From contig NC_014221.1 in assembly GCF_000092425.1 (NCBI RefSeq), forward strand, positions 1,679,001 through 1,743,000: a stretch of 64,000 nucleotides of DNA. The letters are read 5' to 3'. A program made the position numbers and the translations under genes. The notes below the pieces were generated by a model. The model was given only the letters and a program-made list of their open reading frames with translations, did no database searches and was not told the DNA's origin. Every line of letters starts with the position of its first letter. Positions within the stretch are counted from its first letter, which is position 1. The stretch comes from Truepera radiovictrix DSM 17093 (GTDB taxonomy: Bacteria > Deinococcota > Deinococci > Deinococcales > Trueperaceae). Shown here piece by piece: positions 1 to 64,000 of the stretch.

Positions 1-1533
1 GTCGTGCCCGTGACGAGCGTCGTCGTCGCCAGCCTCGTCGGCGTGGGCGTGTCGCTACTGGCGGGGCTCCTGCCCGCCCGCACGGCCTCGAACACCCACC
101 CGCTCGCGGCGGTGCGGCAGTCGAGCGAGCTCCCCTCCCTGCGCGCCCCCCTCTGGGGGTGGGGGCTGCTCGCCGCCGGCGTCGGCGCCTCCCTCGCCCC
201 CTGGGAAGGGCGGCTCGCCGTCCTCGGCGCGGCGCTCGCCATGGGGCTCCTTTTTGCGGGCGTGAGCCTCACCGCGCCGGCGCTGCTGCGGCCCACGCTC
301 GCGCTCATGACCCCTTTGCTGCGGCGCCTCTTCGGCGTCTCCGGCGCGCTCGGCTCGAGCTTTGCGCTGCGCAACGCGGCGCGTAACGGGGTGGCGGTCG
401 GCGCGGTGGTCGTGGGGATGGGGCTGACTATCGGCGTCGGCGCGATGGTCGCGGGGATCAACACGGCTATTCGTTCGTGGGTCGACACCACGGTCGTCGG
501 CGACCTTTTCGTCACCGCCCCCGTCAACTTCCCGCAGGACTTTCCCGAGGCGGTGCGCGCGCGCGTCCCGCAGATCGACGAGGTGAGCGGCGTCGGGCTG
601 CGGGTGGTGCGCTTTATGCCCGAAGCGGAGCCCGAGGCGGCGGGCGAAAGCAGGGGGCGCGCGCGCGGCGCTGCGGGCCGCTCGGTGGCGCTCGTTTTGG
701 TCGACCCCGAGCGCTTCAACCCCGAGAGCGGCTTCGGCCGCTTTCAGTTCATCCCCGGTCAGGGGGACGCGGCGAGCGCCTACGCCACCCTTAAAGCCGG
801 CGGCCAGGTCCTCGCCGCGAACACCATGCTCGACCGCTTTGGGGTGTCTCAGGGCGACGAGGTCACCTTGCGCACCAACGAGGGGCTCCGCGACTTTCGC
901 GTCGGCGGGGTGGTCGTGGACTTTACGGGGGGCGGCGAGGCGTTCGTCGCCAGCCTCGCCGACGCCGAGCTCTTCGGCGGCGGCACCCCCGACCTCTTCG
1001 TCATGACGCTCGTCCCCGGCACCGACCCCGAAGCGGCGCGCGAGGCGCTCGTGGCCGCTTTTCCCGAGCTCTACCTCGACGTGACGTTGAACCAGAACTA
1101 CCGCCAGCGCATCCTCACGCTCACCCAACAAACCTTTTCCACCACCAACGGCCTCCTGGCGCTCGCCATCTTTATCGCCGCTTTGGGGGTGGCCAACACC
1201 CTGGGGATGAACCTCGCGACCCGTCAGCACGAGATCGCCGTGTTACGCACCCTCGGGCTGAGCCGCCGTGGCGTCGGCCGCCTCGTCACCGCCGAGGGGA
1301 TCGTGATCGTCACCTTGGGAACCGTTTTGGGCGTCCTCGCGGGTGTGCTCCTGTCGTCGGTGATCACCGCCGGTGCGGGCGCCCTGACGGGATTTCGCAT
1401 CGAACCGGTCTACCCCTGGCGGCTCATGGCCGTGGCGCTCCTCGCGTCGCCTTTCGTCGGGCTCTTCGCCTCGCTCGCCCCCGCGCGCCGCGCCGCGCGC
1501 CTCTCCCCCGTAGCTGCCATGGGCGGCGCCTAG
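1..1533 (+). CDS. ABC transporter permease, FtsX/MacB-like (5' end missing)
   Basis: The reading frame is open from the first base, so the start lies upstream of the window; about 510 residues are visible. The visible part starts at the end of one FtsX-type membrane unit, with the PAR...HPLAAVR tail typical of the first repeat. Two membrane helices follow, then a second unit with a conserved ALRNAARN segment near residue 122 and a large extracytoplasmic domain (about residues 170-370). Three C-terminal helices end in PARRAARLSPVAAM. This is the layout of ABC3-type permeases that move lipoproteins, lipids or peptides out of the membrane. The ATPase gene follows 65 bp downstream and is its probable partner. 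The substrate cannot be told from sequence. Confidence 0.85.
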   Translation, partial: VVPVTSVVVASLVGVGVSLLAGLLPARTASNTHPLAAVRQSSELPSLRAPLWGWGLLAAGVGASLAPWEGRLAVLGAALAMGLLFAGVSLTAPALLRPTLALMTPLLRRLFGVSGALGSSFALRNAARNGVAVGAVVVGMGLTIGVGAMVAGINTAIRSWVDTTVVGDLFVTAPVNFPQDFPEAVRARVPQIDEVSGVGLRVVRFMPEAEPEAAGESRGRARGAAGRSVALVLVDPERFNPESGFGRFQFIPGQGDAASAYATLKAGGQVLAANTMLDRFGVSQGDEVTLRTNEGLRDFRVGGVVVDFTGGGEAFVASLADAELFGGGTPDLFVMTLVPGTDPEAAREALVAAFPELYLDVTLNQNYRQRILTLTQQTFSTTNGLLALAIFIAALGVANTLGMNLATRQHEIAVLRTLGLSRRGVGRLVTAEGIVIVTLGTVLGVLAGVLLSSVITAGAGALTGFRIEPVYPWRLMAVALLASPFVGLFASLAPARRAARLSPVAAMGGA

Positions 1534-1598
1534 CTCCTCTGCCGCGCCCTCTGTACGCTGCGTAGCCCCTAAGCTACTTCGCCCTCTGGAGTTGACCT

Positions 1599-2390
1599 GT
1601 GAGTAGATCCCTGACCCCCGCCCGACCGCGACGGGAGGCGCGCCCGAGCACCCCCGAAGACCGCACCCCTGCCCTACGCGCCTACGGCCTCTGCAAACGC
1701 TACCGCCTCGGCGACGAGACCATTGAAGCGCTCGTCGACCTCGAGCTGAGCGTCTACCCCGGCGAATTCGTCGCCGTGATGGGCCCTTCGGGGAGCGGCA
1801 AGAGCACCCTGCTGCACCTTTTGGGGCTCCTCGACGAAGCTGACGCCGGCGAGATCGAGCTGAGCGGGCAGCGCACGGCGGGGCTTTCGGACGACGCGCT
1901 GACGAAGCTGCGGCGCGAACGCCTGGGGTTCGTCTTTCAGGGCTTTGAGCTGATCCCCAACCTGAGCGCGCGCGAAAATATCCTCCTCCCGGCCGAGGTC
2001 GCCGGTCGGGGCCGCGAGGCCGAAAAGGCCCTGGGGCCCCTCGCGCGCGCCCTCGGCATCCATGAGCGGCTCTCGCACCGACCCGCGCAGCTTTCAGGCG
2101 GCCAGCAGCAGCGCGTGGCCCTGGCGCGGGCCTTGATCAACGACCCGGTGGTGATCCTCGCGGATGAGCCGACCGGCAACCTCGACTCGGCGACCGGCGA
2201 GGAGGTGCTCGCGCTCTTGCAGCGCGGCGTGCGCGAGCAGGGGTGGACGGTCGTCATGGTCACCCACGACGCCAAAGCGGCGCTGCACGCCGACCGCATC
2301 ATCTTTTTGCGCGACGGGCGCATCGTCGGGGAGACGCGCACGGCTGACGGGGGGGCGCGCGCGGCCATTGAGCGCTTTGTCGGCGTATGA
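1599..2390 (+). CDS. ABC transporter ATP-binding protein, LolD/MacB type
   Basis: 263 residues from a GTG start preceded by a CTGGAG ribosome site. It powers the preceding FtsX-like permease. Walker A (GPSGSGKST) sits at residues 62-70, followed by the Q-loop ([10 protein letters not shown]), the signature [15 protein letters not shown], Walker B with [11 protein letters not shown], and the switch histidine in MVTHD. The [10 protein letters not shown] wording and length are typical of the LolD/MacB/FtsE-like subfamily that drives mechanotransmission rather than uptake. About 25 N-terminal residues before the ABC fold are extra and rich in Arg and Pro. An MMPL exporter gene follows in the same direction, so the three may share an envelope-export role (inference). 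Confidence 0.9.
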
Positions 2391-2467
2391 TGGGCTTCTC
2401 TAGAACGCACGCCCCGGGCGGACCCGCGCGCGCGCGCAGAGCCGCTCAGCTTCCGGAGGACCCCGAC

Positions 2468-2524
2468 GTGAACGCCCCCCTTCTCCCCGTCTCGCGCCCC
2501 TTGGAGCGTTGCAGCCGTGTTTAG
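2468..2524 (+). CDS. Putative 18-residue leader ORF before the MMPL transporter
   Basis: A GTG codon with a strong GGAGGA ribosome site (2456-2461, spacing 6) opens an 18-codon frame that stops with TAG at 2522-2524. That stop lies 5-7 bases inside the downstream MMPL frame, whose GTG is at 2517. The downstream GTG has a poorer and more distant GGAG, so re-initiation or coupling from this mini-ORF is plausible. The peptide has no recognisable domain. It may be a coupling device rather than a functional product. Confidence 0.4.
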
Positions 2525-4778
2525 GGCCATCGGCGCCTTTGTCAGCCGCTACCCGCGCCGCGTGCTCCTCTTCTGGGCGCTACTCATCGCCCTCTGTTTG
2601 CCGCTCGCCGGGCGCGTCGGGGAGGTGCTCACCACCGACGCGGGGATCGCCCCCGGGTCCGAAGCCCAGGAGATCCGGCGCACGTTGCTGCGCGAGTTCG
2701 CGGGCAACAACAACCACCAGCTCTTGATCGTCGCCGACGCCGACCCGGAGGCCCCCCCCGAGCAGCGCGAGCTTTTCCGCGAGCGCTTCGCGGCGGCCCT
2801 TGCGGAGATCGCCGCGCAGCCCTTTGTCGCCAACATCCTAGACAGCGCCACCCAGGGGCCGCTGCCCCTGCCCGAGCTGGGCGAGGAGAACGCCTCGAGC
2901 GCCGCGCTCATCACCCTCAACGCGCAGAACAAAGCCCGCGTCGAGACCATCACCAGCTGGGTGCGCGAGACGCTGCCGGCCTTTGAAATCGAGGGGCTCG
3001 AGCTGTTTGTCACCGGCAGCGTCGCCGTCGAGCAGGAGATCAACGCCATCAGCGCGCAAGACACCGCGCGCGCCGAACGCTTCGGGTTGCCCCTAAGCCT
3101 CCTCGTCTTGGCCGTCGCCTTCGGCGCGCTCGTCGCCGCCAGCTTGCCCTTGATCGTCGCGGTCATCTCCATTACGCTCTCGCTCGCCGCGCTTTTCGTC
3201 ATGGGGCAGGTTTTCACCTTCGCGACCTTTGCCCAGATCGTCGTGACGATGCTGGGGTTGTCCACGGGCATCGATTACGCGCTCTTTATGGTCAACCGCT
3301 TTCGCGAGGAGCTCGAGCTCGTGGGCGACCCCGTGCGGGCGACGCGGCGCGCGGTCGAAACCGCCGGCAAGGCGCTCACCTTCAGCGGTCTGACGGTGCT
3401 CGTGGCGCTCGCCGCGCTGCTCGTCCCCCCGCTGCAGTTCGTGCAGTCGATCGGCGTCGCCAGCATGGTGGTCATGCTCTTTAGCGTGCTCGCCTCCCTC
3501 ACCGCGCTCCCCGCCGCGCTCACGCTGCTCGGCCCGCGGGTGAACGCCCTGCGGCTCACCCGCCTGGTCCCCGGGAGCCGCAGCCGCCACTTCTGGCGGC
3601 GCCGCGCGGAGGCCGTCACCAGGCGCCCGCTGCTGTGGACGCTCGTCGGCGTCGCCGTGCTCGTCACCCTGGCGCTCCCCGCGCTGCGGATGCAGGTCTC
3701 GTTCGCGGGGGTTCGCGGGCTCACCCAGGAGACCGACACGCGGCGCGCCCAGATGGTGCTTGAAGACCTCGGGCTCGACAGCCTGCTGCAGTCGTTCGAC
3801 GTGCTCATCGACTTCGGTGAGCGGGGCTTTTTCCATCCGTCGTCGGTGCGCGCGACCTCCGAGTTCTCGCGCCGCGCGAACGGCCTCCCGCTGGTGTCGC
3901 AGGTGCTCGCCCCCACGGAGACGGGCGGGTTCCCGCCGCTGCTGCTGTCGGGTTACTACGCCACCCAGGAGACCGCCCTAGCGAGCCCGCTCGCCGACCT
4001 CGTCAGGGCGACCGTGAGCTTAAACGGCCGCTACGCCCTGCTGCGCGTCTTTCCCGAGAGCGGGATCACGCCCCTGCAGGCGCAGACGCTCGAGACGCGC
4101 CTGCGGGATCTCGTGCGCCAGAGCGACCTCGACGCGACCATCGGCGGGGGCTTTGTCATCGAACGCGAGTGGGCCAGCGTCCTCTACCGCTCGTTCCCGT
4201 GGGCGGTGGCGCTCGTCTACCTAGCGACTTTCGTCCTGCTGGGGCTCGCCTTCCGGTCGATCGTCATCCCCTTGAAAAGCATCTTGACAAACACGCTGAC
4301 CGTCAGCGCGGCCTTCGGGGTGATCACCGCGGTCTTTCAGTTCGGGTGGGGCGCCCCTTTGATCGGCCTCGGCGGGGGCTTCGGCTTCGTCGAGACGAGC
4401 GTACCCATCTTTATCTTCGCCATCGTCTTCGGCCTCAGCATCGACTACGAGGTCTTTTTGGTCTCGCGGATGGTCGAAAACCACGAACGCGGGCTAAATG
4501 ACCGCGACGCCATCGTCCACGCCGTGAGCGCGACCGGCGGGGTGATCACCAGCGCCGCCCTCATCATGGGGGTCGTTTTCGCGGCGTTTTTGTTCTCCAA
4601 CGTCGTGCTCATTAAAACGCTCTCGCTGGGGCTCACCGCGGCGGTCTTGTTTGACGCCACGCTCGTGCGCCTCGTGGTGGTGCCCACGGTCATGCTCCTC
4701 GCGGGCCGGTGGAACTGGTGGCTGCCCAGGGGCTTTGCGCACCTCGCGCGGCGGCGGCCCGACTTGGGGCACGACTGA
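2517..4778 (+). CDS. MMPL-family (RND superfamily) membrane transporter
   Basis: 753 residues, GTG start. Two copies of the MMPL unit are visible. Each has one N-terminal helix, an extracytoplasmic loop domain, and a bundle of five to six helices. The paired conserved motifs are [16 protein letters not shown] (about residue 245) and [14 protein letters not shown] (about residue 640), which carry the Asp-Tyr pair used in proton coupling in MmpL/HpnN-type exporters. It probably exports a lipid or other hydrophobic compound using the proton gradient; the substrate is unknown. It follows an FtsX-type ABC system in the same direction, and translation may be coupled to a mini-ORF overlapping its start. 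Confidence 0.85.
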
Positions 4779-4843
4779 CCCGCCGAGCCACGCGCGGGCG
4801 GCTACCTGTCGACGCGCGGCGGCCCCTTCGACGCGTAGCGGGG

Positions 4844-4849
4844 TACACT
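4844..4849 (+). promoter_or_regulatory. Candidate -10 box (TACACT) upstream of glcD
   Basis: TACACT lies 88 bases before the glcD start in the 159-bp gap after the MMPL gene. The same hexamer serves as -10 elsewhere in the window (mraZ, the fluoride riboswitch transcript, the glycosyltransferase). No convincing -35 hexamer is visible 16-18 bp upstream. Confidence 0.35.
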
Positions 4850-4937
4850 AAGGGTCTAGTACACCGGGTCTGCAGAAAGACCTTAGCAGCTACGCTCGAG
4901 GTGGGCCGAGGAGCCCACCACAGGGGGAGGTGACGGG

Positions 4938-6347
4938 ATGACCCCGTTTGTAGAGGCGCTGCAGGGGCGTTTGCCGGGCAAGGTGCGCGCCGACAGCGCC
5001 GCTTTGGACACCTTTCAGACAGACGGGCTCACCGCCTTTCACGAGCGGCCGCTCGCGGTGGTGTTCGCCGAAACCCAAGCGGACGTCGTTCAGGCGGTGC
5101 GGCTCTGCTTCGAGAGCGGCGTGCCCTTCGTCGCGCGCGGCTCCGGCACGTCGCTCTCGGGCGGGGCGGTGCCCGTAGCGGGGGGGGTGGTGATCGCGCT
5201 CAACAAACTCAACCGCATCCTCGCCCTCGACCCGCGCGCGCGCACCTGCGTGGTGGAACCGGGGGTCATCAACGCGCAGGTGAGCCGGGCCGCCGCCCCC
5301 TACGGCCTGCACTACGCCCCCGACCCCTCCTCGGGGCCGGTCTGCACGATCGGCGGCAACGTGGCGTTTAACTCGGGCGGGGCGCACTGCCTCAAGTACG
5401 GGATGACCGCCAATCACGTCCTGGGGCTCAAGGTGGTGCTGCCAGACGGCGAGGTGGTGCACTTGGGCGGGGCGTCGCTCGAGCCCGCCGGGGCCGACCT
5501 CGCGGGCTTTTTCGTCGGCTCCGAGGGGCTTTTCGGGATCGCTCTAGAGGTCACGCTGCGCCTACTGCCCAAAGTCGAGCGCTACGCGACCTTTCTGGCG
5601 GCCTACAAGAGCCTCGAGGCGGCCGGGGAGGCGGTCGCCCAGATCGTCGCCGCGGGGCTCTTGCCGGGGGCGATGGAGATCATGGACCGGCTCGCCATGG
5701 ACGCCGCCGAGGCGGCGGTGCACGCGGGCTACCCCGCCGACGCGCAGGGGTTGCTCATCGTCGAGTTGGAGGGCCCCGCCGAGGAGGTCGCCGCCGAGAC
5801 GCCGCGCCTACTAGCGCTCCTTAAAGCCTCCGGCGCGTACCGCACCGAGGTCGCTAGAGACGAGCGCGAGCGCGCGCTCTTCTGGAAGGGGCGCAAAAGC
5901 GCCTTTTCGGCGGTCGGCCGGCTCAGCCCCGAGTACCTGGTGCAAGACGGCGTGGTACCCAGAACCCGCCTCGGCGAGGCGCTCGCCGCCATTCACGCGC
6001 TGAGCCGCCGCTACGGGCTCCGCGTCGCCAACGTCTTTCACGCGGGCGACGGCAACCTGCACCCGCTGATCCTCTTCGACGCGCAGGCGGGCGAAGCGGC
6101 GCGCGCCGAGGCCCTCGCGGGCGAGATCCTGCGGCTCTGTATCCAGATGGGGGGGTCGATCACCGGCGAGCACGGCGTGGGGCTCGAAAAGCGCGCCTAC
6201 TTGGGCGAGCAGTACGCCGAGGCCGACATGGACGCTATGCTGCGCCTACGCCGCGCAATCGACCCGCGCGGCGTAGCCAACCCCGGCAAGATGCTCCCCG
6301 GCGGCCCCGGACCGGCGCCTATCGGCGAGCCGCCCGCGCGCGCATGA
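4938..6347 (+). CDS. glcD: Glycolate oxidase subunit GlcD (FAD-linked 2-hydroxyacid dehydrogenase)
   Basis: 469 residues; the ATG has GGGGGAGGTG just upstream. It oxidises glycolate (or D-lactate) to the 2-oxoacid, using FAD. The N-terminal PCMH FAD-binding domain shows the phosphate loop [11 protein letters not shown] near residue 55 and [12 protein letters not shown] near residue 137. The C-terminal domain has [12 protein letters not shown] and [12 protein letters not shown], conserved in the GlcD/D-lactate dehydrogenase family. Its stop overlaps the glcE start by 4 bases, and glcE and glcF follow, which fixes the three-subunit assignment. D-lactate dehydrogenases look similar, so the substrate rests on the operon. 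Confidence 0.92.
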
Positions 6348-7513
6348 CCCAGCCCACCCAGCACGAGGTGGTGAGCGCGCACCTGCGCGAGCACGCGCAG
6401 GCGCTGCGGGAGGCCGTGCTGGGGCGCCCCACCGTGCGCGTCGTCGGCGGCGGCACCAAGGGGGCGCTCTCGGGTGACGGCACGCTCTCAACAGGGTCGC
6501 TCTCGGGGGTGCTCGAGTACGACCCGCAGGAGTACACCCTGAGCGCGCTCGCGGGCACGCCGCTGCGCGAGATCGCCGCGCAGCTCGCCGAGCGGGGCCA
6601 GTACCTCCCCTTCGACCCGCCCTTCGCGGCGGCCGGCGCCACGGTGGGCGGCACCGTCGCGGCCGGGCTCTCCGGCCCTGGCCGCTTCCGCTACGGCGGC
6701 GTGCGCGACTTTATCCTCGGCGTGACCTTTGTAAGCGGCAGCGGCGAGCTCCTCACGGGGGGCGGCAAGGTGGTCAAAAACGCCGCCGGTTTCGACCTCC
6801 CCAAACTCATGGTCGGCTCGCTCGGGCAGTTCGGGGTGCTCGTGGCGGCGACCTTCAAGGTCTTCCCGCAACCCGAACGCTACGCCACCCTGGCGCTGGA
6901 GACGGCGCATCTAGACGAGGGCGTCGCCCTGATGGAGCGCCTCGCGCGTTCGAGCTTCGAACCGCACGCCCTCGAGCTCGAACCCGCGCCGAGCGGCGGG
7001 GCGCGCTTGTGGGTCCGCCTGGGGGGGCGCGCCGAGGCGCTCCCCGCGCGCGTAGCGAGGCTGCAGGCGTTTACGCGCACGGGCGACGTGCAGCCCCGTC
7101 AGAGCGAGGTGCTCACGGACGAGGCCGAGGCGGCCTTCTGGGAGGAGGCGCGGGCGTTCGCCTGGGTGCCGGCGGAGCACGCGCTCGTCAAGGTCGCCCT
7201 CAGCCCGGCCGAGCTCGCGGGGCTCGAGGGGGCCCTCGTGGGGCTCGAGGAGGCCGTAGGCGCCCCCTTGAGGCGGCGCTACGGCGTCGGCGGCAACGTC
7301 CTCTACGTGGGGTGGCCGGCGTCTGCGCCCCCCGCGGCGCTAGCGGGGGCGCTGCAGCGCCTCAAGCTCCCCGGCCTCGCCCTGACGGGGCGCTGGCCCA
7401 CACCGCTTTTAGGCCACCACCCGGGCGGCGCCCTGTTCGAGCGCGTCCGCTCGGTCTTCGACCCCCAAGGCCGCTTCCGCCTCACGGCACCCAGGGAGAG
7501 CCATGCAGCATAA
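6344..7513 (+). CDS. glcE: Glycolate oxidase subunit GlcE (FAD-binding)
   Basis: 389 residues, starting by ATGA overlap with glcD and ending 11 bases inside glcF. A single PCMH-type FAD-binding domain fills the first half ([12 protein letters not shown] near residue 28; [25 protein letters not shown] around residues 90-112; [17 protein letters not shown] near residue 140). The C-terminal half is shorter than in GlcD and lacks the GEHGVG segment, as expected for GlcE. It forms a complex with GlcD and the iron-sulfur subunit GlcF that passes electrons to the membrane quinone pool (family knowledge). Confidence 0.9.
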
Positions 7514-8762
7514 GATACCCACCCACGAACTCGGCCCCTTGGCCGAACCGATGGCGGCGGCCGTCGAGGCGTGCGTCCACTGCGGCTTCTGCCTGCCGAC
7601 CTGCCCGAGCTACGTCGTCACCGGCGAGGAGATGCACTCCCCGCGCGGGCGCATCCTGCTGATGAAAGAGACCCTCGAGGGCACCCTCCCCTTGGCCGAG
7701 GCGACCCCCTACTTAGACACCTGTCTGGGGTGTTTGGCGTGCGTCACGGCGTGCCCCTCGGGGGTTAAGTACGGCGAGCTGATCACCCCGTTTCGGCTCG
7801 AGACCGAAACGCAGCGCGCCCGTCCGGTCGGCGAGCGGGCGCTTAGGCGCCTCGTGTTGGAGACGCTCCCCTACCCCGAGCGCTTCCGCGCCGCCGCCAC
7901 GGCGGGGCGCGCGGCGCGGCCCCTACAGAGGCTTTTGCCGGAGCGCCTCGCGAGGATGCTCGAGCTCTTGCCCGAGCGCCTAGAAGCGGCCCCCCCGCTG
8001 CCCGCGTTCGCCCCCGCGCAGGGGCGGCGGCGGGCGCGGGTCGCCCTCCTGGCGGGCTGCGCGCAGGGGGTGCTCTCGCCCGAGATCGGTTGGGCGGCGC
8101 TGCGCGTGCTCACCCGTAACGGCGTCGAGGTGCTCGTCCCCGAGGGGCAGTCGTGCTGCGGCGCGCTGGCCGCCCACACGGGCGTCAAGGCGCAGGCGCA
8201 GCGGTTCGCGCGGAACAACCTGCGGGCGTTCCCCGATGACGTCGACGCGATCATCACGACGGCGGCAGGGTGCGGCTCGGGGATGCACGAGTACCCGCTC
8301 TGGCTCAGGGGCGAACCGGAGGAGGGGGCGGCGCGGGCGTTTGCGGAGCGCGTGGAGGACGTGAGCGTCTTTTTGCACCGGCTCGGCCTGCAGAGCCCTC
8401 CGCCGCTCCCCGAACCGCTGCGCGCGGCTTACCACGACGCCTGTCACCTCGCGCACGCGCAGCGGGTGACGGCGCCGCCGCGCGCGCTGCTCGCGCAGCT
8501 GGGCGGGCTGACGCTGCTCGAGCTGCCCGAGAGCGAGCTCTGCTGCGGTTCGGCGGGGACTTATAACTTGGAGCACCCCGAGATCGCCCGGCAGCTCGGC
8601 GCGCGCAAAGCCGAGCACATCCTCGACGCGGGCGCGCAGCTCGTCGTAAGCGGCAACATCGGCTGCATCACGCAGCTCCAGAGCCACCTGCGGGCGCAGG
8701 GGGCGGCGGTGCCGGTGCTGCACACGGTGCAGCTTTTAGACCTCGCCTACCGCGGCGCGTAG
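7503..8762 (+). CDS. glcF: Glycolate oxidase iron-sulfur subunit GlcF
   Basis: 419 residues. Two ferredoxin-type 4Fe-4S motifs lie near the N-terminus: [12 protein letters not shown] (about residues 24-35) and [12 protein letters not shown] (about 78-89). Two CCG domains follow, marked by SCCGALAAH (about residue 218) and [10 protein letters not shown] (about 350). This is the usual plan of GlcF/heterodisulfide-reductase-type electron carriers. It overlaps glcE by 11 bases and ends the operon; immediately downstream is a heptad-repeat hairpin that may act as the terminator for both this operon and the convergent ABC operon. Confidence 0.92.
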
Positions 8763-8768
8763 TGGGGG

Positions 8769-8842
8769 GTGTGGTTTGTGGCTTGTAGCCCGTGGTCACC
8801 CCACGAGCCACAAACCACACGCCACAAACCACGAGCCACGCG
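8769..8842. repeat. Heptad tandem repeats forming a long inverted repeat
   Basis: Four consecutive 7-mers of form GTRGNNN (8771-8798) are followed, after two bases, by six consecutive 7-mers of form CCACNNN (8801-8842). The left half 8769-8781 is a perfect 13-bp complement of 8808-8820, and the 12-mer GCCACAAACCAC occurs twice (8807-8818, 8821-8832). The element fills the 83-bp gap between two convergent operons and could be a bidirectional terminator. A related heptad array lies at 61602-61634. Confidence 0.75.
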
Positions 8843-8845
8843 CCG

Positions 8846-9637
8846 TCACGCGATCCCCGTCGGCGTCAGGGCGACCTCGAGCCGGCCCAGGGCGTAGTCC
8901 GCCAAGAGCGCCAGGAGCGCGACCGGCACCGCCCCCTGCAGGACGTAGGCGAGGTTGCCGGTTGTGAGCCCCGCGATGATCGGCACCCCGAGCCCCCCCG
9001 CACCGATGATCGGCGCGACCGTCGCCGTGCCGACTGTGTAGACCGTGCTGGTCCGCACCCCCGCCAAGATGACGCGCGTCGCGAGGGGCAGCTCGAGCCG
9101 CCAGAGCCGCTCCCAGGCGTTCATCCCCATCCCCGAGGCGGCCTCCTTGAGGGTCGCCGGCACCGCCTCGAAGCCGGCGATGGCGTTGCGCGTCACCGGC
9201 AGGAGCCCGTAGGCCACCAGCGCGATCAGCGTTGGGCGGAGGCCGAAGCCGAAGGCGGGGAGCGCGAGGGCGAGCACCGCAATGGGCGGAAAGGTCTGCC
9301 CGACCGACAACAGCGACGAGGCGAGCGGCAAAAAGGCGCGCCCCTGCGGGCGGGTGAGCCACACCGCGAGCGGCAGGCTGATAAGGAGGATGAGCGCGAG
9401 CGAGAGCCCCACGATCTCGAGGTGCTGCAGGCTCAGCTCGAGCAGACTCGCGCGCTCGAACATCACCGACCGCTGCCCCGGGAAGAGCGCCCGCAGCGCC
9501 CGCTGCCACCACACCTGCTGGGCGAAAAGGGCGAGCAGCCCGACAAACGCGAGCGCCGCGAAGGCGACCCCGCGCCAGGCGCGCGCCTTCGGGCGCCGCG
9601 CGCCCGCCGTGCGCGCGCCCGTCGTCGCGGCGCTCAC
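8846..9637 (-). CDS. yehW: Osmoprotectant ABC transporter permease (YehW/OpuCB-like)
   Basis: 263 residues from a GTG that overlaps the stop of the upstream ATPase gene (GTGA). It is a BPD-type inner-membrane permease with about six helices. The EAA loop is visible as TLKEAASGMGMNAWERLWRLELPLA, split around residue 165, and GTATVAPIIGAGGLG is typical of the glycine betaine/proline permease family. It pairs with the longer permease at 10833-12230 in a heterodimer. Gene order binding protein, long permease, ATPase, short permease matches E. coli yehZYXW. Confidence 0.85.
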   Translation of the reverse strand: MSAATTGARTAGARRPKARAWRGVAFAALAFVGLLALFAQQVWWQRALRALFPGQRSVMFERASLLELSLQHLEIVGLSLALILLISLPLAVWLTRPQGRAFLPLASSLLSVGQTFPPIAVLALALPAFGFGLRPTLIALVAYGLLPVTRNAIAGFEAVPATLKEAASGMGMNAWERLWRLELPLATRVILAGVRTSTVYTVGTATVAPIIGAGGLGVPIIAGLTTGNLAYVLQGAVPVALLALLADYALGRLEVALTPTGIA

Positions 9638-10791
9638 GCCACCTCCCGGGCGCTCGGGGCGGCCTCCGAGACGCTCGCCTCGGGTTCGTCGACCATCTCC
9701 CCCGTCACCGCCAGGATGCTCGGCAAGTTGAGCAGCCCGATGGGCCTCCCCGCGCCGTCGACCACGGGCAGTTCGGCGACCCCCTGCCCGAGCATCTTGG
9801 CGAGCGCCCCGCGCACGTCGTCGCCCTCGCGGACGCTGTAGCTCTCGGCGCTCACCTCGGTGTAGGCGCTCTCGACGTCGGCGTCGCCCGCAAACGCCCG
9901 CCGGTCGAGCCACCCCGCCAAGCGGCCCTCGCGCGTCACATACACCGTCCGGTGCCGCGCCAGGGCCTCGCGCGCCGCCTCGCGCGAGGCGCCCAGGTCG
10001 AGCGTCGGCACCGCGCGCATGAGTTCGTGCGCGCGCACCCGCGAGAGCCGTTTGAGCGCCCGGTCGGCCCCCACGAACTGCCGCACGAAGCGGCTTTTGG
10101 GCGCCGACAGCACCTCCTCGGGGGTGCCGAACTGCTCGACCACGCCGACGTTCATCACGCACACGCGGTCGCCGAGCTTGATCGCCTCGTCGATGTCGTG
10201 CGTCACCATCACGATGGTCTTTTGCAGCTGTGCCTGCAGCTTTAAAAACTCGTCTTGCAGCCGCTCGCGCGTCAGCGGGTCGACCGCTCCGAAGGGCTCG
10301 TCCATGAGCAGCACGGGCGGGTCGACCGCGAGCGCGCGCGCCACCCCGACGCGCTGCGCTTGCCCCCCGGAGAGCTCTCTGGGGTAGGCCGCCGCGTAGC
10401 GCTCGGGGGGGAGCCCCACGAGCTCCAAAAGCTCGTCGGCGCGCGCCGCGCTCCTCGCCTTCGGCCAACCCAGCAGCCGCGGCACCACCTGGATGTTCTC
10501 GCGCACGCTCATGTGCGGAAACAGCCCGATGCTCTGGATCACGTAACCGATGCCGCGCCGCAGCTCCTGGGGGTTGACCTGCGTGACGTCGCGCCCGCCG
10601 ATATAGATGCGGCCGCTCGAGGGTTCGATAAGCCGGTTGATCATCTTCAGGGTGGTCGTCTTGCCGCACCCCGAGGGGCCGATAAGCACCACGAGCTCGC
10701 CCTCGGGGATCTCGAGGGTGGTCTCCTGCACGGCCACGGTCTCCCCGTAGCGTTTGCTCACCCGCTCGAGGCGGATCATCGCGTCGGCCAT
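9634..10791 (-). CDS. yehX: Osmoprotectant ABC transporter ATPase with CBS domains (YehX/OpuCA-like)
   Basis: 385 residues from the ATG at 10791, chosen because AAGGAGGG lies 4 bases upstream. A GTG at 10836, overlapping the upstream stop as GTGA, would add 15 residues. Walker A GPSGCGKTT is near residue 38, the signature LSGGQAQRVGVARAL near 139, Walker B LLMDEPFGAVD near 159, and the switch histidine in MVTHDIDEA. Residues from about 245 carry a tandem CBS pair ending in a PVVDGAGRPIGLLNL strand. In OpuA/OpuC relatives these CBS domains sense ionic strength or c-di-AMP, so activity control is likely (inference). Confidence 0.88.
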   Translation of the reverse strand: MADAMIRLERVSKRYGETVAVQETTLEIPEGELVVLIGPSGCGKTTTLKMINRLIEPSSGRIYIGGRDVTQVNPQELRRGIGYVIQSIGLFPHMSVRENIQVVPRLLGWPKARSAARADELLELVGLPPERYAAAYPRELSGGQAQRVGVARALAVDPPVLLMDEPFGAVDPLTRERLQDEFLKLQAQLQKTIVMVTHDIDEAIKLGDRVCVMNVGVVEQFGTPEEVLSAPKSRFVRQFVGADRALKRLSRVRAHELMRAVPTLDLGASREAAREALARHRTVYVTREGRLAGWLDRRAFAGDADVESAYTEVSAESYSVREGDDVRGALAKMLGQGVAELPVVDGAGRPIGLLNLPSILAVTGEMVDEPEASVSEAAPSAREVA

Positions 10792-10832
10792 CCGGCCCTC
10801 CTTAAGGTGTCGGGGCGAGGCGTCGGGGCGCC

Positions 10833-12230
10833 TCACGGCCGCACCCCGCGCGAGGTGAGGAGCACCCCAACCCCCCGAAGCAGCGCGTCGGCGGCGAGCG
10901 CCAAGAGAATAATCGGCAGCGCCCCCAAAAGGATCAAGTCGGGGACCTGCTGCGCGATGCCGCGTTCGATAAAGGTGCCGAGCCCCCCCGCCCCGATCAG
11001 AAAGGCCACCGTGGTGATACCGACCGTCAACACCGCCGAGGCGCGCACCCCCTCAATGATCAGCGGGAGCGCGAGGGGGAGCTCGACGCGGCGCAGGATC
11101 TGGCCACCACTCATCCCCATCCCCCGCCCCGCCTCGACGGCCGCGCGCGGCACCTCTTTAAGGCCCGTATAGGTGTTGCGGACGATCGGCAAAAAGGCGT
11201 AGAGCGTCAGGGCGATCAGCGCGGGCGCGGTGCCGATGCCGCGCACGCCGAGGTTGGAAAGCGGCGCCGACAACGACCCCGGCAGGCTGAAGCCGCCGAG
11301 GTTGAGGCTCAGGGCCGCGACGAAGAGGTCGTTGAGGACGACCGCCACCATCACCGTCAGCAGCGCAGCGGGGGGGGCGGCGACGAGGAGCGCGAGGAGC
11401 ACCAAAACGCCTCGCTGCGCGCGCTGCGCGAGCCACAGCAGCGCGCCACTCGCGAGGAGGCCACCCCCACCCCAGAGGAGCGCCTCCCCGATCGTCAAGG
11501 CGCTCCCGAGGCGCGCGAGCGGGAGCAGCATGAGGCCGAAGAGCGCCAGCGAGGGGAGCGTCTGCAAAAACGCGGCCGTCGGCAGCACCACGCGCGCAGC
11601 CAGAGGCGAGCGCGCCGCCCAGATGGCCGCCGGGATCCCGATCAGCGCAGCGAGGAGCACGCTCGTCCCGGACAGGGCGAGGTGCCGCAGGACCTCCGCG
11701 CGAAAGTCACCCCCTTGGCTCGTCAGCTCGCGCGCCAAAGCGACCTCGTTAAGCAGCCCCGCGAGGAGGATGCCGAGCGCACCGCCCAAGCCCGGGACGA
11801 AGACGAGGGGGCGCCAGCGGCTCCCTGCGGGGAGCTCCTCCAGTGCGCTAAAGGCGCCGACCACGTAGGCGAGCAGGGTGACCCACACCCCCCCCTGGAG
11901 GGAGACGCGGGCGCGCTCCGGGTCGGGCGCCTCGGCCAGGAGCGCCGCCGTCCCCGCGCTCGTCAGCAAGAGCGCCGCGAAAAGCGCCGCGGAGGCGAGC
12001 AGGGCGAGCGCCCACGCGCGCCCCCGAAAGCGCACGAGGCCCGCGAGCGCGAGCAGCCCCCAACTGGCGAGCAGCACGGGTGCCCAGGGGGTCTCCAGCG
12101 CGAAAGCGCCGTAGGCGTCGCCGGCGACTAGGCGGTTGGGTTTGAGGAGCAGCCAGCTCGGTACGGTGAGCGCGAACACCCCCAGCGCGGCGGCGAGCAG
12201 GGCGACGGGGTTGACTTTGGACACGGTCAC
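10833..12230 (-). CDS. yehY: Osmoprotectant ABC transporter permease, long form (YehY-like)
   Basis: 465 residues, GTG start with GGAGG 5 bases upstream. The N-terminal 170 residues hold four to five extra hydrophobic segments absent from the short permease, as in E. coli YehY. The C-terminal half is a standard BPD permease with the EAA loop around AAVEAGRGMGMSGGQILRR and the GITTVAFLIGAGGLG segment. It sits 208 bp downstream of the binding-protein gene, with a terminator-like hairpin in that gap, and its stop overlaps the possible GTG start of the ATPase. Confidence 0.85.
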   Translation of the reverse strand: MTVSKVNPVALLAAALGVFALTVPSWLLLKPNRLVAGDAYGAFALETPWAPVLLASWGLLALAGLVRFRGRAWALALLASAALFAALLLTSAGTAALLAEAPDPERARVSLQGGVWVTLLAYVVGAFSALEELPAGSRWRPLVFVPGLGGALGILLAGLLNEVALARELTSQGGDFRAEVLRHLALSGTSVLLAALIGIPAAIWAARSPLAARVVLPTAAFLQTLPSLALFGLMLLPLARLGSALTIGEALLWGGGGLLASGALLWLAQRAQRGVLVLLALLVAAPPAALLTVMVAVVLNDLFVAALSLNLGGFSLPGSLSAPLSNLGVRGIGTAPALIALTLYAFLPIVRNTYTGLKEVPRAAVEAGRGMGMSGGQILRRVELPLALPLIIEGVRASAVLTVGITTVAFLIGAGGLGTFIERGIAQQVPDLILLGALPIILLALAADALLRGVGVLLTSRGVRP

Positions 12231-12384
12231 GGCGGCCTCCGGTTCCGGCGGGGTCTACGGGGTGGGCGTGCGGGGCGAAACCTAGCGGCGCCCCGAAACG
12301 TAGCGACCAGGAGCTCAGCGGCCTCTTGGAAGGTGCGGGGCGACCTACGGAAGCGCGTGGCCGACCGGACCTGCCAAGAGAAAC

Positions 12385-12414
12385 GCGCAGCGCGGGCCGC
12401 TGCCCCCGCTGCGC
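12385..12414 (-). terminator. Hairpin between binding-protein gene and permease (partial terminator)
   Basis: GCGCAGCG (12385-12392) pairs with CGCTGCGC (12407-12414) around a GC-rich loop. Read on the minus strand, it is followed by GTTTCTCTT, a weak U-rich tract. It lies just downstream of the binding-protein stop and could let more transcript stop after that gene than continue into the permease. Confidence 0.45.
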
Positions 12415-12438
12415 ATCCAAGTGTGCCCTTGGCCGCCG

Positions 12439-13347
12439 CTACTCGAGGAAGCCCGCGCCCGTGAGAAAGTCCTGCGCCACGTCGGCGGGGTTTTCGCCGT
12501 CGACCGCGACGCGCCCGTTGAGCTCCTGGAGCGTGGCTTCGTCTAGAGCGGCGAAGACCGGGTCGAGGATCTCGGGAAGCTGCGGGTAGGCCTCGACGAC
12601 CTCCGTGCGCACCGCCGGGAAGGGTTGGTAGATGGCGACCGCGTTCTCGGGGTCAGAGAGCGTGACCATCCCGAGCGCGCCGATGATGCCGTCCGTGCCG
12701 TAGGCCATCGCCGCGTTCACGCCGTCGGTGCCGTTAGCCGCCGCGGTCACCGTCTGGGTGGTGTTGCCGCCCGCGAGGATGACGAGCTGGTCGCCTGAGA
12801 CGTTAAAGCCGTAGGTCGCCTCGAACGCGGGGAGCGCGTCGGGGCGGTCGACGAACTCCTGGCTGGCGGCGAGCCGGAAGGCGCCACCCTCGTTGATGTA
12901 GTCGGCGAGGTCAGCCATGCTCTCTAGACCGTGCTCGTCGGCGAGCGCCTGCGGCACGGCGATCGCCCAGGTGTTGTTGGCGGGCGAGCGGCCGAGGTAG
13001 GTCACGCCGTTTTCCGCGTCGAGCTCCCTAAGCGTCTCGTAGAGCTCGTCGGGGCGCGTCGCGAGGTCCTCGTCGAGCCCGGCGTCGGGGAAAAAGGTCA
13101 GCGCGGTACCGGTGTACTCGGGGTACATGTCGATCTCACCGGCGAGGAGCGCCTCACGCACGACCGAGGTGGTGCCGAACCCCGAGCGGTCGACGACCTC
13201 GATGCCATTACTCTCGAGCATGAGCCGCATGATCTGGGCCAGCACCGACCCTTCGGTGTCGACCTTCGAGCCGATGGTGACGGGCTCCCCTTGAGCTGCG
13301 CCAAAGCTTAGAAGCGCGAGAAGAAGCGAGAGCACAAGCCTTTTCAT
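12439..13347 (-). CDS. yehZ: Osmoprotectant ABC transporter substrate-binding protein (YehZ/OsmF, OpuAC family)
   Basis: 302 residues from the ATG at 13347, which has an AAGGAGG site and begins a classic Sec signal peptide (MKRLVLSLLLALLSFGAAQG, cleavage likely after AQG). The mature part has the family's opening VTIGSKVDTEGSVLAQIM, the IDMYPEYTGTAL motif and NNTWAIAVPQ. It binds a compatible solute such as glycine betaine in the periplasm and delivers it to the two permeases. A longer frame upstream of this ATG lacks a ribosome site and was rejected as the start. First gene of the yehZYXW-like operon. Confidence 0.9.
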   Translation of the reverse strand: MKRLVLSLLLALLSFGAAQGEPVTIGSKVDTEGSVLAQIMRLMLESNGIEVVDRSGFGTTSVVREALLAGEIDMYPEYTGTALTFFPDAGLDEDLATRPDELYETLRELDAENGVTYLGRSPANNTWAIAVPQALADEHGLESMADLADYINEGGAFRLAASQEFVDRPDALPAFEATYGFNVSGDQLVILAGGNTTQTVTAAANGTDGVNAAMAYGTDGIIGALGMVTLSDPENAVAIYQPFPAVRTEVVEAYPQLPEILDPVFAALDEATLQELNGRVAVDGENPADVAQDFLTGAGFLE

Positions 13348-13603
13348 GGTGGCCTCCTTGAGCCTACGGCAGCTTGCCGCGACCGTCGCCCTACCGAACC
13401 CGACGTGAGGGCCCCGGTGGGGGCACGTCCCCGGTAAGCGGCAGCGTGCGTAGAACAACCCCGAGTAAAGCACATCCGCCCCGCGCGCAGTGTCGGTCAA
13501 CCCACGAACGGCGCTACAAGGGGTGGTACAAGGGGTACAGACGGGGGGAGCGTACAACCGTCCCAGGACAGCGCCCACGCCCCCCGAAGCCTTAGAGTGA
13601 GGC

Positions 13604-14416
13604 ATGGCCGAACTGCTCACCCACGACCACCCGCTGCCCGAGGGCGCGTGCGTGCGCGTCCTGACGCTCAACCGCCCGGAGCGCCGCAACGCGCTCTCGC
13701 CCGCGCTGCAAGAGGCGCTCCTAGCGGCCCTCGAGGCGGCCGAAGCGGCCGCTCACGTGCGGGCGCTCGTGCTGACGGGCGCCGGCGACGCCTTCTGCTC
13801 CGGGCTCGACCTGGGCGCGCTCAAGGACTTAAGCCGCCGGAGCACGGAGGAAAACCGCCGCGATTCGGCGCGCTTCGCCCGGCTTTTGGAGCGCCTCTAC
13901 ACCCACCCCAAACCGGTCGTCGCGGCGCTCAACGGCCCCGCGGTCGCGGGCGGCGCGGGGCTGGTCAACGCCTGCGACCTCGCGGTGATGGGTGCAGGCG
14001 CCCGCATCGGCTACACAGAGGCGCGTATCGGCTTCGTCGCGGCCCTCGTCGGGGTTTTTCTGGTGCGTCAGGTCGGCGAAAAGCGCGCCAAAGACCTTCT
14101 GCTCTCGGCGCGCCTCGTCGGCGCCGAGGAGGCCGAACGCATGGGGCTCGTCAACGAGGTGTGCGCCGCCGAGGCGGTGCTGCCGCGGGCGCTCGAGCGC
14201 GCCGCGGCGCTCGCCGCCAACGCCCCGTCGTCGCTGGCGATGACCAAGCTGCTGCTCGCCGGGGTGCCGAGTCTAGGGCTCGCCGAAGGGTTGCGCTACG
14301 CGGGCGAGCTCAACGCCCTCGCGCGGACCACCGACGACCTCAAAGAGGGGGTCGCGGCGTTTTTGGAGAAGCGCGCCCCGCGCTGGGGGCGTCCCCAAGG
14401 CGCGACCCGAGGCTAG
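13604..14416 (+). CDS. Enoyl-CoA hydratase/isomerase family protein
   Basis: 270 residues. The crotonase fold is shown by LNRPERRNALSPAL (about residue 23), the CoA/oxyanion segment FCSGLDLGAL (about 65) and LNGPAVAGGAGLVNACDLAV (about 107-126), followed by ARIGYTEARIGFV. It likely hydrates or isomerises an enoyl-CoA; the exact substrate in fatty-acid or aromatic degradation is not fixed by sequence. No ribosome site is present. A TAGAGT box ends 5 bases before the ATG, so the mRNA is probably leaderless. Confidence 0.85.
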   Translation: MAELLTHDHPLPEGACVRVLTLNRPERRNALSPALQEALLAALEAAEAAAHVRALVLTGAGDAFCSGLDLGALKDLSRRSTEENRRDSARFARLLERLYTHPKPVVAALNGPAVAGGAGLVNACDLAVMGAGARIGYTEARIGFVAALVGVFLVRQVGEKRAKDLLLSARLVGAEEAERMGLVNEVCAAEAVLPRALERAAALAANAPSSLAMTKLLLAGVPSLGLAEGLRYAGELNALARTTDDLKEGVAAFLEKRAPRWGRPQGATRG

Positions 14417-14466
14417 GCTCCCGCACGGCGCAGCCCTAAGCCCTTGAAGTTCGCCACCGCACCGCG

Positions 14467-14472
14467 TAGGCT
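14467..14472 (+). promoter_or_regulatory. TANNNT box of a leaderless ddl transcript
   Basis: TAGGCT lies 5 bases before the ATG of the D-Ala-D-Ala ligase gene, the spacing seen at about ten other starts in this window. Transcription would then begin at or next to the start codon. Confidence 0.5.
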
Positions 14473-14477
14473 GACGC

Positions 14478-15545
14478 ATGAGGTCTTCTATGTGTAAGTT
14501 ACACACACCTAGTCGGAGCGGCCGCCCCAGGGTGCTGCTCCTCTGCGGCGGCCGCTCCGACGAACACGAGGTGTCGCTCGCCTCGGCGCGCTCCGTGTTG
14601 GCGGCGGCGGGGTCAGCGTTCGCCGTGACGCCCCTGGTGATCGGCCGCGACGGGCGGCTTCTGCCGGAGGCGGCCTCGCGGCGCGTTCTCTGCACACCGG
14701 TACCGGACACCCCACCGGACGCGCTCACGGCGACCGGCGCGCTCGAGCTGAGCGCCCTCGAGCCGGGCGCGTTCGACGTCGTCTTCCCGCTGCTGCACGG
14801 CCCTTTCGGCGAAGACGGCAGCGTGCAGGGGCTGCTCAAGCTCCTGGGGCTCCCCTTCGTCGGTTCGGACGTTTTGGGGAGCGCTGTGGGGATGGACAAG
14901 GGGATGATGAAGGCGGTTTTCGCCGCGCACGGGCTGCCGCAGGTGCCCTACCGGCTCATGACCAGGAGCGCGTGGCGGCGCGACCCCGAAGGGGTCCTGG
15001 CGTCCCTTATGGATTTCGGCCTGCCCGTGTTTGTCAAACCCGCTAACCTCGGGTCGTCGGTCGGCATTAGCCGCGCGGACGACCCCGAGGGGCTGCGCGA
15101 GGCGCTCGAGACCGCCGCCCGTTACGACCGCCGCGTGCTCGTCGAACGGGGCCTCGCCCGCGCGCGCGAGCTCGAGGTCGGCGTCTTGGGCAACGACGCC
15201 CCCCGGGCGAGCGTCGTCGGCGAGATCCGCTACGAGAGCCTCTTTTACGACTACAGCACCAAGTACACGGAGGGCGAGGCGGAGCCCCTGATCCCCGCCC
15301 CCATCCCGCCCGAGCTCGCCGCGCGCTGCCAAGCGCTCGCGCTTGAAGCGTTTCGGGCGGTCGACGCCGCCGGCCTCGCCCGCGTCGACTTCTTCCTCGC
15401 CGGCGGCGAGCTCTACCTCAACGAGATCAACACCATGCCCGGCTTTACCCGCACGAGCATGTTCCCCAAACTGTGGGAGGCGAGCGGGGTGCCCTACGAC
15501 GCGCTCATCACGCAGCTCATCGCGCTGGCGCTCGAAGCGCGCTAG
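14478..15545 (+). CDS. ddl: D-alanine--D-alanine ligase
   Basis: 355 residues. It joins two D-Ala in the cytoplasm for peptidoglycan. The family opening LLLCGGRSDEHEVSLASA begins near residue 19; LPVFVKPANLGSSVGI and the ATP-grasp metal site LYLNEINTMPGFT (about residues 310-322) are intact. The ATG at 14478 gives about 18 residues before the fold and is supported by the TAGGCT box 5 bases upstream; a GTG at 14532 would give a shorter protein. A 15-bp palindrome and a 15-bp-arm inverted repeat lie within the first 30 codons. It stands apart from the cell-wall cluster at 39-53 kb, which lacks ddl. Confidence 0.93.
   Translation: MRSSMCKLHTPSRSGRPRVLLLCGGRSDEHEVSLASARSVLAAAGSAFAVTPLVIGRDGRLLPEAASRRVLCTPVPDTPPDALTATGALELSALEPGAFDVVFPLLHGPFGEDGSVQGLLKLLGLPFVGSDVLGSAVGMDKGMMKAVFAAHGLPQVPYRLMTRSAWRRDPEGVLASLMDFGLPVFVKPANLGSSVGISRADDPEGLREALETAARYDRRVLVERGLARARELEVGVLGNDAPRASVVGEIRYESLFYDYSTKYTEGEAEPLIPAPIPPELAARCQALALEAFRAVDAAGLARVDFFLAGGELYLNEINTMPGFTRTSMFPKLWEASGVPYDALITQLIALALEAR
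14491..14505. promoter_or_regulatory. Perfect palindrome TGTGTAAGTTACACA (possible operator)
   Basis: Seven-base arms TGTGTAA and TTACACA flank one G. It lies 13-27 bases after the presumed ddl start and transcription start, so a bound repressor could block elongation or initiation. No regulator can be named from the sequence. Confidence 0.45.
14512..14561. repeat. 15-bp inverted repeat in the 5' part of ddl
   Basis: Left arm 14512-14526 (GTCGGAGCGGCCGCC) is exactly complementary to 14547-14561, with a 20-base loop. In RNA this hairpin would enclose the alternative GTG start at 14532 and sit in codons 12-28 of the longer reading. Confidence 0.7.
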
Positions 15546-15588
15546 GGCGCGTCGACGTGGCGGTGACGAACGCGTGACAAAAGTGCGC

Positions 15589-15594
15589 TATACT
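15589..15594 (+). promoter_or_regulatory. Candidate -10 box TATACT for the HNH nuclease gene
   Basis: TATACT lies about 45 bases before an AGGAGA ribosome site at 15636-15641. The -35 match is poor. It suggests a transcript with a leader, rather than a leaderless start, for the HNH gene. Confidence 0.45.
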
Positions 15595-15788
15595 CTCCCT
15601 AGACGCCTTTGACACCCCCCGGCCCCCTTTCGTAGAGGAGAACGACCGCCAAACACGCCCGGTTTACCTCGAGCGCTCCCCCCGGCCGCTTCGACCCGCT
15701 CGACCCCTTCGGCGAGGACGACGCGCTCGCGAGCGCCCCACGAGACACGTCCGCTACGAGCGCCATCGCCAACGTCTACGCGACCCGG

Positions 15789-16286
15789 GTGCTCATCCTC
15801 AACGCCTCGTACGAACCGCTGCACGTGTGTTCGGTCAAACGGGCCGTGGCCCTTCTCATGCACGACGTCGCCGAGCGCGTCGAGGACTCCGACAAGGTCC
15901 TGCGTTCGCCCAGCCAGGTCTTTCCGGTGCCGAGCGTCGTGCGGCTTAAAAAGTTCGTCAAACGCCCCCCGCGCCACCGCGTCGCTTTCAACCGCAAAAA
16001 CGTCTTTCGCCGCGACGACCACACCTGCCAGTACTGCCTGTCGCGCGAGAGCGACCTGACCCTAGACCACGTGCTGCCGCGCAGCCGCGGCGGCGCGACG
16101 AACTGGGAGAACGTGGTCGCCTGCTGCCGCCGCTGCAACGCGCGTAAGCGCGACCGCACCCCCGAAGAGGCGCAGATGACCCTCAAGCGCCGCCCCTACG
16201 CGCCGCGCTTTATGTTCTCGTCGGCCTACGGCATCCTGCCCAACATCGACCCCATCTGGGAGAAGTACCTGCCTAAAGGGAGCTGA
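15789..16286 (+). CDS. HNH endonuclease (Deinococcus-type), start uncertain
   Basis: The 165 residues from the GTG at 15789 hold the family N-terminal block [12 protein letters not shown], then a zinc/HNH core with CQYC (about residue 80), [11 protein letters not shown] and [12 protein letters not shown] proteins of this type cut or nick DNA, and their role in these bacteria is not established. The frame is open back to a TAG at 15633. A ribosome site AGGAGA follows at once, and the extension reads plausibly as protein (FDPLDPFGEDDALA). But no ATG, GTG or TTG occurs between that site and 15789. The true start may be a rare codon near 15642-15648, or the 15789 GTG, which has no ribosome site. 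Confidence 0.8.
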
Positions 16287-16362
16287 GCCCCGGGTTTGGG
16301 CAAAGGCTCGTAGCCCGTCGGCATGTTCCAGCCGCTCTCATCCGCGCGCGTTATGCTACGCC

Positions 16363-16707
16363 ATGAACGCTGCGCGCCCTTTGTACCTCGCCACCCTCGC
16401 CGCTCTTCTCAGCGCGTGCGCTACCGTCACCGCCCCCCGCATCACCACCTTCGAGGCCTTTCCCCGCACCATCAGCGCCCCCGGGCAGCGCGTCACCCTG
16501 AGCTGGACGCTCGAGGCCGAAAGCGCTACCATCGTCACCTTGAGCGCCGAGCCGGAGGGCGGCGAAGCGAGCACCACCGAGGTCAGCGGCCAGACGCTCG
16601 TCACCGTGACGCCGACCGCCACGACCACCTACACGCTGCGCGCCCAGAGCGTGGGCGGCAGCGACAGCCGCACGGTCACCGTCACGCTGGTGCCCGAGAC
16701 CGACTAG
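16363..16707 (+). CDS. Small lipoprotein with an Ig-like beta domain
   Basis: 114 residues. The N-terminus is a lipoprotein signal with lipobox LLSAC (Cys at about residue 19). The rest is a single beta-rich, Thr/Ser-rich domain with the pattern ITTFEAFPRTISAPGQRVTLSWTLE, split near residue 36, and TPTATTTYTLRAQS, which resembles bacterial Ig-like/PKD-type repeats. Probably anchored in the envelope; function unknown. The start has no ribosome site but a TATGCT box 5 bases upstream, so it is probably leaderless. It precedes the fluoride channel pair by 48 bp with no known link. Confidence 0.7.
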   Translation: MNAARPLYLATLAALLSACATVTAPRITTFEAFPRTISAPGQRVTLSWTLEAESATIVTLSAEPEGGEASTTEVSGQTLVTVTPTATTTYTLRAQSVGGSDSRTVTVTLVPETD

Positions 16708-16755
16708 ACCCCAAGCGACCGGCCGAGAGCGCCACCACGCACCCCGAGGCGCACG

Positions 16756-17190
16756 ATGCCCAAACCGCAGGACCCACCCCCCACCCCGCCGCGGCTGCCG
16801 CCGCCCGCCGACACCCTCGCGGTCGCCGCGGGCGGCGCGCTCGGGGCGCTGTTGCGTTACGCCTTCGTGCTCGCTTTCCCAGCGCACGCGGGCGCCTTTC
16901 CCAAGGTCACCTTTTACGAAAACCTCGCGGGCGCCTTTGTCCTGGCCTTCGTCCTCACCGCGCTGCTCGAGCGCTGGCCGCAGCTCGGGCGCCTGCGCGC
17001 GGCGCTCTGCACCGGCGTGCTCGGCTCTTTTACCACCTTCTCGACCTTTAGCTTAGAGCTCCTAGCGCTCGGCTCGAGCGGTGGGCGGCAGACCGCCTCG
17101 CTCTACGCGGTGCTTAGCGTGACGGGCGGGCTCTGCGCCGCCGCCTCGGGGCTGTGGCTCGCGCGGCGCTACGTGGTGGGTCGGCGGTGA
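16756..17190 (+). CDS. crcB: Fluoride channel subunit Fluc/CrcB (first copy)
   Basis: 144 residues with a proline-rich N-terminus and four membrane helices. Family marks are GALLRYAFVLAF (about residue 30), FYENLAGAFVLAF in place of the usual NxxG segment, and GVLGSFTTFSTFSLE (about residues 92-106), whose Phe and Thr/Ser residues line the pore. It exports fluoride passively from the cytoplasm. It overlaps the second copy by GTGA, so the two are probably made together and assemble as a heterodimer. No fluoride riboswitch lies directly in front of this gene; one is found 0.5 kb downstream. Confidence 0.88.
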   Translation: MPKPQDPPPTPPRLPPPADTLAVAAGGALGALLRYAFVLAFPAHAGAFPKVTFYENLAGAFVLAFVLTALLERWPQLGRLRAALCTGVLGSFTTFSTFSLELLALGSSGGRQTASLYAVLSVTGGLCAAASGLWLARRYVVGRR

Positions 17191-17588
17191 AACCGGCCTT
17201 TTTCGTTGCTTTCGCGCTCGCGGGCGCGCTGGGGGTCACCGCCCGCTACCTGCTCGACGTCACCCTCACGACGCGCCTGCGCACCCCCTACTGGAACTGG
17301 GGGGTCTTGAGCGTGAACCTCTCGGGAGCGTTTTTGCTGGGGCTGCTCGTAGACCTCAGCGCGCGCCACCCCCTCCTTGAAGGGTACCGCGTCCTGCTCG
17401 GCAGCGGCTTTTTGGGGGCGTACACGACCTTTTCCACCTGGATGTACGACACCGTGCGGCTGCTGGAGCGCGAACGTTGGCGCGCCGCCTACTTTAGCGC
17501 CGCCCTCGTGCCGCTGCTGGGGGTGGCGCTGATCGCGCTCGGGTTTGCGCTCGCGGCGCAGGGTTCGGGTTGGGCGGGTCTCGGTTAG
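17187..17588 (+). CDS. crcB: Fluoride channel subunit Fluc/CrcB (second copy)
   Basis: 133 residues from the GTG that overlaps the previous stop; a longer upstream start would run into the first copy and is unlikely. Four helices are visible, with GALGVTARYLLD (about residue 12), NLSGAFLLGLL (about 45), the conserved Asn, and GFLGAYTTFSTWMYD (about residues 73-87). The two copies are divergent in sequence, as in heterodimeric Fluc systems of Gram-positive bacteria, where each subunit supplies different pore residues. Confidence 0.88.
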   Translation: MKPAFFVAFALAGALGVTARYLLDVTLTTRLRTPYWNWGVLSVNLSGAFLLGLLVDLSARHPLLEGYRVLLGSGFLGAYTTFSTWMYDTVRLLERERWRAAYFSAALVPLLGVALIALGFALAAQGSGWAGLG

Positions 17589-17601
17589 ATGGGCCGAGCG
17601 C

Positions 17602-17631
17602 TTTACCCCCGGCCCACGAGGGCGCTACACT
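17602..17631 (+). promoter_or_regulatory. Promoter of the fluoride riboswitch transcript
   Basis: TTTACC (17602-17607) and TACACT (17626-17631) are separated by 18 bp. Transcription would start near 17638, about 35 bases before the riboswitch aptamer. Confidence 0.55.
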
Positions 17632-17670
17632 AGGGTCGGGCGCTCCGGCTCGAGCGCCCGACAAACGGTC

Positions 17671-17746
17671 GTGGCGATGGGTCCCGCCCTCAACCGCCCC
17701 TCGAGGCTGATGGTCCCTACGTCGTTGGCGTAGGGGCCTTTCGTTT
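17671..17746 (+). ncRNA. Fluoride riboswitch (crcB motif) with overlapping terminator
   Basis: The conserved GGCGATGG (17673-17680), CCGCC, CAACC and GCTGATGG...CCTAC (17706-17720) follow the fluoride aptamer order and spacing. The 3' strand GGTCCCTACG (17712-17721) can instead pair with CGTAGGGGCC (17729-17738), giving a 10-bp stem with one G-U pair and a TTTCGTTT tail: an intrinsic terminator. Aptamer and terminator share bases, so fluoride binding should prevent termination and switch on the antiporter gene downstream. The aptamer helix carries one central T-T mismatch. Confidence 0.88.
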
Positions 17747-17874
17747 GCCCGCGTGCGGCCCCTAGCGCCAGGTGAGGAGAACAGGATGCGACATGACGTT
17801 ACCTTCGGCGCTCTCGAGCCAGAGCTACCCCGGCAGACGGGGCATCACGCGGTAGCGGCGCCGGGAGGCCCGAC

Positions 17875-19542
17875 GTGCTAGCGAGCGCGCTGCTCATCTT
17901 GCTGGGCGGCTTTTTCTTCGGGCAGCTCGTCAAACGCCTCGGCGCCCCCCCGCTCGTCGGGATGATCGCCGCGGGGGTGCTCCTCGGCCCGCAGGGGCTC
18001 GACCTGTTGGGCAGCGCGGTGCTGGGGAGCGCCGAGGCGCTGCGCACGGTCGCGGTGATGGTCATCTTGATGAAAGCGGGCCTGGGGCTCGACCGGCAGA
18101 AGCTCAAGGAGCAGGGCACGGTCGCCGCGCGGCTGGGGTTTTTACCGGCGGCCTGTGAGGCGGTGGTGGTGGCGCTGGCCGCGCGCTACCTCTTCGGCTT
18201 CGACCTGCTCACCGGTCTGCTCTTAGGCGTCATCTTGAGCGCCGAGTCGCCGGCGGTCATCGTCCCCGGCATGCTGCGCCTCAAAAGCCTCGGTTGGGGC
18301 GTGCAGAAGGGCGTCCCCGACGCGATCATGACCGGCAGCGCGCTCTCGGACGTGCTGGTGCTGCTGCTCTTTAGCCTGCTGCTGGGCTTTGCGGGGGGTG
18401 AGGGGGCGCACGGCCTGACGCTCGGCGCCTTGACGCTCACGCCGCTTCAAGCCCTGCCGCTGCGGGTACTTGTCGAGATCCTCTTGGGGCTCGCCGTGGG
18501 GTGGCTTGCGGCGCGGCTCACCGTGCACCTCTTGGTCAAACAGAACTGGACCGAGAGCGCCGTGCAGGACGTGATCGTGACCGCGAGCTTGGCGCTCGCG
18601 CTGGTGCTCGGGGCGACCGCGTGGCCCGTCTACTCGGGGTACCTGGCCGTCATGGCGATGGGTTTTTTTCTGGTGCTCTATAGCGCCCCCTTTGCGCGGC
18701 GCGTCCGCGGGGAGTTCGACGGGCTCTGGACGGTCGCCGAGATCGTGCTCTTCGTGCTCTTGGGGGCGACCGTCGACCTCTCGGTGCTGGGCAGCGTGCT
18801 GCTGCCGGGGCTCGCCCTTTTAGCCGTCGGCCTGCTGGTCGGGCGGATGCTCGGGTGGCTGCTCTCGACCTGGGGGAGCAACTGGACCTGGGGGGAGCGG
18901 CTCTTTCTGCTCCCCGGCAACATGGCCAAAGCGACCGTGCAGGCGGCGATCGGCGCCCTGCCGCTCGCCGCGGGCGTCGCGGGCGGCGAGGTGATCCTCG
19001 CGCTCTCGGCGCTCGCCATCCTCGTCACCGCCCCCTTGGGGGCGTGGCTCACCCAGCTGACGGCACCTTTGCTGCTCCAAAAGGGCGAGGTCGACCCGAC
19101 GAAGGTCGCCGTCGCCACGCAGGCGCTCATCTTGGCCGCCGTGGACACCTCGAGCTTGGCCGACGAGGTGCTGCGCAAGGCGGCGGCGCTCGCGCGCCAG
19201 AGCGACGGCAAGGTCACCGTGCTGCACGTCGCCGAAGACACCTCACCGGCAGCGCTCGAGGCGCTTAGCGCGCGCGTCACGCAGAACCTCCTCGACGTCC
19301 GGCACCGCTTCGTCACCGCTGCGGGCCCCACCGCCGAGGCGATCTTGCGCGAGGCGGAGGCCCTTAACGCCACCGAGGTCGTGGTCGGCAAACGCGGCCA
19401 CCGCCCCGCGTGGCAGGTCCCCATCGGTTCGGTGTCGCAGGCGCTTTTGGAGCGCAGCACGCTCCCCTTGATCGTCGTCGAGGGGGCCGCGGAGGCGCCG
19501 CGGCGGGTCGGCGTCTTTCGCGCGCGCCGAGGGCGCCCCTAG
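17875..19542 (+). CDS. Cation:proton antiporter with C-terminal universal stress (Usp) domain
   Basis: 555 residues, GTG start with GGGAGG upstream. Residues 1-400 are a CPA-type antiporter with about 12 helices. They include the opening GQLVKRLGAPPLVGMIAAGVLLGP and SAESPAVIVPGML; the family's ion-site region reads ALSDVLVLLLF. Residues from about 415 form a Usp-like ATP-binding domain (ILAAVDTSSLADEVL, then GKRGH and IGSVSQALLERSTLPLIVV). A fluoride riboswitch lies in its leader, so it is probably made during fluoride stress. It may restore pH or ions when HF carries protons inward (inference). Some fluoride riboswitches are known to precede sodium/proton antiporters. Confidence 0.85.
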   Translation: MLASALLILLGGFFFGQLVKRLGAPPLVGMIAAGVLLGPQGLDLLGSAVLGSAEALRTVAVMVILMKAGLGLDRQKLKEQGTVAARLGFLPAACEAVVVALAARYLFGFDLLTGLLLGVILSAESPAVIVPGMLRLKSLGWGVQKGVPDAIMTGSALSDVLVLLLFSLLLGFAGGEGAHGLTLGALTLTPLQALPLRVLVEILLGLAVGWLAARLTVHLLVKQNWTESAVQDVIVTASLALALVLGATAWPVYSGYLAVMAMGFFLVLYSAPFARRVRGEFDGLWTVAEIVLFVLLGATVDLSVLGSVLLPGLALLAVGLLVGRMLGWLLSTWGSNWTWGERLFLLPGNMAKATVQAAIGALPLAAGVAGGEVILALSALAILVTAPLGAWLTQLTAPLLLQKGEVDPTKVAVATQALILAAVDTSSLADEVLRKAAALARQSDGKVTVLHVAEDTSPAALEALSARVTQNLLDVRHRFVTAAGPTAEAILREAEALNATEVVVGKRGHRPAWQVPIGSVSQALLERSTLPLIVVEGAAEAPRRVGVFRARRGRP

Positions 19543-19589
19543 GGCCTCGGAGGGCCGCGCTCGCCCCCCAGGGGTGGGCGCACGATACC

Positions 19590-19617
19590 TTGACATCTGA
19601 GCAGATGTTCATACAAT
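19590..19617 (+). promoter_or_regulatory. Metal-responsive promoter with ArsR/SmtB-type operator
   Basis: TTGACA (19590-19595) and TACAAT (19612-19617) are separated by 16 bp. The palindrome ACATCTG-AG-CAGATGT (19593-19608) fills the gap. It matches the 12-2-12-like operators of SmtB/CadC repressors. The ATG of the ATPase is only 6 bases after the -10 box, so the mRNA should be leaderless. Confidence 0.8.
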
Positions 19618-19623
19618 GGTGTC

Positions 19624-21660
19624 ATGACCTGCCCGACCTGCGCCCCCGACGCCCCCTACCCGGAGGCCGATGATGTGAGCGGCTCCACGAACCGTCCCCG
19701 CCGACCCCGGAGCCGGCATCGTCTCGCGACGTGCGCACAGGGCGACGCTGCTACCCGTGAGAGCGCCGCCGAGCAGCTGACCCCCGCCACGCCTTGGTAC
19801 CGGACGGGCGCGGGGGGGCACGCGCTCTGCGTAGGGGTGCTCTTCGCGATGGCCGTCGCCCTCTCGCTCGCCCTCCCGGAGAGGGCCCCTTGGGCCTACG
19901 CGCTCACGACGCTCGTCGGGGCTTGGCCGCTCGCCCGCAAGGCGGCCTCGGGCGCCCTGGCGGGCCGCCCCTTCGGCATGAGCACCTTGGTGAGCCTCGC
20001 CGCCCTCGGCGCGCTGCTCATCGGCGAAGCGGCCGAGGGGGCCCTGGTCGTCACCCTCTTTCTCCTCGGCGAACGCTTGGAGGGCGTCGCGGCGGCGCGC
20101 GCGCGGCGGAGCGTGAGCGCCCTCGCCGCGCTCACCCCGAAGACGGCGCGGGTGCTCGAGGCGGGGGGCGTGCGGGTGCTCAGCGCGGCCTCGTTGCGGC
20201 CGGGGCAGCGGGTGCGGGTCGCCCCCGGCGAGCGCATCCCCGCCGACGGGGTGGTGCTCGAGGGGGCGTCGACCGTCGACGAGAGCCCCCTCACCGGGGA
20301 GAGCGTGCCGCGCTCTCGGGGGGTGGGTGAGGCGGTCTTCGCGGGGAGCGTGAACGGCGAGGGCGCCCTGACCGTCGCGGTGACGCGGCCCGGCGACGAC
20401 AACCTCCTCGCGCGCACCCAGCGCCTGGTCGACGAGGCGCAGCGGCGCCGCTCGCGATCGGAGCGCCTTATTGACCGCTTTAGCCGCCGCTACACCCCCG
20501 GCGTGCTCGCCGCCGCACTCCTCGCGGCCCTCCTCCCCCCGCTCGTGGCGGGGGCGGCTTGGGAGACCTCGCTCTACCGCGCGCTCGCGCTCTTGCTGAT
20601 CGGCTGCCCCTGCGCGCTGGTGCTGGGCGTCCCGGCGGCGATGACGAGCGCCCTCGCCGCGGGCGCCCGCCGCGGCCTGCTCGTCAAGGGCGGCGCGGTC
20701 TTCGAGGCTTTAGCGCGCGTGCGCACCGTCGCTCTCGACAAGACCGGCACGCTCAGCCAAGCGCGGCTCGAGGTCACGGACGTCGTCCCCTTGGGGCGCT
20801 CGGCCGAGGCGGTGCTCGAGCTCGCCGGGGCCGTCGAGGCGACCTCCGCCCACCCGCTCGCCCAGGCCATCACGGCGCACGCCCGCGCGGCGGGGCTCTC
20901 GCTCCCGGAGGTGAGCGCGGCGCAGGCGCTGCCCGGGAGGGCGGTCGCGGGGACCGTGGGGGACGTTCGGGTCGTGGTCGCCTCGCCGCGCTACGCGGCG
21001 CTCCTCACCCCGCTCGGTGGCGCGGTGAGGGCGCGCGTCGCGGCGCTCGAGGCGGCCGGCAAGACGGTCGCCGTCACCCTCGTCGGTGGCGAGGTCGCGG
21101 GGCTCATCGCGCTGCGCGACGCGGTGCGCCCCGAGGCGCGGCGCGCTACCGAGGCGCTGCGGGCGCTCGGCCTGAGGGTGGTGGTGCTCACCGGCGACAA
21201 CCGCCGCGCGGCGGCGGCGCTCGCGGCCCCCCTCGGGCTCGAGGTCCGCGCCGAGCTCCTCCCCGAAGCCAAGCTCCGCTTGGTCGAGCGGCTCGGGCCG
21301 GGCGTCATGATGGTCGGCGACGGCATCAACGACGCCCCCGCCCTCGCCCGGGCGGACGTCGGCGTCGCCATGGGCGGCGGGACGGACGTCGCGCTCGAGA
21401 CCGCCGACGCCGCCCTGCTGCGCGCCGAGCTCACCGGCGTCGCCGACCTCGTCGCGCTCGCGCGCCGGGCGCTGCGCACCGTCCGCGCAAACATCGCCAT
21501 CGCTCTGGGGCTTAAAGCGCTCTTTTTGGCGACCACCCTCCTGGGCGTGACCGGCCTGTGGGCCGCCATCCTCGCCGATACCGGTGCGACCGCTCTGGTC
21601 ACGGCCAACGCCCTGCGGCTCCTGCGCCCTACAACTGCCCCCCGCCCCGGCGGCCGTTAG
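19624..21660 (+). CDS. Heavy-metal-translocating P-type ATPase (P1B, Zn/Cd/Pb type)
   Basis: 678 residues. It pumps divalent metals out using ATP. The transmembrane metal site CPC is in LLIGCPCALVLG (about residue 328), the phosphorylation site DKTGTLS near 375, GDGINDAPALARADVGVAMG near 565, and the actuator loop TGES near residue 224. The N-terminus has no full HMA domain, only a CPTC pair at residues 3-6 and a charged linker; this is a short version of the family. The downstream ArsR gene and the operator in the promoter support a Zn/Cd/Pb exporter. Metal specificity cannot be settled by motif alone. Confidence 0.9.
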   Translation: MTCPTCAPDAPYPEADDVSGSTNRPRRPRSRHRLATCAQGDAATRESAAEQLTPATPWYRTGAGGHALCVGVLFAMAVALSLALPERAPWAYALTTLVGAWPLARKAASGALAGRPFGMSTLVSLAALGALLIGEAAEGALVVTLFLLGERLEGVAAARARRSVSALAALTPKTARVLEAGGVRVLSAASLRPGQRVRVAPGERIPADGVVLEGASTVDESPLTGESVPRSRGVGEAVFAGSVNGEGALTVAVTRPGDDNLLARTQRLVDEAQRRRSRSERLIDRFSRRYTPGVLAAALLAALLPPLVAGAAWETSLYRALALLLIGCPCALVLGVPAAMTSALAAGARRGLLVKGGAVFEALARVRTVALDKTGTLSQARLEVTDVVPLGRSAEAVLELAGAVEATSAHPLAQAITAHARAAGLSLPEVSAAQALPGRAVAGTVGDVRVVVASPRYAALLTPLGGAVRARVAALEAAGKTVAVTLVGGEVAGLIALRDAVRPEARRATEALRALGLRVVVLTGDNRRAAAALAAPLGLEVRAELLPEAKLRLVERLGPGVMMVGDGINDAPALARADVGVAMGGGTDVALETADAALLRAELTGVADLVALARRALRTVRANIAIALGLKALFLATTLLGVTGLWAAILADTGATALVTANALRLLRPTTAPRPGGR

Positions 21661-21669
21661 GATAGAGGG

Positions 21670-22056
21670 GTGAACGCCCCCACCGAACCGGAAACCCTTG
21701 CGGACGCCTGCGACGTGCGGTGCGTGCATCCGGAGGCGGTCGCGCGGGCGCGCGCCGCGCAGCCCGCGGCGGCGCGCGTCGAGGCCGCGGCGCTCCTCCT
21801 TAAAGCGGTCGGCGACCCCACGCGCCTAAGGCTCCTGAGCGCCCTCGCCACCACCGAGCTCTGCGTCTGCGACCTCGCCGCGGTGCTCGGCCTGAGCGAG
21901 TCGGCCGTCAGCCACCAGCTCCGGGTGCTGCGCGTCAGCCGCCTCGTGAGCTACCGCAAGGCGGGCCGCGTCGCCTACTACCGCCTCGCCGACCACCACG
22001 TTCAGAACCTCCTCGAGGACGTTCTCGCGCACGCCGGTGAGGTCGCGCCCACGTAA
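21670..22056 (+). CDS. ArsR/SmtB-family metal-sensing repressor
   Basis: 128 residues, GTG start 9 bases after the ATPase stop. The winged helix has [12 protein letters not shown], then ELCVCDLA, the alpha-3 metal-binding box used by ArsR/CadC sensors, and the recognition helix [12 protein letters not shown]. Further candidate ligands are an N-terminal CDVRCVHP and the C-terminal DHHVQNLL helix, matching the combined CadC/SmtB type. It most likely binds the 19593-19608 palindrome and is released by metal, autoregulating the operon (inference from layout). Confidence 0.9.
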
Positions 22057-22092
22057 GCCGCCGCTGACAAAATCCAGGTCTACGCGCTAGGT

Positions 22093-22632
22093 CTACTCGC
22101 CTCGCTGCACGCCGTCCGGCGGGAGCTCGAGCGCGTCCGCTAACGCGACGTGTCCTAAAAAGGTCGCCGGTGCGCGGCCGTTGACGAGCAGCGTCACCTC
22201 GCGCACCCCCTGGCGCGCGGCGGTGCGGCGCAGCGAGGCGATAAGCTGCGCTTCGGCCTCGGCCGAGAGGTCGGGGGGAGCGCTGAGCGGAAAGTCGAGC
22301 ACGGCGTGCGTCGGGACGGGGAGGAACACGCGCGGCGCGCCGAGCGCCTCCGGCCACCCCCCTTCGTCGCGGAGCCACGCGCGCAGCGCCCGCAGGGTTG
22401 CGGCGAGCTGCGCCCCCGGCTCCGGGTAGCTCTGCAGCGACACCGTCTCGCGCACCTCGCCCGTCGCCGTGACCCCGACGAGCGTCGCCTCGAAGGGCGA
22501 CGCGGGCGCCGCTACCAGGGGGACCTGCGGCGGCGGGGCGAGGGGGGGCGGGCTGCTGCGCACGAACGCGACGATGCCAGCGAGCAGCACGAGCGCCCCC
22601 AAAAGCGTCGGGAGGGGTTGGGGGCGGGTCAC
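22093..22632 (-). CDS. GerMN-domain envelope protein
   Basis: 179 residues from the GTG at 22632 that overlaps the upstream stop (GTGA). One N-terminal helix (LLGALVLLAGIVAFV) anchors it. After a proline-rich linker comes a GerMN-like domain with LAATLRALRAWL, VFLPVPTHAVLDFP, and a C-terminal VREVTLLVNGRAPATFLGHVAL strand set. GerMN was named from spore germination but occurs widely in non-sporulating bacteria, including relatives of this one, in cell-wall-associated proteins. The translational coupling to the degenerate amidase suggests joint work at the cell wall. Confidence 0.7.
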   Translation of the reverse strand: MTRPQPLPTLLGALVLLAGIVAFVRSSPPPLAPPPQVPLVAAPASPFEATLVGVTATGEVRETVSLQSYPEPGAQLAATLRALRAWLRDEGGWPEALGAPRVFLPVPTHAVLDFPLSAPPDLSAEAEAQLIASLRRTAARQGVREVTLLVNGRAPATFLGHVALADALELPPDGVQRGE

Positions 22633-24050
22633 GGCAGCGTAGCGAGCCCCGTCTCGGCGGCGAGGACCGCCGCGAGGCTCTCGGCGAGCGCTGCGACGAG
22701 GCCCGGGGTCGTGGGCACCGCCGTACTCAGTTCCAGCATGACCCCCCGCCCCGCCGCCCCCGACAGCGCGAAGAGGGGCGCCTCCACAAGGCGCGGCTGC
22801 AGCCCGGTGCGCGCCTTGAGGGCCGTCCCGAGAAGGCGCGCGACCCGCTCGCCCAAGGCGAGGTCCAGAGGGAGCGCCGCGAGGCGTTCGCGCCCCGCCT
22901 CGCTTAAAGGCGCCTCGGCCCCCGCGCGCAAGGGCGCCTGCAGCAGAGCGCTGGGCGTCTCCGGCGCGAGGTAGTAGAGGTTGACGCGCCCTGGCCCCAA
23001 GGGTGCGCGGCTCAACGTGACGAAAAGGGGCGCCCCGACCCCCGAGCGCGCCCGCACCTCGGGGGGCGCGGGGTCTTGCGTCCACGTCAGCTCCGCGTTC
23101 ACCCCGCGCGCCCCGAGGAGGCGCTGCAGCTCCCCGGCGAGCGCCGCCGTCTGGCCCGAGGGGTCGAGGATGAGCGTCGGGGCCTCCGCGTTCACCTCCC
23201 CCCCCCGATCCCCGCGCGCGAAGAGGTCGAGCACGACCCGCTGCCCCGCCCCTGCGGGTTCGCTAAAGAGGCTGTAGTCCTGCCCCGCACGCAAGGTGAG
23301 GTTAAAGTCCAGATAACCGACGTCGGGGACGAGCGCTGCGTCGCTAAAGTGCGTCCCGCTAAAGCGCCCCGTCGCCACCCCGTCGCCGAGCAGCGCCCGC
23401 GGAAAGCGGAGGCGCAGCACGCGCAACGAGGGTTCGTAGAGCGGCTCGACGGCCACGGGCGCGCTAAACTCGAGCACGAAGCGCTCGGCCCGTCCCCACA
23501 CACCGGGGGAGCGCACCGCCGTAAGCTGTGGTCGCGGAAACACGACCGTCACCACCTGCGTCGCCCCCCCCGCGACCTGAGCGGTGTGCCCCCCGAGCGC
23601 GGCGACCACCCCTTTAACCGGCAGGTAGGGCTCCCCCGCCACAACCACGGCTCCCGGCCCGGGCGCCTCGCGGCCGTCGACCCAGAGCGCCCCCTGCGCC
23701 GCCGCTGCCGCTTCGGGCGCCCCGAAGGCCCGCAAGCTGAGAAAGCGGCCGCCAAACTCGAGGCTGAAAAGCCCCCCTTCGGCGTCGAAGCGCCAAGATG
23801 CGCCCAACGCCGCCGCGAGCGCCGCGGCGGGGGCGTAGGTCGTCCCCGGTACGAGCTCGGTCGTCGCACCGGCGACCTCGTAGCCGTTGAGGATGAGCTG
23901 CGTGGCGCGCGGCCCCTCGGCCTCCGCGGGCGTTTGGGCGAGCGCACGCGGCGCGGCGACCGTGAGCGCGCCAAAGACCCCCAAAGCGAGCAGGAGCCGC
24001 CGCGCGACGGCTAGCGACGGCGGCACGGGGCGCCTCTTGACAGGGAGCAC
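22629..24050 (-). CDS. Degenerate N-acetylmuramoyl-L-alanine amidase with copper-amine-oxidase-N and AMIN-like domains
   Basis: 473 residues from a GTG with GGAGG 5 bases upstream. The signal peptide ends near ALAQTPAEA. Residues 50-160 resemble the Cu-amine-oxidase N-terminal repeat (LILNGYEVA, YLPVKGVVAALGG), 160-290 an AMIN-like beta domain, and 300-473 the Amidase_3 fold. In that fold the zinc ligands are missing: the usual DPGHGG reads DPSGQ, and the usual SIHxNA reads TLSRA; only the last Glu (MLELS) is kept. It is probably a non-catalytic wall-binding or regulatory protein. A longer upstream frame would overlap smpB and was rejected. Confidence 0.7.
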   Translation of the reverse strand: MLPVKRRPVPPSLAVARRLLLALGVFGALTVAAPRALAQTPAEAEGPRATQLILNGYEVAGATTELVPGTTYAPAAALAAALGASWRFDAEGGLFSLEFGGRFLSLRAFGAPEAAAAAQGALWVDGREAPGPGAVVVAGEPYLPVKGVVAALGGHTAQVAGGATQVVTVVFPRPQLTAVRSPGVWGRAERFVLEFSAPVAVEPLYEPSLRVLRLRFPRALLGDGVATGRFSGTHFSDAALVPDVGYLDFNLTLRAGQDYSLFSEPAGAGQRVVLDLFARGDRGGEVNAEAPTLILDPSGQTAALAGELQRLLGARGVNAELTWTQDPAPPEVRARSGVGAPLFVTLSRAPLGPGRVNLYYLAPETPSALLQAPLRAGAEAPLSEAGRERLAALPLDLALGERVARLLGTALKARTGLQPRLVEAPLFALSGAAGRGVMLELSTAVPTTPGLVAALAESLAAVLAAETGLATLP

Positions 24051-24075
24051 CAACGCCTCCACCCCGTCGCCGCGC

Positions 24076-24507
24076 TCACCGTTTGAGCGCCCGCTCGATC
24101 TGGCGCTGCGCGTCGCGTTTGGCGGCGTCTTGGCGTTTGTCGAAACGCTTTTTGCCACGCCCCAGGGCCACCTCGAGCTTCGCCCAGCCGTTTTTGAAGT
24201 AGAGCTTCGTCGGCACCAGCGTGAGCCCCTTGCGCTCCAGGGCGCGCTGGACCTCGGCGATCTCGCGCGCTCTAAGGAGCAGCTTGCGGGGGCGCCGCGG
24301 TTCGTGGTTGTTGTAGCTCGCCTCTTTGTAAGGGGGGATGTAGAGGCCCTCGAGCCACACCTCCCCCCCGCGGACGCGGGCATACGCCTCCCCCAACGTC
24401 ACCCCCCCTTGGCGCAGCGCTTTGACCTCGCTACCTGTAAGCACGAGCCCCGCTTCAAAACGTTCTAAAAGCTCGTAATCGAAGCTTGCACGGCGGTTCT
24501 GGATCAT
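24076..24507 (-). CDS. smpB: SsrA-binding protein SmpB
   Basis: 143 residues, a usual length for SmpB. Recognisable parts are NRRASFDYELLERFEAGLVL, GSEVKALRQG, NNHEPRRPRKLLL, and the basic C-terminal tail KRFDKRQDAAKRDAQRQIERALK, which enters the ribosome's mRNA channel during trans-translation. It brings tmRNA to stalled ribosomes. The ssrA gene is not in this window; the 351-bp gap behind smpB was read for it and lacks the tRNA-Ala-like ends. Confidence 0.95.
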   Translation of the reverse strand: MIQNRRASFDYELLERFEAGLVLTGSEVKALRQGGVTLGEAYARVRGGEVWLEGLYIPPYKEASYNNHEPRRPRKLLLRAREIAEVQRALERKGLTLVPTKLYFKNGWAKLEVALGRGKKRFDKRQDAAKRDAQRQIERALKR

Positions 24508-24858
24508 CGTTCACCTGCTTTCGGCCCCTGACGGCCGTACCGAGAGCGTTCCCTGCTACGCGCTTTGCGCCGGCAGCCCCACGAGGGGCGGGGCGCCCTG
24601 CCCGCCTAGGGGCAGCGAGATGGCTTCTCGCCGAGCGTCCTCCGGCCCTACGCGCCCTCGGGTTCGTCAAACCGGGCATCACTCATATCACTCAGTTGTA
24701 CCGCGCCGCGCGCTGCAAAGCGCCACCCTCCCCGACAGCCACCCCGCTGCAGCCTTCCTGCGGCTGTCGTCATTTAGTGCAAATTTTCACAACACTCTGG
24801 CTCGTGATTTTCTTATCTACTAAAGGAGAGGCACCGCGCCCCCCGAGGCGCCCCCACC
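24508..24858. other. 351-bp gap with an AT-rich island and a hairpin; no gene identified
   Basis: Between smpB and priA, both on the minus strand. Bases from about 24770 to 24830 are strikingly AT-rich for this genome (TTTAGTGCAAATTTTC, then GATTTTCTTATCTACTAAAGG). Just before it, GACAGCC pairs with GGCTGTC around a smaller inner stem, on either strand. GCGCC/GGCGC next to the priA stop may be its terminator. A 67-codon plus-strand frame (24620-24823) looks spurious. It could hide a small RNA or a promoter; nothing is proven. Confidence 0.4.
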
Positions 24859-27153
24859 TTAGTCGAGAAACCCCGCCACGTCGCGCGGGTCGACGTCGAT
24901 CCGTACGCGGGCGGCGCCCTGGTACGCCAGCGCCGGAGCGAGGGCGCTCGTCAGCCGCTCCGGCTCGGTGCGCACGAAGAGGTGGTAGCTGTAGAGGTTT
25001 TTAACGCGCGCCACGGGCGCCGGGCTCGGACCGAGGAGCTCGTCAGCGGCGACGCCGGCGGTGCGCAGCGCCCCGGCGAGCCAGGCCGCTTCGCGCTCCG
25101 CGACCGCGCTCTGGCGCGCGCTGATCTGGACTTTGGCGAGCGCCGCGAAGGGCGGGTAGCGAAAGCGCCGGCGCCGCGCCAGGAGCGCCTCCAAAAACGC
25201 CTCGTCCGCCCCTTGGGTGTAGGCCTGCAAGAGCGGGTGGTCGCTCTGAAACGTCTGGATGAGCGTGAGTGGGCGCCGAGCTGGCGCCAGCTCGGCGAGG
25301 TTGAGGAGCAAGCGGTACGCCTCCTCCTCGGCGCGAAAGTCCCCCATGTTCAAAAACGCGTCGAGCAGCGTGACGGCGACCAGGGAGACGTTCGGCAGCG
25401 GCGGGGCGCGCAGCGCGGCGGTCGTCGCCACGAGCACCCCCGGCGCGCCGGCGAGCAGCGCCGAGAGGTCGTCGCGCTTGTCGGCGTCAAAGCGGCGGAT
25501 GAGAAACCCCGGCAGCAGCTTGGCGACCTCCGCAGCGACCCACTGCGTCCCCGCCGCGCGCGTCGGGCTTAGCGCGGGGCTACCGCACGACGGGCACGTG
25601 TCGGGGGCGCGCTCGGCGTGCGCGCACTGGTGGCAGCGCAGCACGTAGCGTTCGCGGTGGTAGCGCAGCGGCAGGTCGCAGTTGGGGCACATCGCGAGAA
25701 AGTCGCACGCGGCGCAGCGCAGCGCCGCCGAAAAACCGCGGCGCGGAGCGAGCAAGACCGCTTGGCGCTCGCGCTCGGCGACCTGCTTGAGGACCCGCAC
25801 CAGGTCGGTCGAGAGCGGCCAGCCGCCCCCTTCGCGCAGGTCGACGAGGTGCACCCGCGGCGGCCCCTTGGGGAGCGTCAGGCGCGCCTGCGCGGCGGTC
25901 TTGAGGTGCGTCTCCGGCGAGGCGAGGGCGTCGGCGAGCACCAAGGGCACCGCGGCGGCCTCAGCCAGAAAGCGCGCGGCGGTCGGCACGAAGGCGCGGC
26001 AACCGCTCGCGAGCTTGTACGCGCCGCTGCTCTCCTCGAGCACCACCACCCGCGCGAGGTGGCGCAGCGGCGCGAAAAGCGCGACGTAGGTGCCCAACAG
26101 CACCACCGGTTCACCGCGCGCGCACGCCTCCCAGACGCGCGCACGCTGCGCGTCTGGGAGCTCCCCGGAGAGCGTCAGGACGGGTAGGTAAGCGCCCAAA
26201 CACGCCCCGGCAGCGTGCAGTAGCGCCCCTTCGGGCGCCAGCACGAGCACGCTGCCACCCGCCGCGAGGTCGGCCCGGAGCTGCGGGACGAGGCGCCGCA
26301 GCCGCGCCTCGCGGCTGCCCCCCGAGACGCTCACGAGCGGATCGCTCGGCAGCGTCTCGGCGCCGAGCGGTGCGCTCGGCGCCTCGGCGGCGACGGCGTA
26401 CGGGAGCGGCGGCGGGGGCGCCGGGAGCGCTCGGTAGCCCGCGTACCCCTTTTTGACAAGCGCGCGCACCGCGCTCTCGGGGGCGTCCGCGTCGCGCGCC
26501 AGGGCGGCGGCGCTCTCAGCGGCCCCCAGCGCCCACAGGGCGGCGAGCGCGCGCCGCTGCGCCTCGCGCGGCTTACCGGCGAGCTCGGCGTCCGCGCGCT
26601 TGAGGGGGACGAGCCGCTGCACCTGCGGCGGGCTGACCCGGACGCGCTCCTCCAAAAGCCCCCCGCGGCGCAGCGCCTCGAGCGTGTGCGGCGGCACCCC
26701 CCGCGCGTCGCACCACGCCTCCGTGAGCCCCGCTACCCCCCCCGCGACGGGGGCGAGCAACCTCACCTCGTGCTGCAACGCCTCGTGCAGGCCCGTCGGT
26801 AAAAAGTTGGCGAGCACCGTCCCGAGGGGTGCGCAGGTGTGCTCGGCGAGGCGCGTCAAGACCGCTAGCGCCACCTCGGTGACGAAGGGGTGCGGCTCCA
26901 AGGCGCCGATCAGCTCGCGCAGCTCGAGCCCCGCCCCCCCGCGCAGCGCTTCGTAAGCGACGACGAGGCCGACGCGCACCCCCCCCTGCCAGGGCACCGC
27001 GACCCGGCTCCCGAGCGCCGGCAGCGGCGCGCCGTGCGGCGGCAAAAAGGAAAAGGGCGGCAAGGGTAGCGGCAGCGCGACGCGCAGCGCCACCTCGGCG
27101 CGCACTGCGGAAGCGGCCTGCGGGAGCGTGTTGCGGGGGGGAGCGGGCACCAC
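24859..27153 (-). CDS. priA: Primosomal protein PriA, pseudohelicase form
   Basis: About 764 residues from a GTG at 27153; a GTG at 27105 (MRAEVALRVALP) is an alternative nearer the usual family start. The 3'-DNA-binding domain comes first (VALPLPLPPFSFL, GSRVAVPWQG). The helicase core lacks function: the Walker A position reads SVSGGSREARL instead of GVTGSGKT, and the DEEH box reads LEESS. The eight zinc-binding cysteines (CAACDFLAMCPNC, then CHQCAH and CPSCGS) are intact. Deinococcus radiodurans PriA is a published pseudohelicase that lacks ATPase activity, and this looks like the same form. It probably still loads the replication restart primosome. Confidence 0.88.
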   Translation of the reverse strand: MVPAPPRNTLPQAASAVRAEVALRVALPLPLPPFSFLPPHGAPLPALGSRVAVPWQGGVRVGLVVAYEALRGGAGLELRELIGALEPHPFVTEVALAVLTRLAEHTCAPLGTVLANFLPTGLHEALQHEVRLLAPVAGGVAGLTEAWCDARGVPPHTLEALRRGGLLEERVRVSPPQVQRLVPLKRADAELAGKPREAQRRALAALWALGAAESAAALARDADAPESAVRALVKKGYAGYRALPAPPPPLPYAVAAEAPSAPLGAETLPSDPLVSVSGGSREARLRRLVPQLRADLAAGGSVLVLAPEGALLHAAGACLGAYLPVLTLSGELPDAQRARVWEACARGEPVVLLGTYVALFAPLRHLARVVVLEESSGAYKLASGCRAFVPTAARFLAEAAAVPLVLADALASPETHLKTAAQARLTLPKGPPRVHLVDLREGGGWPLSTDLVRVLKQVAERERQAVLLAPRRGFSAALRCAACDFLAMCPNCDLPLRYHRERYVLRCHQCAHAERAPDTCPSCGSPALSPTRAAGTQWVAAEVAKLLPGFLIRRFDADKRDDLSALLAGAPGVLVATTAALRAPPLPNVSLVAVTLLDAFLNMGDFRAEEEAYRLLLNLAELAPARRPLTLIQTFQSDHPLLQAYTQGADEAFLEALLARRRRFRYPPFAALAKVQISARQSAVAEREAAWLAGALRTAGVAADELLGPSPAPVARVKNLYSYHLFVRTEPERLTSALAPALAYQGAARVRIDVDPRDVAGFLD

Positions 27154-27207
27154 GCCATGATACCGCCCCCGCGCTAGCGGCGGGCGCTGGGGCGTTAGAG
27201 TAGACGC

Positions 27208-28263
27208 ATGGCCCCCTCCAAACCCACCCCAAGCTCGGCTCACGGCTCAGCGGACGCATCGGCTTACAAGGACGCGGGCGTCGACCTCGGCGCGAGCGCC
27301 GAGGCGCTGCAGCGTATGGCGAGCGCCGTGCGGGCGACCTACACCCCCGCCGTGCTCGCCGGCCTCGGCGCGTTCGGCGGCGCCTTCGACGCGCTTTCCC
27401 TTAAAGAGCTGCGCGCACCCGTGCTGGTCGCCTCGACCGACGGCGTCGGGACGAAGACGGAGGTCGCGCGCGCGCTCGGGCGCTTCGACACCGTCGGCGC
27501 CGACCTCGTCAACCACTGCGTCAACGACATCTTGGTCGGGGGCGCGCGGCCGCTCTTTTTCCTCGACTACGTCGCCTCGGCGCGGCTCGAGCCCGCGACC
27601 ATCGCCGCGCTCGTCGGGGGCGTCGCGGCGGCCTGTCGCGCGCACGCCATCCCCCTCCTGGGCGGCGAGACCGCCGAGATGCCGGGGGTCTACGAGGCGG
27701 GCGCGTTCGACCTCGTGGGGACGATTATCGGCGTCGCCGAAAGGGACGCGGTGCTCACGGGCGAGCGCGTCCAGGCGGGCGACGTCGTCTTCGGGCTCGC
27801 CTCGGGCGGGCTGCAGACGAACGGCTTTAGCCTCGCGCGCAAGGTTCTCGGGGGTAGCCTCCACGAAGCTTTTGGCGCGAGCACCGTCGGCGCGGCGCTG
27901 CTCGCGCCGCACCGCTCGTTTTTCGGGGCGGTGTGGCCGCTTCTAGAGGCGGGGCTGGTGCGCGCGTGCGCCCACATCACGGGGGGTGGGCTGCTGGAGA
28001 ACCTCCCGCGCGCCCTCCCCGCGGGCTTGGGGGCGCACCTCACCCCGACGTGGCCCGTACCGGAGATTTTCACGCTCATTCAAAAGCGCGGGGGGGTCGG
28101 CGCGGCGGAGATGTACCGGGTCTTTAACATGGGGGTCGGTTTCGCCCTTATCACCGCGCCACAGGACGCGGCGGCGGTGCGCGCGCGCCTCCCCGAGGCG
28201 TTCGTCATCGGGGAGGTCGTACCGGGCTCGGGGGTGCGTATCGAGGGGGTCGCCGAGAGTTAG
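27208..28263 (+). CDS. purM: Phosphoribosylformylglycinamidine cyclo-ligase (AIR synthetase)
   Basis: 351 residues. It makes aminoimidazole ribotide in purine synthesis, using ATP. Family motifs include YKDAGVDL, the DGVGTKTEVA loop, HCVNDILVGGARPLFFLDY and LLGGETAEMPGVY, followed by HITGGGLLENLPR and FNMGVGF. The start has no ribosome site; TAGAGT (27196-27201) ends 6 bases before the ATG, so it is probably leaderless. Its 3' end overlaps the convergent kinase gene by four bases (TTAG). Confidence 0.95.
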   Translation: MAPSKPTPSSAHGSADASAYKDAGVDLGASAEALQRMASAVRATYTPAVLAGLGAFGGAFDALSLKELRAPVLVASTDGVGTKTEVARALGRFDTVGADLVNHCVNDILVGGARPLFFLDYVASARLEPATIAALVGGVAAACRAHAIPLLGGETAEMPGVYEAGAFDLVGTIIGVAERDAVLTGERVQAGDVVFGLASGGLQTNGFSLARKVLGGSLHEAFGASTVGAALLAPHRSFFGAVWPLLEAGLVRACAHITGGGLLENLPRALPAGLGAHLTPTWPVPEIFTLIQKRGGVGAAEMYRVFNMGVGFALITAPQDAAAVRARLPEAFVIGEVVPGSGVRIEGVAES

Positions 28264-29825
28264 ACCTGCGCCGCTTTGGCCACGCGGGGGCGCGGCACCG
28301 GCAGCGCCCCCGCTTGCGGCGGGGCCGGCAAAAAGACGGTGAAGACGGTTCCCTCCCCCACCTTCGACTCGACCGTCACCTCGCCGCCATGCTGCTCGAC
28401 GATCCACTTGACGATGGCGAGCCCCAGACCACTGCCGTTGCCGCGGGTGCTGCGGGCGCCGTCGACGCGGTAAAAGCGGTCGAAGAGCTTCGGGAGCGCG
28501 CCCTCGGGGATACCGGGGCCGTTGTCGAGCACCTCGAGCCGCGCCCGGCGACCCTCTAACGTGAGCGACACGTCGACCTGCGTCGCGCCGGCGTTGAGCG
28601 CGTTTTGCACGAGGTTTAAAAGCACCTGTTTAAGGCGCCCCGCGTCGCCCTCGATCTCTAAAAGGGGCTGTGGCGAAAAGGTGCGCAAGCTCGCGCCGCC
28701 CAAAACCGGCGCGAGCTCCTTTTTCACCTCCTCGACGACCTCGACGAGGTTAAAGGGGACGCGGTCGACCGAAAAACCGGCGTCGGCTCGAGCGAGCTCC
28801 AAAAGGTCGTTTACAAGCTTGCTCATCCGCGCCGCCTCGCTCCGGATGATCTTTAACGACTCCTCCTGTTCGGGGGTCGGGTTGGTCCGCCGCAACAGGT
28901 ACGAGGCGTGCCCGGCGATCGCCGTAACGGGCGTACGCAGCTCGTGGCTGGCGTCGGCGGTAAAGCGGCGCTGGGTCTCGAAGGTCTCCTGCAGGCGCCC
29001 GAGCATCCGGTTGAGCGTCAGGGCAAGCTCGCCGACCTCGTCGCGGGTCGGGGGGGCGGGGACGCGCTGCGAGAGGTCGTGGCTGCTAATCCGCGAAGCG
29101 GCCTGGGTGACCTGCTTGAGGGGCGCTAGCACGCGCTGCGCCAAAAACCACACCCCGAGCGCAAAGCCGACAAACGCCACCACGATCGTCTGGATGAGGT
29201 TGATGCGGAGCTGCGACAGGGTGTCGGTCGACACGGGCAGCGCCACCATCATCGCGGCGGGGACCTCTAAGTTGCTCAGGTTAAAACGCTCCAAACGCCC
29301 CTCGACGTACCACGTCCGCCCCCGAACGTCGCGCACCACCTGGCTTAGGGGTTCACCGCTAAGGAGCCGCTGCAGGTCCGCGTCGCCGAGGTACTCGCTC
29401 AGCGCCTCGCCGCCGGCATCTTTGACGACGTACATCTGCGGAACCCGCTCGAAGGCGAAAAAGGGCGTCGAGCGCGCCGAGAGCTGCGGCTCGGGGAGGT
29501 AGATGTTGACAAACAGCTGGGTGTCGCCCGAGAGGTTTTGCACCCAACCGCCGCGCGTCGAGGAGTCCAAGGCGGGGTTTTGGCGCATCGCCTCGAGCGC
29601 GTTGCTGTACTCCTGCTCCGCGCGGCTCGCCACCGTCTCGAGGATCGAGCGCTGCGTGAGCCCGTAGACCACGACCGCGACGACGATCAAGACGAGCGCC
29701 AGAAAGGCCGTAAAGACGAGCGTCAAGCGCAGCTGCAGCGACACCCCCCGCAGGCCCCGCACCCCCTTTCGGGGGCGGCTCGGTGGTTCTTGACCCGGAA
29801 CGTGTGGCGCTGTCGAGATCTGCAT
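28260..29825 (-). CDS. Sensor histidine kinase (HAMP, HisKA, HATPase)
   Basis: About 521 residues from the ATG at 29825; a TTG at 29873 would add 16. Two helices (about residues 30-52 and 207-230) flank an extracytoplasmic sensor region of about 150 residues. A HAMP linker follows, then the phospho-accepting His in DASHELRTPVTAIAGH. ATPase boxes are N (NLVQNALNAG), G1 (DNGPGIP), F (LFDRFYRVD) and G2 (GSGLGLAIVKW). It phosphorylates the response regulator encoded 196 bp upstream on the same strand. The stimulus is unknown. Its stop overlaps the convergent purM stop by four bases. Confidence 0.9.
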   Translation of the reverse strand: MQISTAPHVPGQEPPSRPRKGVRGLRGVSLQLRLTLVFTAFLALVLIVVAVVVYGLTQRSILETVASRAEQEYSNALEAMRQNPALDSSTRGGWVQNLSGDTQLFVNIYLPEPQLSARSTPFFAFERVPQMYVVKDAGGEALSEYLGDADLQRLLSGEPLSQVVRDVRGRTWYVEGRLERFNLSNLEVPAAMMVALPVSTDTLSQLRINLIQTIVVAFVGFALGVWFLAQRVLAPLKQVTQAASRISSHDLSQRVPAPPTRDEVGELALTLNRMLGRLQETFETQRRFTADASHELRTPVTAIAGHASYLLRRTNPTPEQEESLKIIRSEAARMSKLVNDLLELARADAGFSVDRVPFNLVEVVEEVKKELAPVLGGASLRTFSPQPLLEIEGDAGRLKQVLLNLVQNALNAGATQVDVSLTLEGRRARLEVLDNGPGIPEGALPKLFDRFYRVDGARSTRGNGSGLGLAIVKWIVEQHGGEVTVESKVGEGTVFTVFLPAPPQAGALPVPRPRVAKAAQV

Positions 29826-30021
29826 ATGTGATGAGCTCACCCCGGTAGACGAGTCTGGGTGCGTTGCGGACAAAAGCGGCGCGGAGACCGCGACGCACCC
29901 GTATCCAAAGTAGCCAAGGCGCGCTGCGCGCGTCTACGCCACGCGCGACACGGGCGCAGCTGCCCTTAGGGTGACGCAGGCGCTAGTGAGAGAGGTGACA
30001 GCGCGCTGACGAAGCGGGGCG

Positions 30022-30699
30022 CTACTCCTCGCGCAAAACGTACCCGACGCCGCGGACGGTGTGGATTAAACGGCGCTCGCCGTCGTGCTCGAGCTTGCGC
30101 CGCAGGTACCCGACGTAGACATCGACGACGTTACTCCCCCCGGTGTATTCGGGCCAGACCTTCTCCTCGATCTCGAAGCGGTTAAAGACCTTTCCAGGGC
30201 TGCGGGCAAAAAGCTCCAGGAGCTCAAACTCCTTGGCCGAGAGCTCGATGCGGCGCCCGTCGCGAAAGACCTCGCGCCCATCTAGGTTCATCACGAGGTC
30301 GGCGACGCGCACCTCACCCGTGACCGCGGGGTTGACGCGCCTTAAGTGCGCGCGCACCCGCGCCAAAAGCTCCTCGATGGAGAACGGTTTGACGAGGTAG
30401 TCGTCGGCGCCCGAGTCGAGGCCCAAGACCTTGTCGTCGACGCTGTCTTTAGCGGTCAGGATGATAATCGGCGTGTTCGAGGTTTTGCGCACCCGCCGCG
30501 CGACCTCGAGCCCGTCTAGAACGGGGAGCATGAGGTCGAGCACGACGAGGTCGGGGTTGAGTTCGCGAAACTTGGAGAGCCCCGTGACCCCGTCGTAGGT
30601 CACGACCGTCTCGTACGACTCGGCTTGCAGCTCGAGGTCGATAAACTTGGCGATCTCTTTTTCGTCCTCGATGATGAGGACAAGGGGTTTGCGGTCCAT
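30022..30699 (-). CDS. OmpR-family response regulator
   Basis: 225 residues. The receiver domain has the acidic pair IIEDE, the phosphorylated Asp in VVLDLMLP (about residue 54), and Lys in YLVKPF. The winged-helix domain shows [20 protein letters not shown] and the C-terminal [12 protein letters not shown]...[12 protein letters not shown]. It partners the kinase gene downstream. Tandem 11-bp repeats in its own promoter suggest autoregulation. Confidence 0.92.
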
Positions 30700-30737
30700 A
30701 GCGAGAAGTATGAGGGGGGCCTAGGTGAGAGACCTAA

Positions 30738-30782
30738 TGAGAAGATGAGAATAGGCCGCGACTTTTTCTCAACTTTTTCTCA
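30738..30782 (-). promoter_or_regulatory. Promoter with tandem 11-bp repeats upstream of the response regulator
   Basis: On the minus strand TGAGAAAAAGT occurs twice head-to-tail without a gap (plus-strand 30761-30782, as ACTTTTTCTCA twice). Seven bases later comes a -10-like TATTCT (30748-30753). On the plus strand TGAGAA also occurs at 30738-30743 and 30746-30751, 8 bp apart. OmpR-type regulators bind such direct repeats at the -35 position. Confidence 0.6.
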
Positions 30783-30808
30783 GATTATGCCTCGGGGGTG
30801 GCCTAGGC

Positions 30809-31339
30809 CTAGGTCACCGTCACGGTCTCCTGAACGCGGATGTCGTTTTCCAAGATGCTCCGCGCCCACGCCTGCGCCCCTGGGAGCGAGTGGTCGCGGT
30901 AGTTGCCGCACGCGCGCTCGCTGCACCCAGGGATCTCCCCCTGGTGAGCGACGACGGCGTGCAGCGCGCGCGTCAGCGCCTGAGCGATGTCGGCCTCCGC
31001 CGGTTGGCCGAGCACCGTGAGGTAAAAGCCCGTGCGGCAGCCCATCGGGCTCGCGTCGACGAGCTGCACCCCTTCAAGGCCCTCGAGCGCGCCCCGCAAG
31101 TAGCCCGCGAGCAGGTGCTCGAGGGTGTGCAGCGCGGCCGTGGGCAGCTCCGCGCGGTTGGGTTGCACGAGGCGCAGGTCAAACTTGGTGACCGTGTCGC
31201 CGCGCGGCCCTCGGTAGCGCCCCGCGAGGCGCACGTAGGGCGCGCGCACCTTCGTGTGGTCGAGGTCGAACGAGGCGACGCGCTTGGCCTCGAGCGGCGC
31301 CTCGGCGGAAGCCGTTGCGAGCGTGTGGTGAGACTCCAT
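30809..31339 (-). CDS. luxS: S-ribosylhomocysteine lyase LuxS
   Basis: 176 residues, slightly longer than usual because of an N-terminal extension. The enzyme splits S-ribosylhomocysteine into homocysteine and the autoinducer-2 precursor. The metal ligands are seen in HTLEHLLAGYLR (about residues 71-75) and in ACGNYRDHSL, the catalytic Cys in SPMGCRTGFYL, and FDLDHTKVRAPYVRL opens the fold. TAGGCT (31346-31351) lies 6 bases before the ATG on the minus strand, so translation is probably leaderless; AAGGAGG further upstream is too distant to serve this ATG. Confidence 0.95.
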   Translation of the reverse strand: MESHHTLATASAEAPLEAKRVASFDLDHTKVRAPYVRLAGRYRGPRGDTVTKFDLRLVQPNRAELPTAALHTLEHLLAGYLRGALEGLEGVQLVDASPMGCRTGFYLTVLGQPAEADIAQALTRALHAVVAHQGEIPGCSERACGNYRDHSLPGAQAWARSILENDIRVQETVTVT

Positions 31340-31551
31340 GACCCCAGCCTAACGCCAAGCCCTCCTTTTGGGCGCGGCGTCACGACACAGGCCGAGCCGA
31401 CGCTGCACCGAGCGCCACCCGGCTCGGCAACCCAGCAACCGTGATGTAAGGCGCGATTGCGGGCACAGCTACATACCCCGCCGCGCGAGGCCGGTAGCTT
31501 AGAAATGTTAGAAGCACGCTACCCGCAAGCAGTGCAAAGGGGGGAAATACA

Positions 31552-31845
31552 ATGGCTGACAAACGCTCCGTTCACGTCTACGGCGATGATCCCGAACGCA
31601 ACGCGACCGAGCGCGATACGCGCGCGGTCGGTCAGGAGGTCATCGGTGGCGTCGGGGCGGAACCGGCAGCGCCCGTCGACGCGCCCTACACCTCGCCCGA
31701 CGTCGCGCCGGAGAGACCGCTCACAGACACCTACGACGCCCAAGGTGGGCCGCGCCGCGACGCCGCGCCCGCTAGCCGCCCGGGTTGGCTCTGGCCGGTC
31801 CTCATCATCGCCCTCATCATCTTGCTGCTTCTCATCATCTTTTAA
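31552..31845 (+). CDS. Small tail-anchored membrane protein of the stress locus
   Basis: 97 residues. The first 75 residues are polar, acidic and Pro/Asp-rich. The last 20 are a single hydrophobic helix (WLWPVLIIALIILLLLIIF) that ends the protein, so it is tail-anchored with its N-terminus in the cytoplasm. The start has GGGGGG 6 bases upstream. The gene is 9 bp from a DUF2382 gene whose start has its own AAGGAGG. No family was recognised; its place in the locus suggests an envelope-stress role (inference). Confidence 0.7.
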   Translation: MADKRSVHVYGDDPERNATERDTRAVGQEVIGGVGAEPAAPVDAPYTSPDVAPERPLTDTYDAQGGPRRDAAPASRPGWLWPVLIIALIILLLLIIF

Positions 31846-31854
31846 GGAGGCGCC

Positions 31855-32520
31855 GTGACCTGGATAGCCGTGACCGACCAGGAGGGACGTCGGGTCAGGA
31901 CCAAACTGCTCTCTGAAAGCGAAGACGGGCTGCAGCTCGGCCTCGAGGACGGCCGCAGGCTCATCGTGCCGCAGGAGCTGCTCGTCAAGGAGAGAAACGG
32001 CGACTACCTCCTGCTCGCCGATTGGTCGGAGCTCGAGGCGCAGCTCGAGGGGTTGCGCGCGGACGCGCCAGCTGCCGCGAGCGAACCGCGCGAGGGCGAG
32101 AGGACCGAGGTCGGGGCCGGCGAAACCCAGGTTCTGCAGCTCGCCGCCGAGGTGCTCAAGGTCGGTAAGCGCCAGGTCGAACGGGGGCGCGTGCGCATCC
32201 GGACGCGCGTCGTCGAGACCGAAGAGACCGTCGACGAACCCCTCGTGCGGGAAGAGGTCGACGTCGAACGGGTCCAGGTCGAGCGCCTCGTCGAACAACC
32301 CGAAGGCGTCCGCCAAGAGGGGGACGTCACCGTCATCCCGCTCTACGAAGAGGTCTTGGTCCTCGAAAAGCGCCTCATGCTCACCGAGGAGCTGCGCGTG
32401 CGGAAAAAGCGCACAGAACGGCGCAACCCCCAACGGGTCACGCTGCGGCGCGAGGAGGCGGTCGTCGAGCGTCTGGACGCGCGTGGGGAACCCGTGGAGG
32501 GGGGGGAGCCAGATATGTAA
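31855..32520 (+). CDS. DUF2382 (YsnF/AvaK-type) stress protein, short form
   Basis: 221 residues from a GTG with AAGGAGG upstream. The N-terminal 65 residues form a PRC-barrel-like strand set (WIAVTDQEGRRVRTKLLSES). The C-terminal 120 residues are DUF2382: LKVGKRQVERGRVRIRTRVVE, split near residue 110, and PLVREEVDVERVQVERLV, ending in EELRVRKKRTERRNPQRVTLRREE. This charged repeat-like domain is found in general stress proteins of bacilli, cyanobacteria and Deinococci; its biochemical role is unknown. Confidence 0.8.
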   Translation: MTWIAVTDQEGRRVRTKLLSESEDGLQLGLEDGRRLIVPQELLVKERNGDYLLLADWSELEAQLEGLRADAPAAASEPREGERTEVGAGETQVLQLAAEVLKVGKRQVERGRVRIRTRVVETEETVDEPLVREEVDVERVQVERLVEQPEGVRQEGDVTVIPLYEEVLVLEKRLMLTEELRVRKKRTERRNPQRVTLRREEAVVERLDARGEPVEGGEPDM

Positions 32521-32683
32521 GTCCAAGCCTCGTAGCGCTCCCGCCCCTGCAGCGTGGGAGCACACCGCGCATCAGCGCCGCAAATGAAAGCAAGCTTACG
32601 AACGCCCGACAAAGGGGTAGCGTACAACGAAGTAAGCCGTTCCGCTGACCCCAGGTCAGCACCCAACACGGAAGGGGAGCAAC

Positions 32684-33676
32684 ATGGCAAACAACGTAAT
32701 CGGACTTTTTGACAACGAAAACGTCGCCGACCAGGTCGTCAGCGACCTCAAAGCTGCGGGCTTTAGCAGCAGCGTCATCCACCGCTACGTCGGCGGCGAC
32801 CAGGGCATCCACGACGAACTCCTGCGCGAGGGTATCCCCGACGACGAAGCGCGCTACTACGTCGACGGGCTCAACCAAGGGGGCGCGCTCGTCTCGGTGC
32901 ACGCCGAAGAGGCGGAGACCGACAAAGCCGTCGACATCATGAACCGCTACGCCAACCTGGGCGAGGACACCAGCGCCGACTACGCTGCCGGCACGGCGCC
33001 CGCTTACGACACCGCGGCGAGCACGGCCGACACGGAAGACCGCACGGCTTACCGCGACGATCGCAGCTACCGCGATGAGCGCGCCGCAACCGGCAGGGTC
33101 GACGGTGACGAGCGCCTCGAGGTCGTCGAAGAGCAGCTCCGCATCGGCAAGCGCCAGGTTCAGCGCGGCGGGGTGCGCGTGCGCCGCGTCGTCACCGAAA
33201 CGCCCATCGAGGAGCAGGTGACGCTGCGTGACGAGACCATCAACGTCGAACGGCAGCGGGTCGACCGTCCGGTGAGCGGCCGCGCCGACGACCTCTTTAC
33301 CGAGCGCACGATCGAGGTGACCGAAACCGACGAAGAGGCCGTCATCGCCAAAGAGGCGCGCGTGGTCGAGGAGATCGCGGTCGGCAAGACCGTCGAGGAG
33401 AAGACTGAAACCGTGCGCGACACCGTGCGCCGCGCCGACGTTGAGGTCGAGCAGATCCCGGGTGGGGGGACCTCCGAGGTCTACGACGAGACCGGCCCGG
33501 CCTACACCTACGGCCAGACGCTCGCCAGCGACAAGCGCTACACCGGCCGCGAGTGGAACGACATCGAAGCCGACGCCCGCCGCGACTGGGAGACCAACTA
33601 CCGCGAGCACGGCCGCTGGGAAGACTTTAGGGACAGCGTTCGCAACTCCTGGGAACGCGCCCGCGGCCGCCGCTAG
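32684..33676 (+). CDS. General stress protein with YflT-like and DUF2382 domains
   Basis: 330 residues, with AAGGGGAG before the ATG. Residues 1-90 resemble the general stress 17M/YflT fold (VIGLFDNENVADQVVSDLKAAG, split near residue 12; GGALVSVHAEEAETDKAVDIM). A low-complexity Asp/Thr/Tyr linker spans about 95-145. Residues 145-260 are a second DUF2382 copy (LRIGKRQVQRGGVRVRRVV), and the tail is rich in Trp, Arg and Tyr. The two DUF2382 proteins and the tail-anchored protein form one locus, probably induced by stress and working together. Confidence 0.82.
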   Translation: MANNVIGLFDNENVADQVVSDLKAAGFSSSVIHRYVGGDQGIHDELLREGIPDDEARYYVDGLNQGGALVSVHAEEAETDKAVDIMNRYANLGEDTSADYAAGTAPAYDTAASTADTEDRTAYRDDRSYRDERAATGRVDGDERLEVVEEQLRIGKRQVQRGGVRVRRVVTETPIEEQVTLRDETINVERQRVDRPVSGRADDLFTERTIEVTETDEEAVIAKEARVVEEIAVGKTVEEKTETVRDTVRRADVEVEQIPGGGTSEVYDETGPAYTYGQTLASDKRYTGREWNDIEADARRDWETNYREHGRWEDFRDSVRNSWERARGRR

Positions 33677-33696
33677 CGGCTTGCGTCTACACGCCG

Positions 33697-33724
33697 ACCC
33701 CCTGCCACGAGCGGGGGGTTTTTT
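33697..33724 (+). terminator. Intrinsic terminator after the stress locus
   Basis: ACCCCC (33697-33702) pairs with GGGGGT (33714-33719), followed by a run of six T (33719-33724). Confidence 0.85.
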
Positions 33725-33857
33725 GTGGCCTCCAGCGCCGGCTGCGCTCGGCGCGACCCGGGCTGTTGTCGCCGGCGCGCCGAAGCCCTCTTCCTATTTT
33801 TGTAACCGGGCAGTACACTGATGAGGGTCTAACCTATTTCAGCTGAGGAGCCCTATT

Positions 33858-34379
33858 TTGGTAGAGCGTGTCGCTGTATTTATCGACGGCAGCAACCTGT
33901 ATAACGGCATGCGCGACAACCTGACCGGGACGCGGGTCAACTTGCAGGAGTTCGTCGCGCAGCTCGTCTGCAAACGCCACCTCGTCCGCACCTACTACTA
34001 CAACGCCCCGCTTACCGACGACTACGATACCGAGAGGCGCGAGGGGCAGCAGCGCTTTTTCGAGTCCCTCAGCCGCATCCCTTACGTCACGGTGCGTCTG
34101 GGGCGGTTGCACCGCCGCTTCGACGGCACTTTAGTCGAAAAAGGGGTCGACGTCGCCATCGCCGTCGAGTCGCTGTCGCTCGCCTACGAAAACGCTTACG
34201 ACACCGTGCTGCTCGTCTCCGGCGACGGCGACTACGTGCAGCTCGTCGAAGCCATTAAACGCAAGGGCAAACACGTCGAGTGCGCGATGTTTCGCAACCA
34301 GTCAGCTGGCGTGCTCATCGAGTACGCCGACGTGTTCCACCCGCTCGACGACCTCAACTGGTCGAAGATCCTCTTTTAA
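33858..34379 (+). CDS. NYN/LabA-type (DUF88) PIN-like nuclease-fold protein
   Basis: 173 residues from a TTG start with GAGGAG 7 bases upstream; no ATG or GTG fits better. Acidic residues expected at the metal site are VFIDGSNLY (about residues 7-14), EKGVDVAIAVE (about 93) and LLVSGDGDYVQLVEAIKRKG (about 114-133). NYN proteins are cytoplasmic and often act on RNA; the target is unknown. The gene ends head-on with ligA, and its TAA is part of an inverted repeat at 34377-34504. Confidence 0.85.
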   Translation: MVERVAVFIDGSNLYNGMRDNLTGTRVNLQEFVAQLVCKRHLVRTYYYNAPLTDDYDTERREGQQRFFESLSRIPYVTVRLGRLHRRFDGTLVEKGVDVAIAVESLSLAYENAYDTVLLVSGDGDYVQLVEAIKRKGKHVECAMFRNQSAGVLIEYADVFHPLDDLNWSKILF

Positions 34380-34501
34380 GTATCTCCTGGTTGAGCTTTA
34401 GATCAACCCGAGCGGAGCGAGTCAGGAAGAGAGTACGTCTCGGCGGTAATGGAGAGCTTCAGCGTTCTTTGCTGAAGCTCGAAATGTTAGCCGGGAGGTA
34501 C

Positions 34502-34504
<3 letters not shown>
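34377..34504. repeat. 128-bp inverted-repeat element between convergent genes
   Basis: The ends TAAGTATCTCCTGG (34377-34390) and CCGGGAGGTACTTA (34491-34504) are inverted repeats matching at 12 of 14 positions. Inside lie a 6-bp stem GGTTGA/TCAACC and a perfect 10-bp stem GAGCTTCAGC/GCTGAAGCTC (34454-34463, 34471-34480). The terminal TAA is the stop of the NYN gene and the terminal TTA is the stop of ligA. It may be a bidirectional terminator or an old insertion that set both gene ends. Confidence 0.6.
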
Positions 34505-36625
<2,121 letters not shown>

Positions 36626-36653
36626 TCACCCCCACTACGTTTCAGGAGGACGC

Positions 36654-37772
36654 ATGCGTAAAGTTGGTCTGCTACTCGCCCTGCTCGCGCTGCCTTTGGC
36701 AGCCGCCCAAGACTACGTCTTCGGCATCACCTTCGACGCGGGCGGCAAGTTCGACGGCTCGTTTAACGAGGGCACCTGGAACGGCCTCACGCAGGCCGTG
36801 AGCGAGCTCGAGGAGGACGAGGGGCTCGTGATCGACGTGCTCGAGTTTGAAGGTACCCCCGACACGGCCGCCGAGGGCTTGCGCAACATCGCCGCGCAGG
36901 GCGCCGAACTCATCCTCTCCCCCGGCTTTTTGCAGGCCGACGCCGTCGCCGCAGCCTCGAGCGAGTTTCCCGACACCTTCTTTGTGCTTATCGACGCCGA
37001 GGTCGACAACCCGAACGTCCGCAGCGTGCTCTTTAAGGAGCACGAGGGGAGCTACCTGGTCGGCTACTTAGCGGGCATGATGACCCAGACCGGTACGGTC
37101 GGCTTCGTGGGGGGGATGGACATCCCGCTAATCCGCGCCTTCGACCTCGGTTATCAGGAAGGCGTTCGCGCCGCCTGCCCGGAGTGCCGCATCGTGTCGA
37201 ACTACGTCGGTTCGACCCCCGCCGCCTGGAACGACCCCGCGCGCGCGCGCGAGCTCGCCACCACCCAGCAGGCGCAGGGGGCCGACATCATCTACGCCGC
37301 CGCCGGCGCCTCCGGCAACGGGGTCATCGACTTCGTCACCCAGACCATGTGCTACCAGCCGCAGGGGGAGCTGCGCGCGTCGCCGCTCGCCGAGGTGCTC
37401 GCCGAGATCGAGGTCTCCTCGGCCTACGCCCAGCGCTGCGGCGAGGGGAGCCAGCCGCTCTTCTTTATCGGCGTCGACTCGAACCAGAACTTCCGCGGCG
37501 ACACCGACGACAACCCCGAGACCCTCAACCACGGCCTCACCAGCATGCTTAAGCGCGTCGACGTGGCCGCTTACAACGCGGTCTACGACGTCGTCGAAGA
37601 CACCTTCGAGGGGGGCACGCAGGTCCTGGGCTTGGCCGAGGACGGAGTCGGTTACGCGCTCGACGAATTTAACGAAGCGCTCATCCCGCAGAGCGTCATC
37701 GACGAGCTCGAGAGCGTCCGGCAGCGCATCATCGAGGGTGAGGTCGTCGTACCGGACTTCCGCGAGCAGTAA
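36654..37772 (+). CDS. BMP-family ABC transporter substrate-binding protein
   Basis: 372 residues from an ATG with AGGAGGA. A Sec signal peptide (MRKVGLLLALLALPLAAAQ) ends at Ala-Ala-Gln without the lipobox Cys that most BMP proteins carry, so it is probably secreted to the periplasm rather than lipid-anchored. BMP marks are GITFDAGGKFDGSFNEG (about residue 22), YLVGYLAGMMTQTGTVGFVGGMD, split near residue 145, and the ligand-pocket segment IFFIGVDSNQN-like LFFIGVDSNQN (about 270). These proteins usually bind purine nucleosides. No permease or ATPase gene is adjacent; a terminator follows at once. Confidence 0.88.
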   Translation: MRKVGLLLALLALPLAAAQDYVFGITFDAGGKFDGSFNEGTWNGLTQAVSELEEDEGLVIDVLEFEGTPDTAAEGLRNIAAQGAELILSPGFLQADAVAAASSEFPDTFFVLIDAEVDNPNVRSVLFKEHEGSYLVGYLAGMMTQTGTVGFVGGMDIPLIRAFDLGYQEGVRAACPECRIVSNYVGSTPAAWNDPARARELATTQQAQGADIIYAAAGASGNGVIDFVTQTMCYQPQGELRASPLAEVLAEIEVSSAYAQRCGEGSQPLFFIGVDSNQNFRGDTDDNPETLNHGLTSMLKRVDVAAYNAVYDVVEDTFEGGTQVLGLAEDGVGYALDEFNEALIPQSVIDELESVRQRIIEGEVVVPDFREQ

Positions 37773-37787
37773 CCACGCTTGCCCAGT

Positions 37788-37819
37788 GAGGAGCCCTCGC
37801 CCAGCGGGGCTCCTCTTTT
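37788..37819 (+). terminator. Intrinsic terminator after the BMP gene
   Basis: GAGGAGCCC (37788-37796) pairs perfectly with GGGCTCCTC (37807-37815), followed by TTTT. Confidence 0.9.
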
Positions 37820-38095
37820 CGTACACCTCGTTTGTGTACACCTCTTCGTACACCGCGGATTTTTGTGCGCGTCGTTCGTGCACGCGCGCCTCACACCCCC
37901 ACGCCACACCCATACGTCACACCCCTACGTCGCTCTCGCACCCACACGCGCCGCACCCGACAACCAGCCGCCGCTGCGGCCTAGGGGGCCCCCGCCGCCT
38001 CGCACTCGCCCCGCGCCGAGCGCGCCGAAGCCGCTGCTCTCAAGCACCGCCCGACCACCTCGTGAGGGCGCCGCGGGCGCAGCCGCCATTTCGCC
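37820..38095. other. Gene-free stretch with GTACACC and CACACCC repeats
   Basis: Between the BMP terminator and the RNase P promoter. GTACACC occurs three times within 40 bases (about 37821, 37836 and 37849), and CACACCC(A/C)TACGTC occurs twice (about 37905-37930). The rest is GC-rich with no ribosome site or conserved protein. No gene is supported. Confidence 0.45.
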
Positions 38096-38125
38096 TTCAA
38101 GTCGCCTTGCGCCGCGTGATATAAT
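38096..38125 (+). promoter_or_regulatory. rnpB promoter
   Basis: Consensus TATAAT (38120-38125) lies 8 bases before the RNase P RNA 5' end. TTCAAG (38096-38101), 18 bp upstream, is a weak -35. Confidence 0.7.
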
Positions 38126-38133
38126 GACCTCTT

Positions 38134-38604
<471 letters not shown>

Positions 38605-38789
38605 ACCCTATTTTTGCCCGTTCTTGAGGCGGTCTCAAGCGGCTGCGCGCGGCGCGTGCTACGCTGAGGTCGCCTTTTTTGTCGGCGCGCCCCTCGGCGC
38701 GCGACGCGTCACCGACCCCAAGCCAACAGAGCCCCCGAAGGCGTCAGTGGGACGCGCGTGGAAGACTTGCGCCCGCTGACCCCTTTTTG
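38605..38789. other. Gap between rnpB and the mraZ operator
   Basis: Contains CTTGAG-GCGGT-CTCAAG, a 6-bp-stem inverted repeat just after rnpB (about 38622-38640), and a run of CCTTTTTTG near 38671. No open frame with a ribosome site was found. Confidence 0.4.
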
Positions 38790-38840
38790 GTGGGTAGCGG
38801 TGGGAGAGTGTGGGAATTCGTGGTAGAAGTGTGATACACT
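38790..38840 (+). promoter_or_regulatory. mraZ promoter with four 10-bp-spaced MraZ boxes
   Basis: GTGGG-N5 repeats occur at 38790, 38800 and 38810, and GTGGT at 38820, exactly 10 bp apart, as in known MraZ operators (TGGGN repeats with 5-bp spacers). They are followed by an extended -10 TGTGATACACT (TACACT at 38835-38840). Bound MraZ would cover the -35 region and block the division cluster. Confidence 0.85.
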
Positions 38841-38925
38841 GCCCCGCAGCATAAGGCGTGTACATCGGCACCTCGGCAGCTAGCGCCGAGACGGCGTTTA
38901 ACAGAAGGTGGGGGATAGGTGGAGA

Positions 38926-39354
38926 ATGCCCTTCGGCGAGTTTCAGTATTCGGTGGACGACAAAGGACGGGTGATCGTCCCGCCACCGTTTCGCGAATTC
39001 GTCGAAGACGGCATGGTCGTCACGCGGGGGATGGAGGGGTGCTTGTACGTCTTTCCGCTCGCCGCGTGGCGCCGCATCGAGGAGAAGCTGACCAACTTGC
39101 CCCTGACCGACCACGCCTCGCGCAACTTCGTCCGTTTTTTCTACTCGGGGGCGGCCAAGGCCAAGATCGACGGGGCGGGCCGCATCACCATCCCCACCAC
39201 CTTGCGCACCTTCGCTGGGCTCGACGGCAGCGTCGTCGTCGCGGGGGCGCCCAACCGCCTCGAGATCTGGAACGAGGCGCGCTGGCTCACCAACCTCACC
39301 GAGGTCCAGAGCCAACCCCCCGCCCCCGAGCTGCTGCGGGAGCTCGTCGGATGA
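38926..39354 (+). CDS. mraZ: Transcriptional regulator MraZ
   Basis: 142 residues from the ATG at 38926; the protein then starts MPFGEFQYSVDDKGRV, as in Thermus MraZ. A GTG 18 bases earlier is less likely. Two AbrB-like repeats are visible, each with the DxxxR motif: SVDDKGRVIVPPPFR and KIDGAGRITIPTTLR. It forms a ring-shaped DNA-binding oligomer and represses the dcw cluster. Four boxes in its own promoter fit autorepression. Its stop overlaps the rsmH start (ATGA). Confidence 0.95.
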   Translation: MPFGEFQYSVDDKGRVIVPPPFREFVEDGMVVTRGMEGCLYVFPLAAWRRIEEKLTNLPLTDHASRNFVRFFYSGAAKAKIDGAGRITIPTTLRTFAGLDGSVVVAGAPNRLEIWNEARWLTNLTEVQSQPPAPELLRELVG

Positions 39355-40370
39355 CCCGGATCCCTGGCGCCGCGCCACACGCGCCCGTCATGCTGGCCGA
39401 GTGCCTCGCCCACCTCGCCGTCAAACCGCAGGCGTGGTACCTCGACGGCACCTTCGGCGCCGGCGGCCACACCCGCGCCCTGCTCGAGGCGGGGGGCAAC
39501 GTCTTGGCGCTCGACCGCGACCCCAGCGTGACGCGCTTTCTCCCCGAGGACGCGCTCGCGAGCGGGCGCCTCAGGTTCGTCGAGGGCAACTTCGACGCCT
39601 TGGACCGCCACGCGGCGGCCGCCGGCGTCGGCCCCCTCGCCGGGGTGCTGCTCGACCTCGGCGTCTCGTCGATGCAGCTCGACGAAGCCGAACGCGGCTT
39701 CTCCTTTCGCCACCCGGGGCCGCTCGACATGCGCATGGGGCCCACCGGCCTCTGCGCCGCCGACCTCGTCAACAGCGCCTCCCAAGAGGAGCTCGCCAGC
39801 GTGATCTTCCGCTACGGCGAGGAGCGCTACAGCCGCCGCATCGCGCGGCGCATCGTCGAAGCGCGCGCCAAAGCCCCCATCACCACCACCGACGAGCTCG
39901 CCGAGATCATCGCGCGCGCCTACCCACCGGGGCCGCGGCGCGACCATCCGGCGCGGCGCACCTTTCAGGCGCTGCGCGTCGCTGTCAACGACGAGTTGGG
40001 CGCTCTGGAGCGCGCGCTCGCGGCGGCCGAACGGGCGCTCGCACCCGGCGGCCGGTTGGTGGTGCTGACCTACCACTCGCTCGAGGACCGCATCGTCAAA
40101 CGCGCGTTTAAAAGCAGCGCGCTCCTGACGCCGCTCACCAAAAAGCCGCTCACGGCGAGCCCCGAGGAGGTGGCCGCCAACCCGCGGGCGCGCGCCGCCA
40201 AGCTGCGCGCCGCCGAGCGCGTACCAAACGGCGCCGCTGCGACCGACGCGGGCTCCGGCGCGAACGCCGCGGACGACGCGGCCCGTGCCGGGCGCTTTAC
40301 GCGGGGGGCGCTTGCGCCCCCCCACGCGACCCCTGACTCGACGTTGATAACGCTCTGGGAGGACCGATGA
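39351..40370 (+). CDS. rsmH: 16S rRNA (cytosine1402-N4)-methyltransferase RsmH
   Basis: 339 residues, ATG overlapping the mraZ stop. It methylates C1402 of 16S rRNA with SAM. HAPVMLAECLAHL opens the protein; the SAM loop is YLDGTFGAGGHTRALLE (about residue 30), and LLDLGVSSMQLDEAERGFSF, split at residue 115, and RRTFQALRVAVNDELGALE are family-specific. The tail after residue 280 is Ala-rich and variable. It overlaps ftsL by 4 bases. Confidence 0.96.
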   Translation: MTRIPGAAPHAPVMLAECLAHLAVKPQAWYLDGTFGAGGHTRALLEAGGNVLALDRDPSVTRFLPEDALASGRLRFVEGNFDALDRHAAAAGVGPLAGVLLDLGVSSMQLDEAERGFSFRHPGPLDMRMGPTGLCAADLVNSASQEELASVIFRYGEERYSRRIARRIVEARAKAPITTTDELAEIIARAYPPGPRRDHPARRTFQALRVAVNDELGALERALAAAERALAPGGRLVVLTYHSLEDRIVKRAFKSSALLTPLTKKPLTASPEEVAANPRARAAKLRAAERVPNGAAATDAGSGANAADDAARAGRFTRGALAPPHATPDSTLITLWEDR

Positions 40371-40687
40371 CCCGACTCAGCCAGCGTCTTTTCATGCTCT
40401 ACCTCGCGCTCTTGCTCGCGCTCGCCGCCCTCGGCGCCCACAACCAGGTGCGCCGCAACCTCCACGCCGACTTGCTCAGCGACAAAGCGGCGCTGCAAGA
40501 CCAGCTGGGCAGCCTCCGCCGCAACGCCGCCGAAGTCACCGGCGCGCTCGCCGTCCGCGCGTGGGCGCACGCGCGCGGGATGGTCCCCGCCCCCGAAGTC
40601 GCTAACGTCACCCACATCGCGCCAGCCGCCCCGCCGGAAGCGGCGGCGCAGCCGAGCGGGCTGGAGGTCTACACCGTATGGCGTTAA
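40367..40687 (+). CDS. ftsL: Divisome protein FtsL (by position and topology)
   Basis: 106 residues. One membrane helix (LFMLYLALLLALAALGAH, about residues 8-25) is followed by a predicted periplasmic coiled coil (LLSDKAALQDQLGSLRRNAAEV). FtsL proteins diverge widely in sequence, so the call rests on size, topology and its place between rsmH and ftsI. It would bridge FtsQ/FtsB and the FtsWI synthase. It overlaps ftsI by 10 bases. Confidence 0.75.
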   Translation: MTRLSQRLFMLYLALLLALAALGAHNQVRRNLHADLLSDKAALQDQLGSLRRNAAEVTGALAVRAWAHARGMVPAPEVANVTHIAPAAPPEAAAQPSGLEVYTVWR

Positions 40688-42270
40688 GACACGTTACCGG
40701 CAGGTTCGCCTCGAGCGCAGCGCCCCGAGAACGCGTGCGCCGCCAAGAGGCCCCTTCGGCCGCCGCGGTCTACCCTACCGCCGGCGCGCCGCGGCGCGAC
40801 GCGCGGACGCCGCAAACGCGGCGCAGCGCAGTGGCCCCGGCGCACCTGCAACTGCATAAACGCCTCCTGCTCTCGGCCGCCCTCGTCGTACCGCTCTCGG
40901 CGGCCGTCGTGGGCTTTTCGAGCCTCGGCCTGCGGCTGGGCGCACCGCCCAGCGTCCTCCGCGAGGCGCCGCAGCGCGGCCGCATCCTCGCCGCTGACGG
41001 CACCGTGCTCGCCGAAGGGGACGCCGAAGCGCGGCGCTACCCCGAGGGGCGCCTCGCCGCGCAGCTTATCGGCTTTAGCGGCGCGCGCCAACCGGGGGGC
41101 AACTTCGGCCTCGAGGGGCTTGAATTCACCCTCGACGCGCGGTTGCAAGCCGGTGAAGACGTGCGGCTCACCATCGACCCCGAGCTGCAGGCGATCGCTC
41201 AGGGCGAGCTCGCCCGCGCCGCCCGCGAGCACGGCGCCGAAAACGGCGCGATGGTCCTGCTCGAGGCCGGCAGCGGCCGCGTCCTGGCTGCCGCCTCGTA
41301 CCCGCAGTTCGACCCCAACACCCACCGCAACTTGCGCGACCGCACCGGCGTCGCCAACCGCGCCTTTTTGCAGCAGGTCGAACCGGGGTCGGTGATGAAA
41401 CCCTTTCTGATCGCGGCGCTTATGCAGGCCGGACGCCTAGAGGCCGACGAGGTGCTCGAGGTCGAGAGCACCATCCGCGTCGGCAACCAGACGTTTCGCG
41501 ACGTCGCGCCACACGACCTCGAGCTCTCCATCGCCGAGATGCTGCGCTACTCGTCGAACGTCGGCATGATCAAACTCGGCGAACGCTTCTCCTCCGCCGA
41601 GCTCGCCGCGTGGTACCGGCACTTCGGCTTCGGCAAAGACGTCGGCCTCAAACACCTCTTTACCCAGACCGGTCAGATCAACGACCCAGCCACCTGGGTG
41701 CCGCAAGACCACGCCTCGGCGACCATCGGCCAGAGCGTCTCCGCGACCGCGCTGCAGCTCGCCGCCGCCTACAGCGTGTTCGCCAACGACGGGGTCTTCG
41801 TACCGCCGCAGATCGTCGAGAGCGAGGTGCTCTACGAAGACGGGGTGCGCGTCGGCGCCGAGCGCCTCCTCTCCCCCGAGGTCGCCGAGGCGGTCACCGA
41901 GATGCTCGTCTACACCGTTGAAAACGGTTCGCTCACGGTCGCCAAGATCCCCGGCGTCACGGTCGCGGGCAAGTCCGGTTCGGCCGACCTCTTCGACACC
42001 GACAAGGGCGTCTACATCAACGCCGGAACGCTCTCGTTCGCGGGGTTTTTCCCCGCTGATGACCCCAAAGTCACGGCGGTCGTCTATTTGCAACGCGTCG
42101 ACCCCAACCGGGGCTCGCTCAGCGCGCTTGTCGCGGCGCCCGTCTTTCGCCGCGTAGGGAGCGAGGTCGTCGCGCACTGGGGGGTACCCGAAACGGCCGC
42201 GCCGAGCACCCTAGCCACCGCAGAGGGCGCGCTCACCGCCACCACGACGGGTCTTCAGCGCACCCGTTAG
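40678..42270 (+). CDS. ftsI: Peptidoglycan transpeptidase FtsI (PBP3 class B)
   Basis: 530 residues. A basic cytoplasmic N-terminus of about 60 residues, one helix (LLLSAALVVPLSAAVVGFSSL, split), a short dimer domain (APQRGRILAADGTVLAEGD) and the transpeptidase domain follow. Active-site motifs are SxxK in EPGSVMKPFL (about residue 237), SxN in RYSSNVGM (about 290), and KSG in VAGKSGSADL (about 430). It cross-links septal peptidoglycan with FtsW. The dimer region is shorter than in E. coli. Stop 18 bases before a leaderless mini-ORF that overlaps murF. Confidence 0.9.
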   Translation: MALRHVTGRFASSAAPRERVRRQEAPSAAAVYPTAGAPRRDARTPQTRRSAVAPAHLQLHKRLLLSAALVVPLSAAVVGFSSLGLRLGAPPSVLREAPQRGRILAADGTVLAEGDAEARRYPEGRLAAQLIGFSGARQPGGNFGLEGLEFTLDARLQAGEDVRLTIDPELQAIAQGELARAAREHGAENGAMVLLEAGSGRVLAAASYPQFDPNTHRNLRDRTGVANRAFLQQVEPGSVMKPFLIAALMQAGRLEADEVLEVESTIRVGNQTFRDVAPHDLELSIAEMLRYSSNVGMIKLGERFSSAELAAWYRHFGFGKDVGLKHLFTQTGQINDPATWVPQDHASATIGQSVSATALQLAAAYSVFANDGVFVPPQIVESEVLYEDGVRVGAERLLSPEVAEAVTEMLVYTVENGSLTVAKIPGVTVAGKSGSADLFDTDKGVYINAGTLSFAGFFPADDPKVTAVVYLQRVDPNRGSLSALVAAPVFRRVGSEVVAHWGVPETAAPSTLATAEGALTATTTGLQRTR

Positions 42271-42275
42271 GCGGG

Positions 42276-42281
42276 TATAGT
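42276..42281 (+). promoter_or_regulatory. TATAGT box, internal promoter before murF
   Basis: TATAGT lies 7 bases before the ATG of the 17-residue mini-ORF, the spacing seen at leaderless starts in this window. It would give murF and downstream genes a promoter independent of mraZ. Confidence 0.5.
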
Positions 42282-42288
42282 GGGCGCT

Positions 42289-42342
42289 ATGCAAAGGCCC
42301 TCCTACCCAGAGCGACACGCCCCTCGTGGAGCGCGAACGTGA
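42289..42342 (+). CDS. Putative 17-residue leaderless leader ORF coupled to murF
   Basis: ATG at 42289 opens 17 codons that stop with TGA at 42340-42342, overlapping the murF GTG (42339) as GTGA. TATAGT 7 bases upstream suggests the mRNA starts at the ATG. murF itself lacks a good ribosome site, so it may depend on ribosomes finishing this mini-ORF. The peptide (basic, Pro/Arg-rich) has no domain. Confidence 0.45.
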   Translation: MQRPSYPERHAPRGART

Positions 42343-43718
42343 GGTCGCTCCCCGCAACCCTACTCGCCGAACTGAGCGGGGTGCCGGCGACCGAAGCGCG
42401 GGCGCTGCCAAGCGCCCGCGGCGTCGCCTTTCACAGCGCGCGGGTGCGCCCGGGCGACGCCTTTTTCGCCCTCCCCGGCGCCTCGAGCCACGGCCTTAGG
42501 TACGCCGACGCGGCTTTGCAGGCGGGGGCGGCGTTTATCGTCTCCGACCGGCCGCACCCGCGCGGGCTCACCGTCCCCGACCCCGCGCGGCTCCTTTTAC
42601 AGCTCGGCCGCGTCGCGCGCGCGGCGCTGCAGGGGCCCGTCATCGGCGTCACGGGGTCGGCGGGCAAGACGAGCACGCGCGCGCTGCTCGCCGCCGCGCT
42701 CGGGGCGCACGCGACGCGCGGCAACTTCAACACGCCCCTGGCGCTCGCGCAGACGCTCGTCGAGGCGTGGCTGGAAGATCGCACGGGGGCTCACGACCGG
42801 CTCGTGCTCGAGCTCGGCATCGACCACACCGGCGAGATGGACGAGCTCGTCGAGCTTACCCGCCCGACGCTGGGCGTCGTGACCCTTATCGCCCCCGCCC
42901 ACCTCGACGGCTTGGGCAGCGTCGAGGGGGTCGCGCGCGAAAAGTTCAAACTGCTTACAGGCGTGCGCCACGCCTGGGTGAGCGCGCAGGCCTATCCCTT
43001 CCTCACCCCCGCCCAGCGCGCGGCCTTGCAGGGGCGGCTGACGGTGTACGGCCTAGACGGCCGAGAAACCCCCACAGGAGGTGAGGCCAAACGCGTTACG
43101 GGACACTTCGCCTCCGCAGCGGGCGGCGGGGCGCTCCACGCCCTTGGCCTGCGCGTCCCGCTCGCGCTGCCGAGCCCGGCGCTCGCCGAGAACGCCCTCT
43201 GCGCGCTCGCGGTCGCCGCGCACCTCGGCGTCGACCCCGCAGCGGCGGCCGCGCGGCTGCAGGGCGCGGTGCTCGAGCCCGGCCGTCTGCAGCGCCACCA
43301 GCTCGGCGCGCTCACGCTCCTCGACGACGCCTACAACAGCAACCCGGCGTCGGTGCGCGCGGCCCTGACGGCGCTCGCGGCGCTGCCGCGGCCGCACACC
43401 GCCGTTTTGGGCGACATGCTCGAGCTCGGCGCGGCCTCGGCCGAGCTCCACCGCGCGCTCGCCGAGGACACCGCGGCGCTCGACGCCGTCGTCGCCGTCG
43501 GCCCCGCCATGCGCGCGCTCGCCGAGGCCGATCCGCGCGCGGTCTACCTCGAAGCGTTCGACCTCGAGGCCCTCCTAGCGCTCGTCCCAGAACGGGGGAC
43601 GCTGCTCGTCAAGGGGTCGCGGGGGGTGCGGCTCGAGCGGCTGACGGAGGCGCTGCTTAGGCGTTACGCCGAGCAGCACGACAAGCCGCCCGAACACCCC
43701 GAAGGGGCGCGCGGATGA
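42339..43718 (+). CDS. murF: UDP-MurNAc-tripeptide--D-Ala-D-Ala ligase MurF
   Basis: 459 residues, GTG start. It adds D-Ala-D-Ala to the UDP-MurNAc tripeptide, using ATP. The N-terminal domain recognises the tripeptide (SARGVAFHSARVRPGDAFFAL). The ATP loop is GVTGSAGKTSTRALL (about residue 107), followed by ELGIDHTGEMDEL. NPASVRAALTAL and GDMLELG are typical of MurF rather than MurE. MurE, which makes its substrate, is not in this cluster. Confidence 0.94.
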   Translation: MRSLPATLLAELSGVPATEARALPSARGVAFHSARVRPGDAFFALPGASSHGLRYADAALQAGAAFIVSDRPHPRGLTVPDPARLLLQLGRVARAALQGPVIGVTGSAGKTSTRALLAAALGAHATRGNFNTPLALAQTLVEAWLEDRTGAHDRLVLELGIDHTGEMDELVELTRPTLGVVTLIAPAHLDGLGSVEGVAREKFKLLTGVRHAWVSAQAYPFLTPAQRAALQGRLTVYGLDGRETPTGGEAKRVTGHFASAAGGGALHALGLRVPLALPSPALAENALCALAVAAHLGVDPAAAAARLQGAVLEPGRLQRHQLGALTLLDDAYNSNPASVRAALTALAALPRPHTAVLGDMLELGAASAELHRALAEDTAALDAVVAVGPAMRALAEADPRAVYLEAFDLEALLALVPERGTLLVKGSRGVRLERLTEALLRRYAEQHDKPPEHPEGARG

Positions 43719-44737
43719 CCGTCCTCGTCGCCGCGCTGCTCTCACTCTTCGCCGTCGGCACCTTTGTCCAGCTCGCCAAACGCCGCGGTTGGGGCAAGGC
43801 GGTACGCCAAGACGGGCCCACCACGCACCACACCAAAGCCGGTACGCCGACGATGGGCGGCGCGGCTTTTCTGCTCGCGGCCCTTTTCACCTGGCTCCTC
43901 TTCGGCCCGACCGAGAGGAGCGCCGCGGTCGCCCTGCTCACCGCGGCCGCCGCCCTGTTGGGGCTCTACGACGACCTCGCGGCGCTGCGGCGCAAACGGG
44001 CGGTACCAGCTGTTCGCACCGTCCCCGCGCCCGACGAAGCGCCCCCGCAGCGGGTGAGCGTCCACGCCGAACCCCAAGAGGGCGCGGCGAACGCGCGCCC
44101 CGCGCCCGACGCGCCCGACCTCACGACGGGCGTGCTGGCCCGCTACCGCCTGCTGATCCAGAGCGCTGCGGCGCTCGTCTTCGCGCTCTACGCGGTGCGT
44201 AGCGGCCAGGAGCTCTTCGGCGCGCCCGTGCTCGACCTTTTAGGCTTCGCCTTTATCGTCGTCGGGAGCATCAACGCCTTTAACTTTACCGACGGGCTCG
44301 ACGGCCTCGCCGCCGGCGTCACCGCCCTCGTGCTGCTGCCCTTCGTGGGCGCCCCCTTCGTGGGGGCGCTCCTGGGGGCGCTGTTGGGCTTTTTATGGTT
44401 TAACGCCCGTCCGGCGCGCGTCTTTATGGGCGGCGTCGGCTCCGAGGCGCTCGGCGCGGCGGTCGCGGGCACCGCCATCTTGGCCGGTTGGGCGTGGTGG
44501 CTGCCGCTACTCGCCCTCATCCCGGTGCTCGAGGTCCTCTCGGTGATCGCCCAGGTGAGCTACTTCCGGCTGACCAAGGCGCGGCGCGGCGAGGGCCAGC
44601 GGCTTTTCAAGATGAGCCCTTTGCACCACCACTTCGAGCTCTCGGGGTGGTCGGAGGGGCAGATCGTGGTGCGGATGTGGCTCGTGACGGCGGTGTGCGT
44701 GGCGCTCGCCTGGAGCCTGCGCGGCGGGGCGGCGTGA
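43715..44737 (+). CDS. mraY: Phospho-MurNAc-pentapeptide transferase MraY
   Basis: 340 residues with about ten helices. It moves phospho-MurNAc-pentapeptide to undecaprenyl phosphate to make lipid I. Family motifs are DGPTTHHTKAGTPTMGG (about residue 32), LYDDLAALRRKR (Asp pair), NFTDGLDGLAAG (about 188) and the HHH motif in SPLHHHFELSGW (about 302). Between the Asp pair and the next helix lies an unusual cytoplasmic insert of about 40 residues, rich in Pro and Ala. It overlaps both neighbours by 4 bases. Confidence 0.93.
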   Translation: MTVLVAALLSLFAVGTFVQLAKRRGWGKAVRQDGPTTHHTKAGTPTMGGAAFLLAALFTWLLFGPTERSAAVALLTAAAALLGLYDDLAALRRKRAVPAVRTVPAPDEAPPQRVSVHAEPQEGAANARPAPDAPDLTTGVLARYRLLIQSAAALVFALYAVRSGQELFGAPVLDLLGFAFIVVGSINAFNFTDGLDGLAAGVTALVLLPFVGAPFVGALLGALLGFLWFNARPARVFMGGVGSEALGAAVAGTAILAGWAWWLPLLALIPVLEVLSVIAQVSYFRLTKARRGEGQRLFKMSPLHHHFELSGWSEGQIVVRMWLVTAVCVALAWSLRGGAA

Positions 44738-46086
44738 ACGTCCTCGTCTACGGCCTCGGGCGCAGCGGGGGCGCGGTCGCGCGGCTTCTGCGCCGCCAAG
44801 GGCACGCGGTGTGGACCTTCGACGCGCAGCACCCGCAGGGTGAGGACCTCGCGGCGCTCGGCTGTCGCGCTACGAGCGCGCCCCTAGAGGTCCCGGCCGA
44901 GCTCTGCATCGCCGCCCCCGGCGTGCCCTGGGACGCCCCCGACCTCGCCGCGCTGCGCGCGCGCGGGGTCGAGACCATCGGTGAGGTCGAGTGGGTCTAC
45001 CGCACGGTCGACGCCCCCATCCTGGGCATCACCGGTACGGCGGGGAAGACGACCGTGACGCGCTGGCTCTCGCACACGCTGACCCTTGCCGGCCTCGACG
45101 CCCCCGCCGGCGGCAACGTCGACCCCGCGCTCGCGGCCGTCGCCGCACCCGGCCGGGTGCTGGTGACCGAGCTCTCGTCGTTTCAGCTCGAGCGCTGTCC
45201 GAGCCTGCACCCCCGCGTCGCCGTGGTGCTCAACCTGGGCCGCGACCACCTCGACCGCCACGGCTCGCTGGCGGCCTACCACGCGGCCAAAAAACGCCTG
45301 ATCGCCCACCTCACCCCGGAGGACACCTTCGTCTACAACCACGACGACCCCTTGGTGCGCGCCTGGGCCGAGGCGTCGCCCGCGCGCACGTGGGGGTTTT
45401 CGGCCGCGCCCACGCCCGGGAGCGCCGCCCACCTCGCCGACGGGATGCTCACGCTCCACGGCCGGCCGCTTGTAGCGGTGCGCGCGCTGCAGCTCACGGG
45501 CCAGCACCACCGGCTCAACGCGCTCGCCGTCGCCCTCGCGGCCGCCGCCTGGGGACTAGGCGACGAGGCGATCCGCGCGGGGCTCGAGAGCTTTTCGGGG
45601 GTGCCGGGGCGCTACAGCGTGGTCGGCGAGGTGGCGGGCGTGCGCTTCGTCGAGGACTCCATCGCCACGCGCACCCTGGCCGTCCAGGCGGCGCTCGCCG
45701 CGACCCCCGCCCCCGTGGTGTGGCTTCTAGGTGGGCAGGACAAGGGCGCGAGCTTCGCCGAGTTGGAGGCTTTGGTGCGCGACAGGGTCGTGCTCGCCCT
45801 CTGCTTCGGCGAGGCGGGCCCGGCGTTCGCCGCGCAGCTGTCGGCTTGGACCGAAACCCACGTCATCCCGGACCGTGACGGCGAGGCGGCGCTGCGACGC
45901 GCCACCGCGCTCGCCGCCGAACGCTTGAGGGGCTCCGGCGGCACCGTGCTGCTCGCGCCGCTCGCCGCCTCGTTCGATCAGTTTGGCAACTACCAAGCGC
46001 GCGCCGAGGCCTTTCGGCGCGCCGTGACCGCGCTGCACACGCCCAAGGAGGCGCTATGGACTGGCTTCTCTTCCTCGCGCAGCTGA
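44734..46086 (+). CDS. murD: UDP-MurNAc-L-alanine--D-glutamate ligase MurD
   Basis: 450 residues from the GTG that overlaps the mraY stop; longer frames upstream run inside mraY. It adds D-Glu to UDP-MurNAc-L-Ala. LVYGLGRSGGAVARLL opens the Rossmann-like domain, the ATP loop is ITGTAGKTTVTRWL (about residue 96), then ELSSFQLE and LNLGRDHLDRHGS. The C-terminal domain has LLGGQDKGASF, as in MurD. Its last 31 bases overlap ftsW. Confidence 0.93.
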   Translation: MNVLVYGLGRSGGAVARLLRRQGHAVWTFDAQHPQGEDLAALGCRATSAPLEVPAELCIAAPGVPWDAPDLAALRARGVETIGEVEWVYRTVDAPILGITGTAGKTTVTRWLSHTLTLAGLDAPAGGNVDPALAAVAAPGRVLVTELSSFQLERCPSLHPRVAVVLNLGRDHLDRHGSLAAYHAAKKRLIAHLTPEDTFVYNHDDPLVRAWAEASPARTWGFSAAPTPGSAAHLADGMLTLHGRPLVAVRALQLTGQHHRLNALAVALAAAAWGLGDEAIRAGLESFSGVPGRYSVVGEVAGVRFVEDSIATRTLAVQAALAATPAPVVWLLGGQDKGASFAELEALVRDRVVLALCFGEAGPAFAAQLSAWTETHVIPDRDGEAALRRATALAAERLRGSGGTVLLAPLAASFDQFGNYQARAEAFRRAVTALHTPKEALWTGFSSSRS

Positions 46087-47135
46087 GCCTCGGGGTGCTC
46101 GGGGTGCTCGGCGTCGCCACGAGCTCGCCGGAGACCTGGCCCGAGCACCTCGTGCGCGTCACCATCGCGCTCGCGCTCACCGTCGTGGTCTCGCGCGTGT
46201 CGCCGCAGCGCGTCGTCAAGGTGAGCCCCTTTTTCTACGTCGGGGTGCTCGCGCTGCTCGCGCTGGTGCTCGTCATCGGCATCTCCCCCGAGGGGAGCGA
46301 TTCGCGGCGCTGGCTGCTCATCGGCAACTTTACGCTGCAACCCTCTGAACTCATGAAAGTCGCCGTGATCGCCTATCTCACCGCGTTTTTCCACAACCAC
46401 CTGGGCAACTGGCAGATCTGGCGCCCGATGCTCGTCATGGGGCTCGCAGTCGGCCTCATCATCGCCGAACCAAACGTCAGCACGGCGGTCTTTATCTTTC
46501 TGCTGGGGCTTTCGGTGATGGTCGCCGCGGGCACCACCATCGTCCGTCTGGTCAGCATCGGCGCCGCGGCGGGCCTTATCGCCGCGCTCATCGCCGGCCC
46601 CTACCTCCGCCAGTTCCCCTACATCAGCGCGCGCATCACCGGTTTTCGCGACCTCTGGGGGGCGCGCGCCGATACCCTCGGCGACACCTACCAAGCCGAC
46701 CGCGCCCAACGCATCATCAGCGAGGCGGGGCTTTTCGGCCTCGGCTCGGGGCAGCCGGTCAGCATCCCGGCGGCGAGCACCGACATGATCGCCGTGTCGC
46801 TCGCGCACGCGCTCGGGCTGATCGGCGTGCTCACGCTTATCGCGCTCTACCTCTTTATCGTGCTGCGCGGGCTCGAGATCGCCGCGAGCCTCAAAGGCCC
46901 GGGGGCGCTCCTCGCCGCCGGGGCGAGCGCCTACGTGGGCGGCCAGGCCGCCCTCAACCTCCTCGTCGCCGCCGGGTTGCTGCCGGTCACGGGGGTGCCG
47001 CTGCCCTTCGTCTCAGACGGCTTTAACAGCCTGCTCTCGGTCGGCATGGCGATGGGGCTTATGCAGAGCGCCTACCGCGAAGCGCGCCGCAGCGCCCCCG
47101 CAGCCGCGGCGAAAGGTCCCGCTCTTAGCGGATGA
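46056..47135 (+). CDS. ftsW: Septal peptidoglycan polymerase FtsW (SEDS family)
   Basis: 359 residues, about nine to ten helices. It polymerises lipid II at the septum with FtsI. SEDS motifs are SDSRRWLLIGNFTLQPSELMK (split), followed by the lipid-pocket segment, and PVTGVPLPFVSDGFNSLLSVGMAMG near the C-terminus. The catalytic Asp of SEDS proteins is expected in the long periplasmic loop around residues 195-225 (AQRIISEAGLFGLGSGQPV). The ATG lies 31 bases inside murD, so translation is strongly coupled. Confidence 0.92.
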   Translation: MDWLLFLAQLSLGVLGVLGVATSSPETWPEHLVRVTIALALTVVVSRVSPQRVVKVSPFFYVGVLALLALVLVIGISPEGSDSRRWLLIGNFTLQPSELMKVAVIAYLTAFFHNHLGNWQIWRPMLVMGLAVGLIIAEPNVSTAVFIFLLGLSVMVAAGTTIVRLVSIGAAAGLIAALIAGPYLRQFPYISARITGFRDLWGARADTLGDTYQADRAQRIISEAGLFGLGSGQPVSIPAASTDMIAVSLAHALGLIGVLTLIALYLFIVLRGLEIAASLKGPGALLAAGASAYVGGQAALNLLVAAGLLPVTGVPLPFVSDGFNSLLSVGMAMGLMQSAYREARRSAPAAAAKGPALSG

Positions 47136-48274
47136 AACCCGTGCTGCTCGCTACCGGCGGGACCGGAGGCCACATCTACCCGGCGCTGGCGCTCGCGCGC
47201 GCGCTCGCCGCTTGCGGCTACGAGGTCGCGTTTATCGGGCAGCAGGGGGGGCTCGAGGCCAAGCTCGTCCCCGATGCGGGCTTCGCCTTTTGGGGGGTGC
47301 GCGCCGGCAAGTACGACCGCAGCCGCCCCGACCCGCGCCAAGCCGTCCGGGCGGCGCTCGGTTTAAGCGACGCGCTCGCCGCTCTGCGCCGCCTCCGCCC
47401 CGCGCTCGTGGTCGGTTTCGGCGGCTTCGCCGCCTTTCCGGGGCTCGCGGCGGCGCGCCTGTCGGGCGTCCCCTGGGCGCTCCACGAACAGAACGCCTAT
47501 CCGGGCCTCGTCACGCGCCTTTTCGCCCGCGGCGCGCGCTTTATCGGGGTCGCGCAGCCGGGCGTTGCCGCGCACCTGCCGCGCGCGGCGCGCGAGCGCG
47601 TCGTCACGGTCGGTATGCCGGTGCGCGAAGAGCGGCTGCCTAAGAGCGAGGCGCGCCGCCGCCTCGGCCTCCCGGAAGCGGTGACGCTGACGCTCGTCCT
47701 CGGGGGGAGCCAGGGCTCCGCGCTCCTCAACCGCGCGGTCCCCGAAGCGTTCGCGGCGCTCGGCGCGCAAGCCCCCCACTGGGTGCTGCATAGCAGCGGC
47801 GCGGCGCACCTGGAGACGGTACGGGCGCACCTGCAAAGCTGCCTCAGCCCGAGCCAGCGGGAACGCTACCGGGTAGCACCCTACCTCGACACCGTGTTAG
47901 CGTGGTCTGCAGCCGACCTCGGCGTGACGCGCGCGGGCACGGGGACGCTCGCCGAAGCCGCCTTTCACGGGGTACCGCTCCTCATGGTCCCCTTGAGCAC
48001 GGCCGCCGACAACCACCAACTCCACAACGCGCGGGCGGTGGCGCGCGACCGCGCGGGCACCGTGGTTGAGGAACGCGACCTCCAACCGGTGACCCTAGCC
48101 GCCGCGTGGCGCCACCTGCTCGAGCCAGAGACTAGGGCGCGCGCCGCGGCGGCCGCCCGCGAGCGCTCCCCCGCCGGGGCTACCGCGCGCCTTTGCGAGC
48201 GGGTGGTGCAGGAGCTCAACCCCCCACGAGCGCCGAGGTCACCGCGCACACTGGGGGAGCAGGAGACCGCATGA
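47132..48274 (+). CDS. murG: Lipid II synthase MurG (GlcNAc transferase)
   Basis: 380 residues, a GT28 glycosyltransferase at the inner face of the membrane that adds GlcNAc to lipid I. The GGTGGHIYPALALA loop is at residues 9-22, LHEQNAYPGLVTRLFA near 125, GGSQGSALLN near 190, and the UDP-sugar site TRAGTGTLAEAAFHGVPLLMVPL, split near residue 285, with DNHQLHNA. Overlaps ftsW and murC by 4 bases each. Confidence 0.94.
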   Translation: MKPVLLATGGTGGHIYPALALARALAACGYEVAFIGQQGGLEAKLVPDAGFAFWGVRAGKYDRSRPDPRQAVRAALGLSDALAALRRLRPALVVGFGGFAAFPGLAAARLSGVPWALHEQNAYPGLVTRLFARGARFIGVAQPGVAAHLPRAARERVVTVGMPVREERLPKSEARRRLGLPEAVTLTLVLGGSQGSALLNRAVPEAFAALGAQAPHWVLHSSGAAHLETVRAHLQSCLSPSQRERYRVAPYLDTVLAWSAADLGVTRAGTGTLAEAAFHGVPLLMVPLSTAADNHQLHNARAVARDRAGTVVEERDLQPVTLAAAWRHLLEPETRARAAAAARERSPAGATARLCERVVQELNPPRAPRSPRTLGEQETA

Positions 48275-49650
48275 AACCGCATCTTCACTTTATGGGCATC
48301 GCGGGCGTCGGGATGAGCGGGCTCGCCCGCTGGTACCTCGCCGACGGCTACCGCGTGTCGGGCTGCGACGCGCTTGAGAGCCCCGAGCTGCACACGCTGC
48401 GGCGCCAGGGGATCGAGGCGCACCTCGGCCACGACCCAGCCCACGTCGCACACGCCGACCTGCTCGTCACGAGCACCGCGATCCCCGAAGCGCACCCCGA
48501 GGTGCAAGCCGCGCGCGCGCAGGGCAAACGGACGCTGCGGCGCATCGAGCTCCTCGCCGAGCTCTTAAACCGCCGGCGCAGCGTCGCCGTGACCGGCACG
48601 CACGGTAAAAGCACCACCACGGGGATGATCGCCACCTTGTTTTTAAAAGCGGGCTGCGACCCCTCGGTCTTGGTCGGTGGGCACCTCGCCGCGCTCGGCT
48701 CGAACGTCCGCTACGGCCACGGGGCGTGGATAATCGCCGAGGTCGACGAGTCCGACCCCGGCTTCGCCGCCCTCCCCTCGGAGCTCGCCGTCGTCACCAA
48801 CTTAGAGGACGACCACATCGCCGGCGACTTTAGCGAGCGGCGCAACTACCACGCCTCACTCGAGGCGCTCGAGGCGGCCACCGCGAGCTTCGCCGCGCGC
48901 TCAGAGCGCGTCCTCTTCTGCGCCGATTGGCCGTCGCTGGGGCCCCTGTTGGGCGGGCTGCCGAACGCGGTCACCTACGGGCTCAGCGAGGGGGCGAGCT
49001 ACCGCGCGTCGGTGTGCGCGCTCTCGGCCGCGGGCAGCCACTTTACCTTTCACGCCCCCCACACCCCACCCGTCGAGGTGCGGCTCCTCGTGCCGGGGCG
49101 CCACAACGTCCAAAACGCCGCAGCGGCGCTCGCCGCGGCCCACCTAGCGGGGCTCGACCTCAAGGCGGCGGCCGAGCACCTGAGCACCTTCGGTGGCGTC
49201 GGCCGCCGCTGGCAGCGGCGCGGCAGCGTGCGCGGCGCGCTCGTGATCGACGACTACGCCCACCACCCGACCGAGGTGCGGGTCACCCTCGAGGCCGCGC
49301 GCCACACCGGTCGGCGGGTGCGGGCGGTGCTGCAACCGCACCGCTGGGTCCGCACCGCCCGCCACTGGCCCGCCCTGGCCGACGCCGCCGCTTTGGCCGA
49401 CGAGGTGCTCGTCTTGGAGGTCTACGGGGCGGGCGAGGCGGCCATCCCCGGCGTCTCGGCGCGGCGCATCGTCGAGCGCCTTCAAGCGGCGGGCACACCC
49501 GCGAGCTTTCATAGCGCCGCCTCGGCGCAGAGCTACTTAGCCGAGAGCTTAGAGCAGAACGACCTGGTGATCACCCTGGGGGCGGGCGACGTCTGGGAGG
49601 TCGCCGAGGGGGTCGTCGCGCTCGCCGGGGGGGACGATGGCAGCGCCTAA
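48271..49650 (+). CDS. murC: UDP-MurNAc--L-alanine ligase MurC
   Basis: 459 residues from the ATG overlapping the murG stop; upstream extensions lie within murG. It adds L-Ala to UDP-MurNAc. Family marks are HFMGIAGVGMSGLA (residue 6), STAIPEAHPE, the ATP loop VTGTHGKSTTTGM (about residue 111), EVDESDPGF and VIDDYAHHPTEV (about 335). Overlaps murB by 14 bases. Confidence 0.95.
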   Translation: MKPHLHFMGIAGVGMSGLARWYLADGYRVSGCDALESPELHTLRRQGIEAHLGHDPAHVAHADLLVTSTAIPEAHPEVQAARAQGKRTLRRIELLAELLNRRRSVAVTGTHGKSTTTGMIATLFLKAGCDPSVLVGGHLAALGSNVRYGHGAWIIAEVDESDPGFAALPSELAVVTNLEDDHIAGDFSERRNYHASLEALEAATASFAARSERVLFCADWPSLGPLLGGLPNAVTYGLSEGASYRASVCALSAAGSHFTFHAPHTPPVEVRLLVPGRHNVQNAAAALAAAHLAGLDLKAAAEHLSTFGGVGRRWQRRGSVRGALVIDDYAHHPTEVRVTLEAARHTGRRVRAVLQPHRWVRTARHWPALADAAALADEVLVLEVYGAGEAAIPGVSARRIVERLQAAGTPASFHSAASAQSYLAESLEQNDLVITLGAGDVWEVAEGVVALAGGDDGSA

Positions 49651-50506
49651 GGTGGTGCCGCTCGCACCGCTCACCACCTTGGGCGTCGGGGGGCCGGCGG
49701 AGCTGTGGGTGGTCGAGTCGCACGCCGAGCTCGTCGAGGCTACCCGCGAACCCTTCCGCGTCCTCGGGGGGGGGTCCAACCTGCTCATCGCCGACGCCGG
49801 GGTTCCCGAGCGGGTCATCAAGCTCGGCCGCGCGTACAACGACGTGCGCGCCTTCGGCCCCGCAGCGGCGAGCGCCGCGGGGATCTGGTTGGGCGGCGCG
49901 ACGCCGCTCCCGGGGCTCGTGCGCCGCGCCGCCGCGCTCGGGCTCTCGGGGCTCGAGGGGCTCTTGGGCGTCCCCGCGACCCTAGGCGGCGCCGTGGTGA
50001 TGAACGCGGGCACCCGCTTTGGCGAGATGGCCGACACCCTGCAGGAGGTCGAGGTGCTCTTAGAGGGGCGACTCGAGCGCCTCAGCGCCGCCGAGCTCGG
50101 CCTCGGTTACCGCACGAGCGCCTTGCCACCAAAGGCGGTGCTCACCCGCGCGCGCCTGCGCCTTAGCCCCTCGAGCCAGACGCGCGTCAGGGCGCGCCTC
50201 GCCGAAGTCGACGCCGCGCGGCGGGGGCAACCCAAGGCGAAGTCGGCGGGGTGCGCCTTTAAAAACCCCCCCGGCGACAGCGCGGGGCGGCTTATCGACG
50301 CCCTCGGCCTCAAGGGGTTGCGCGTCGGCGGGGCGATGATCTCGCCCGAACACGGCAACTTCGTCGTCAACCTCGGGGGGGCGACCGCAGGGGACGTCGT
50401 GGCGCTTTTGGAGCGGGTGCGGGAGCGCTCGAGCGTACCCTTGGAGACCGAGTGGGAGCTCTGGGGGTTCGGGCCGCGCGAGGAGGCGCTATGCGCCGCC
50501 CCCTAG
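49637..50506 (+). CDS. murB: UDP-N-acetylenolpyruvoylglucosamine reductase MurB
   Basis: 289 residues. It reduces UDP-GlcNAc-enolpyruvate with NADPH, using bound FAD. The PCMH FAD domain reads TTLGVGGPAELWVV, LGGGSNLLIADAG, LEGLLGVPATLGGAVVMNAGT (split). The C-terminal catalytic domain has KSAGCAFKNPPGDSAGRLIDALG and the final ISPEHGNFVVNLGGAT. The cysteine in AGCAFKNP replaces the serine of E. coli MurB, as in type II/other MurB proteins. Overlaps ftsQ by 16 bases. Confidence 0.94.
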   Translation: MAAPKVVPLAPLTTLGVGGPAELWVVESHAELVEATREPFRVLGGGSNLLIADAGVPERVIKLGRAYNDVRAFGPAAASAAGIWLGGATPLPGLVRRAAALGLSGLEGLLGVPATLGGAVVMNAGTRFGEMADTLQEVEVLLEGRLERLSAAELGLGYRTSALPPKAVLTRARLRLSPSSQTRVRARLAEVDAARRGQPKAKSAGCAFKNPPGDSAGRLIDALGLKGLRVGGAMISPEHGNFVVNLGGATAGDVVALLERVRERSSVPLETEWELWGFGPREEALCAAP

Positions 50507-51081
50507 TGCTGCTGCTCCTTTTGTGTACCGCGCTGCTCGTCGGCTCACGCTTCTACCCACGCGTCCGCTACGTCGACGTCGCCGGTGCCGCGCACTACAC
50601 CGCCGCCGAGCTCGCCGCGCTGGCGGGTCTAAAACCCGGCCAACCGCTCTTGTGGGTCAGCACCTGGAGCCTCGCGGGGCTGACGCGCGACCCCTGGGTC
50701 GAGAGCGCCCGCGTCGTACGCCGCTGGCCCGAGCGCGTGCTGCTCGAGGTGACCGAACGCACCCCCGCCTTTCGGTACGGCGAGAGGGTCTACGCCCTAG
50801 ATGGTACAGTCTTACCCGGTGCAGACCCGCTGGCGGCGCCCGTGACCCTGACGGGGTGGGGCGCGAGCCGCTTAGAGGAGGCCACAGAGCTTTTGCGCCT
50901 CCTCGCCGACTTTCAACCGGAGGTGTTAAGCTATTCGCCGAGCGGCTTTACGGTTTTTTTCGCCGATTCCACCCTCTACACCCCCGACGTCGCGTCTTTG
51001 CGAGCACACTGGTCGGGGTTTGTGGAACACCGGGGTTTCAGCGTCGCCGTCTACCCTTGGGGAGTGAGCGTACAACCATGA
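50491..51081 (+). CDS. ftsQ: Cell division protein FtsQ (POTRA-FtsQ type)
   Basis: 196 residues from the ATG with GAGGAGG upstream. One N-terminal helix (LVLLLLLCTALLVGSRF) is followed by a POTRA domain (VRYVDVAGAAHYTAAELAALAG, split; LLWVSTWSLAGLTRDPWVESARVVRRWPERVLLEVTER, in sections). The protein is shorter than E. coli FtsQ. It links FtsL/FtsB with the divisome in the periplasm. Its stop overlaps a 21-codon mini-ORF (ATGA). Confidence 0.9.
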   Translation: MRRPLVLLLLLCTALLVGSRFYPRVRYVDVAGAAHYTAAELAALAGLKPGQPLLWVSTWSLAGLTRDPWVESARVVRRWPERVLLEVTERTPAFRYGERVYALDGTVLPGADPLAAPVTLTGWGASRLEEATELLRLLADFQPEVLSYSPSGFTVFFADSTLYTPDVASLRAHWSGFVEHRGFSVAVYPWGVSVQP

Positions 51082-51143
51082 TAGAGGGCGCCATGCGCGT
51101 ACAGGGTCAACGGAAACAGGAGCAGCTAGGGCAGTGGGCGTGA
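51078..51143 (+). CDS. Putative 21-residue mini-ORF bridging ftsQ and ftsA
   Basis: ATG at 51078 overlaps the ftsQ TGA (ATGA), and the frame's TGA (51141-51143) overlaps the GTG of ftsA at 51140 (GTGA). It exactly spans the only sizeable gap between consecutive genes of this part of the cluster, so terminating ribosomes could pass from ftsQ to ftsA. The peptide is rich in Gln and Arg and has no domain. Confidence 0.5.
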   Translation: MIEGAMRVQGQRKQEQLGQWA

Positions 51144-52387
51144 CAGACGAACGGATCGTCGTCGGGTTAGACATCGGCACCACAAAGATCTGCACGGTGA
51201 TCGGTGAGGTCGCCTCCGACGGCGTGCTCGACATTATCGGCGAGGGCACGGTGCCCTCAGACGGCCTGCGCAAGGGGGTCGTGGTCAACCTCGAGCGCAC
51301 CATCGCGTCGGTGCGGCAGTCGGTCGCCGCCGCCGAACGCGTCGCCGGCGTCGAGGTCAAAGACGCCTGGATCGGCGTCGCCGGCACGCACCTGCGCGCC
51401 TTTACGAGCCACGGGATGGCGGCCATCCGGCGCGGCCAGCAGATTAGCGAGGCCGACGTCGAACGCACCATCGAAAACGCGCGCGCCGTGCCCCTAGAGG
51501 CCAACATGGACGTCATCCACGTGATCCCGCAGGAGTACGTGGTCGACGGCCAAGACGGCATCAAAGACCCGGTCGGGATGAGCGGCGTGCGTTTAGAGGT
51601 CGACGTGCACATTATCGCCGGGGCGCAGGGGCCGCTGCAGAACCTAAGCCGCTGCGCCCGCGACGCCCACGTCGAGGTGAGCGGGATGGTGGTGCAGGCG
51701 CTCGCCTCGGGCCTCGCCGTGTTGGACCGCAACGAGCGCGAGCTCACCACGGTGTTGATCGATATCGGCGGCGGCACCACCGACGTCGGCGTCTTTCGCC
51801 GCGGCACGCTGACCGACTCGGCGGTGATCCCGTTGGGCGGCGACCACATCACCCAAGACATCTCGCAACTGCTGCGCATCCCCCCCGACGAAGCCGAGCG
51901 GGTCAAGAAAAAGTACGGCGTCGCGGTACCTGAGCTCGCCGACCGCGAGGTCGCTCTGGAGGTGTCGCACCCGAACTACACCGCCTCGCTCTCGACCTTT
52001 GAACTCGCGCAGGTGATCCGCCCGCGGGTGGTGGAGATTTTAGACTTCGTCAAACGCTCGGTCGAACAGCGCCTGGGCGCGATGGAGCTGCTCGCCGGCA
52101 ACGTCGTCATCACCGGCGGGGCGTCGCTCATGCCCGGGATCGAACAGGTCGCCACCGAACGCTTTCGCCTCCCCGTACGGATCGGCAAACCCGTGGAGGT
52201 CTCGGGTTTGGTCGACGTCGTCGCGAGCCCTGCGCACGCGACCGCCGTCGGTTTGGTACGCTACGGCGTCCTGCAGGGGCACGCGCTCGCCCCCTCGGGG
52301 AACCGGCCGCGGCTGATGCAGAGCGCGGGGCAGTCGGTGGGGGGCTGGTTCCAAAATATCCGCAACTTTTTGAAGGATTTCTTTTAA
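51140..52387 (+). CDS. ftsA: Cell division protein FtsA
   Basis: 415 residues from the GTG at 51140, chosen for its overlap with the mini-ORF stop; a GTG 6 bases earlier is possible. It is an actin-like ATPase that anchors FtsZ to the membrane. Marks are VVGLDIGTTKICTVIG, the inserted SHS2 domain (about residues 80-160), LIDIGGGTTDVGVF (about 205) and VVITGGASLMPGIE (about 320). The C-terminal GGWFQNIRNFLKDFF is the amphipathic membrane-targeting helix. Confidence 0.95.
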   Translation: MTDERIVVGLDIGTTKICTVIGEVASDGVLDIIGEGTVPSDGLRKGVVVNLERTIASVRQSVAAAERVAGVEVKDAWIGVAGTHLRAFTSHGMAAIRRGQQISEADVERTIENARAVPLEANMDVIHVIPQEYVVDGQDGIKDPVGMSGVRLEVDVHIIAGAQGPLQNLSRCARDAHVEVSGMVVQALASGLAVLDRNERELTTVLIDIGGGTTDVGVFRRGTLTDSAVIPLGGDHITQDISQLLRIPPDEAERVKKKYGVAVPELADREVALEVSHPNYTASLSTFELAQVIRPRVVEILDFVKRSVEQRLGAMELLAGNVVITGGASLMPGIEQVATERFRLPVRIGKPVEVSGLVDVVASPAHATAVGLVRYGVLQGHALAPSGNRPRLMQSAGQSVGGWFQNIRNFLKDFF

Positions 52388-52425
52388 CCGTGATACGTAA
52401 ACACCCAACGTTGAGGGAGCACACC

Positions 52426-53493
52426 ATGGTCGCGAGCACGTCGGAAAACGCCGTCATTCGGGTTATCGGTCTAGGCGGTGGGGGGAACAACGCGGTCAAC
52501 CGGATGATCGAGGCCAAGCTCGAAGGGGTGCAGTTTATCGCTGCAAACACCGACGCGCAGGTTCTGGCCACCTCACTCGCGGAAAACCGCATCCAGATGG
52601 GCGATCACCTGACCAAGGGGCTCGGCGCGGGGGCAAACCCGGAGATCGGTGAGAAAGCGGCCCTAGAGGACCGCGACCGCATCGCCGAACAGCTGCGCGG
52701 CTCCGACCTCGTCTTTATCACCGCCGGGATGGGCGGCGGTACGGGGACCGGCAGCGCCCCCGTGGTCGCCGAGATCTCGCGCGAGCAGGGCGCCTTGACC
52801 ATCGCGGTGGTCACCACCCCGTTTCAGTTCGAGGGCCCCAACCGGATGCGCCAAGCCGAAGAGGGGTTGCGCAAGCTCGAGGACAAGGTCGACGCGCTGA
52901 TCGTCGTTGAAAACCAGCGCCTCTTGTCCGCTCTAGACCGCAAGGTCAAACTCGGGGACGCCTTTCGCGTCGCCGACCGGGTGCTCTACTACGGCGTCAA
53001 AGGCATCAGCGACGTGATCAACAAACCGGGGATGATCAACGTCGACTTCGCCGACGTGCGCGCGCTCCTCTCGGGTGCCGGGACGGTCCTTATGGGCATC
53101 GGCTCGGGGCGCGGCGAGGGCCTGGTCGAGGAGGCCGCGAACAGCGCCACGCACTCGCCGCTGCTCGCGCGCGGGGTCGAGGGGGCGCACCAGCTGCTTA
53201 TCAACATCACCGGCTCGGAGGAGCTGACGCTCTTCGACGCCCACGAGATCGTCGAAAAGATCAGCGAGGCGACCGAGGTCGAGGATCCGAACGTGCTCTT
53301 TGGCGTCGCCTACGACGAAGCGGCTGGCGACGAGGTGCGCGTCACGGTGATCGCGGCCGGTTTCGACCACGCCCCGCAACCCAAGATCTTGCGCCCGACG
53401 CAGTTTCGCGCGGCGGTCGGGGGCGGTCGGAGCTATGACCCCTCGAACTACGACATCCCCGCCTTTTTGCGTTACAACCCCGACGATCAGTAG
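52426..53493 (+). CDS. ftsZ: Cell division protein FtsZ
   Basis: 355 residues from the ATG at 52426, which has GAGGGA upstream; a GTG 36 bases earlier is in frame but lacks a site. It is the tubulin-like GTPase of the Z ring. The G-box is GMGGGTGTGSAPV (about residue 100), the opening VIGLGGGGNNAVNRM, the T7 loop GMINVDFADVRALL (about 200). The C-terminal peptide DIPAFLR is present, but the linker between core and peptide is only about 25-30 residues. Confidence 0.97.
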   Translation: MVASTSENAVIRVIGLGGGGNNAVNRMIEAKLEGVQFIAANTDAQVLATSLAENRIQMGDHLTKGLGAGANPEIGEKAALEDRDRIAEQLRGSDLVFITAGMGGGTGTGSAPVVAEISREQGALTIAVVTTPFQFEGPNRMRQAEEGLRKLEDKVDALIVVENQRLLSALDRKVKLGDAFRVADRVLYYGVKGISDVINKPGMINVDFADVRALLSGAGTVLMGIGSGRGEGLVEEAANSATHSPLLARGVEGAHQLLINITGSEELTLFDAHEIVEKISEATEVEDPNVLFGVAYDEAAGDEVRVTVIAAGFDHAPQPKILRPTQFRAAVGGGRSYDPSNYDIPAFLRYNPDDQ

Positions 53494-53526
53494 GCGTCGC
53501 GAGGCGCCGAGCGGCCGCGCGTTACC

Positions 53527-54060
53527 GTGAACACGCCTTTAATGTCCGACGAGATCCTCTTTGAGGGGCGCGTTATCCGCGTCGCCAAACGCAGCGGGCG
53601 TTGGGAGGTCGTCTTTCACGCCCCCGCCGTCTGCGTGCTCGCGCTGCGCGGCGAGCGCGGCCGCGAGGAGGTGCTGCTCGTCGAACAGCTGCGACCGGCC
53701 GTCGGGCAGGTGACCTGGGAGCTGCCCGCTGGGCTCGTCGACCCCGGCGAGACTCCAGCGGCGGCGGCGCGGCGCGAGCTCGCTGAGGAGGTCGGGCTCG
53801 CCGGCACGCTCACCCAGCTCGCCGAGGTGTACTCGAGCCCCGGTTTTACCGACGAAAAGGTGACGCTCTTTATGGCCACCGACCTCCATACGGTCGCGCG
53901 CGCGGGGGGTGACGAGGGGGAGGAGGTCGCCTTCGCGTGGCGCCCGCTGCGCGAGACCTGGGCGCGCGTCGCCGCGGGTGAGGTCGCGAGCAGCGCCCCT
54001 ACGCTCCTCGGGCTCACCTACGCCCTCGGCCGTGCGGGGGCGCTCGCGGAGCCCTCGTGA
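53527..54060 (+). CDS. Nudix hydrolase, ADP-ribose pyrophosphatase type
   Basis: 177 residues, GTG start. The Nudix box GLVDPGETPAAAARRELAEEVGL (two parts, residues 73-95) is complete, with REL and EEVG glutamates for metal binding. The preceding LLVEQLRPAVGQVTWELPAG and SPGFTDEKVTLF fit the NudF/ADP-ribose pyrophosphatase group. It likely cleaves ADP-ribose to AMP and ribose 5-phosphate. Overlaps ribF by 4 bases. Confidence 0.9.
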   Translation: MNTPLMSDEILFEGRVIRVAKRSGRWEVVFHAPAVCVLALRGERGREEVLLVEQLRPAVGQVTWELPAGLVDPGETPAAAARRELAEEVGLAGTLTQLAEVYSSPGFTDEKVTLFMATDLHTVARAGGDEGEEVAFAWRPLRETWARVAAGEVASSAPTLLGLTYALGRAGALAEPS

Positions 54061-55022
54061 CGCGCCCTCTAGACGCCACGGCGCGCGGCGCCGCGCCCCG
54101 CGTCGTCAGTTCCCCCTTGGCGCTCGAGCTTCGCGGCGTGGTGCTCTGCATCGGCAACTTCGACGGGGTGCACCTGGGCCACCAGCTCCTGTTGCGGCGC
54201 CTTCAGGAGGCCGCTACAAGCTTGCGGGCGCCGAGCGTGGTGCTCACCTTTTTCCCCCCGGCCAAGGTCTTTTTCCAGGGCAAACCCTACCTCACGAGCG
54301 CCGAAGAGAAGCTCTTCTTGCTCCGCCGCTTCTCCCCCACAGCGGTCGTCATGACCCCCTTTGACCACGACTACGCGCGGACCCCCAAAGAGGCCTTTTT
54401 GGAGCAGCTGCAACACCTCGCGCCAAAGCTGCTGATCGTCGGCGAGGACTTTCACTTCGGTTACAAACGCAGCGGCGGTTTGGACGACCTGCAGCACGTG
54501 ACCGAAAGGCTCGAGGTCTTTTCGCTGCGGCGCCTCGAAGAGGAGCCCATCAAGTCGTCGCATATCCGCGAGCTCCTGCGCACGGGGGAGGTCGAGCAGG
54601 CGCGGCGGTTTCTGGGCTACAGCTACCTCGCTATCGGCGAGGTCACCGCGGGCGACCGGCGCGGGCGCACGGTGGGCTTCCCCACGGCCAACCTCCAGCT
54701 CGCACCGGAAAAAGCCCTGCCCATCGGCGTCTTCGCCGTTTGGGTCGAGACGCCCTACGGCACCTTCGGCGGGATGGCCAACGTCGGCCCACGCCCCTCC
54801 TACCCCGACGCGCCCCCCTCTTTGGAGGTGCACCTCTTCGACTTTGACGGCGACCTCTACGGCAAGACGATCCGCGTGTCGTTCGAACGCTTTTTGCGCG
54901 CGCAGCGGCGCTTCGCGGGGCTTGACGACCTCAAAGCGCAGCTCGCAGCTGACGAACAGCGGGCGAGGGCCGCTTTGCAAGCGCTCGGCGACCCCACCCA
55001 CCTCTCTAGCCCCAAGCGCTAG
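54057..55022 (+). CDS. ribF: Bifunctional riboflavin kinase/FAD synthetase
   Basis: 321 residues. The N-terminal FAD synthetase domain has CIGNFDGVHLGHQLLLRRL, split near residue 45, and LIVGEDFHFGYKRSGG (about 130). IKSSHIRELLRTGEVEQARRFLG links to the flavokinase domain, with GDRRGRTVGFPTANLQL (about 200) and VHLFDFDGDLYGKTIRVSF (about 260). It turns riboflavin into FMN and FAD, needed by MurB and glycolate oxidase among others. Confidence 0.95.
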   Translation: MTRPLDATARGAAPRVVSSPLALELRGVVLCIGNFDGVHLGHQLLLRRLQEAATSLRAPSVVLTFFPPAKVFFQGKPYLTSAEEKLFLLRRFSPTAVVMTPFDHDYARTPKEAFLEQLQHLAPKLLIVGEDFHFGYKRSGGLDDLQHVTERLEVFSLRRLEEEPIKSSHIRELLRTGEVEQARRFLGYSYLAIGEVTAGDRRGRTVGFPTANLQLAPEKALPIGVFAVWVETPYGTFGGMANVGPRPSYPDAPPSLEVHLFDFDGDLYGKTIRVSFERFLRAQRRFAGLDDLKAQLAADEQRARAALQALGDPTHLSSPKR

Positions 55023-55063
55023 CGCCCCCACCACACCCACCAAAAGGTGGCTAGAGGGGGCGC
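55022..55063 (+). terminator. Two-tier hairpin after ribF
   Basis: GCGCCCCC (55022-55029) pairs with GGGGGCGC (55056-55063), and inside, CCACC pairs with GGTGG around AAAA. There is no U-run, so termination efficiency is uncertain. Confidence 0.5.
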
Positions 55064-55203
55064 GTCAGAGCACCCCCTCAGTCCACGTGAAACCGCTGCC
55101 GGTAGCGTCTCCTGCAGCGTGTAGGGCGGCCGTGCGAGGCGGCCAGGCTTCCTAAAGCTGCACCACCGCAGGAACCTGCCGAGGCTGGACCTTATACTGA
55201 CCC

Positions 55204-55929
55204 ATGCTCATCTACGGCAAACAGGCAGTTGCGGAGGCGCTGCGCGAGGGCGGCGTGCTGCGCCTTTTCGTCGCCCACGGCGTGCAGCCGGGGACCGTCA
55301 AACAGTTTGAGGCCCTCGCGCGCAAAGCCGGCGTCACGCTCGAGCGTGTCCCCCGCACCCAACTCGACCAAGCGCTCAAAACCACCCGGCATCAGGGCGT
55401 CGTCGCCGAGCTCCCCGAGCTCAGCTACGCCGACCCCGAAGCGCCTTTTACGCGCGCCGCGCGCCGCGGCGAAAAGCCCCTCCTGGTGCTTTTAGACGGC
55501 ATCACCGACCCGCACAACTACGGCGCCATCATCCGCAGCGCCGAGGTCTTGGGGGCGCACGGCGTCGTCACCGAGGAGCGGCGCAGCGCCCCCCTCTCGG
55601 CCGTGGTCGCCAAGGTCTCGGCGGGGGCGAGCAGCCACCTGCCGCTCGTACAGGTGAAGAACCTGCCGCGCTACATGGAGGCGTTAAAGGCGCGCGGCGT
55701 CTGGCTCTACGGCGCCTCGGGGGACGCGGCCGCACTGCCGCAGCAGCTCGATTGGGACCGCCCCGCCGCGCTCGTGATCGGCGCCGAGGGCGCGGGTATG
55801 CGGCGCCTCGTGCGCGAGACGTGCGACGAGCTCGTCGCCATCCCGATGCGCGGCCAGGTGGCGTCGCTAAACGCCTCGGTCGCGGCGGGCATCTTGCTCT
55901 ACGCGGCGCTCAGCTCGAGGTCCACTTGA
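55204..55929 (+). CDS. rlmB: 23S rRNA (guanosine-2'-O)-methyltransferase, RlmB/TrmH family
   Basis: 241 residues. A short N-terminal RNA-binding domain (LIYGKQAVAEALREGGVLRLFV, in parts) precedes the knotted SPOUT domain: LDGITDPHNYGAIIRSAEVLG (split, about residue 97), LVIGAEGAGMRRLVRE (about 190), and IPMRGQVASLNASVAAGILLY (split, about 213). It methylates a ribose in 23S rRNA; RlmB versus related TrmH is judged from the N-terminal domain. TATACT lies 5 bases before the ATG, and no ribosome site exists, so it is leaderless. Confidence 0.88.
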   Translation: MLIYGKQAVAEALREGGVLRLFVAHGVQPGTVKQFEALARKAGVTLERVPRTQLDQALKTTRHQGVVAELPELSYADPEAPFTRAARRGEKPLLVLLDGITDPHNYGAIIRSAEVLGAHGVVTEERRSAPLSAVVAKVSAGASSHLPLVQVKNLPRYMEALKARGVWLYGASGDAAALPQQLDWDRPAALVIGAEGAGMRRLVRETCDELVAIPMRGQVASLNASVAAGILLYAALSSRST

Positions 55930-55980
55930 CGCCCTGACGCCTTGGGCAGGGCGGCGCGCGCCTGCGGGGTATAACGGGGC

Positions 55981-57981
55981 ATGGCGAAAAAACTCAAGGC
56001 CAAAAGCCTCTTCGACCTCACCTTTGTCTCCGACGCGCGGCTTAGCCCCAACGGCCGACGGGCGGTAGCGGTGCACACGACCATCCAGACACCGCCCAAG
56101 GACCGAGAGGAGGCCGCTCCCGACGCCAACGCCGAAGCGGCACCCCGCTACGTCAGTCACCTCTTCCTCTACGACACCGCCGCAGCGGGACGCGCGCAGC
56201 AGCTCACCCAGGCGGGCGACGCCAACACGCACCCGCGCTTTAGCCCCAAAGGTGACGCCGTCGCCTTTTTGTCTAAGCGCGGGTCGCCGGGCGAGGCGGA
56301 GGGGGCGCAGCTCCACCTGCTGCCCCTTGCTGGCGGCGAGGCGCGGCGGCTCACCGACCTGCCAGCCGGCGTCACGGAGTTCTGCTGGCACCCTGGCGGC
56401 GAGCTGCTCGCGCTCGTCTCGCAAGGGGAGCGCGACACGGCCAAGGGCCGACCCAGGGTCATCGACCGGATGTTTTACAAGGGCGACGGCGTCGGTTTTC
56501 GGCCCTCGGGGAGCGCGCAGATCTACCTCTGCGACCTGAGCGGCGAGGTCACGAAGCTGACCAAGCTGCAGAGCAGCCCTAGCGGGCTCGTCTTCACGCC
56601 AGACGGCGCGGCGCTGCTCTTTACCGCCGCCGAGGACGAACGCGCGGCGGACGCCTGGCAGAGCCTCCTCTGGACGCTCCCCTTAGAGGACGCCAAGGGG
56701 GGTGGTTACAAGGGGGGCAGACCCACCCCCGTGGTGAGCAACCTCACCCGCGTCGCCGCGCCGAGCCCGAGCCCCGACGGCCGCTTCGTCGCCCTGCTCT
56801 CCCCTACCGATCAACGCAACTTCGGCACCCCGACGGGCCTATGGGTCGCGCCGCTAGCGGGCGGCGAGGCGCAGCTACTAACGGGGGACTTCGAGGCCAC
56901 CTCGAGCGTCGCCGGCGACAGCCGCTACGGGGCCCTCCCCGAAACCCCCTGCTGGGACGGCGAGAGCGTCCTGGTCAACCTCAACCGCGAGGGGCGCAGC
57001 GGTTTGGCGCGCGTGTCGCTCTCAGGCCGCGTGCGCGCGCTGCACCGCGAGGGGCGCGCCGTCACCGGTTTTCACGCCCTCGGCGGCCGGGTGATCTTTA
57101 CCGCCGAAACCCCCACCGAACCCGGTGAGCTGTTTTTTCGCGACGCGCGCGGCCAGGAGACGCGGCTCAGCGACGTCAACCGCGCCTTTACCGACGCGTA
57201 CCGGCTGAGCGCGCCGAGCCCGGTGCAGCACGCCCGCGCCAAGGGGGGGCCCAGGGTCGCGTACTGGACCCTCGAGCCGCACAAGCCGCGCAAGGACCGC
57301 GCCTCGGTGCTGCAGGTGCACGGCGGCCCCCACACGAACTACGGCTACGGCTTTATGTTCGAATTTCAGCTGCTCGCCGCGCGCGGGTACCGGGTCGTCT
57401 ACGGCAACCCGCGCGGCTCGTCGAGCTACGGCGCGGCCTTCGCCACCGCCCTCCAGGGGCGTTACGGGAGCGTCGACGCCGACGACGTGCTCGCGGTCGC
57501 CGACGCCGCGCAGCGAAGCCACGCCGACCCCGAAGCGCCCCTGCACCTCACCGGCGGCTCGTACGGCGGCTTTATGACCAACTGGCTGCTCGGCCACACG
57601 AACCGCTTCCGCTCGGCGGTGACGCAGCGCTCGATCAGCAACTGGACGTCGTTTTACGGCACCTCCGACATCGGCTACCAGTTTGCCCCCGTGGAGGTCG
57701 GGGGGGCCCCCTGGGAGAAGCTGCAGGCGCTCTGGGACCAGAGCCCCCTCAAGTACGTCGCCAACATCCAGACGCCCCTGCTGATCCTCCACGCCGAAGC
57801 CGATCACCGCTGCCCCATCGAACAGGCCGAGCAGCTCTACATCGCCCTCAAAGCGCTCGGTAAACCGACGCGCTTTATCCGTTTCCCCGACGAAGGGCAC
57901 GAGCTGTCGCGCTCGGGGCGCCCCGACCGCCGCGTCGCGCGGCTTGAAGCCCTCCTCGAGTGGTTTGAAAGCCATCCCTAG
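55981..57981 (+). CDS. S9 family peptidase (acylaminoacyl-peptidase/DPP type)
   Basis: 666 residues. Residues 1-400 form a WD/beta-propeller (TolB-like) domain (SPNGRRAVAVHT, RFSPKGDAVAFLS). The alpha/beta-hydrolase domain has LQVHGGPHTNYGYGFMFEFQ, NPRGSSSYG, the nucleophile in GGSYGGFMTNWLLGH (about residue 530), the Asp region HAEADHRCPIEQAEQL (about 603) and the His in DEGHELSRSG. No signal peptide: cytoplasmic. TATAAC 5 bases before the ATG suggests a leaderless start. A short GGGYKGGRPTP insert in the propeller is encoded by a repeat-like DNA sequence. Confidence 0.88.
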   Translation: MAKKLKAKSLFDLTFVSDARLSPNGRRAVAVHTTIQTPPKDREEAAPDANAEAAPRYVSHLFLYDTAAAGRAQQLTQAGDANTHPRFSPKGDAVAFLSKRGSPGEAEGAQLHLLPLAGGEARRLTDLPAGVTEFCWHPGGELLALVSQGERDTAKGRPRVIDRMFYKGDGVGFRPSGSAQIYLCDLSGEVTKLTKLQSSPSGLVFTPDGAALLFTAAEDERAADAWQSLLWTLPLEDAKGGGYKGGRPTPVVSNLTRVAAPSPSPDGRFVALLSPTDQRNFGTPTGLWVAPLAGGEAQLLTGDFEATSSVAGDSRYGALPETPCWDGESVLVNLNREGRSGLARVSLSGRVRALHREGRAVTGFHALGGRVIFTAETPTEPGELFFRDARGQETRLSDVNRAFTDAYRLSAPSPVQHARAKGGPRVAYWTLEPHKPRKDRASVLQVHGGPHTNYGYGFMFEFQLLAARGYRVVYGNPRGSSSYGAAFATALQGRYGSVDADDVLAVADAAQRSHADPEAPLHLTGGSYGGFMTNWLLGHTNRFRSAVTQRSISNWTSFYGTSDIGYQFAPVEVGGAPWEKLQALWDQSPLKYVANIQTPLLILHAEADHRCPIEQAEQLYIALKALGKPTRFIRFPDEGHELSRSGRPDRRVARLEALLEWFESHP

Positions 57982-58034
57982 GGGGGTGGCGGCTGGCGCG
58001 GTGACGCAAGGCCGCAGCGGGGTGTGACGGTTTT

Positions 58035-58064
58035 TTTAACGCGCTTTAACGAGACCGCTACACT
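58035..58064 (+). promoter_or_regulatory. Promoter of the glycosyltransferase gene
   Basis: TTTAAC (58035-58040) and TACACT (58059-58064) are 18 bp apart; the ATG follows 7 bases after the -10 box, indicating a leaderless mRNA. A run of seven T lies just upstream and may end the peptidase transcript. Confidence 0.6.
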
Positions 58065-58071
58065 ACCCGCT

Positions 58072-59319
58072 ATGGAACCCAAACTCCGCCGCGGAACCGC
58101 TGGGGCGCGCCCCGCACCCCACCCCGCCCCGAGCGCCCCCCGCACCCCGCCGCGCAGCGCCTGGCGCCCTCCCGCCCAGTCCGCACCGAGCCTGCCGCTC
58201 ATCGTCGAGGCGCCGCAACGGCGGCGCGTCACGATGTTCTCGAAAAACCTCCTCGGCGGGGGCGCGGAGCGGGTCGCGGTAAACCTCCTGCAGGCGCTGC
58301 CGCGCGAGCTCTTCGACCTCGAGCTCGTCCTCGTCGAGGCGTGGGGGGCGTTTTTGGACCGCGTCCCCAGCGACGTGCCGCTCACCGACCTCGCCAAGGG
58401 CAAAGCCGTCTCGAAAGCGATCGTGCCGCTCGCCCGTCACCTGCAAAAGCACCGCCCCGACGTGCTGTTGTCGCACCTCGCGCACGCGAATGTCGCGGCG
58501 GTGTTGGCGCGCGAGCTCGCGCGCGTGCCGACCAAGGTAGTCTTGGTCGAACACAACGACCTCTCGAGCTTGGCGCACAAGCAGCGCTCGCTGCCGAGTC
58601 GGCTGCTGCAGCGCTTTAAGGCGGACGTCTACGGGCGCGCCGACGCGGTGATCGGCGTTTCCCGGGGCGTCTGCAGCTACGTCGAGCGCAGCTTCGGGGT
58701 CGCCGACGAACGCCTGCACACGATCTACAACCCCGTCGTCAGCGATGAGCTCATCGCCAAGTCGTACGAGCCCGTCACCCACCCCTTTTTCGCGGCGGGC
58801 GGCCCGCCCGTACTGCTCGCGGCGGGCCGGATGAGCGAGGAGAAAAACTACCCGCTGCTCCTAAGGGCCTTTCGGGCGCTCCGGCAGCGGCGCGCGTGCA
58901 AGCTCATCATCCTGGGTCAGGGGCGCCTCAAAGCGGCGCTCGAGGCCGAGGCGCGGGCGCTCGGGCTAGAAAGCGAGGTCGCTTTCCCGGGTTTTGTCGC
59001 CAACCCGTACGCCTACATGCGCCGCGCGAGCGCGCTCGTCGTCTCCTCCGACCGCGAGGGGCTGCCGACGGTGCTCATCGAGGCGATGGCGTGCGGCTGT
59101 CCGGTGGTCTCCACCGACTGCCCAAGCGGGCCGCGCGAGATCCTCGAGGGGGGGCGTTGGGGGCCCTTGGTGGCGGTCGGCGACGCCGAGGCGCTCGCCG
59201 AGGCGACCCTAAGGACGCTCGCGGACCCCGTACCCGCAGAGGCGCTCGAGCGGCGCGCGGCGGCCTTTTCGTTCGACAACGCCATCACCGCCTACACCGC
59301 CCTCCTGCGGGCGCTGTGA
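58072..59319 (+). CDS. Glycosyltransferase family 4
   Basis: 415 residues from the ATG behind the TACACT box; an upstream GTG frame is less likely. A Pro-rich N-terminus of about 50 residues is followed by a GT-B fold. The N-domain has MFSKNLLGGGAERVAVNLLQ, and the C-domain VLLAAGRMSEEKNYPLLLRAF (about residue 245), LIILGQGRLKAALE and the donor-binding SDREGLPTVLIEAMACGCPVV (about 325). It transfers a sugar to an unknown envelope acceptor; the next gene is a sulfotransferase. Confidence 0.88.
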   Translation: MEPKLRRGTAGARPAPHPAPSAPRTPPRSAWRPPAQSAPSLPLIVEAPQRRRVTMFSKNLLGGGAERVAVNLLQALPRELFDLELVLVEAWGAFLDRVPSDVPLTDLAKGKAVSKAIVPLARHLQKHRPDVLLSHLAHANVAAVLARELARVPTKVVLVEHNDLSSLAHKQRSLPSRLLQRFKADVYGRADAVIGVSRGVCSYVERSFGVADERLHTIYNPVVSDELIAKSYEPVTHPFFAAGGPPVLLAAGRMSEEKNYPLLLRAFRALRQRRACKLIILGQGRLKAALEAEARALGLESEVAFPGFVANPYAYMRRASALVVSSDREGLPTVLIEAMACGCPVVSTDCPSGPREILEGGRWGPLVAVGDAEALAEATLRTLADPVPAEALERRAAAFSFDNAITAYTALLRAL

Positions 59320-59320
59320 G

Positions 59321-60100
59321 GTGCGCGTGAGCGGGCTTTACGGGGGCGCCTCGGGCCTCTTTTGGCAGCTCCCTTATGGCCTGCGCCGCAACGCCGCGCG
59401 CGTCGCCTTCCCGCGCCGCTACGCGGCGCTGCAGCGGCTGCGCTCGCCCGAAGCGGGGGGGGCGTTGGCGCCCTTTTTCAGGCACCGCTGCCTCTTTATC
59501 CACGTGCCGAAAGCCGCGGGGCTCTCGGTCGGCAAGGGGCTCTTCGGCGCGGCGACCGGCCACCACCGCACGGTCGCCGGGTATCAGCTGCTCCTTAGCC
59601 GCAGCGAGTTCGAGGCCTTTTTCAAGTTCGCCTTCGTGCGCAACCCCTGGGACCGCCTCGCCTCCGCCTTTTTCTTCCTTAAAAGCGGGGGGCTCCACGA
59701 CACCGACGCGCGCTGGGCGGCCGAGCACCTCGCCCCCTACGCCACCTTCGAGGCGTTCGTCACGGGTTGGGTCAACCGTCACAACGTCCACAGCTGGGTG
59801 CACTTTAGGCCGCAGCACCACTACCTCTGCCTCCCCGGACGACGGGAGCTGCTGCTTGACTTCGTGGGCTTTTTTGAAAACCTGGCGAGCGACTACGAGC
59901 TCATCCGTGCGCGCCTCGGCACCGGCGAGCCGCTGCCGGCCGAGAACGTCACCCGCGCGCGCCGCGACTTCCGCGAGCTCTACACCCCCGAGATGCGCGA
60001 GATCGTCGCGCGGGTCTACCGCGAGGACATCGCGCTGTTGGGCTACACCTTCGACAACAGCTCGCTCGCGGCGCAGCTCGCTCGGCGCCCCGCGCTTTAG
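59321..60100 (+). CDS. Sulfotransferase family protein
   Basis: 259 residues; GTG start 2 bases after the glycosyltransferase stop. The PAPS 5'-phosphosulfate loop reads CLFIHVPKAAGLSVGKGLF (about residues 57-75), and the 3'-phosphate site FAFVRNPWDRLASAFFFL (about 106). DFVGFFENLASDYELI and the C-terminal RELYTPEMREIVARVYREDIALLGY are typical of the carbohydrate (Sulfotransfer_2-like) group. It could sulfate a glycan built by the previous gene. The stop overlaps the convergent yjbQ-like gene by TTAG. Confidence 0.82.
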   Translation: MRVSGLYGGASGLFWQLPYGLRRNAARVAFPRRYAALQRLRSPEAGGALAPFFRHRCLFIHVPKAAGLSVGKGLFGAATGHHRTVAGYQLLLSRSEFEAFFKFAFVRNPWDRLASAFFFLKSGGLHDTDARWAAEHLAPYATFEAFVTGWVNRHNVHSWVHFRPQHHYLCLPGRRELLLDFVGFFENLASDYELIRARLGTGEPLPAENVTRARRDFRELYTPEMREIVARVYREDIALLGYTFDNSSLAAQLARRPAL

Positions 60101-60540
60101 GGATCCCCTTGGAGCGCCTCCGCTTCCCCGTAGAGGGTCGCTACGAGCGTGCGGGGGCCGCCGCGGTTGCGGTGCTCACAGAGGTAGAGCCCCTGCCACG
60201 TGCCCAGCGCCAGGCGCCCCTCAGAGACCGGCAGCAGGAGCGAAAACCCCATGAGCGAGCCCTTGAGGTGCGCGGGCATGTCGTCGGGGCCCTCGAGGGT
60301 GTGCTCGAAATAGGGCGCTTCGGGGACCAACACGTTGAGGTGCCGCTCGAAGTCGCCGCGCACCTCCGGCGAGGCGTTTTCGTTGACCGTCAAACTCGCC
60401 GAGGTGTGCTGGATAAAGAGGTGCAACAGCCCGACGCGCAGCGCCCTGAGCTCGGGGAGCTGCGCGAGAACCTCGTCGGTGATCAGGTGAACCCCACGGG
60501 GCTTGGGGGCGAGCGCGAAGCGCTTTTGCGTCCAGGTCAT
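60097..60540 (-). CDS. yjbQ: YjbQ-family (UPF0047) protein
   Basis: 147 residues from the ATG at 60540. Family motifs are LHLFIQHTSASLTVNENASPEV, split near residue 44, HLKGSLMGFSLLLPV and LALGTWQGLYLCEHRNRGGPR, the latter two near residue 95-135. The conserved His residues form a metal site. Some members show weak thiamine phosphate synthase activity, but the physiological role is unclear. TAGCCT lies 5 bases before the ATG on this strand, so it is probably leaderless. Confidence 0.88.
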   Translation of the reverse strand: MTWTQKRFALAPKPRGVHLITDEVLAQLPELRALRVGLLHLFIQHTSASLTVNENASPEVRGDFERHLNVLVPEAPYFEHTLEGPDDMPAHLKGSLMGFSLLLPVSEGRLALGTWQGLYLCEHRNRGGPRTLVATLYGEAEALQGDP

Positions 60541-60571
60541 AGCCGAGGCTAGCACGGCGGCGCGCTGCGGG

Positions 60572-61492
60572 CTAGAGCTTGCGCAGATGCACCGCCTGCA
60601 CGCGGTGGTCCGCCCCTTTGCGCAGGATGAGCCGCGCGCGCTCACGGGTCGGGGCGATGTTTTCGCGCAAGTTCACCAGGTTGATCTCGCGCCAGATGCT
60701 CGAGGCGACCTCCCGCGCACGCTCATCCGAAAGCGACGCGAGGTGGTGAAAGTACGATTCGGGGCGCCTAAAGGCCGTCTCTTTAAGTTTCAAAAAGCGC
60801 TCGGTGTACCAGCTGTGTAAGAGCGCCTCGTCGGCGTCGACGTAGATGGAGAAGTCGAAAAAGTCGGAGACGAAGGCCCGCTCCGCCCCGCCCCGCTGCA
60901 GCACGTTAAGCCCCTCCAGGATCAAGATGTCGGGTTTTGACACGGTGATCACCTCGTCGGGCACGATGTCGTAGCTGAGGTGTGAATAGACGGGCGCAGT
61001 GACCCCCTCGCGGCCCGACTTGATGTCGGCCACGAAGCGGAGCAGACGGCGCTGGTCATAGGACTCCGGAAACCCCTTGCGGCGCATGAGGCCGCGCGCC
61101 TCGAGCACGCGGTTGGGGTAGAGAAAGCCGTCGGTGGTCACCAGGTCGACCTTGGGGTGGTCGGGCCAGCGCGACAGCAGCGCCTGCAGCACGCGCGCGG
61201 TGGTGCTCTTGCCGACCGCCACGCTGCCCGCGATACCGATGACGAAGGGCACCATCGCCGCCGGTTTGCCCAAAAACGCGTCGGTGACCCGAAAGAGCTC
61301 CTGCGCTTTGGCGACGTAGAGGTTGAGAAGCCGCGACAGCGGCAGGTAGACCTCGGCGACCTCGTCTAAAGAGAGCGCCTCGTTGAGGCCGCGTAGCTGC
61401 GCGACGTCCTCGGCCGAGAGCGTCAGCGGGGTCGCGTTACGCAGCTCGGACCAAGCCGCGCGGTCGAAGTGCAGGTAGGGGGAGACGGGCAT
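60572..61492 (-). CDS. coaA: Pantothenate kinase type I (CoaA)
   Basis: 306 residues from the ATG at 61492; a TTG two codons earlier is an alternative. It phosphorylates pantothenate, the first step to coenzyme A. Walker A reads [17 protein letters not shown] (about residue 88), and the catalytic region [18 protein letters not shown], then [20 protein letters not shown] and ILEGLNVLQ follow. Length and order match E. coli CoaA. Confidence 0.95.
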
Positions 61493-61601
61493 AACCAAGC
61501 CAGCTTATTATGAGGCGCGCCACCTAGAGGCTGTTTGGACGTTTGCAGGTTCTGCGAACGTCTTATCCCCTTCGGCTTCCGCGTGAGCCGCCGGGGGGCT
61601 G

Positions 61602-61636
61602 GTAGCCTGTAGCTCGTGGCCTGTGGACCACGAGCT
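61602..61636. repeat. Heptad repeats with a 9-bp palindrome
   Basis: GTAGCCT, GTAGCTC, GTGGCCT and GTGGACC follow in 7-bp register from 61602. AGCTCGTGG (61611-61619) is the exact complement of CCACGAGCT (61628-61636). It is related to the longer array at 8769-8842. Confidence 0.7.
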
Positions 61637-61673
61637 GCACGTCAGTAGGTGACCGGCTCAGCCCGGGCGCCCA

Positions 61674-61794
61674 GCTCATAGGGGCGCTGCCCTCGCGCAG
61701 CATCCCCACCGGGGGACGCCTCTAGTGAGGCTGAGTGCTCATAGGGGCGCTGCCCCGCCTCTAGTGAGGCTGAGTGCTCACAGGGGCGCTGCCC
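61674..61794. repeat. Tandem 39-bp repeat with internal hairpins
   Basis: A 38-base unit starting GCCTCTAGTGAGGCTGAGTG recurs at 61718 and 61757 with one mismatch (T/C). GCTCA(T/C)AGGGGCGCTGCC is present three times (61674, 61737, 61776). Each unit contains the hairpin GCCTC-TAGT-GAGGC. Confidence 0.75.
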
Positions 61795-62001
61795 TCGCGG
61801 GGCGCCCCCTTCGCGTAGCACTCCCTCCGCAACAGCAGGTCCATTGGGCCAGGGCGCCGCCTCCTATGCTGGCGGACGCTTCGCTCGGCACGTCGTGACG
61901 CTCCGGGGAGCAAGGGCGCCTCTCGTGAGGTTGAGTGTGGCGCTGAGCTCAGGCTACGCGCTTGCTGGACGCCAGACCAGCGGTTTGACCGAGCACGCAG
62001 G

Positions 62002-62874
62002 TCAACAGAACCTATCGCCCCTAAGGCGCGCCAGCAGCGTTCGGCCCTGCGACTCGAACGCCACGTCGGCGTGCGCGCGCGCCCACACCACGGTTGAGAG
62101 CGCGTGGAGCGCCGCGAGGCGCGCCACAAGGGCCTCCTCGAGCGCCGTCAGGGAACGGCCATAGCCCACGAAAAAGCTCCGGGCCAAGTCGGGGCGCGCC
62201 CACCACGCCGTGCACCAGAGCTTTAGCACGTCTGTAAGCCAGAGGTCGGCTTTGGCGTGCTCGAAGTCGATGACGTAGAGCGCGCCGCCCGAAACGAGCC
62301 AGTTGCGCGGGGTAAAGTCGCCGTGGGTGGGCACGCGCGGGATCGCCGCCGCGCGCGCGAGCCCGGCGGCCTCGGCGGCTTGCGCGCGCACCCAGTCCAC
62401 CAGCTCCGCCTCCACGAGCCCGTGCGCGCGCTCGCACCACGCCTGGGCGCGCCGGCGCAGCGCCTCGGCGAGCGGCATGGGGTCGTGCTCCACCAAGGGC
62501 TGGGCGTGCAGCGCGCGCAAAAAGGCCCCGGCCTGGCGGTAGAGCGACGCCTCCTCGTCCGGCGTGAGCGCCGCGCTCTGCACGAGGGCACCGGGCCTGG
62601 CCCCCAAGAGGAGCGCGGCCGGCGCCTCGCACACGGCGATCAGCTCAGGAACCCACTTCTGAAGCCCCGGCAGGTACGCGCGGTAGGCGCGTTCCTCCTG
62701 GCGGAACTTGCGCGGCTGGTGGTAGGCTTTGAGGAACGCGCGCCGCCCGCTCGCCTCGAGCACCCACACGCTGGACTCGGCGTGGTCCCACCCGCAAAAG
62801 CGCGCCCGCAGCCCCTGGCCGAGGTGAGCAGCGGCAAACGCCTCTAAAGCGGGTGGCAAGCAACGAGCGGGCAC
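62002..62874 (-). CDS. Aminoglycoside phosphotransferase (APH)-like small-molecule kinase
   Basis: 290 residues. The kinase-like fold has an N-lobe with FLKAYHQPRKFRQEERAY (Lys for ATP), the catalytic loop VPTHGDFTPRNWLV (about residue 188, HGDxxxxN) and the metal-binding YVIDFEHAKADLWLTDV (about 208). APH-fold enzymes act on antibiotics, homoserine, choline or sugars; the substrate here cannot be told. GTG/ATG choice at 62874 is not supported by a strong ribosome site. Confidence 0.8.
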   Translation of the reverse strand: MPARCLPPALEAFAAAHLGQGLRARFCGWDHAESSVWVLEASGRRAFLKAYHQPRKFRQEERAYRAYLPGLQKWVPELIAVCEAPAALLLGARPGALVQSAALTPDEEASLYRQAGAFLRALHAQPLVEHDPMPLAEALRRRAQAWCERAHGLVEAELVDWVRAQAAEAAGLARAAAIPRVPTHGDFTPRNWLVSGGALYVIDFEHAKADLWLTDVLKLWCTAWWARPDLARSFFVGYGRSLTALEEALVARLAALHALSTVVWARAHADVAFESQGRTLLARLRGDRFC

Positions 62875-62941
62875 CCTTCCAGCTTACCCGCCGGCCGGCC
62901 CCTCGGCTGCCGTTCGCCGTCCCCCATTTGCAAGCCAGCGT

Positions 62942-62971
62942 TTGAAGCGCGCCCTGGCGCCGTGTTAGAGT
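62942..62971 (+). promoter_or_regulatory. rpsO promoter
   Basis: TTGAAG (62942-62947) and TAGAGT (62966-62971) are 18 bp apart. Transcription would start near 62978, exactly at the left arm of the leader hairpin. Confidence 0.65.
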
Positions 62972-62977
62972 AGAACG

Positions 62978-63005
62978 TTAGGTGCAGCTTAACAGCTGCA
63001 CCTAA
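62978..63005 (+). promoter_or_regulatory. Perfect 12-bp hairpin at the 5' end of the rpsO leader
   Basis: TTAGGTGCAGCT (62978-62989) and AGCTGCACCTAA (62994-63005) pair completely around TAAC. With the rest of the 94-base leader (a second stem near 63015-63045), it could form the S15 autoregulatory site known in several bacteria, or protect the mRNA 5' end. Confidence 0.6.
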
Positions 63006-63071
63006 GTACGGGGAGCGCGGTCCCCCCACCCTATCGGGGTGCGGCTGCTCTCTGCCAGAAAGAGGCTATCT

Positions 63072-63341
63072 ATGGCGTTAACGAAAGAGCGAAAAACGGA
63101 GCTTGTGAGCGAGTTCGGCGGCAGCGCGCAGAACACGGGGTCGACCGAGGTGCAGATCGCGCTCCTTACCGAGCGGATCAACAGCTTAAGCGAACACCTC
63201 AAGGTCAACCGCAAAGACCACCACAGCCGCCGCGGGCTCCTCATGATGGTCGGACGCCGCAAGCGTCTCCTTAAATACCTTGAGCAACGCGACTTCGAGG
63301 GGTACAAGGCGCTCATCGGGCGCCTCGGGCTGCGCCGCTAG
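63072..63341 (+). CDS. rpsO: 30S ribosomal protein S15
   Basis: 89 residues from the ATG at 63072 with AAAGAGG upstream; the length is standard for S15. It binds the 16S central domain junction. Conserved blocks are [23 protein letters not shown] (in parts), [23 protein letters not shown]. In many bacteria rpsO is followed by pnp, as here. A strong terminator lies between the two. Confidence 0.97.
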
Positions 63342-63398
63342 GTTGCGACACCTCCGGACGCGCCACAAGCAGCCGTCTAGAGGTCGCTAGGCTGTCGT

Positions 63399-63433
63399 GG
63401 GCGAGGCCGCTGGGGTCTCGCCCCGCTTTTTTT
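63399..63433 (+). terminator. Intrinsic terminator between rpsO and pnp
   Basis: GGGCGAG (63399-63405) pairs with CTCGCCC (63417-63423), then GCTTTTTTT. It should uncouple rpsO from pnp transcription, with TATAAA (63494-63499) as a possible -10 for pnp. Confidence 0.85.
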
Positions 63434-63611
63434 CATCTCGTTCATCTCGCGCCCCACACTGGCCAACACCTGCTGCCAGGGGTTTTTAGACGCTATAAAT
63501 AAAGACGCCACAACGCGCGGCGCGTCACAGGAGCGCCCGAGGGACAAACGAGGAACTTTGCCGGACCCGCCCCGCATCACGGCTGCCGGCACAACACGAC
63601 GAGGAGACGAT

Positions 63612-64000
63612 GTGAACATCCCCACCGCCAAACGCTACAGCACCCTCTTGGGAGGGCGCGAACTCATCATCGAGACGGGCAAATACGCCAAGCTCGTCGC
63701 GGGGAGCGTCACCGTGCGCTACGGCGACACGGTGGTGCTGGTGACCGCGCACATGTCGGACACCGCCGCCGACACCGACTTTTTACCCCTCACCGTCGAG
63801 TACGAAGAGCGCCACTACGCCATCGGTAAGATCCCGGGCTCGTTTCAGCGCCGCGAGGGGCGTCCCGGGACCCAAGCGACGCTCAACGCCCGCATCACCG
63901 ACCGGCAGATCCGCCCGCTCTTCCCCAAGGGGTTGCGCAACGAGGTGCAGGTGATCATCACCGTGCTCTCGGCCGACCGCGAAAACGACCCCGCGATGAT
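63612..64000 (+). CDS. pnp: Polynucleotide phosphorylase (3' end beyond window)
   Basis: The first 129 residues are visible from a GTG with GAGGAG 5 bases upstream. The first RNase PH-like domain is clear: [20 protein letters not shown] (residues 14-33), [35 protein letters not shown] (in parts), and [28 protein letters not shown] (in parts). It degrades RNA 3' to 5' with phosphate. The bases ATGTGA, an ATG directly followed by a stop, overlap the GTG start. Confidence 0.96.

Follow-up and report, generated by a model that had tools for sequence, protein, structure and literature searches.

A genuine fluoride riboswitch aptamer was confirmed ahead of a gene for a cation/proton antiporter with a C-terminal Usp domain in the window, by which we mean the whole 64,000-nt stretch of Trueperaceae DNA analysed here. 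We consider it probable that this RNA acts as a fluoride-inducible ON switch, which turns on an NHA2-like Na+ (or K+)/H+ antiporter-Usp that was likely acquired horizontally and lies beside a Fluc pair; a proposed relay of RNA structures in the leader completes the explanation. All evidence on the locus is computational: the aptamer match, the hairpin H_A, the complementarity between its 3' arm and a downstream strand S, the protein domains and the family association were each computed. The locus is a conserved variant of known fluoride-riboswitch systems and not a one-genome surprise.

The fluoride aptamer and its pseudoknot

The RF01734 covariance model matched the window above its gathering threshold (E 1.5e-7; Table 1), and this was the single match in the whole 3.26-Mb genome, which consists of a single contig. 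A preliminary description of this DNA had read the fluoride aptamer blocks in order at 17673-17720, which is where the alignment places them, and had noted that the adjacent crcB genes have no riboswitch of their own. The RF01734 searches of the window and the genome bear this out, as no aptamer was found ahead of 16756-17588, and a separate switch for the crcB pair was therefore rejected. Both genes exceed the cutoff of the CrcB/Fluc profile PF02537, and 75 nt separate the end of the pair from the aptamer that follows. Elsewhere in this bacterial family, fluoride aptamers precede genes for enolase (L014), crcB (L016) and an MFS transporter (L018). The antiporter is followed by a separate unit (19590-22056), in which a near-consensus promoter (TTGACA-16-TACAAT) precedes a ZntA-like metal ATPase and an ArsR regulator, and a class A RNase P RNA (RF00010, 271.8 bits) is located at 38135-38607 of the window.

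Table 1. Positions of features around the fluoride riboswitch, numbered within the window
Feature	Positions	Strand	Details
crcB (Fluc) 1	16756-17190	+	PF02537 E 6.5e-22
crcB (Fluc) 2	17187-17588	+	PF02537 E 2.3e-23; GTG start overlaps crcB 1 stop (GTGA)
Weak sigma-70-like promoter candidate	17602-17631	+	TTTACC 17602-17607, 18 nt, TACACT 17626-17631; 8/12 matches, read from sequence
11-bp hairpin, presumed transcript 5' end	17635-17662	+	-23.0 kcal/mol; p 0.002 against shuffles; without U-run
Fluoride riboswitch aptamer (RF01734)	17664-17726	+	39.8 bits, gathering 34; sole one in genome
Aptamer P1	17673-17676/17685-17688	+	RF01734 alignment
Aptamer pseudoknot GGGUCC x GGUCCC	17679-17684 x 17712-17717	+	U.U mismatch at 17682/17714
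Aptamer P3, 3 bp	17696-17698/17705-17707	+	RF01734 alignment
Aptamer GAU block	17709-17711	+	RF01734 alignment
Anti-aptamer hairpin H_A, intrinsic-terminator-like stem	17712-17738	+	10-12 pairs, -20.5 kcal/mol
Mimic strand S	17757-17771	+	GGCCCCUAGCGCCAG; complementary to H_A 3' arm; alternative hairpin 17725-17772
Possible OFF-state hairpin	17764-17812	+	AGCGCCAGGUGA x UUACCU-UC-GGCGCU; encloses SD and ATG of small ORF
Strong Shine-Dalgarno (SD)	17770-17779	+	AGGTGAGGAG; read from sequence
31-codon ORF between switch and antiporter	17786-17881	+	Strong SD; TAG overlaps antiporter start (GTGCTAG)
Cation/proton antiporter with C-terminal Usp	17875-19542	+	555 aa, GTG start, SD GGGAGG 17863-17868

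In the alignment, every ligand-site nucleotide of the window aptamer is intact (AU of loop 1, CUGAUG(G) and the UAC linchpin). The pseudoknot, expected to have 6 bp, consists of five standard pairs and a central U.U mismatch at pair 4, and there is no wobble pair at the platform end (position 1). Six standard pairs are found in 64 of the 66 pseudoknots compared, which were taken from aptamers of Deinococcota and of orthologous loci; the two exceptions are the window and locus L090. Folding of the aptamer by minimum free energy gave no signal, because such simple folding cannot model a pseudoknot. The wobble at the platform end has been found to matter for switching if the remaining pseudoknot is strong, strong pseudoknots without it switched poorly in vitro, and weakening of the third pair alone left the T. 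petrophila switch with ~60% read-through whether fluoride was present or absent (PMC11077080). Counted from the platform end, the mismatch in the window falls on this same third pair. Given the mismatch, the missing wobble and the T. petrophila precedent, the switching strength of the window aptamer is uncertain, and the U.U pair together with the 3-bp P3 may weaken its fluoride binding, which we count against our explanation.

We therefore weighed an unlikely reading in which a transferred aptamer is decaying, its response is weak or absent, and the antiporter is made constitutively or from the crcB transcript. The pseudoknot mismatch and short P3 would fit such decay, as would the score of 39.8 bits, which is below that of most other aptamers scanned, the loss of part of the aptamer in the Methylobacter orthologue L065, and the fact that about half of 80 orthologues are without an aptamer over cutoff. 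The intact ligand site and the retained complementarity of the terminator arm argue against it, and a U.U pair can stack inside a helix. Like other RF01734 switches (the crcB motif of B. cereus and T. petrophila), the window aptamer scores over gathering, keeps the conserved ligand site and is followed by a terminator hairpin that overlaps the pseudoknot; it differs from them in the U.U pair, the absent platform-end wobble, the 3-bp P3 and the additional downstream strand S.

Competing structures in the leader

The promoter scan upstream of the aptamer returned nothing over threshold, which counts against our explanation; the candidate listed in Table 1 is weak. The hairpin between this presumed promoter and the aptamer is very stable. 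H_A begins with the 3' strand of the pseudoknot (17712-17717), so that the two structures are mutually exclusive. Its stability was matched by none of 500 shuffled sequences (p<0.002) and by 0.1% of random windows, and it is followed by the tail UUUCGUUU (17739-17746), a U-rich, imperfect U-tract. A terminator hairpin exclusive with the aptamer and followed by a U-tract is what defines a transcriptional ON switch, and the leader has both, although its U-tract is imperfect; the proposal that the aptamer's 3' strand can form an alternative, terminator-like stem is upheld. The label 'textbook transcriptional ON switch' given to the locus in the preliminary description holds for this hairpin but does not tell the whole story: a covarying relay of translational type is present in orthologous leaders, and its key strand is kept in the window.

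This strand, S, repeats part of the aptamer strand and is placed directly before the Shine-Dalgarno sequence. Its duplex with the H_A 3' arm in the window has a computed energy of -26.7 kcal/mol (p 0.004 against shuffles, 0.002 against random windows), and the alternative hairpin formed by the arm and S (17725-17772) reaches -28.7 kcal/mol. Since a 31-codon ORF follows S and its stop overlaps the antiporter GTG, translational coupling is suggested, with this frame as a possible coupling ORF. Within the antiporter gene, CTA occurs as a codon only once, in this overlap. The U.U mismatch, S (17757-17771) and the small ORF (17786-17881) were all absent from the preliminary description.

No clear U-run accompanies H_A in the orthologues of cyanobacteria and methanotrophs. 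There, the sequence complementary to the loop and 3' arm of H_A, strand S, is found ~35 nt ahead of the start codon, and either S or the adjacent sequence is able to pair with the start region. Across 35 aligned leaders the H_A-S helix was paired in 93.9% of cells, both sides had changed in four of its eight pairs, and the covariation score of the whole structure lay above 500/500 shuffles and all slid controls. As the shuffle control leaves relatedness in, alignment-free tests were added: in 29 of the 55 leaders, among them that of the window, the leader's own S reached p<0.05, and own pairing was better than swapped pairing (Wilcoxon p 1e-6). Ahead of most genes for Thermus/Meiothermus-type antiporters of ~390 aa, a strand such as UCUCCUACCCC lies after the hairpin and directly before the SD, and it too repeats the strand of the aptamer itself; with single-leader p values of 0.003 to 0.2, this is a pattern and not proof. 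No S strand was found at mutS-type genes with fluoride aptamers in the phylum. A conserved upstream ORF in cyanobacteria was also considered and rejected, since the leaders as read hold no comparable frame.

Could H_A act on transcription alone, with the S complementarity a product of chance in GC-rich DNA or a remnant of the cyanobacterial donor? The 12-pair stem with its UUUCGUUU tail, and similar hairpins with T-rich tails at riboswitches elsewhere in the phylum, are compatible with this reading, as is the behaviour of the OFF-state ribosome-site hairpin in the window, which reached p 0.048 against shuffles and was no better than random windows of this GC-rich genome. We also count the weakness of that hairpin against the step of our own explanation in which the SD is masked when S is free, together with the spacing of S, which lies 14 nt from the small-ORF ATG and 103 nt from the antiporter start, compared with ~35 nt in cyanobacteria. 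The significance of the S pairing in the window (p 0.002-0.004) speaks against a purely transcriptional switch, as does the same relation of S in orthologues and before the unrelated Thermus/Meiothermus-type antiporters, where S abuts the SD, and we regard it as doubtful. The leader seems instead to be capable of regulating translation in addition to transcription. Tentatively, we propose a two-level switch in which the pseudoknot, H_A and the pairing of the H_A 3' arm with S would be mutually exclusive and fluoride would relieve both the terminator and the masking of the ribosome site; in cyanobacteria, methanotrophs and Deinococcota alike, fluoride riboswitches that control antiporters could share this relay as a conserved expression platform, which in the window would operate through the coupling ORF.

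The antiporter-Usp protein and its origin

Pfam assigns residues 9-390 of the antiporter to Na_H_Exchanger (PF00999; 116 bits against a cutoff of 26.2) and residues 419-535 to Usp (PF00582), in agreement with the earlier view that the switch lies in the leader of an antiporter carrying a C-terminal Usp domain. A Foldseek search with the AlphaFold model (mean pLDDT 75.7) supported a CPA fold, and the closest solved relatives both by sequence profile and by fold were NHA2 (SLC9B2), followed by NhaP and NapA. NHA2 (PDB 7b4l, 7p1i) was the best profile match (E 3e-41; Foldseek E 1e-13, TMt 0.69); the window protein differs from this mitochondrial Na+/H+ exchanger in having SD in place of DD and a C-terminal Usp domain. 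The adjacent aspartates of the CPA2 ion site are thus replaced by S158-D159, with S158 present in 80/80 homologues and D159 in 76/80, and for this reason electrogenic CPA2 transport should not be assumed. In four riboswitch-associated antiporters (L052, L090, L105, L109) an N replaces the otherwise constant D159. The Usp domain matches MJ0577 in the profile search and contains the ATP-binding motif G-2X-G-9X-G-(S/T) (G505, G508, G518-S519), whose full form G-2X-G-9X-G-S occurs in 68 of 80 homologue rows; this motif favours nucleotide binding, by which the domain may regulate transport.

Because it lacks the CPA2 'DD' motif (S158 is found in all 80 homologues), lies behind a fluoride riboswitch and adjoins crcB, the antiporter domain could also be read as exporting fluoride itself instead of balancing protons and cations. 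This is very improbable, as the fold and the closest solved relatives are those of Na+/H+ exchangers (NHA2) and crcB is already at the locus. We know of no CPA protein for which fluoride transport has been demonstrated.

Full-length antiporter-Usp orthologues (58-66% identity) are almost confined to cyanobacteria and a few methanotrophic Methylococcaceae, and an RF01734 match over cutoff immediately precedes the gene in 41 of 78 orthologous loci scanned, ~100 nt from the start. Selection bias was avoided by searching 244 cyanobacterial genomes, among which 43 encode the protein, 32 have a fluoride aptamer and 19 have both. Without exception among these 19, 80-146 nt lie between the end of the aptamer and the antiporter-Usp gene, so the pairing is the rule and not an oddity. 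The fusion had been called less expected; this does not hold, since it is a conserved family and the target of 19 of the 31 fluoride aptamers over cutoff in these genomes. A crcB gene follows the antiporter directly on the same strand in 6/80 orthologous loci, all six cyanobacterial and three of them with a crcB pair, and the crcB association is therefore also common to orthologues.

Within Deinococcota no other antiporter-Usp was found, the nearest being two proteins with 38-39% identity that match the transporter part alone. In the tree, the window gene groups with those of Gloeocapsopsis, Oculatella and Petrachloros inside the cyanobacterial family (SH-aLRT 96), on a long branch that we count against our explanation. 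The nesting among cyanobacterial genes and the absence elsewhere in the phylum make horizontal transfer likely, and the simplest reading is that the Trueperaceae bacterium probably acquired the gene from cyanobacteria. Alien base composition was rejected as evidence of transfer, as GC and GC3 of the antiporter match those of the neighbouring genes; the gene would then have ameliorated or the transfer be old. The Methylobacter locus L065 shows an apparent internal deletion of the aptamer (~2880-2940), perhaps between two GATGG repeats, and retains the H_A 3' arm and S, which would make it a natural aptamer knock-out.

Proposed mechanism and relation to known systems

In the mechanism that we favour, H_A would capture the 3' strand of the aptamer when fluoride is absent, which could terminate transcription and would leave S free. 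With fluoride bound, the pseudoknot would hold this strand, block H_A and let RNA polymerase read through, and the freed H_A 3' arm would pair with S, so that the ribosome site stays open. We infer that this pairing favours translation of the small ORF and, via the overlap, of the antiporter. The Fluc pair would export F- and the antiporter would restore the balance of protons and cations disturbed by HF entry, so that both products of this entry, fluoride and protons, are dealt with jointly; the ion and the direction of transport are likewise what we infer, and the Usp domain would probably bind ATP or another nucleotide and gate transport.

Our literature searches returned nothing relevant on cyanobacterial fluoride-riboswitch antiporters, and no account of either the S strand or fluoride control of an antiporter-Usp; the supplement of the 2012 Science paper that reportedly defined the fluoride riboswitch may list some of the associations. 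The Usp fusion under fluoride control, its transfer and the relay thus appear to be undescribed in the literature searched. Fluoride riboswitches before antiporters are known, as had been pointed out for this locus: Na+/H+ antiporters are the next-commonest class of target after exporters and have been related to pH homeostasis (PMC11139923). As in those systems, which also occur in Thermus/Meiothermus-type genomes of the same phylum, the switch here precedes a CPA-type antiporter, whereas the riboswitch antiporters of the phylum have ~390 aa and no Usp domain and the window encodes an NHA2-like transporter fused to Usp. In the fluoride operon of E. cloacae FRM (riboswitch, ppaC, uspA, eno, gpmA, crcB), for which induction and a role in resistance were shown experimentally, Usp and crcB are likewise under fluoride-riboswitch control, although the E. 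cloacae UspA stands alone as a protein and the operon lacks an antiporter (PMC5533749). A study in which 1901 switches were assayed considers aptamer and hairpin only in its models (PMC13273304).

The natural pseudoknot mismatch offers a ready test of published strand-exchange models for fluoride riboswitches, and, judging from the covarying downstream strand, many fluoride riboswitches known by their aptamer alone may have a platform that works on translation or at both levels. With the antiporter-Usp as the main fluoride-riboswitch target in the sampled cyanobacteria, the question of why fluoride induces antiporters becomes testable with one protein family.
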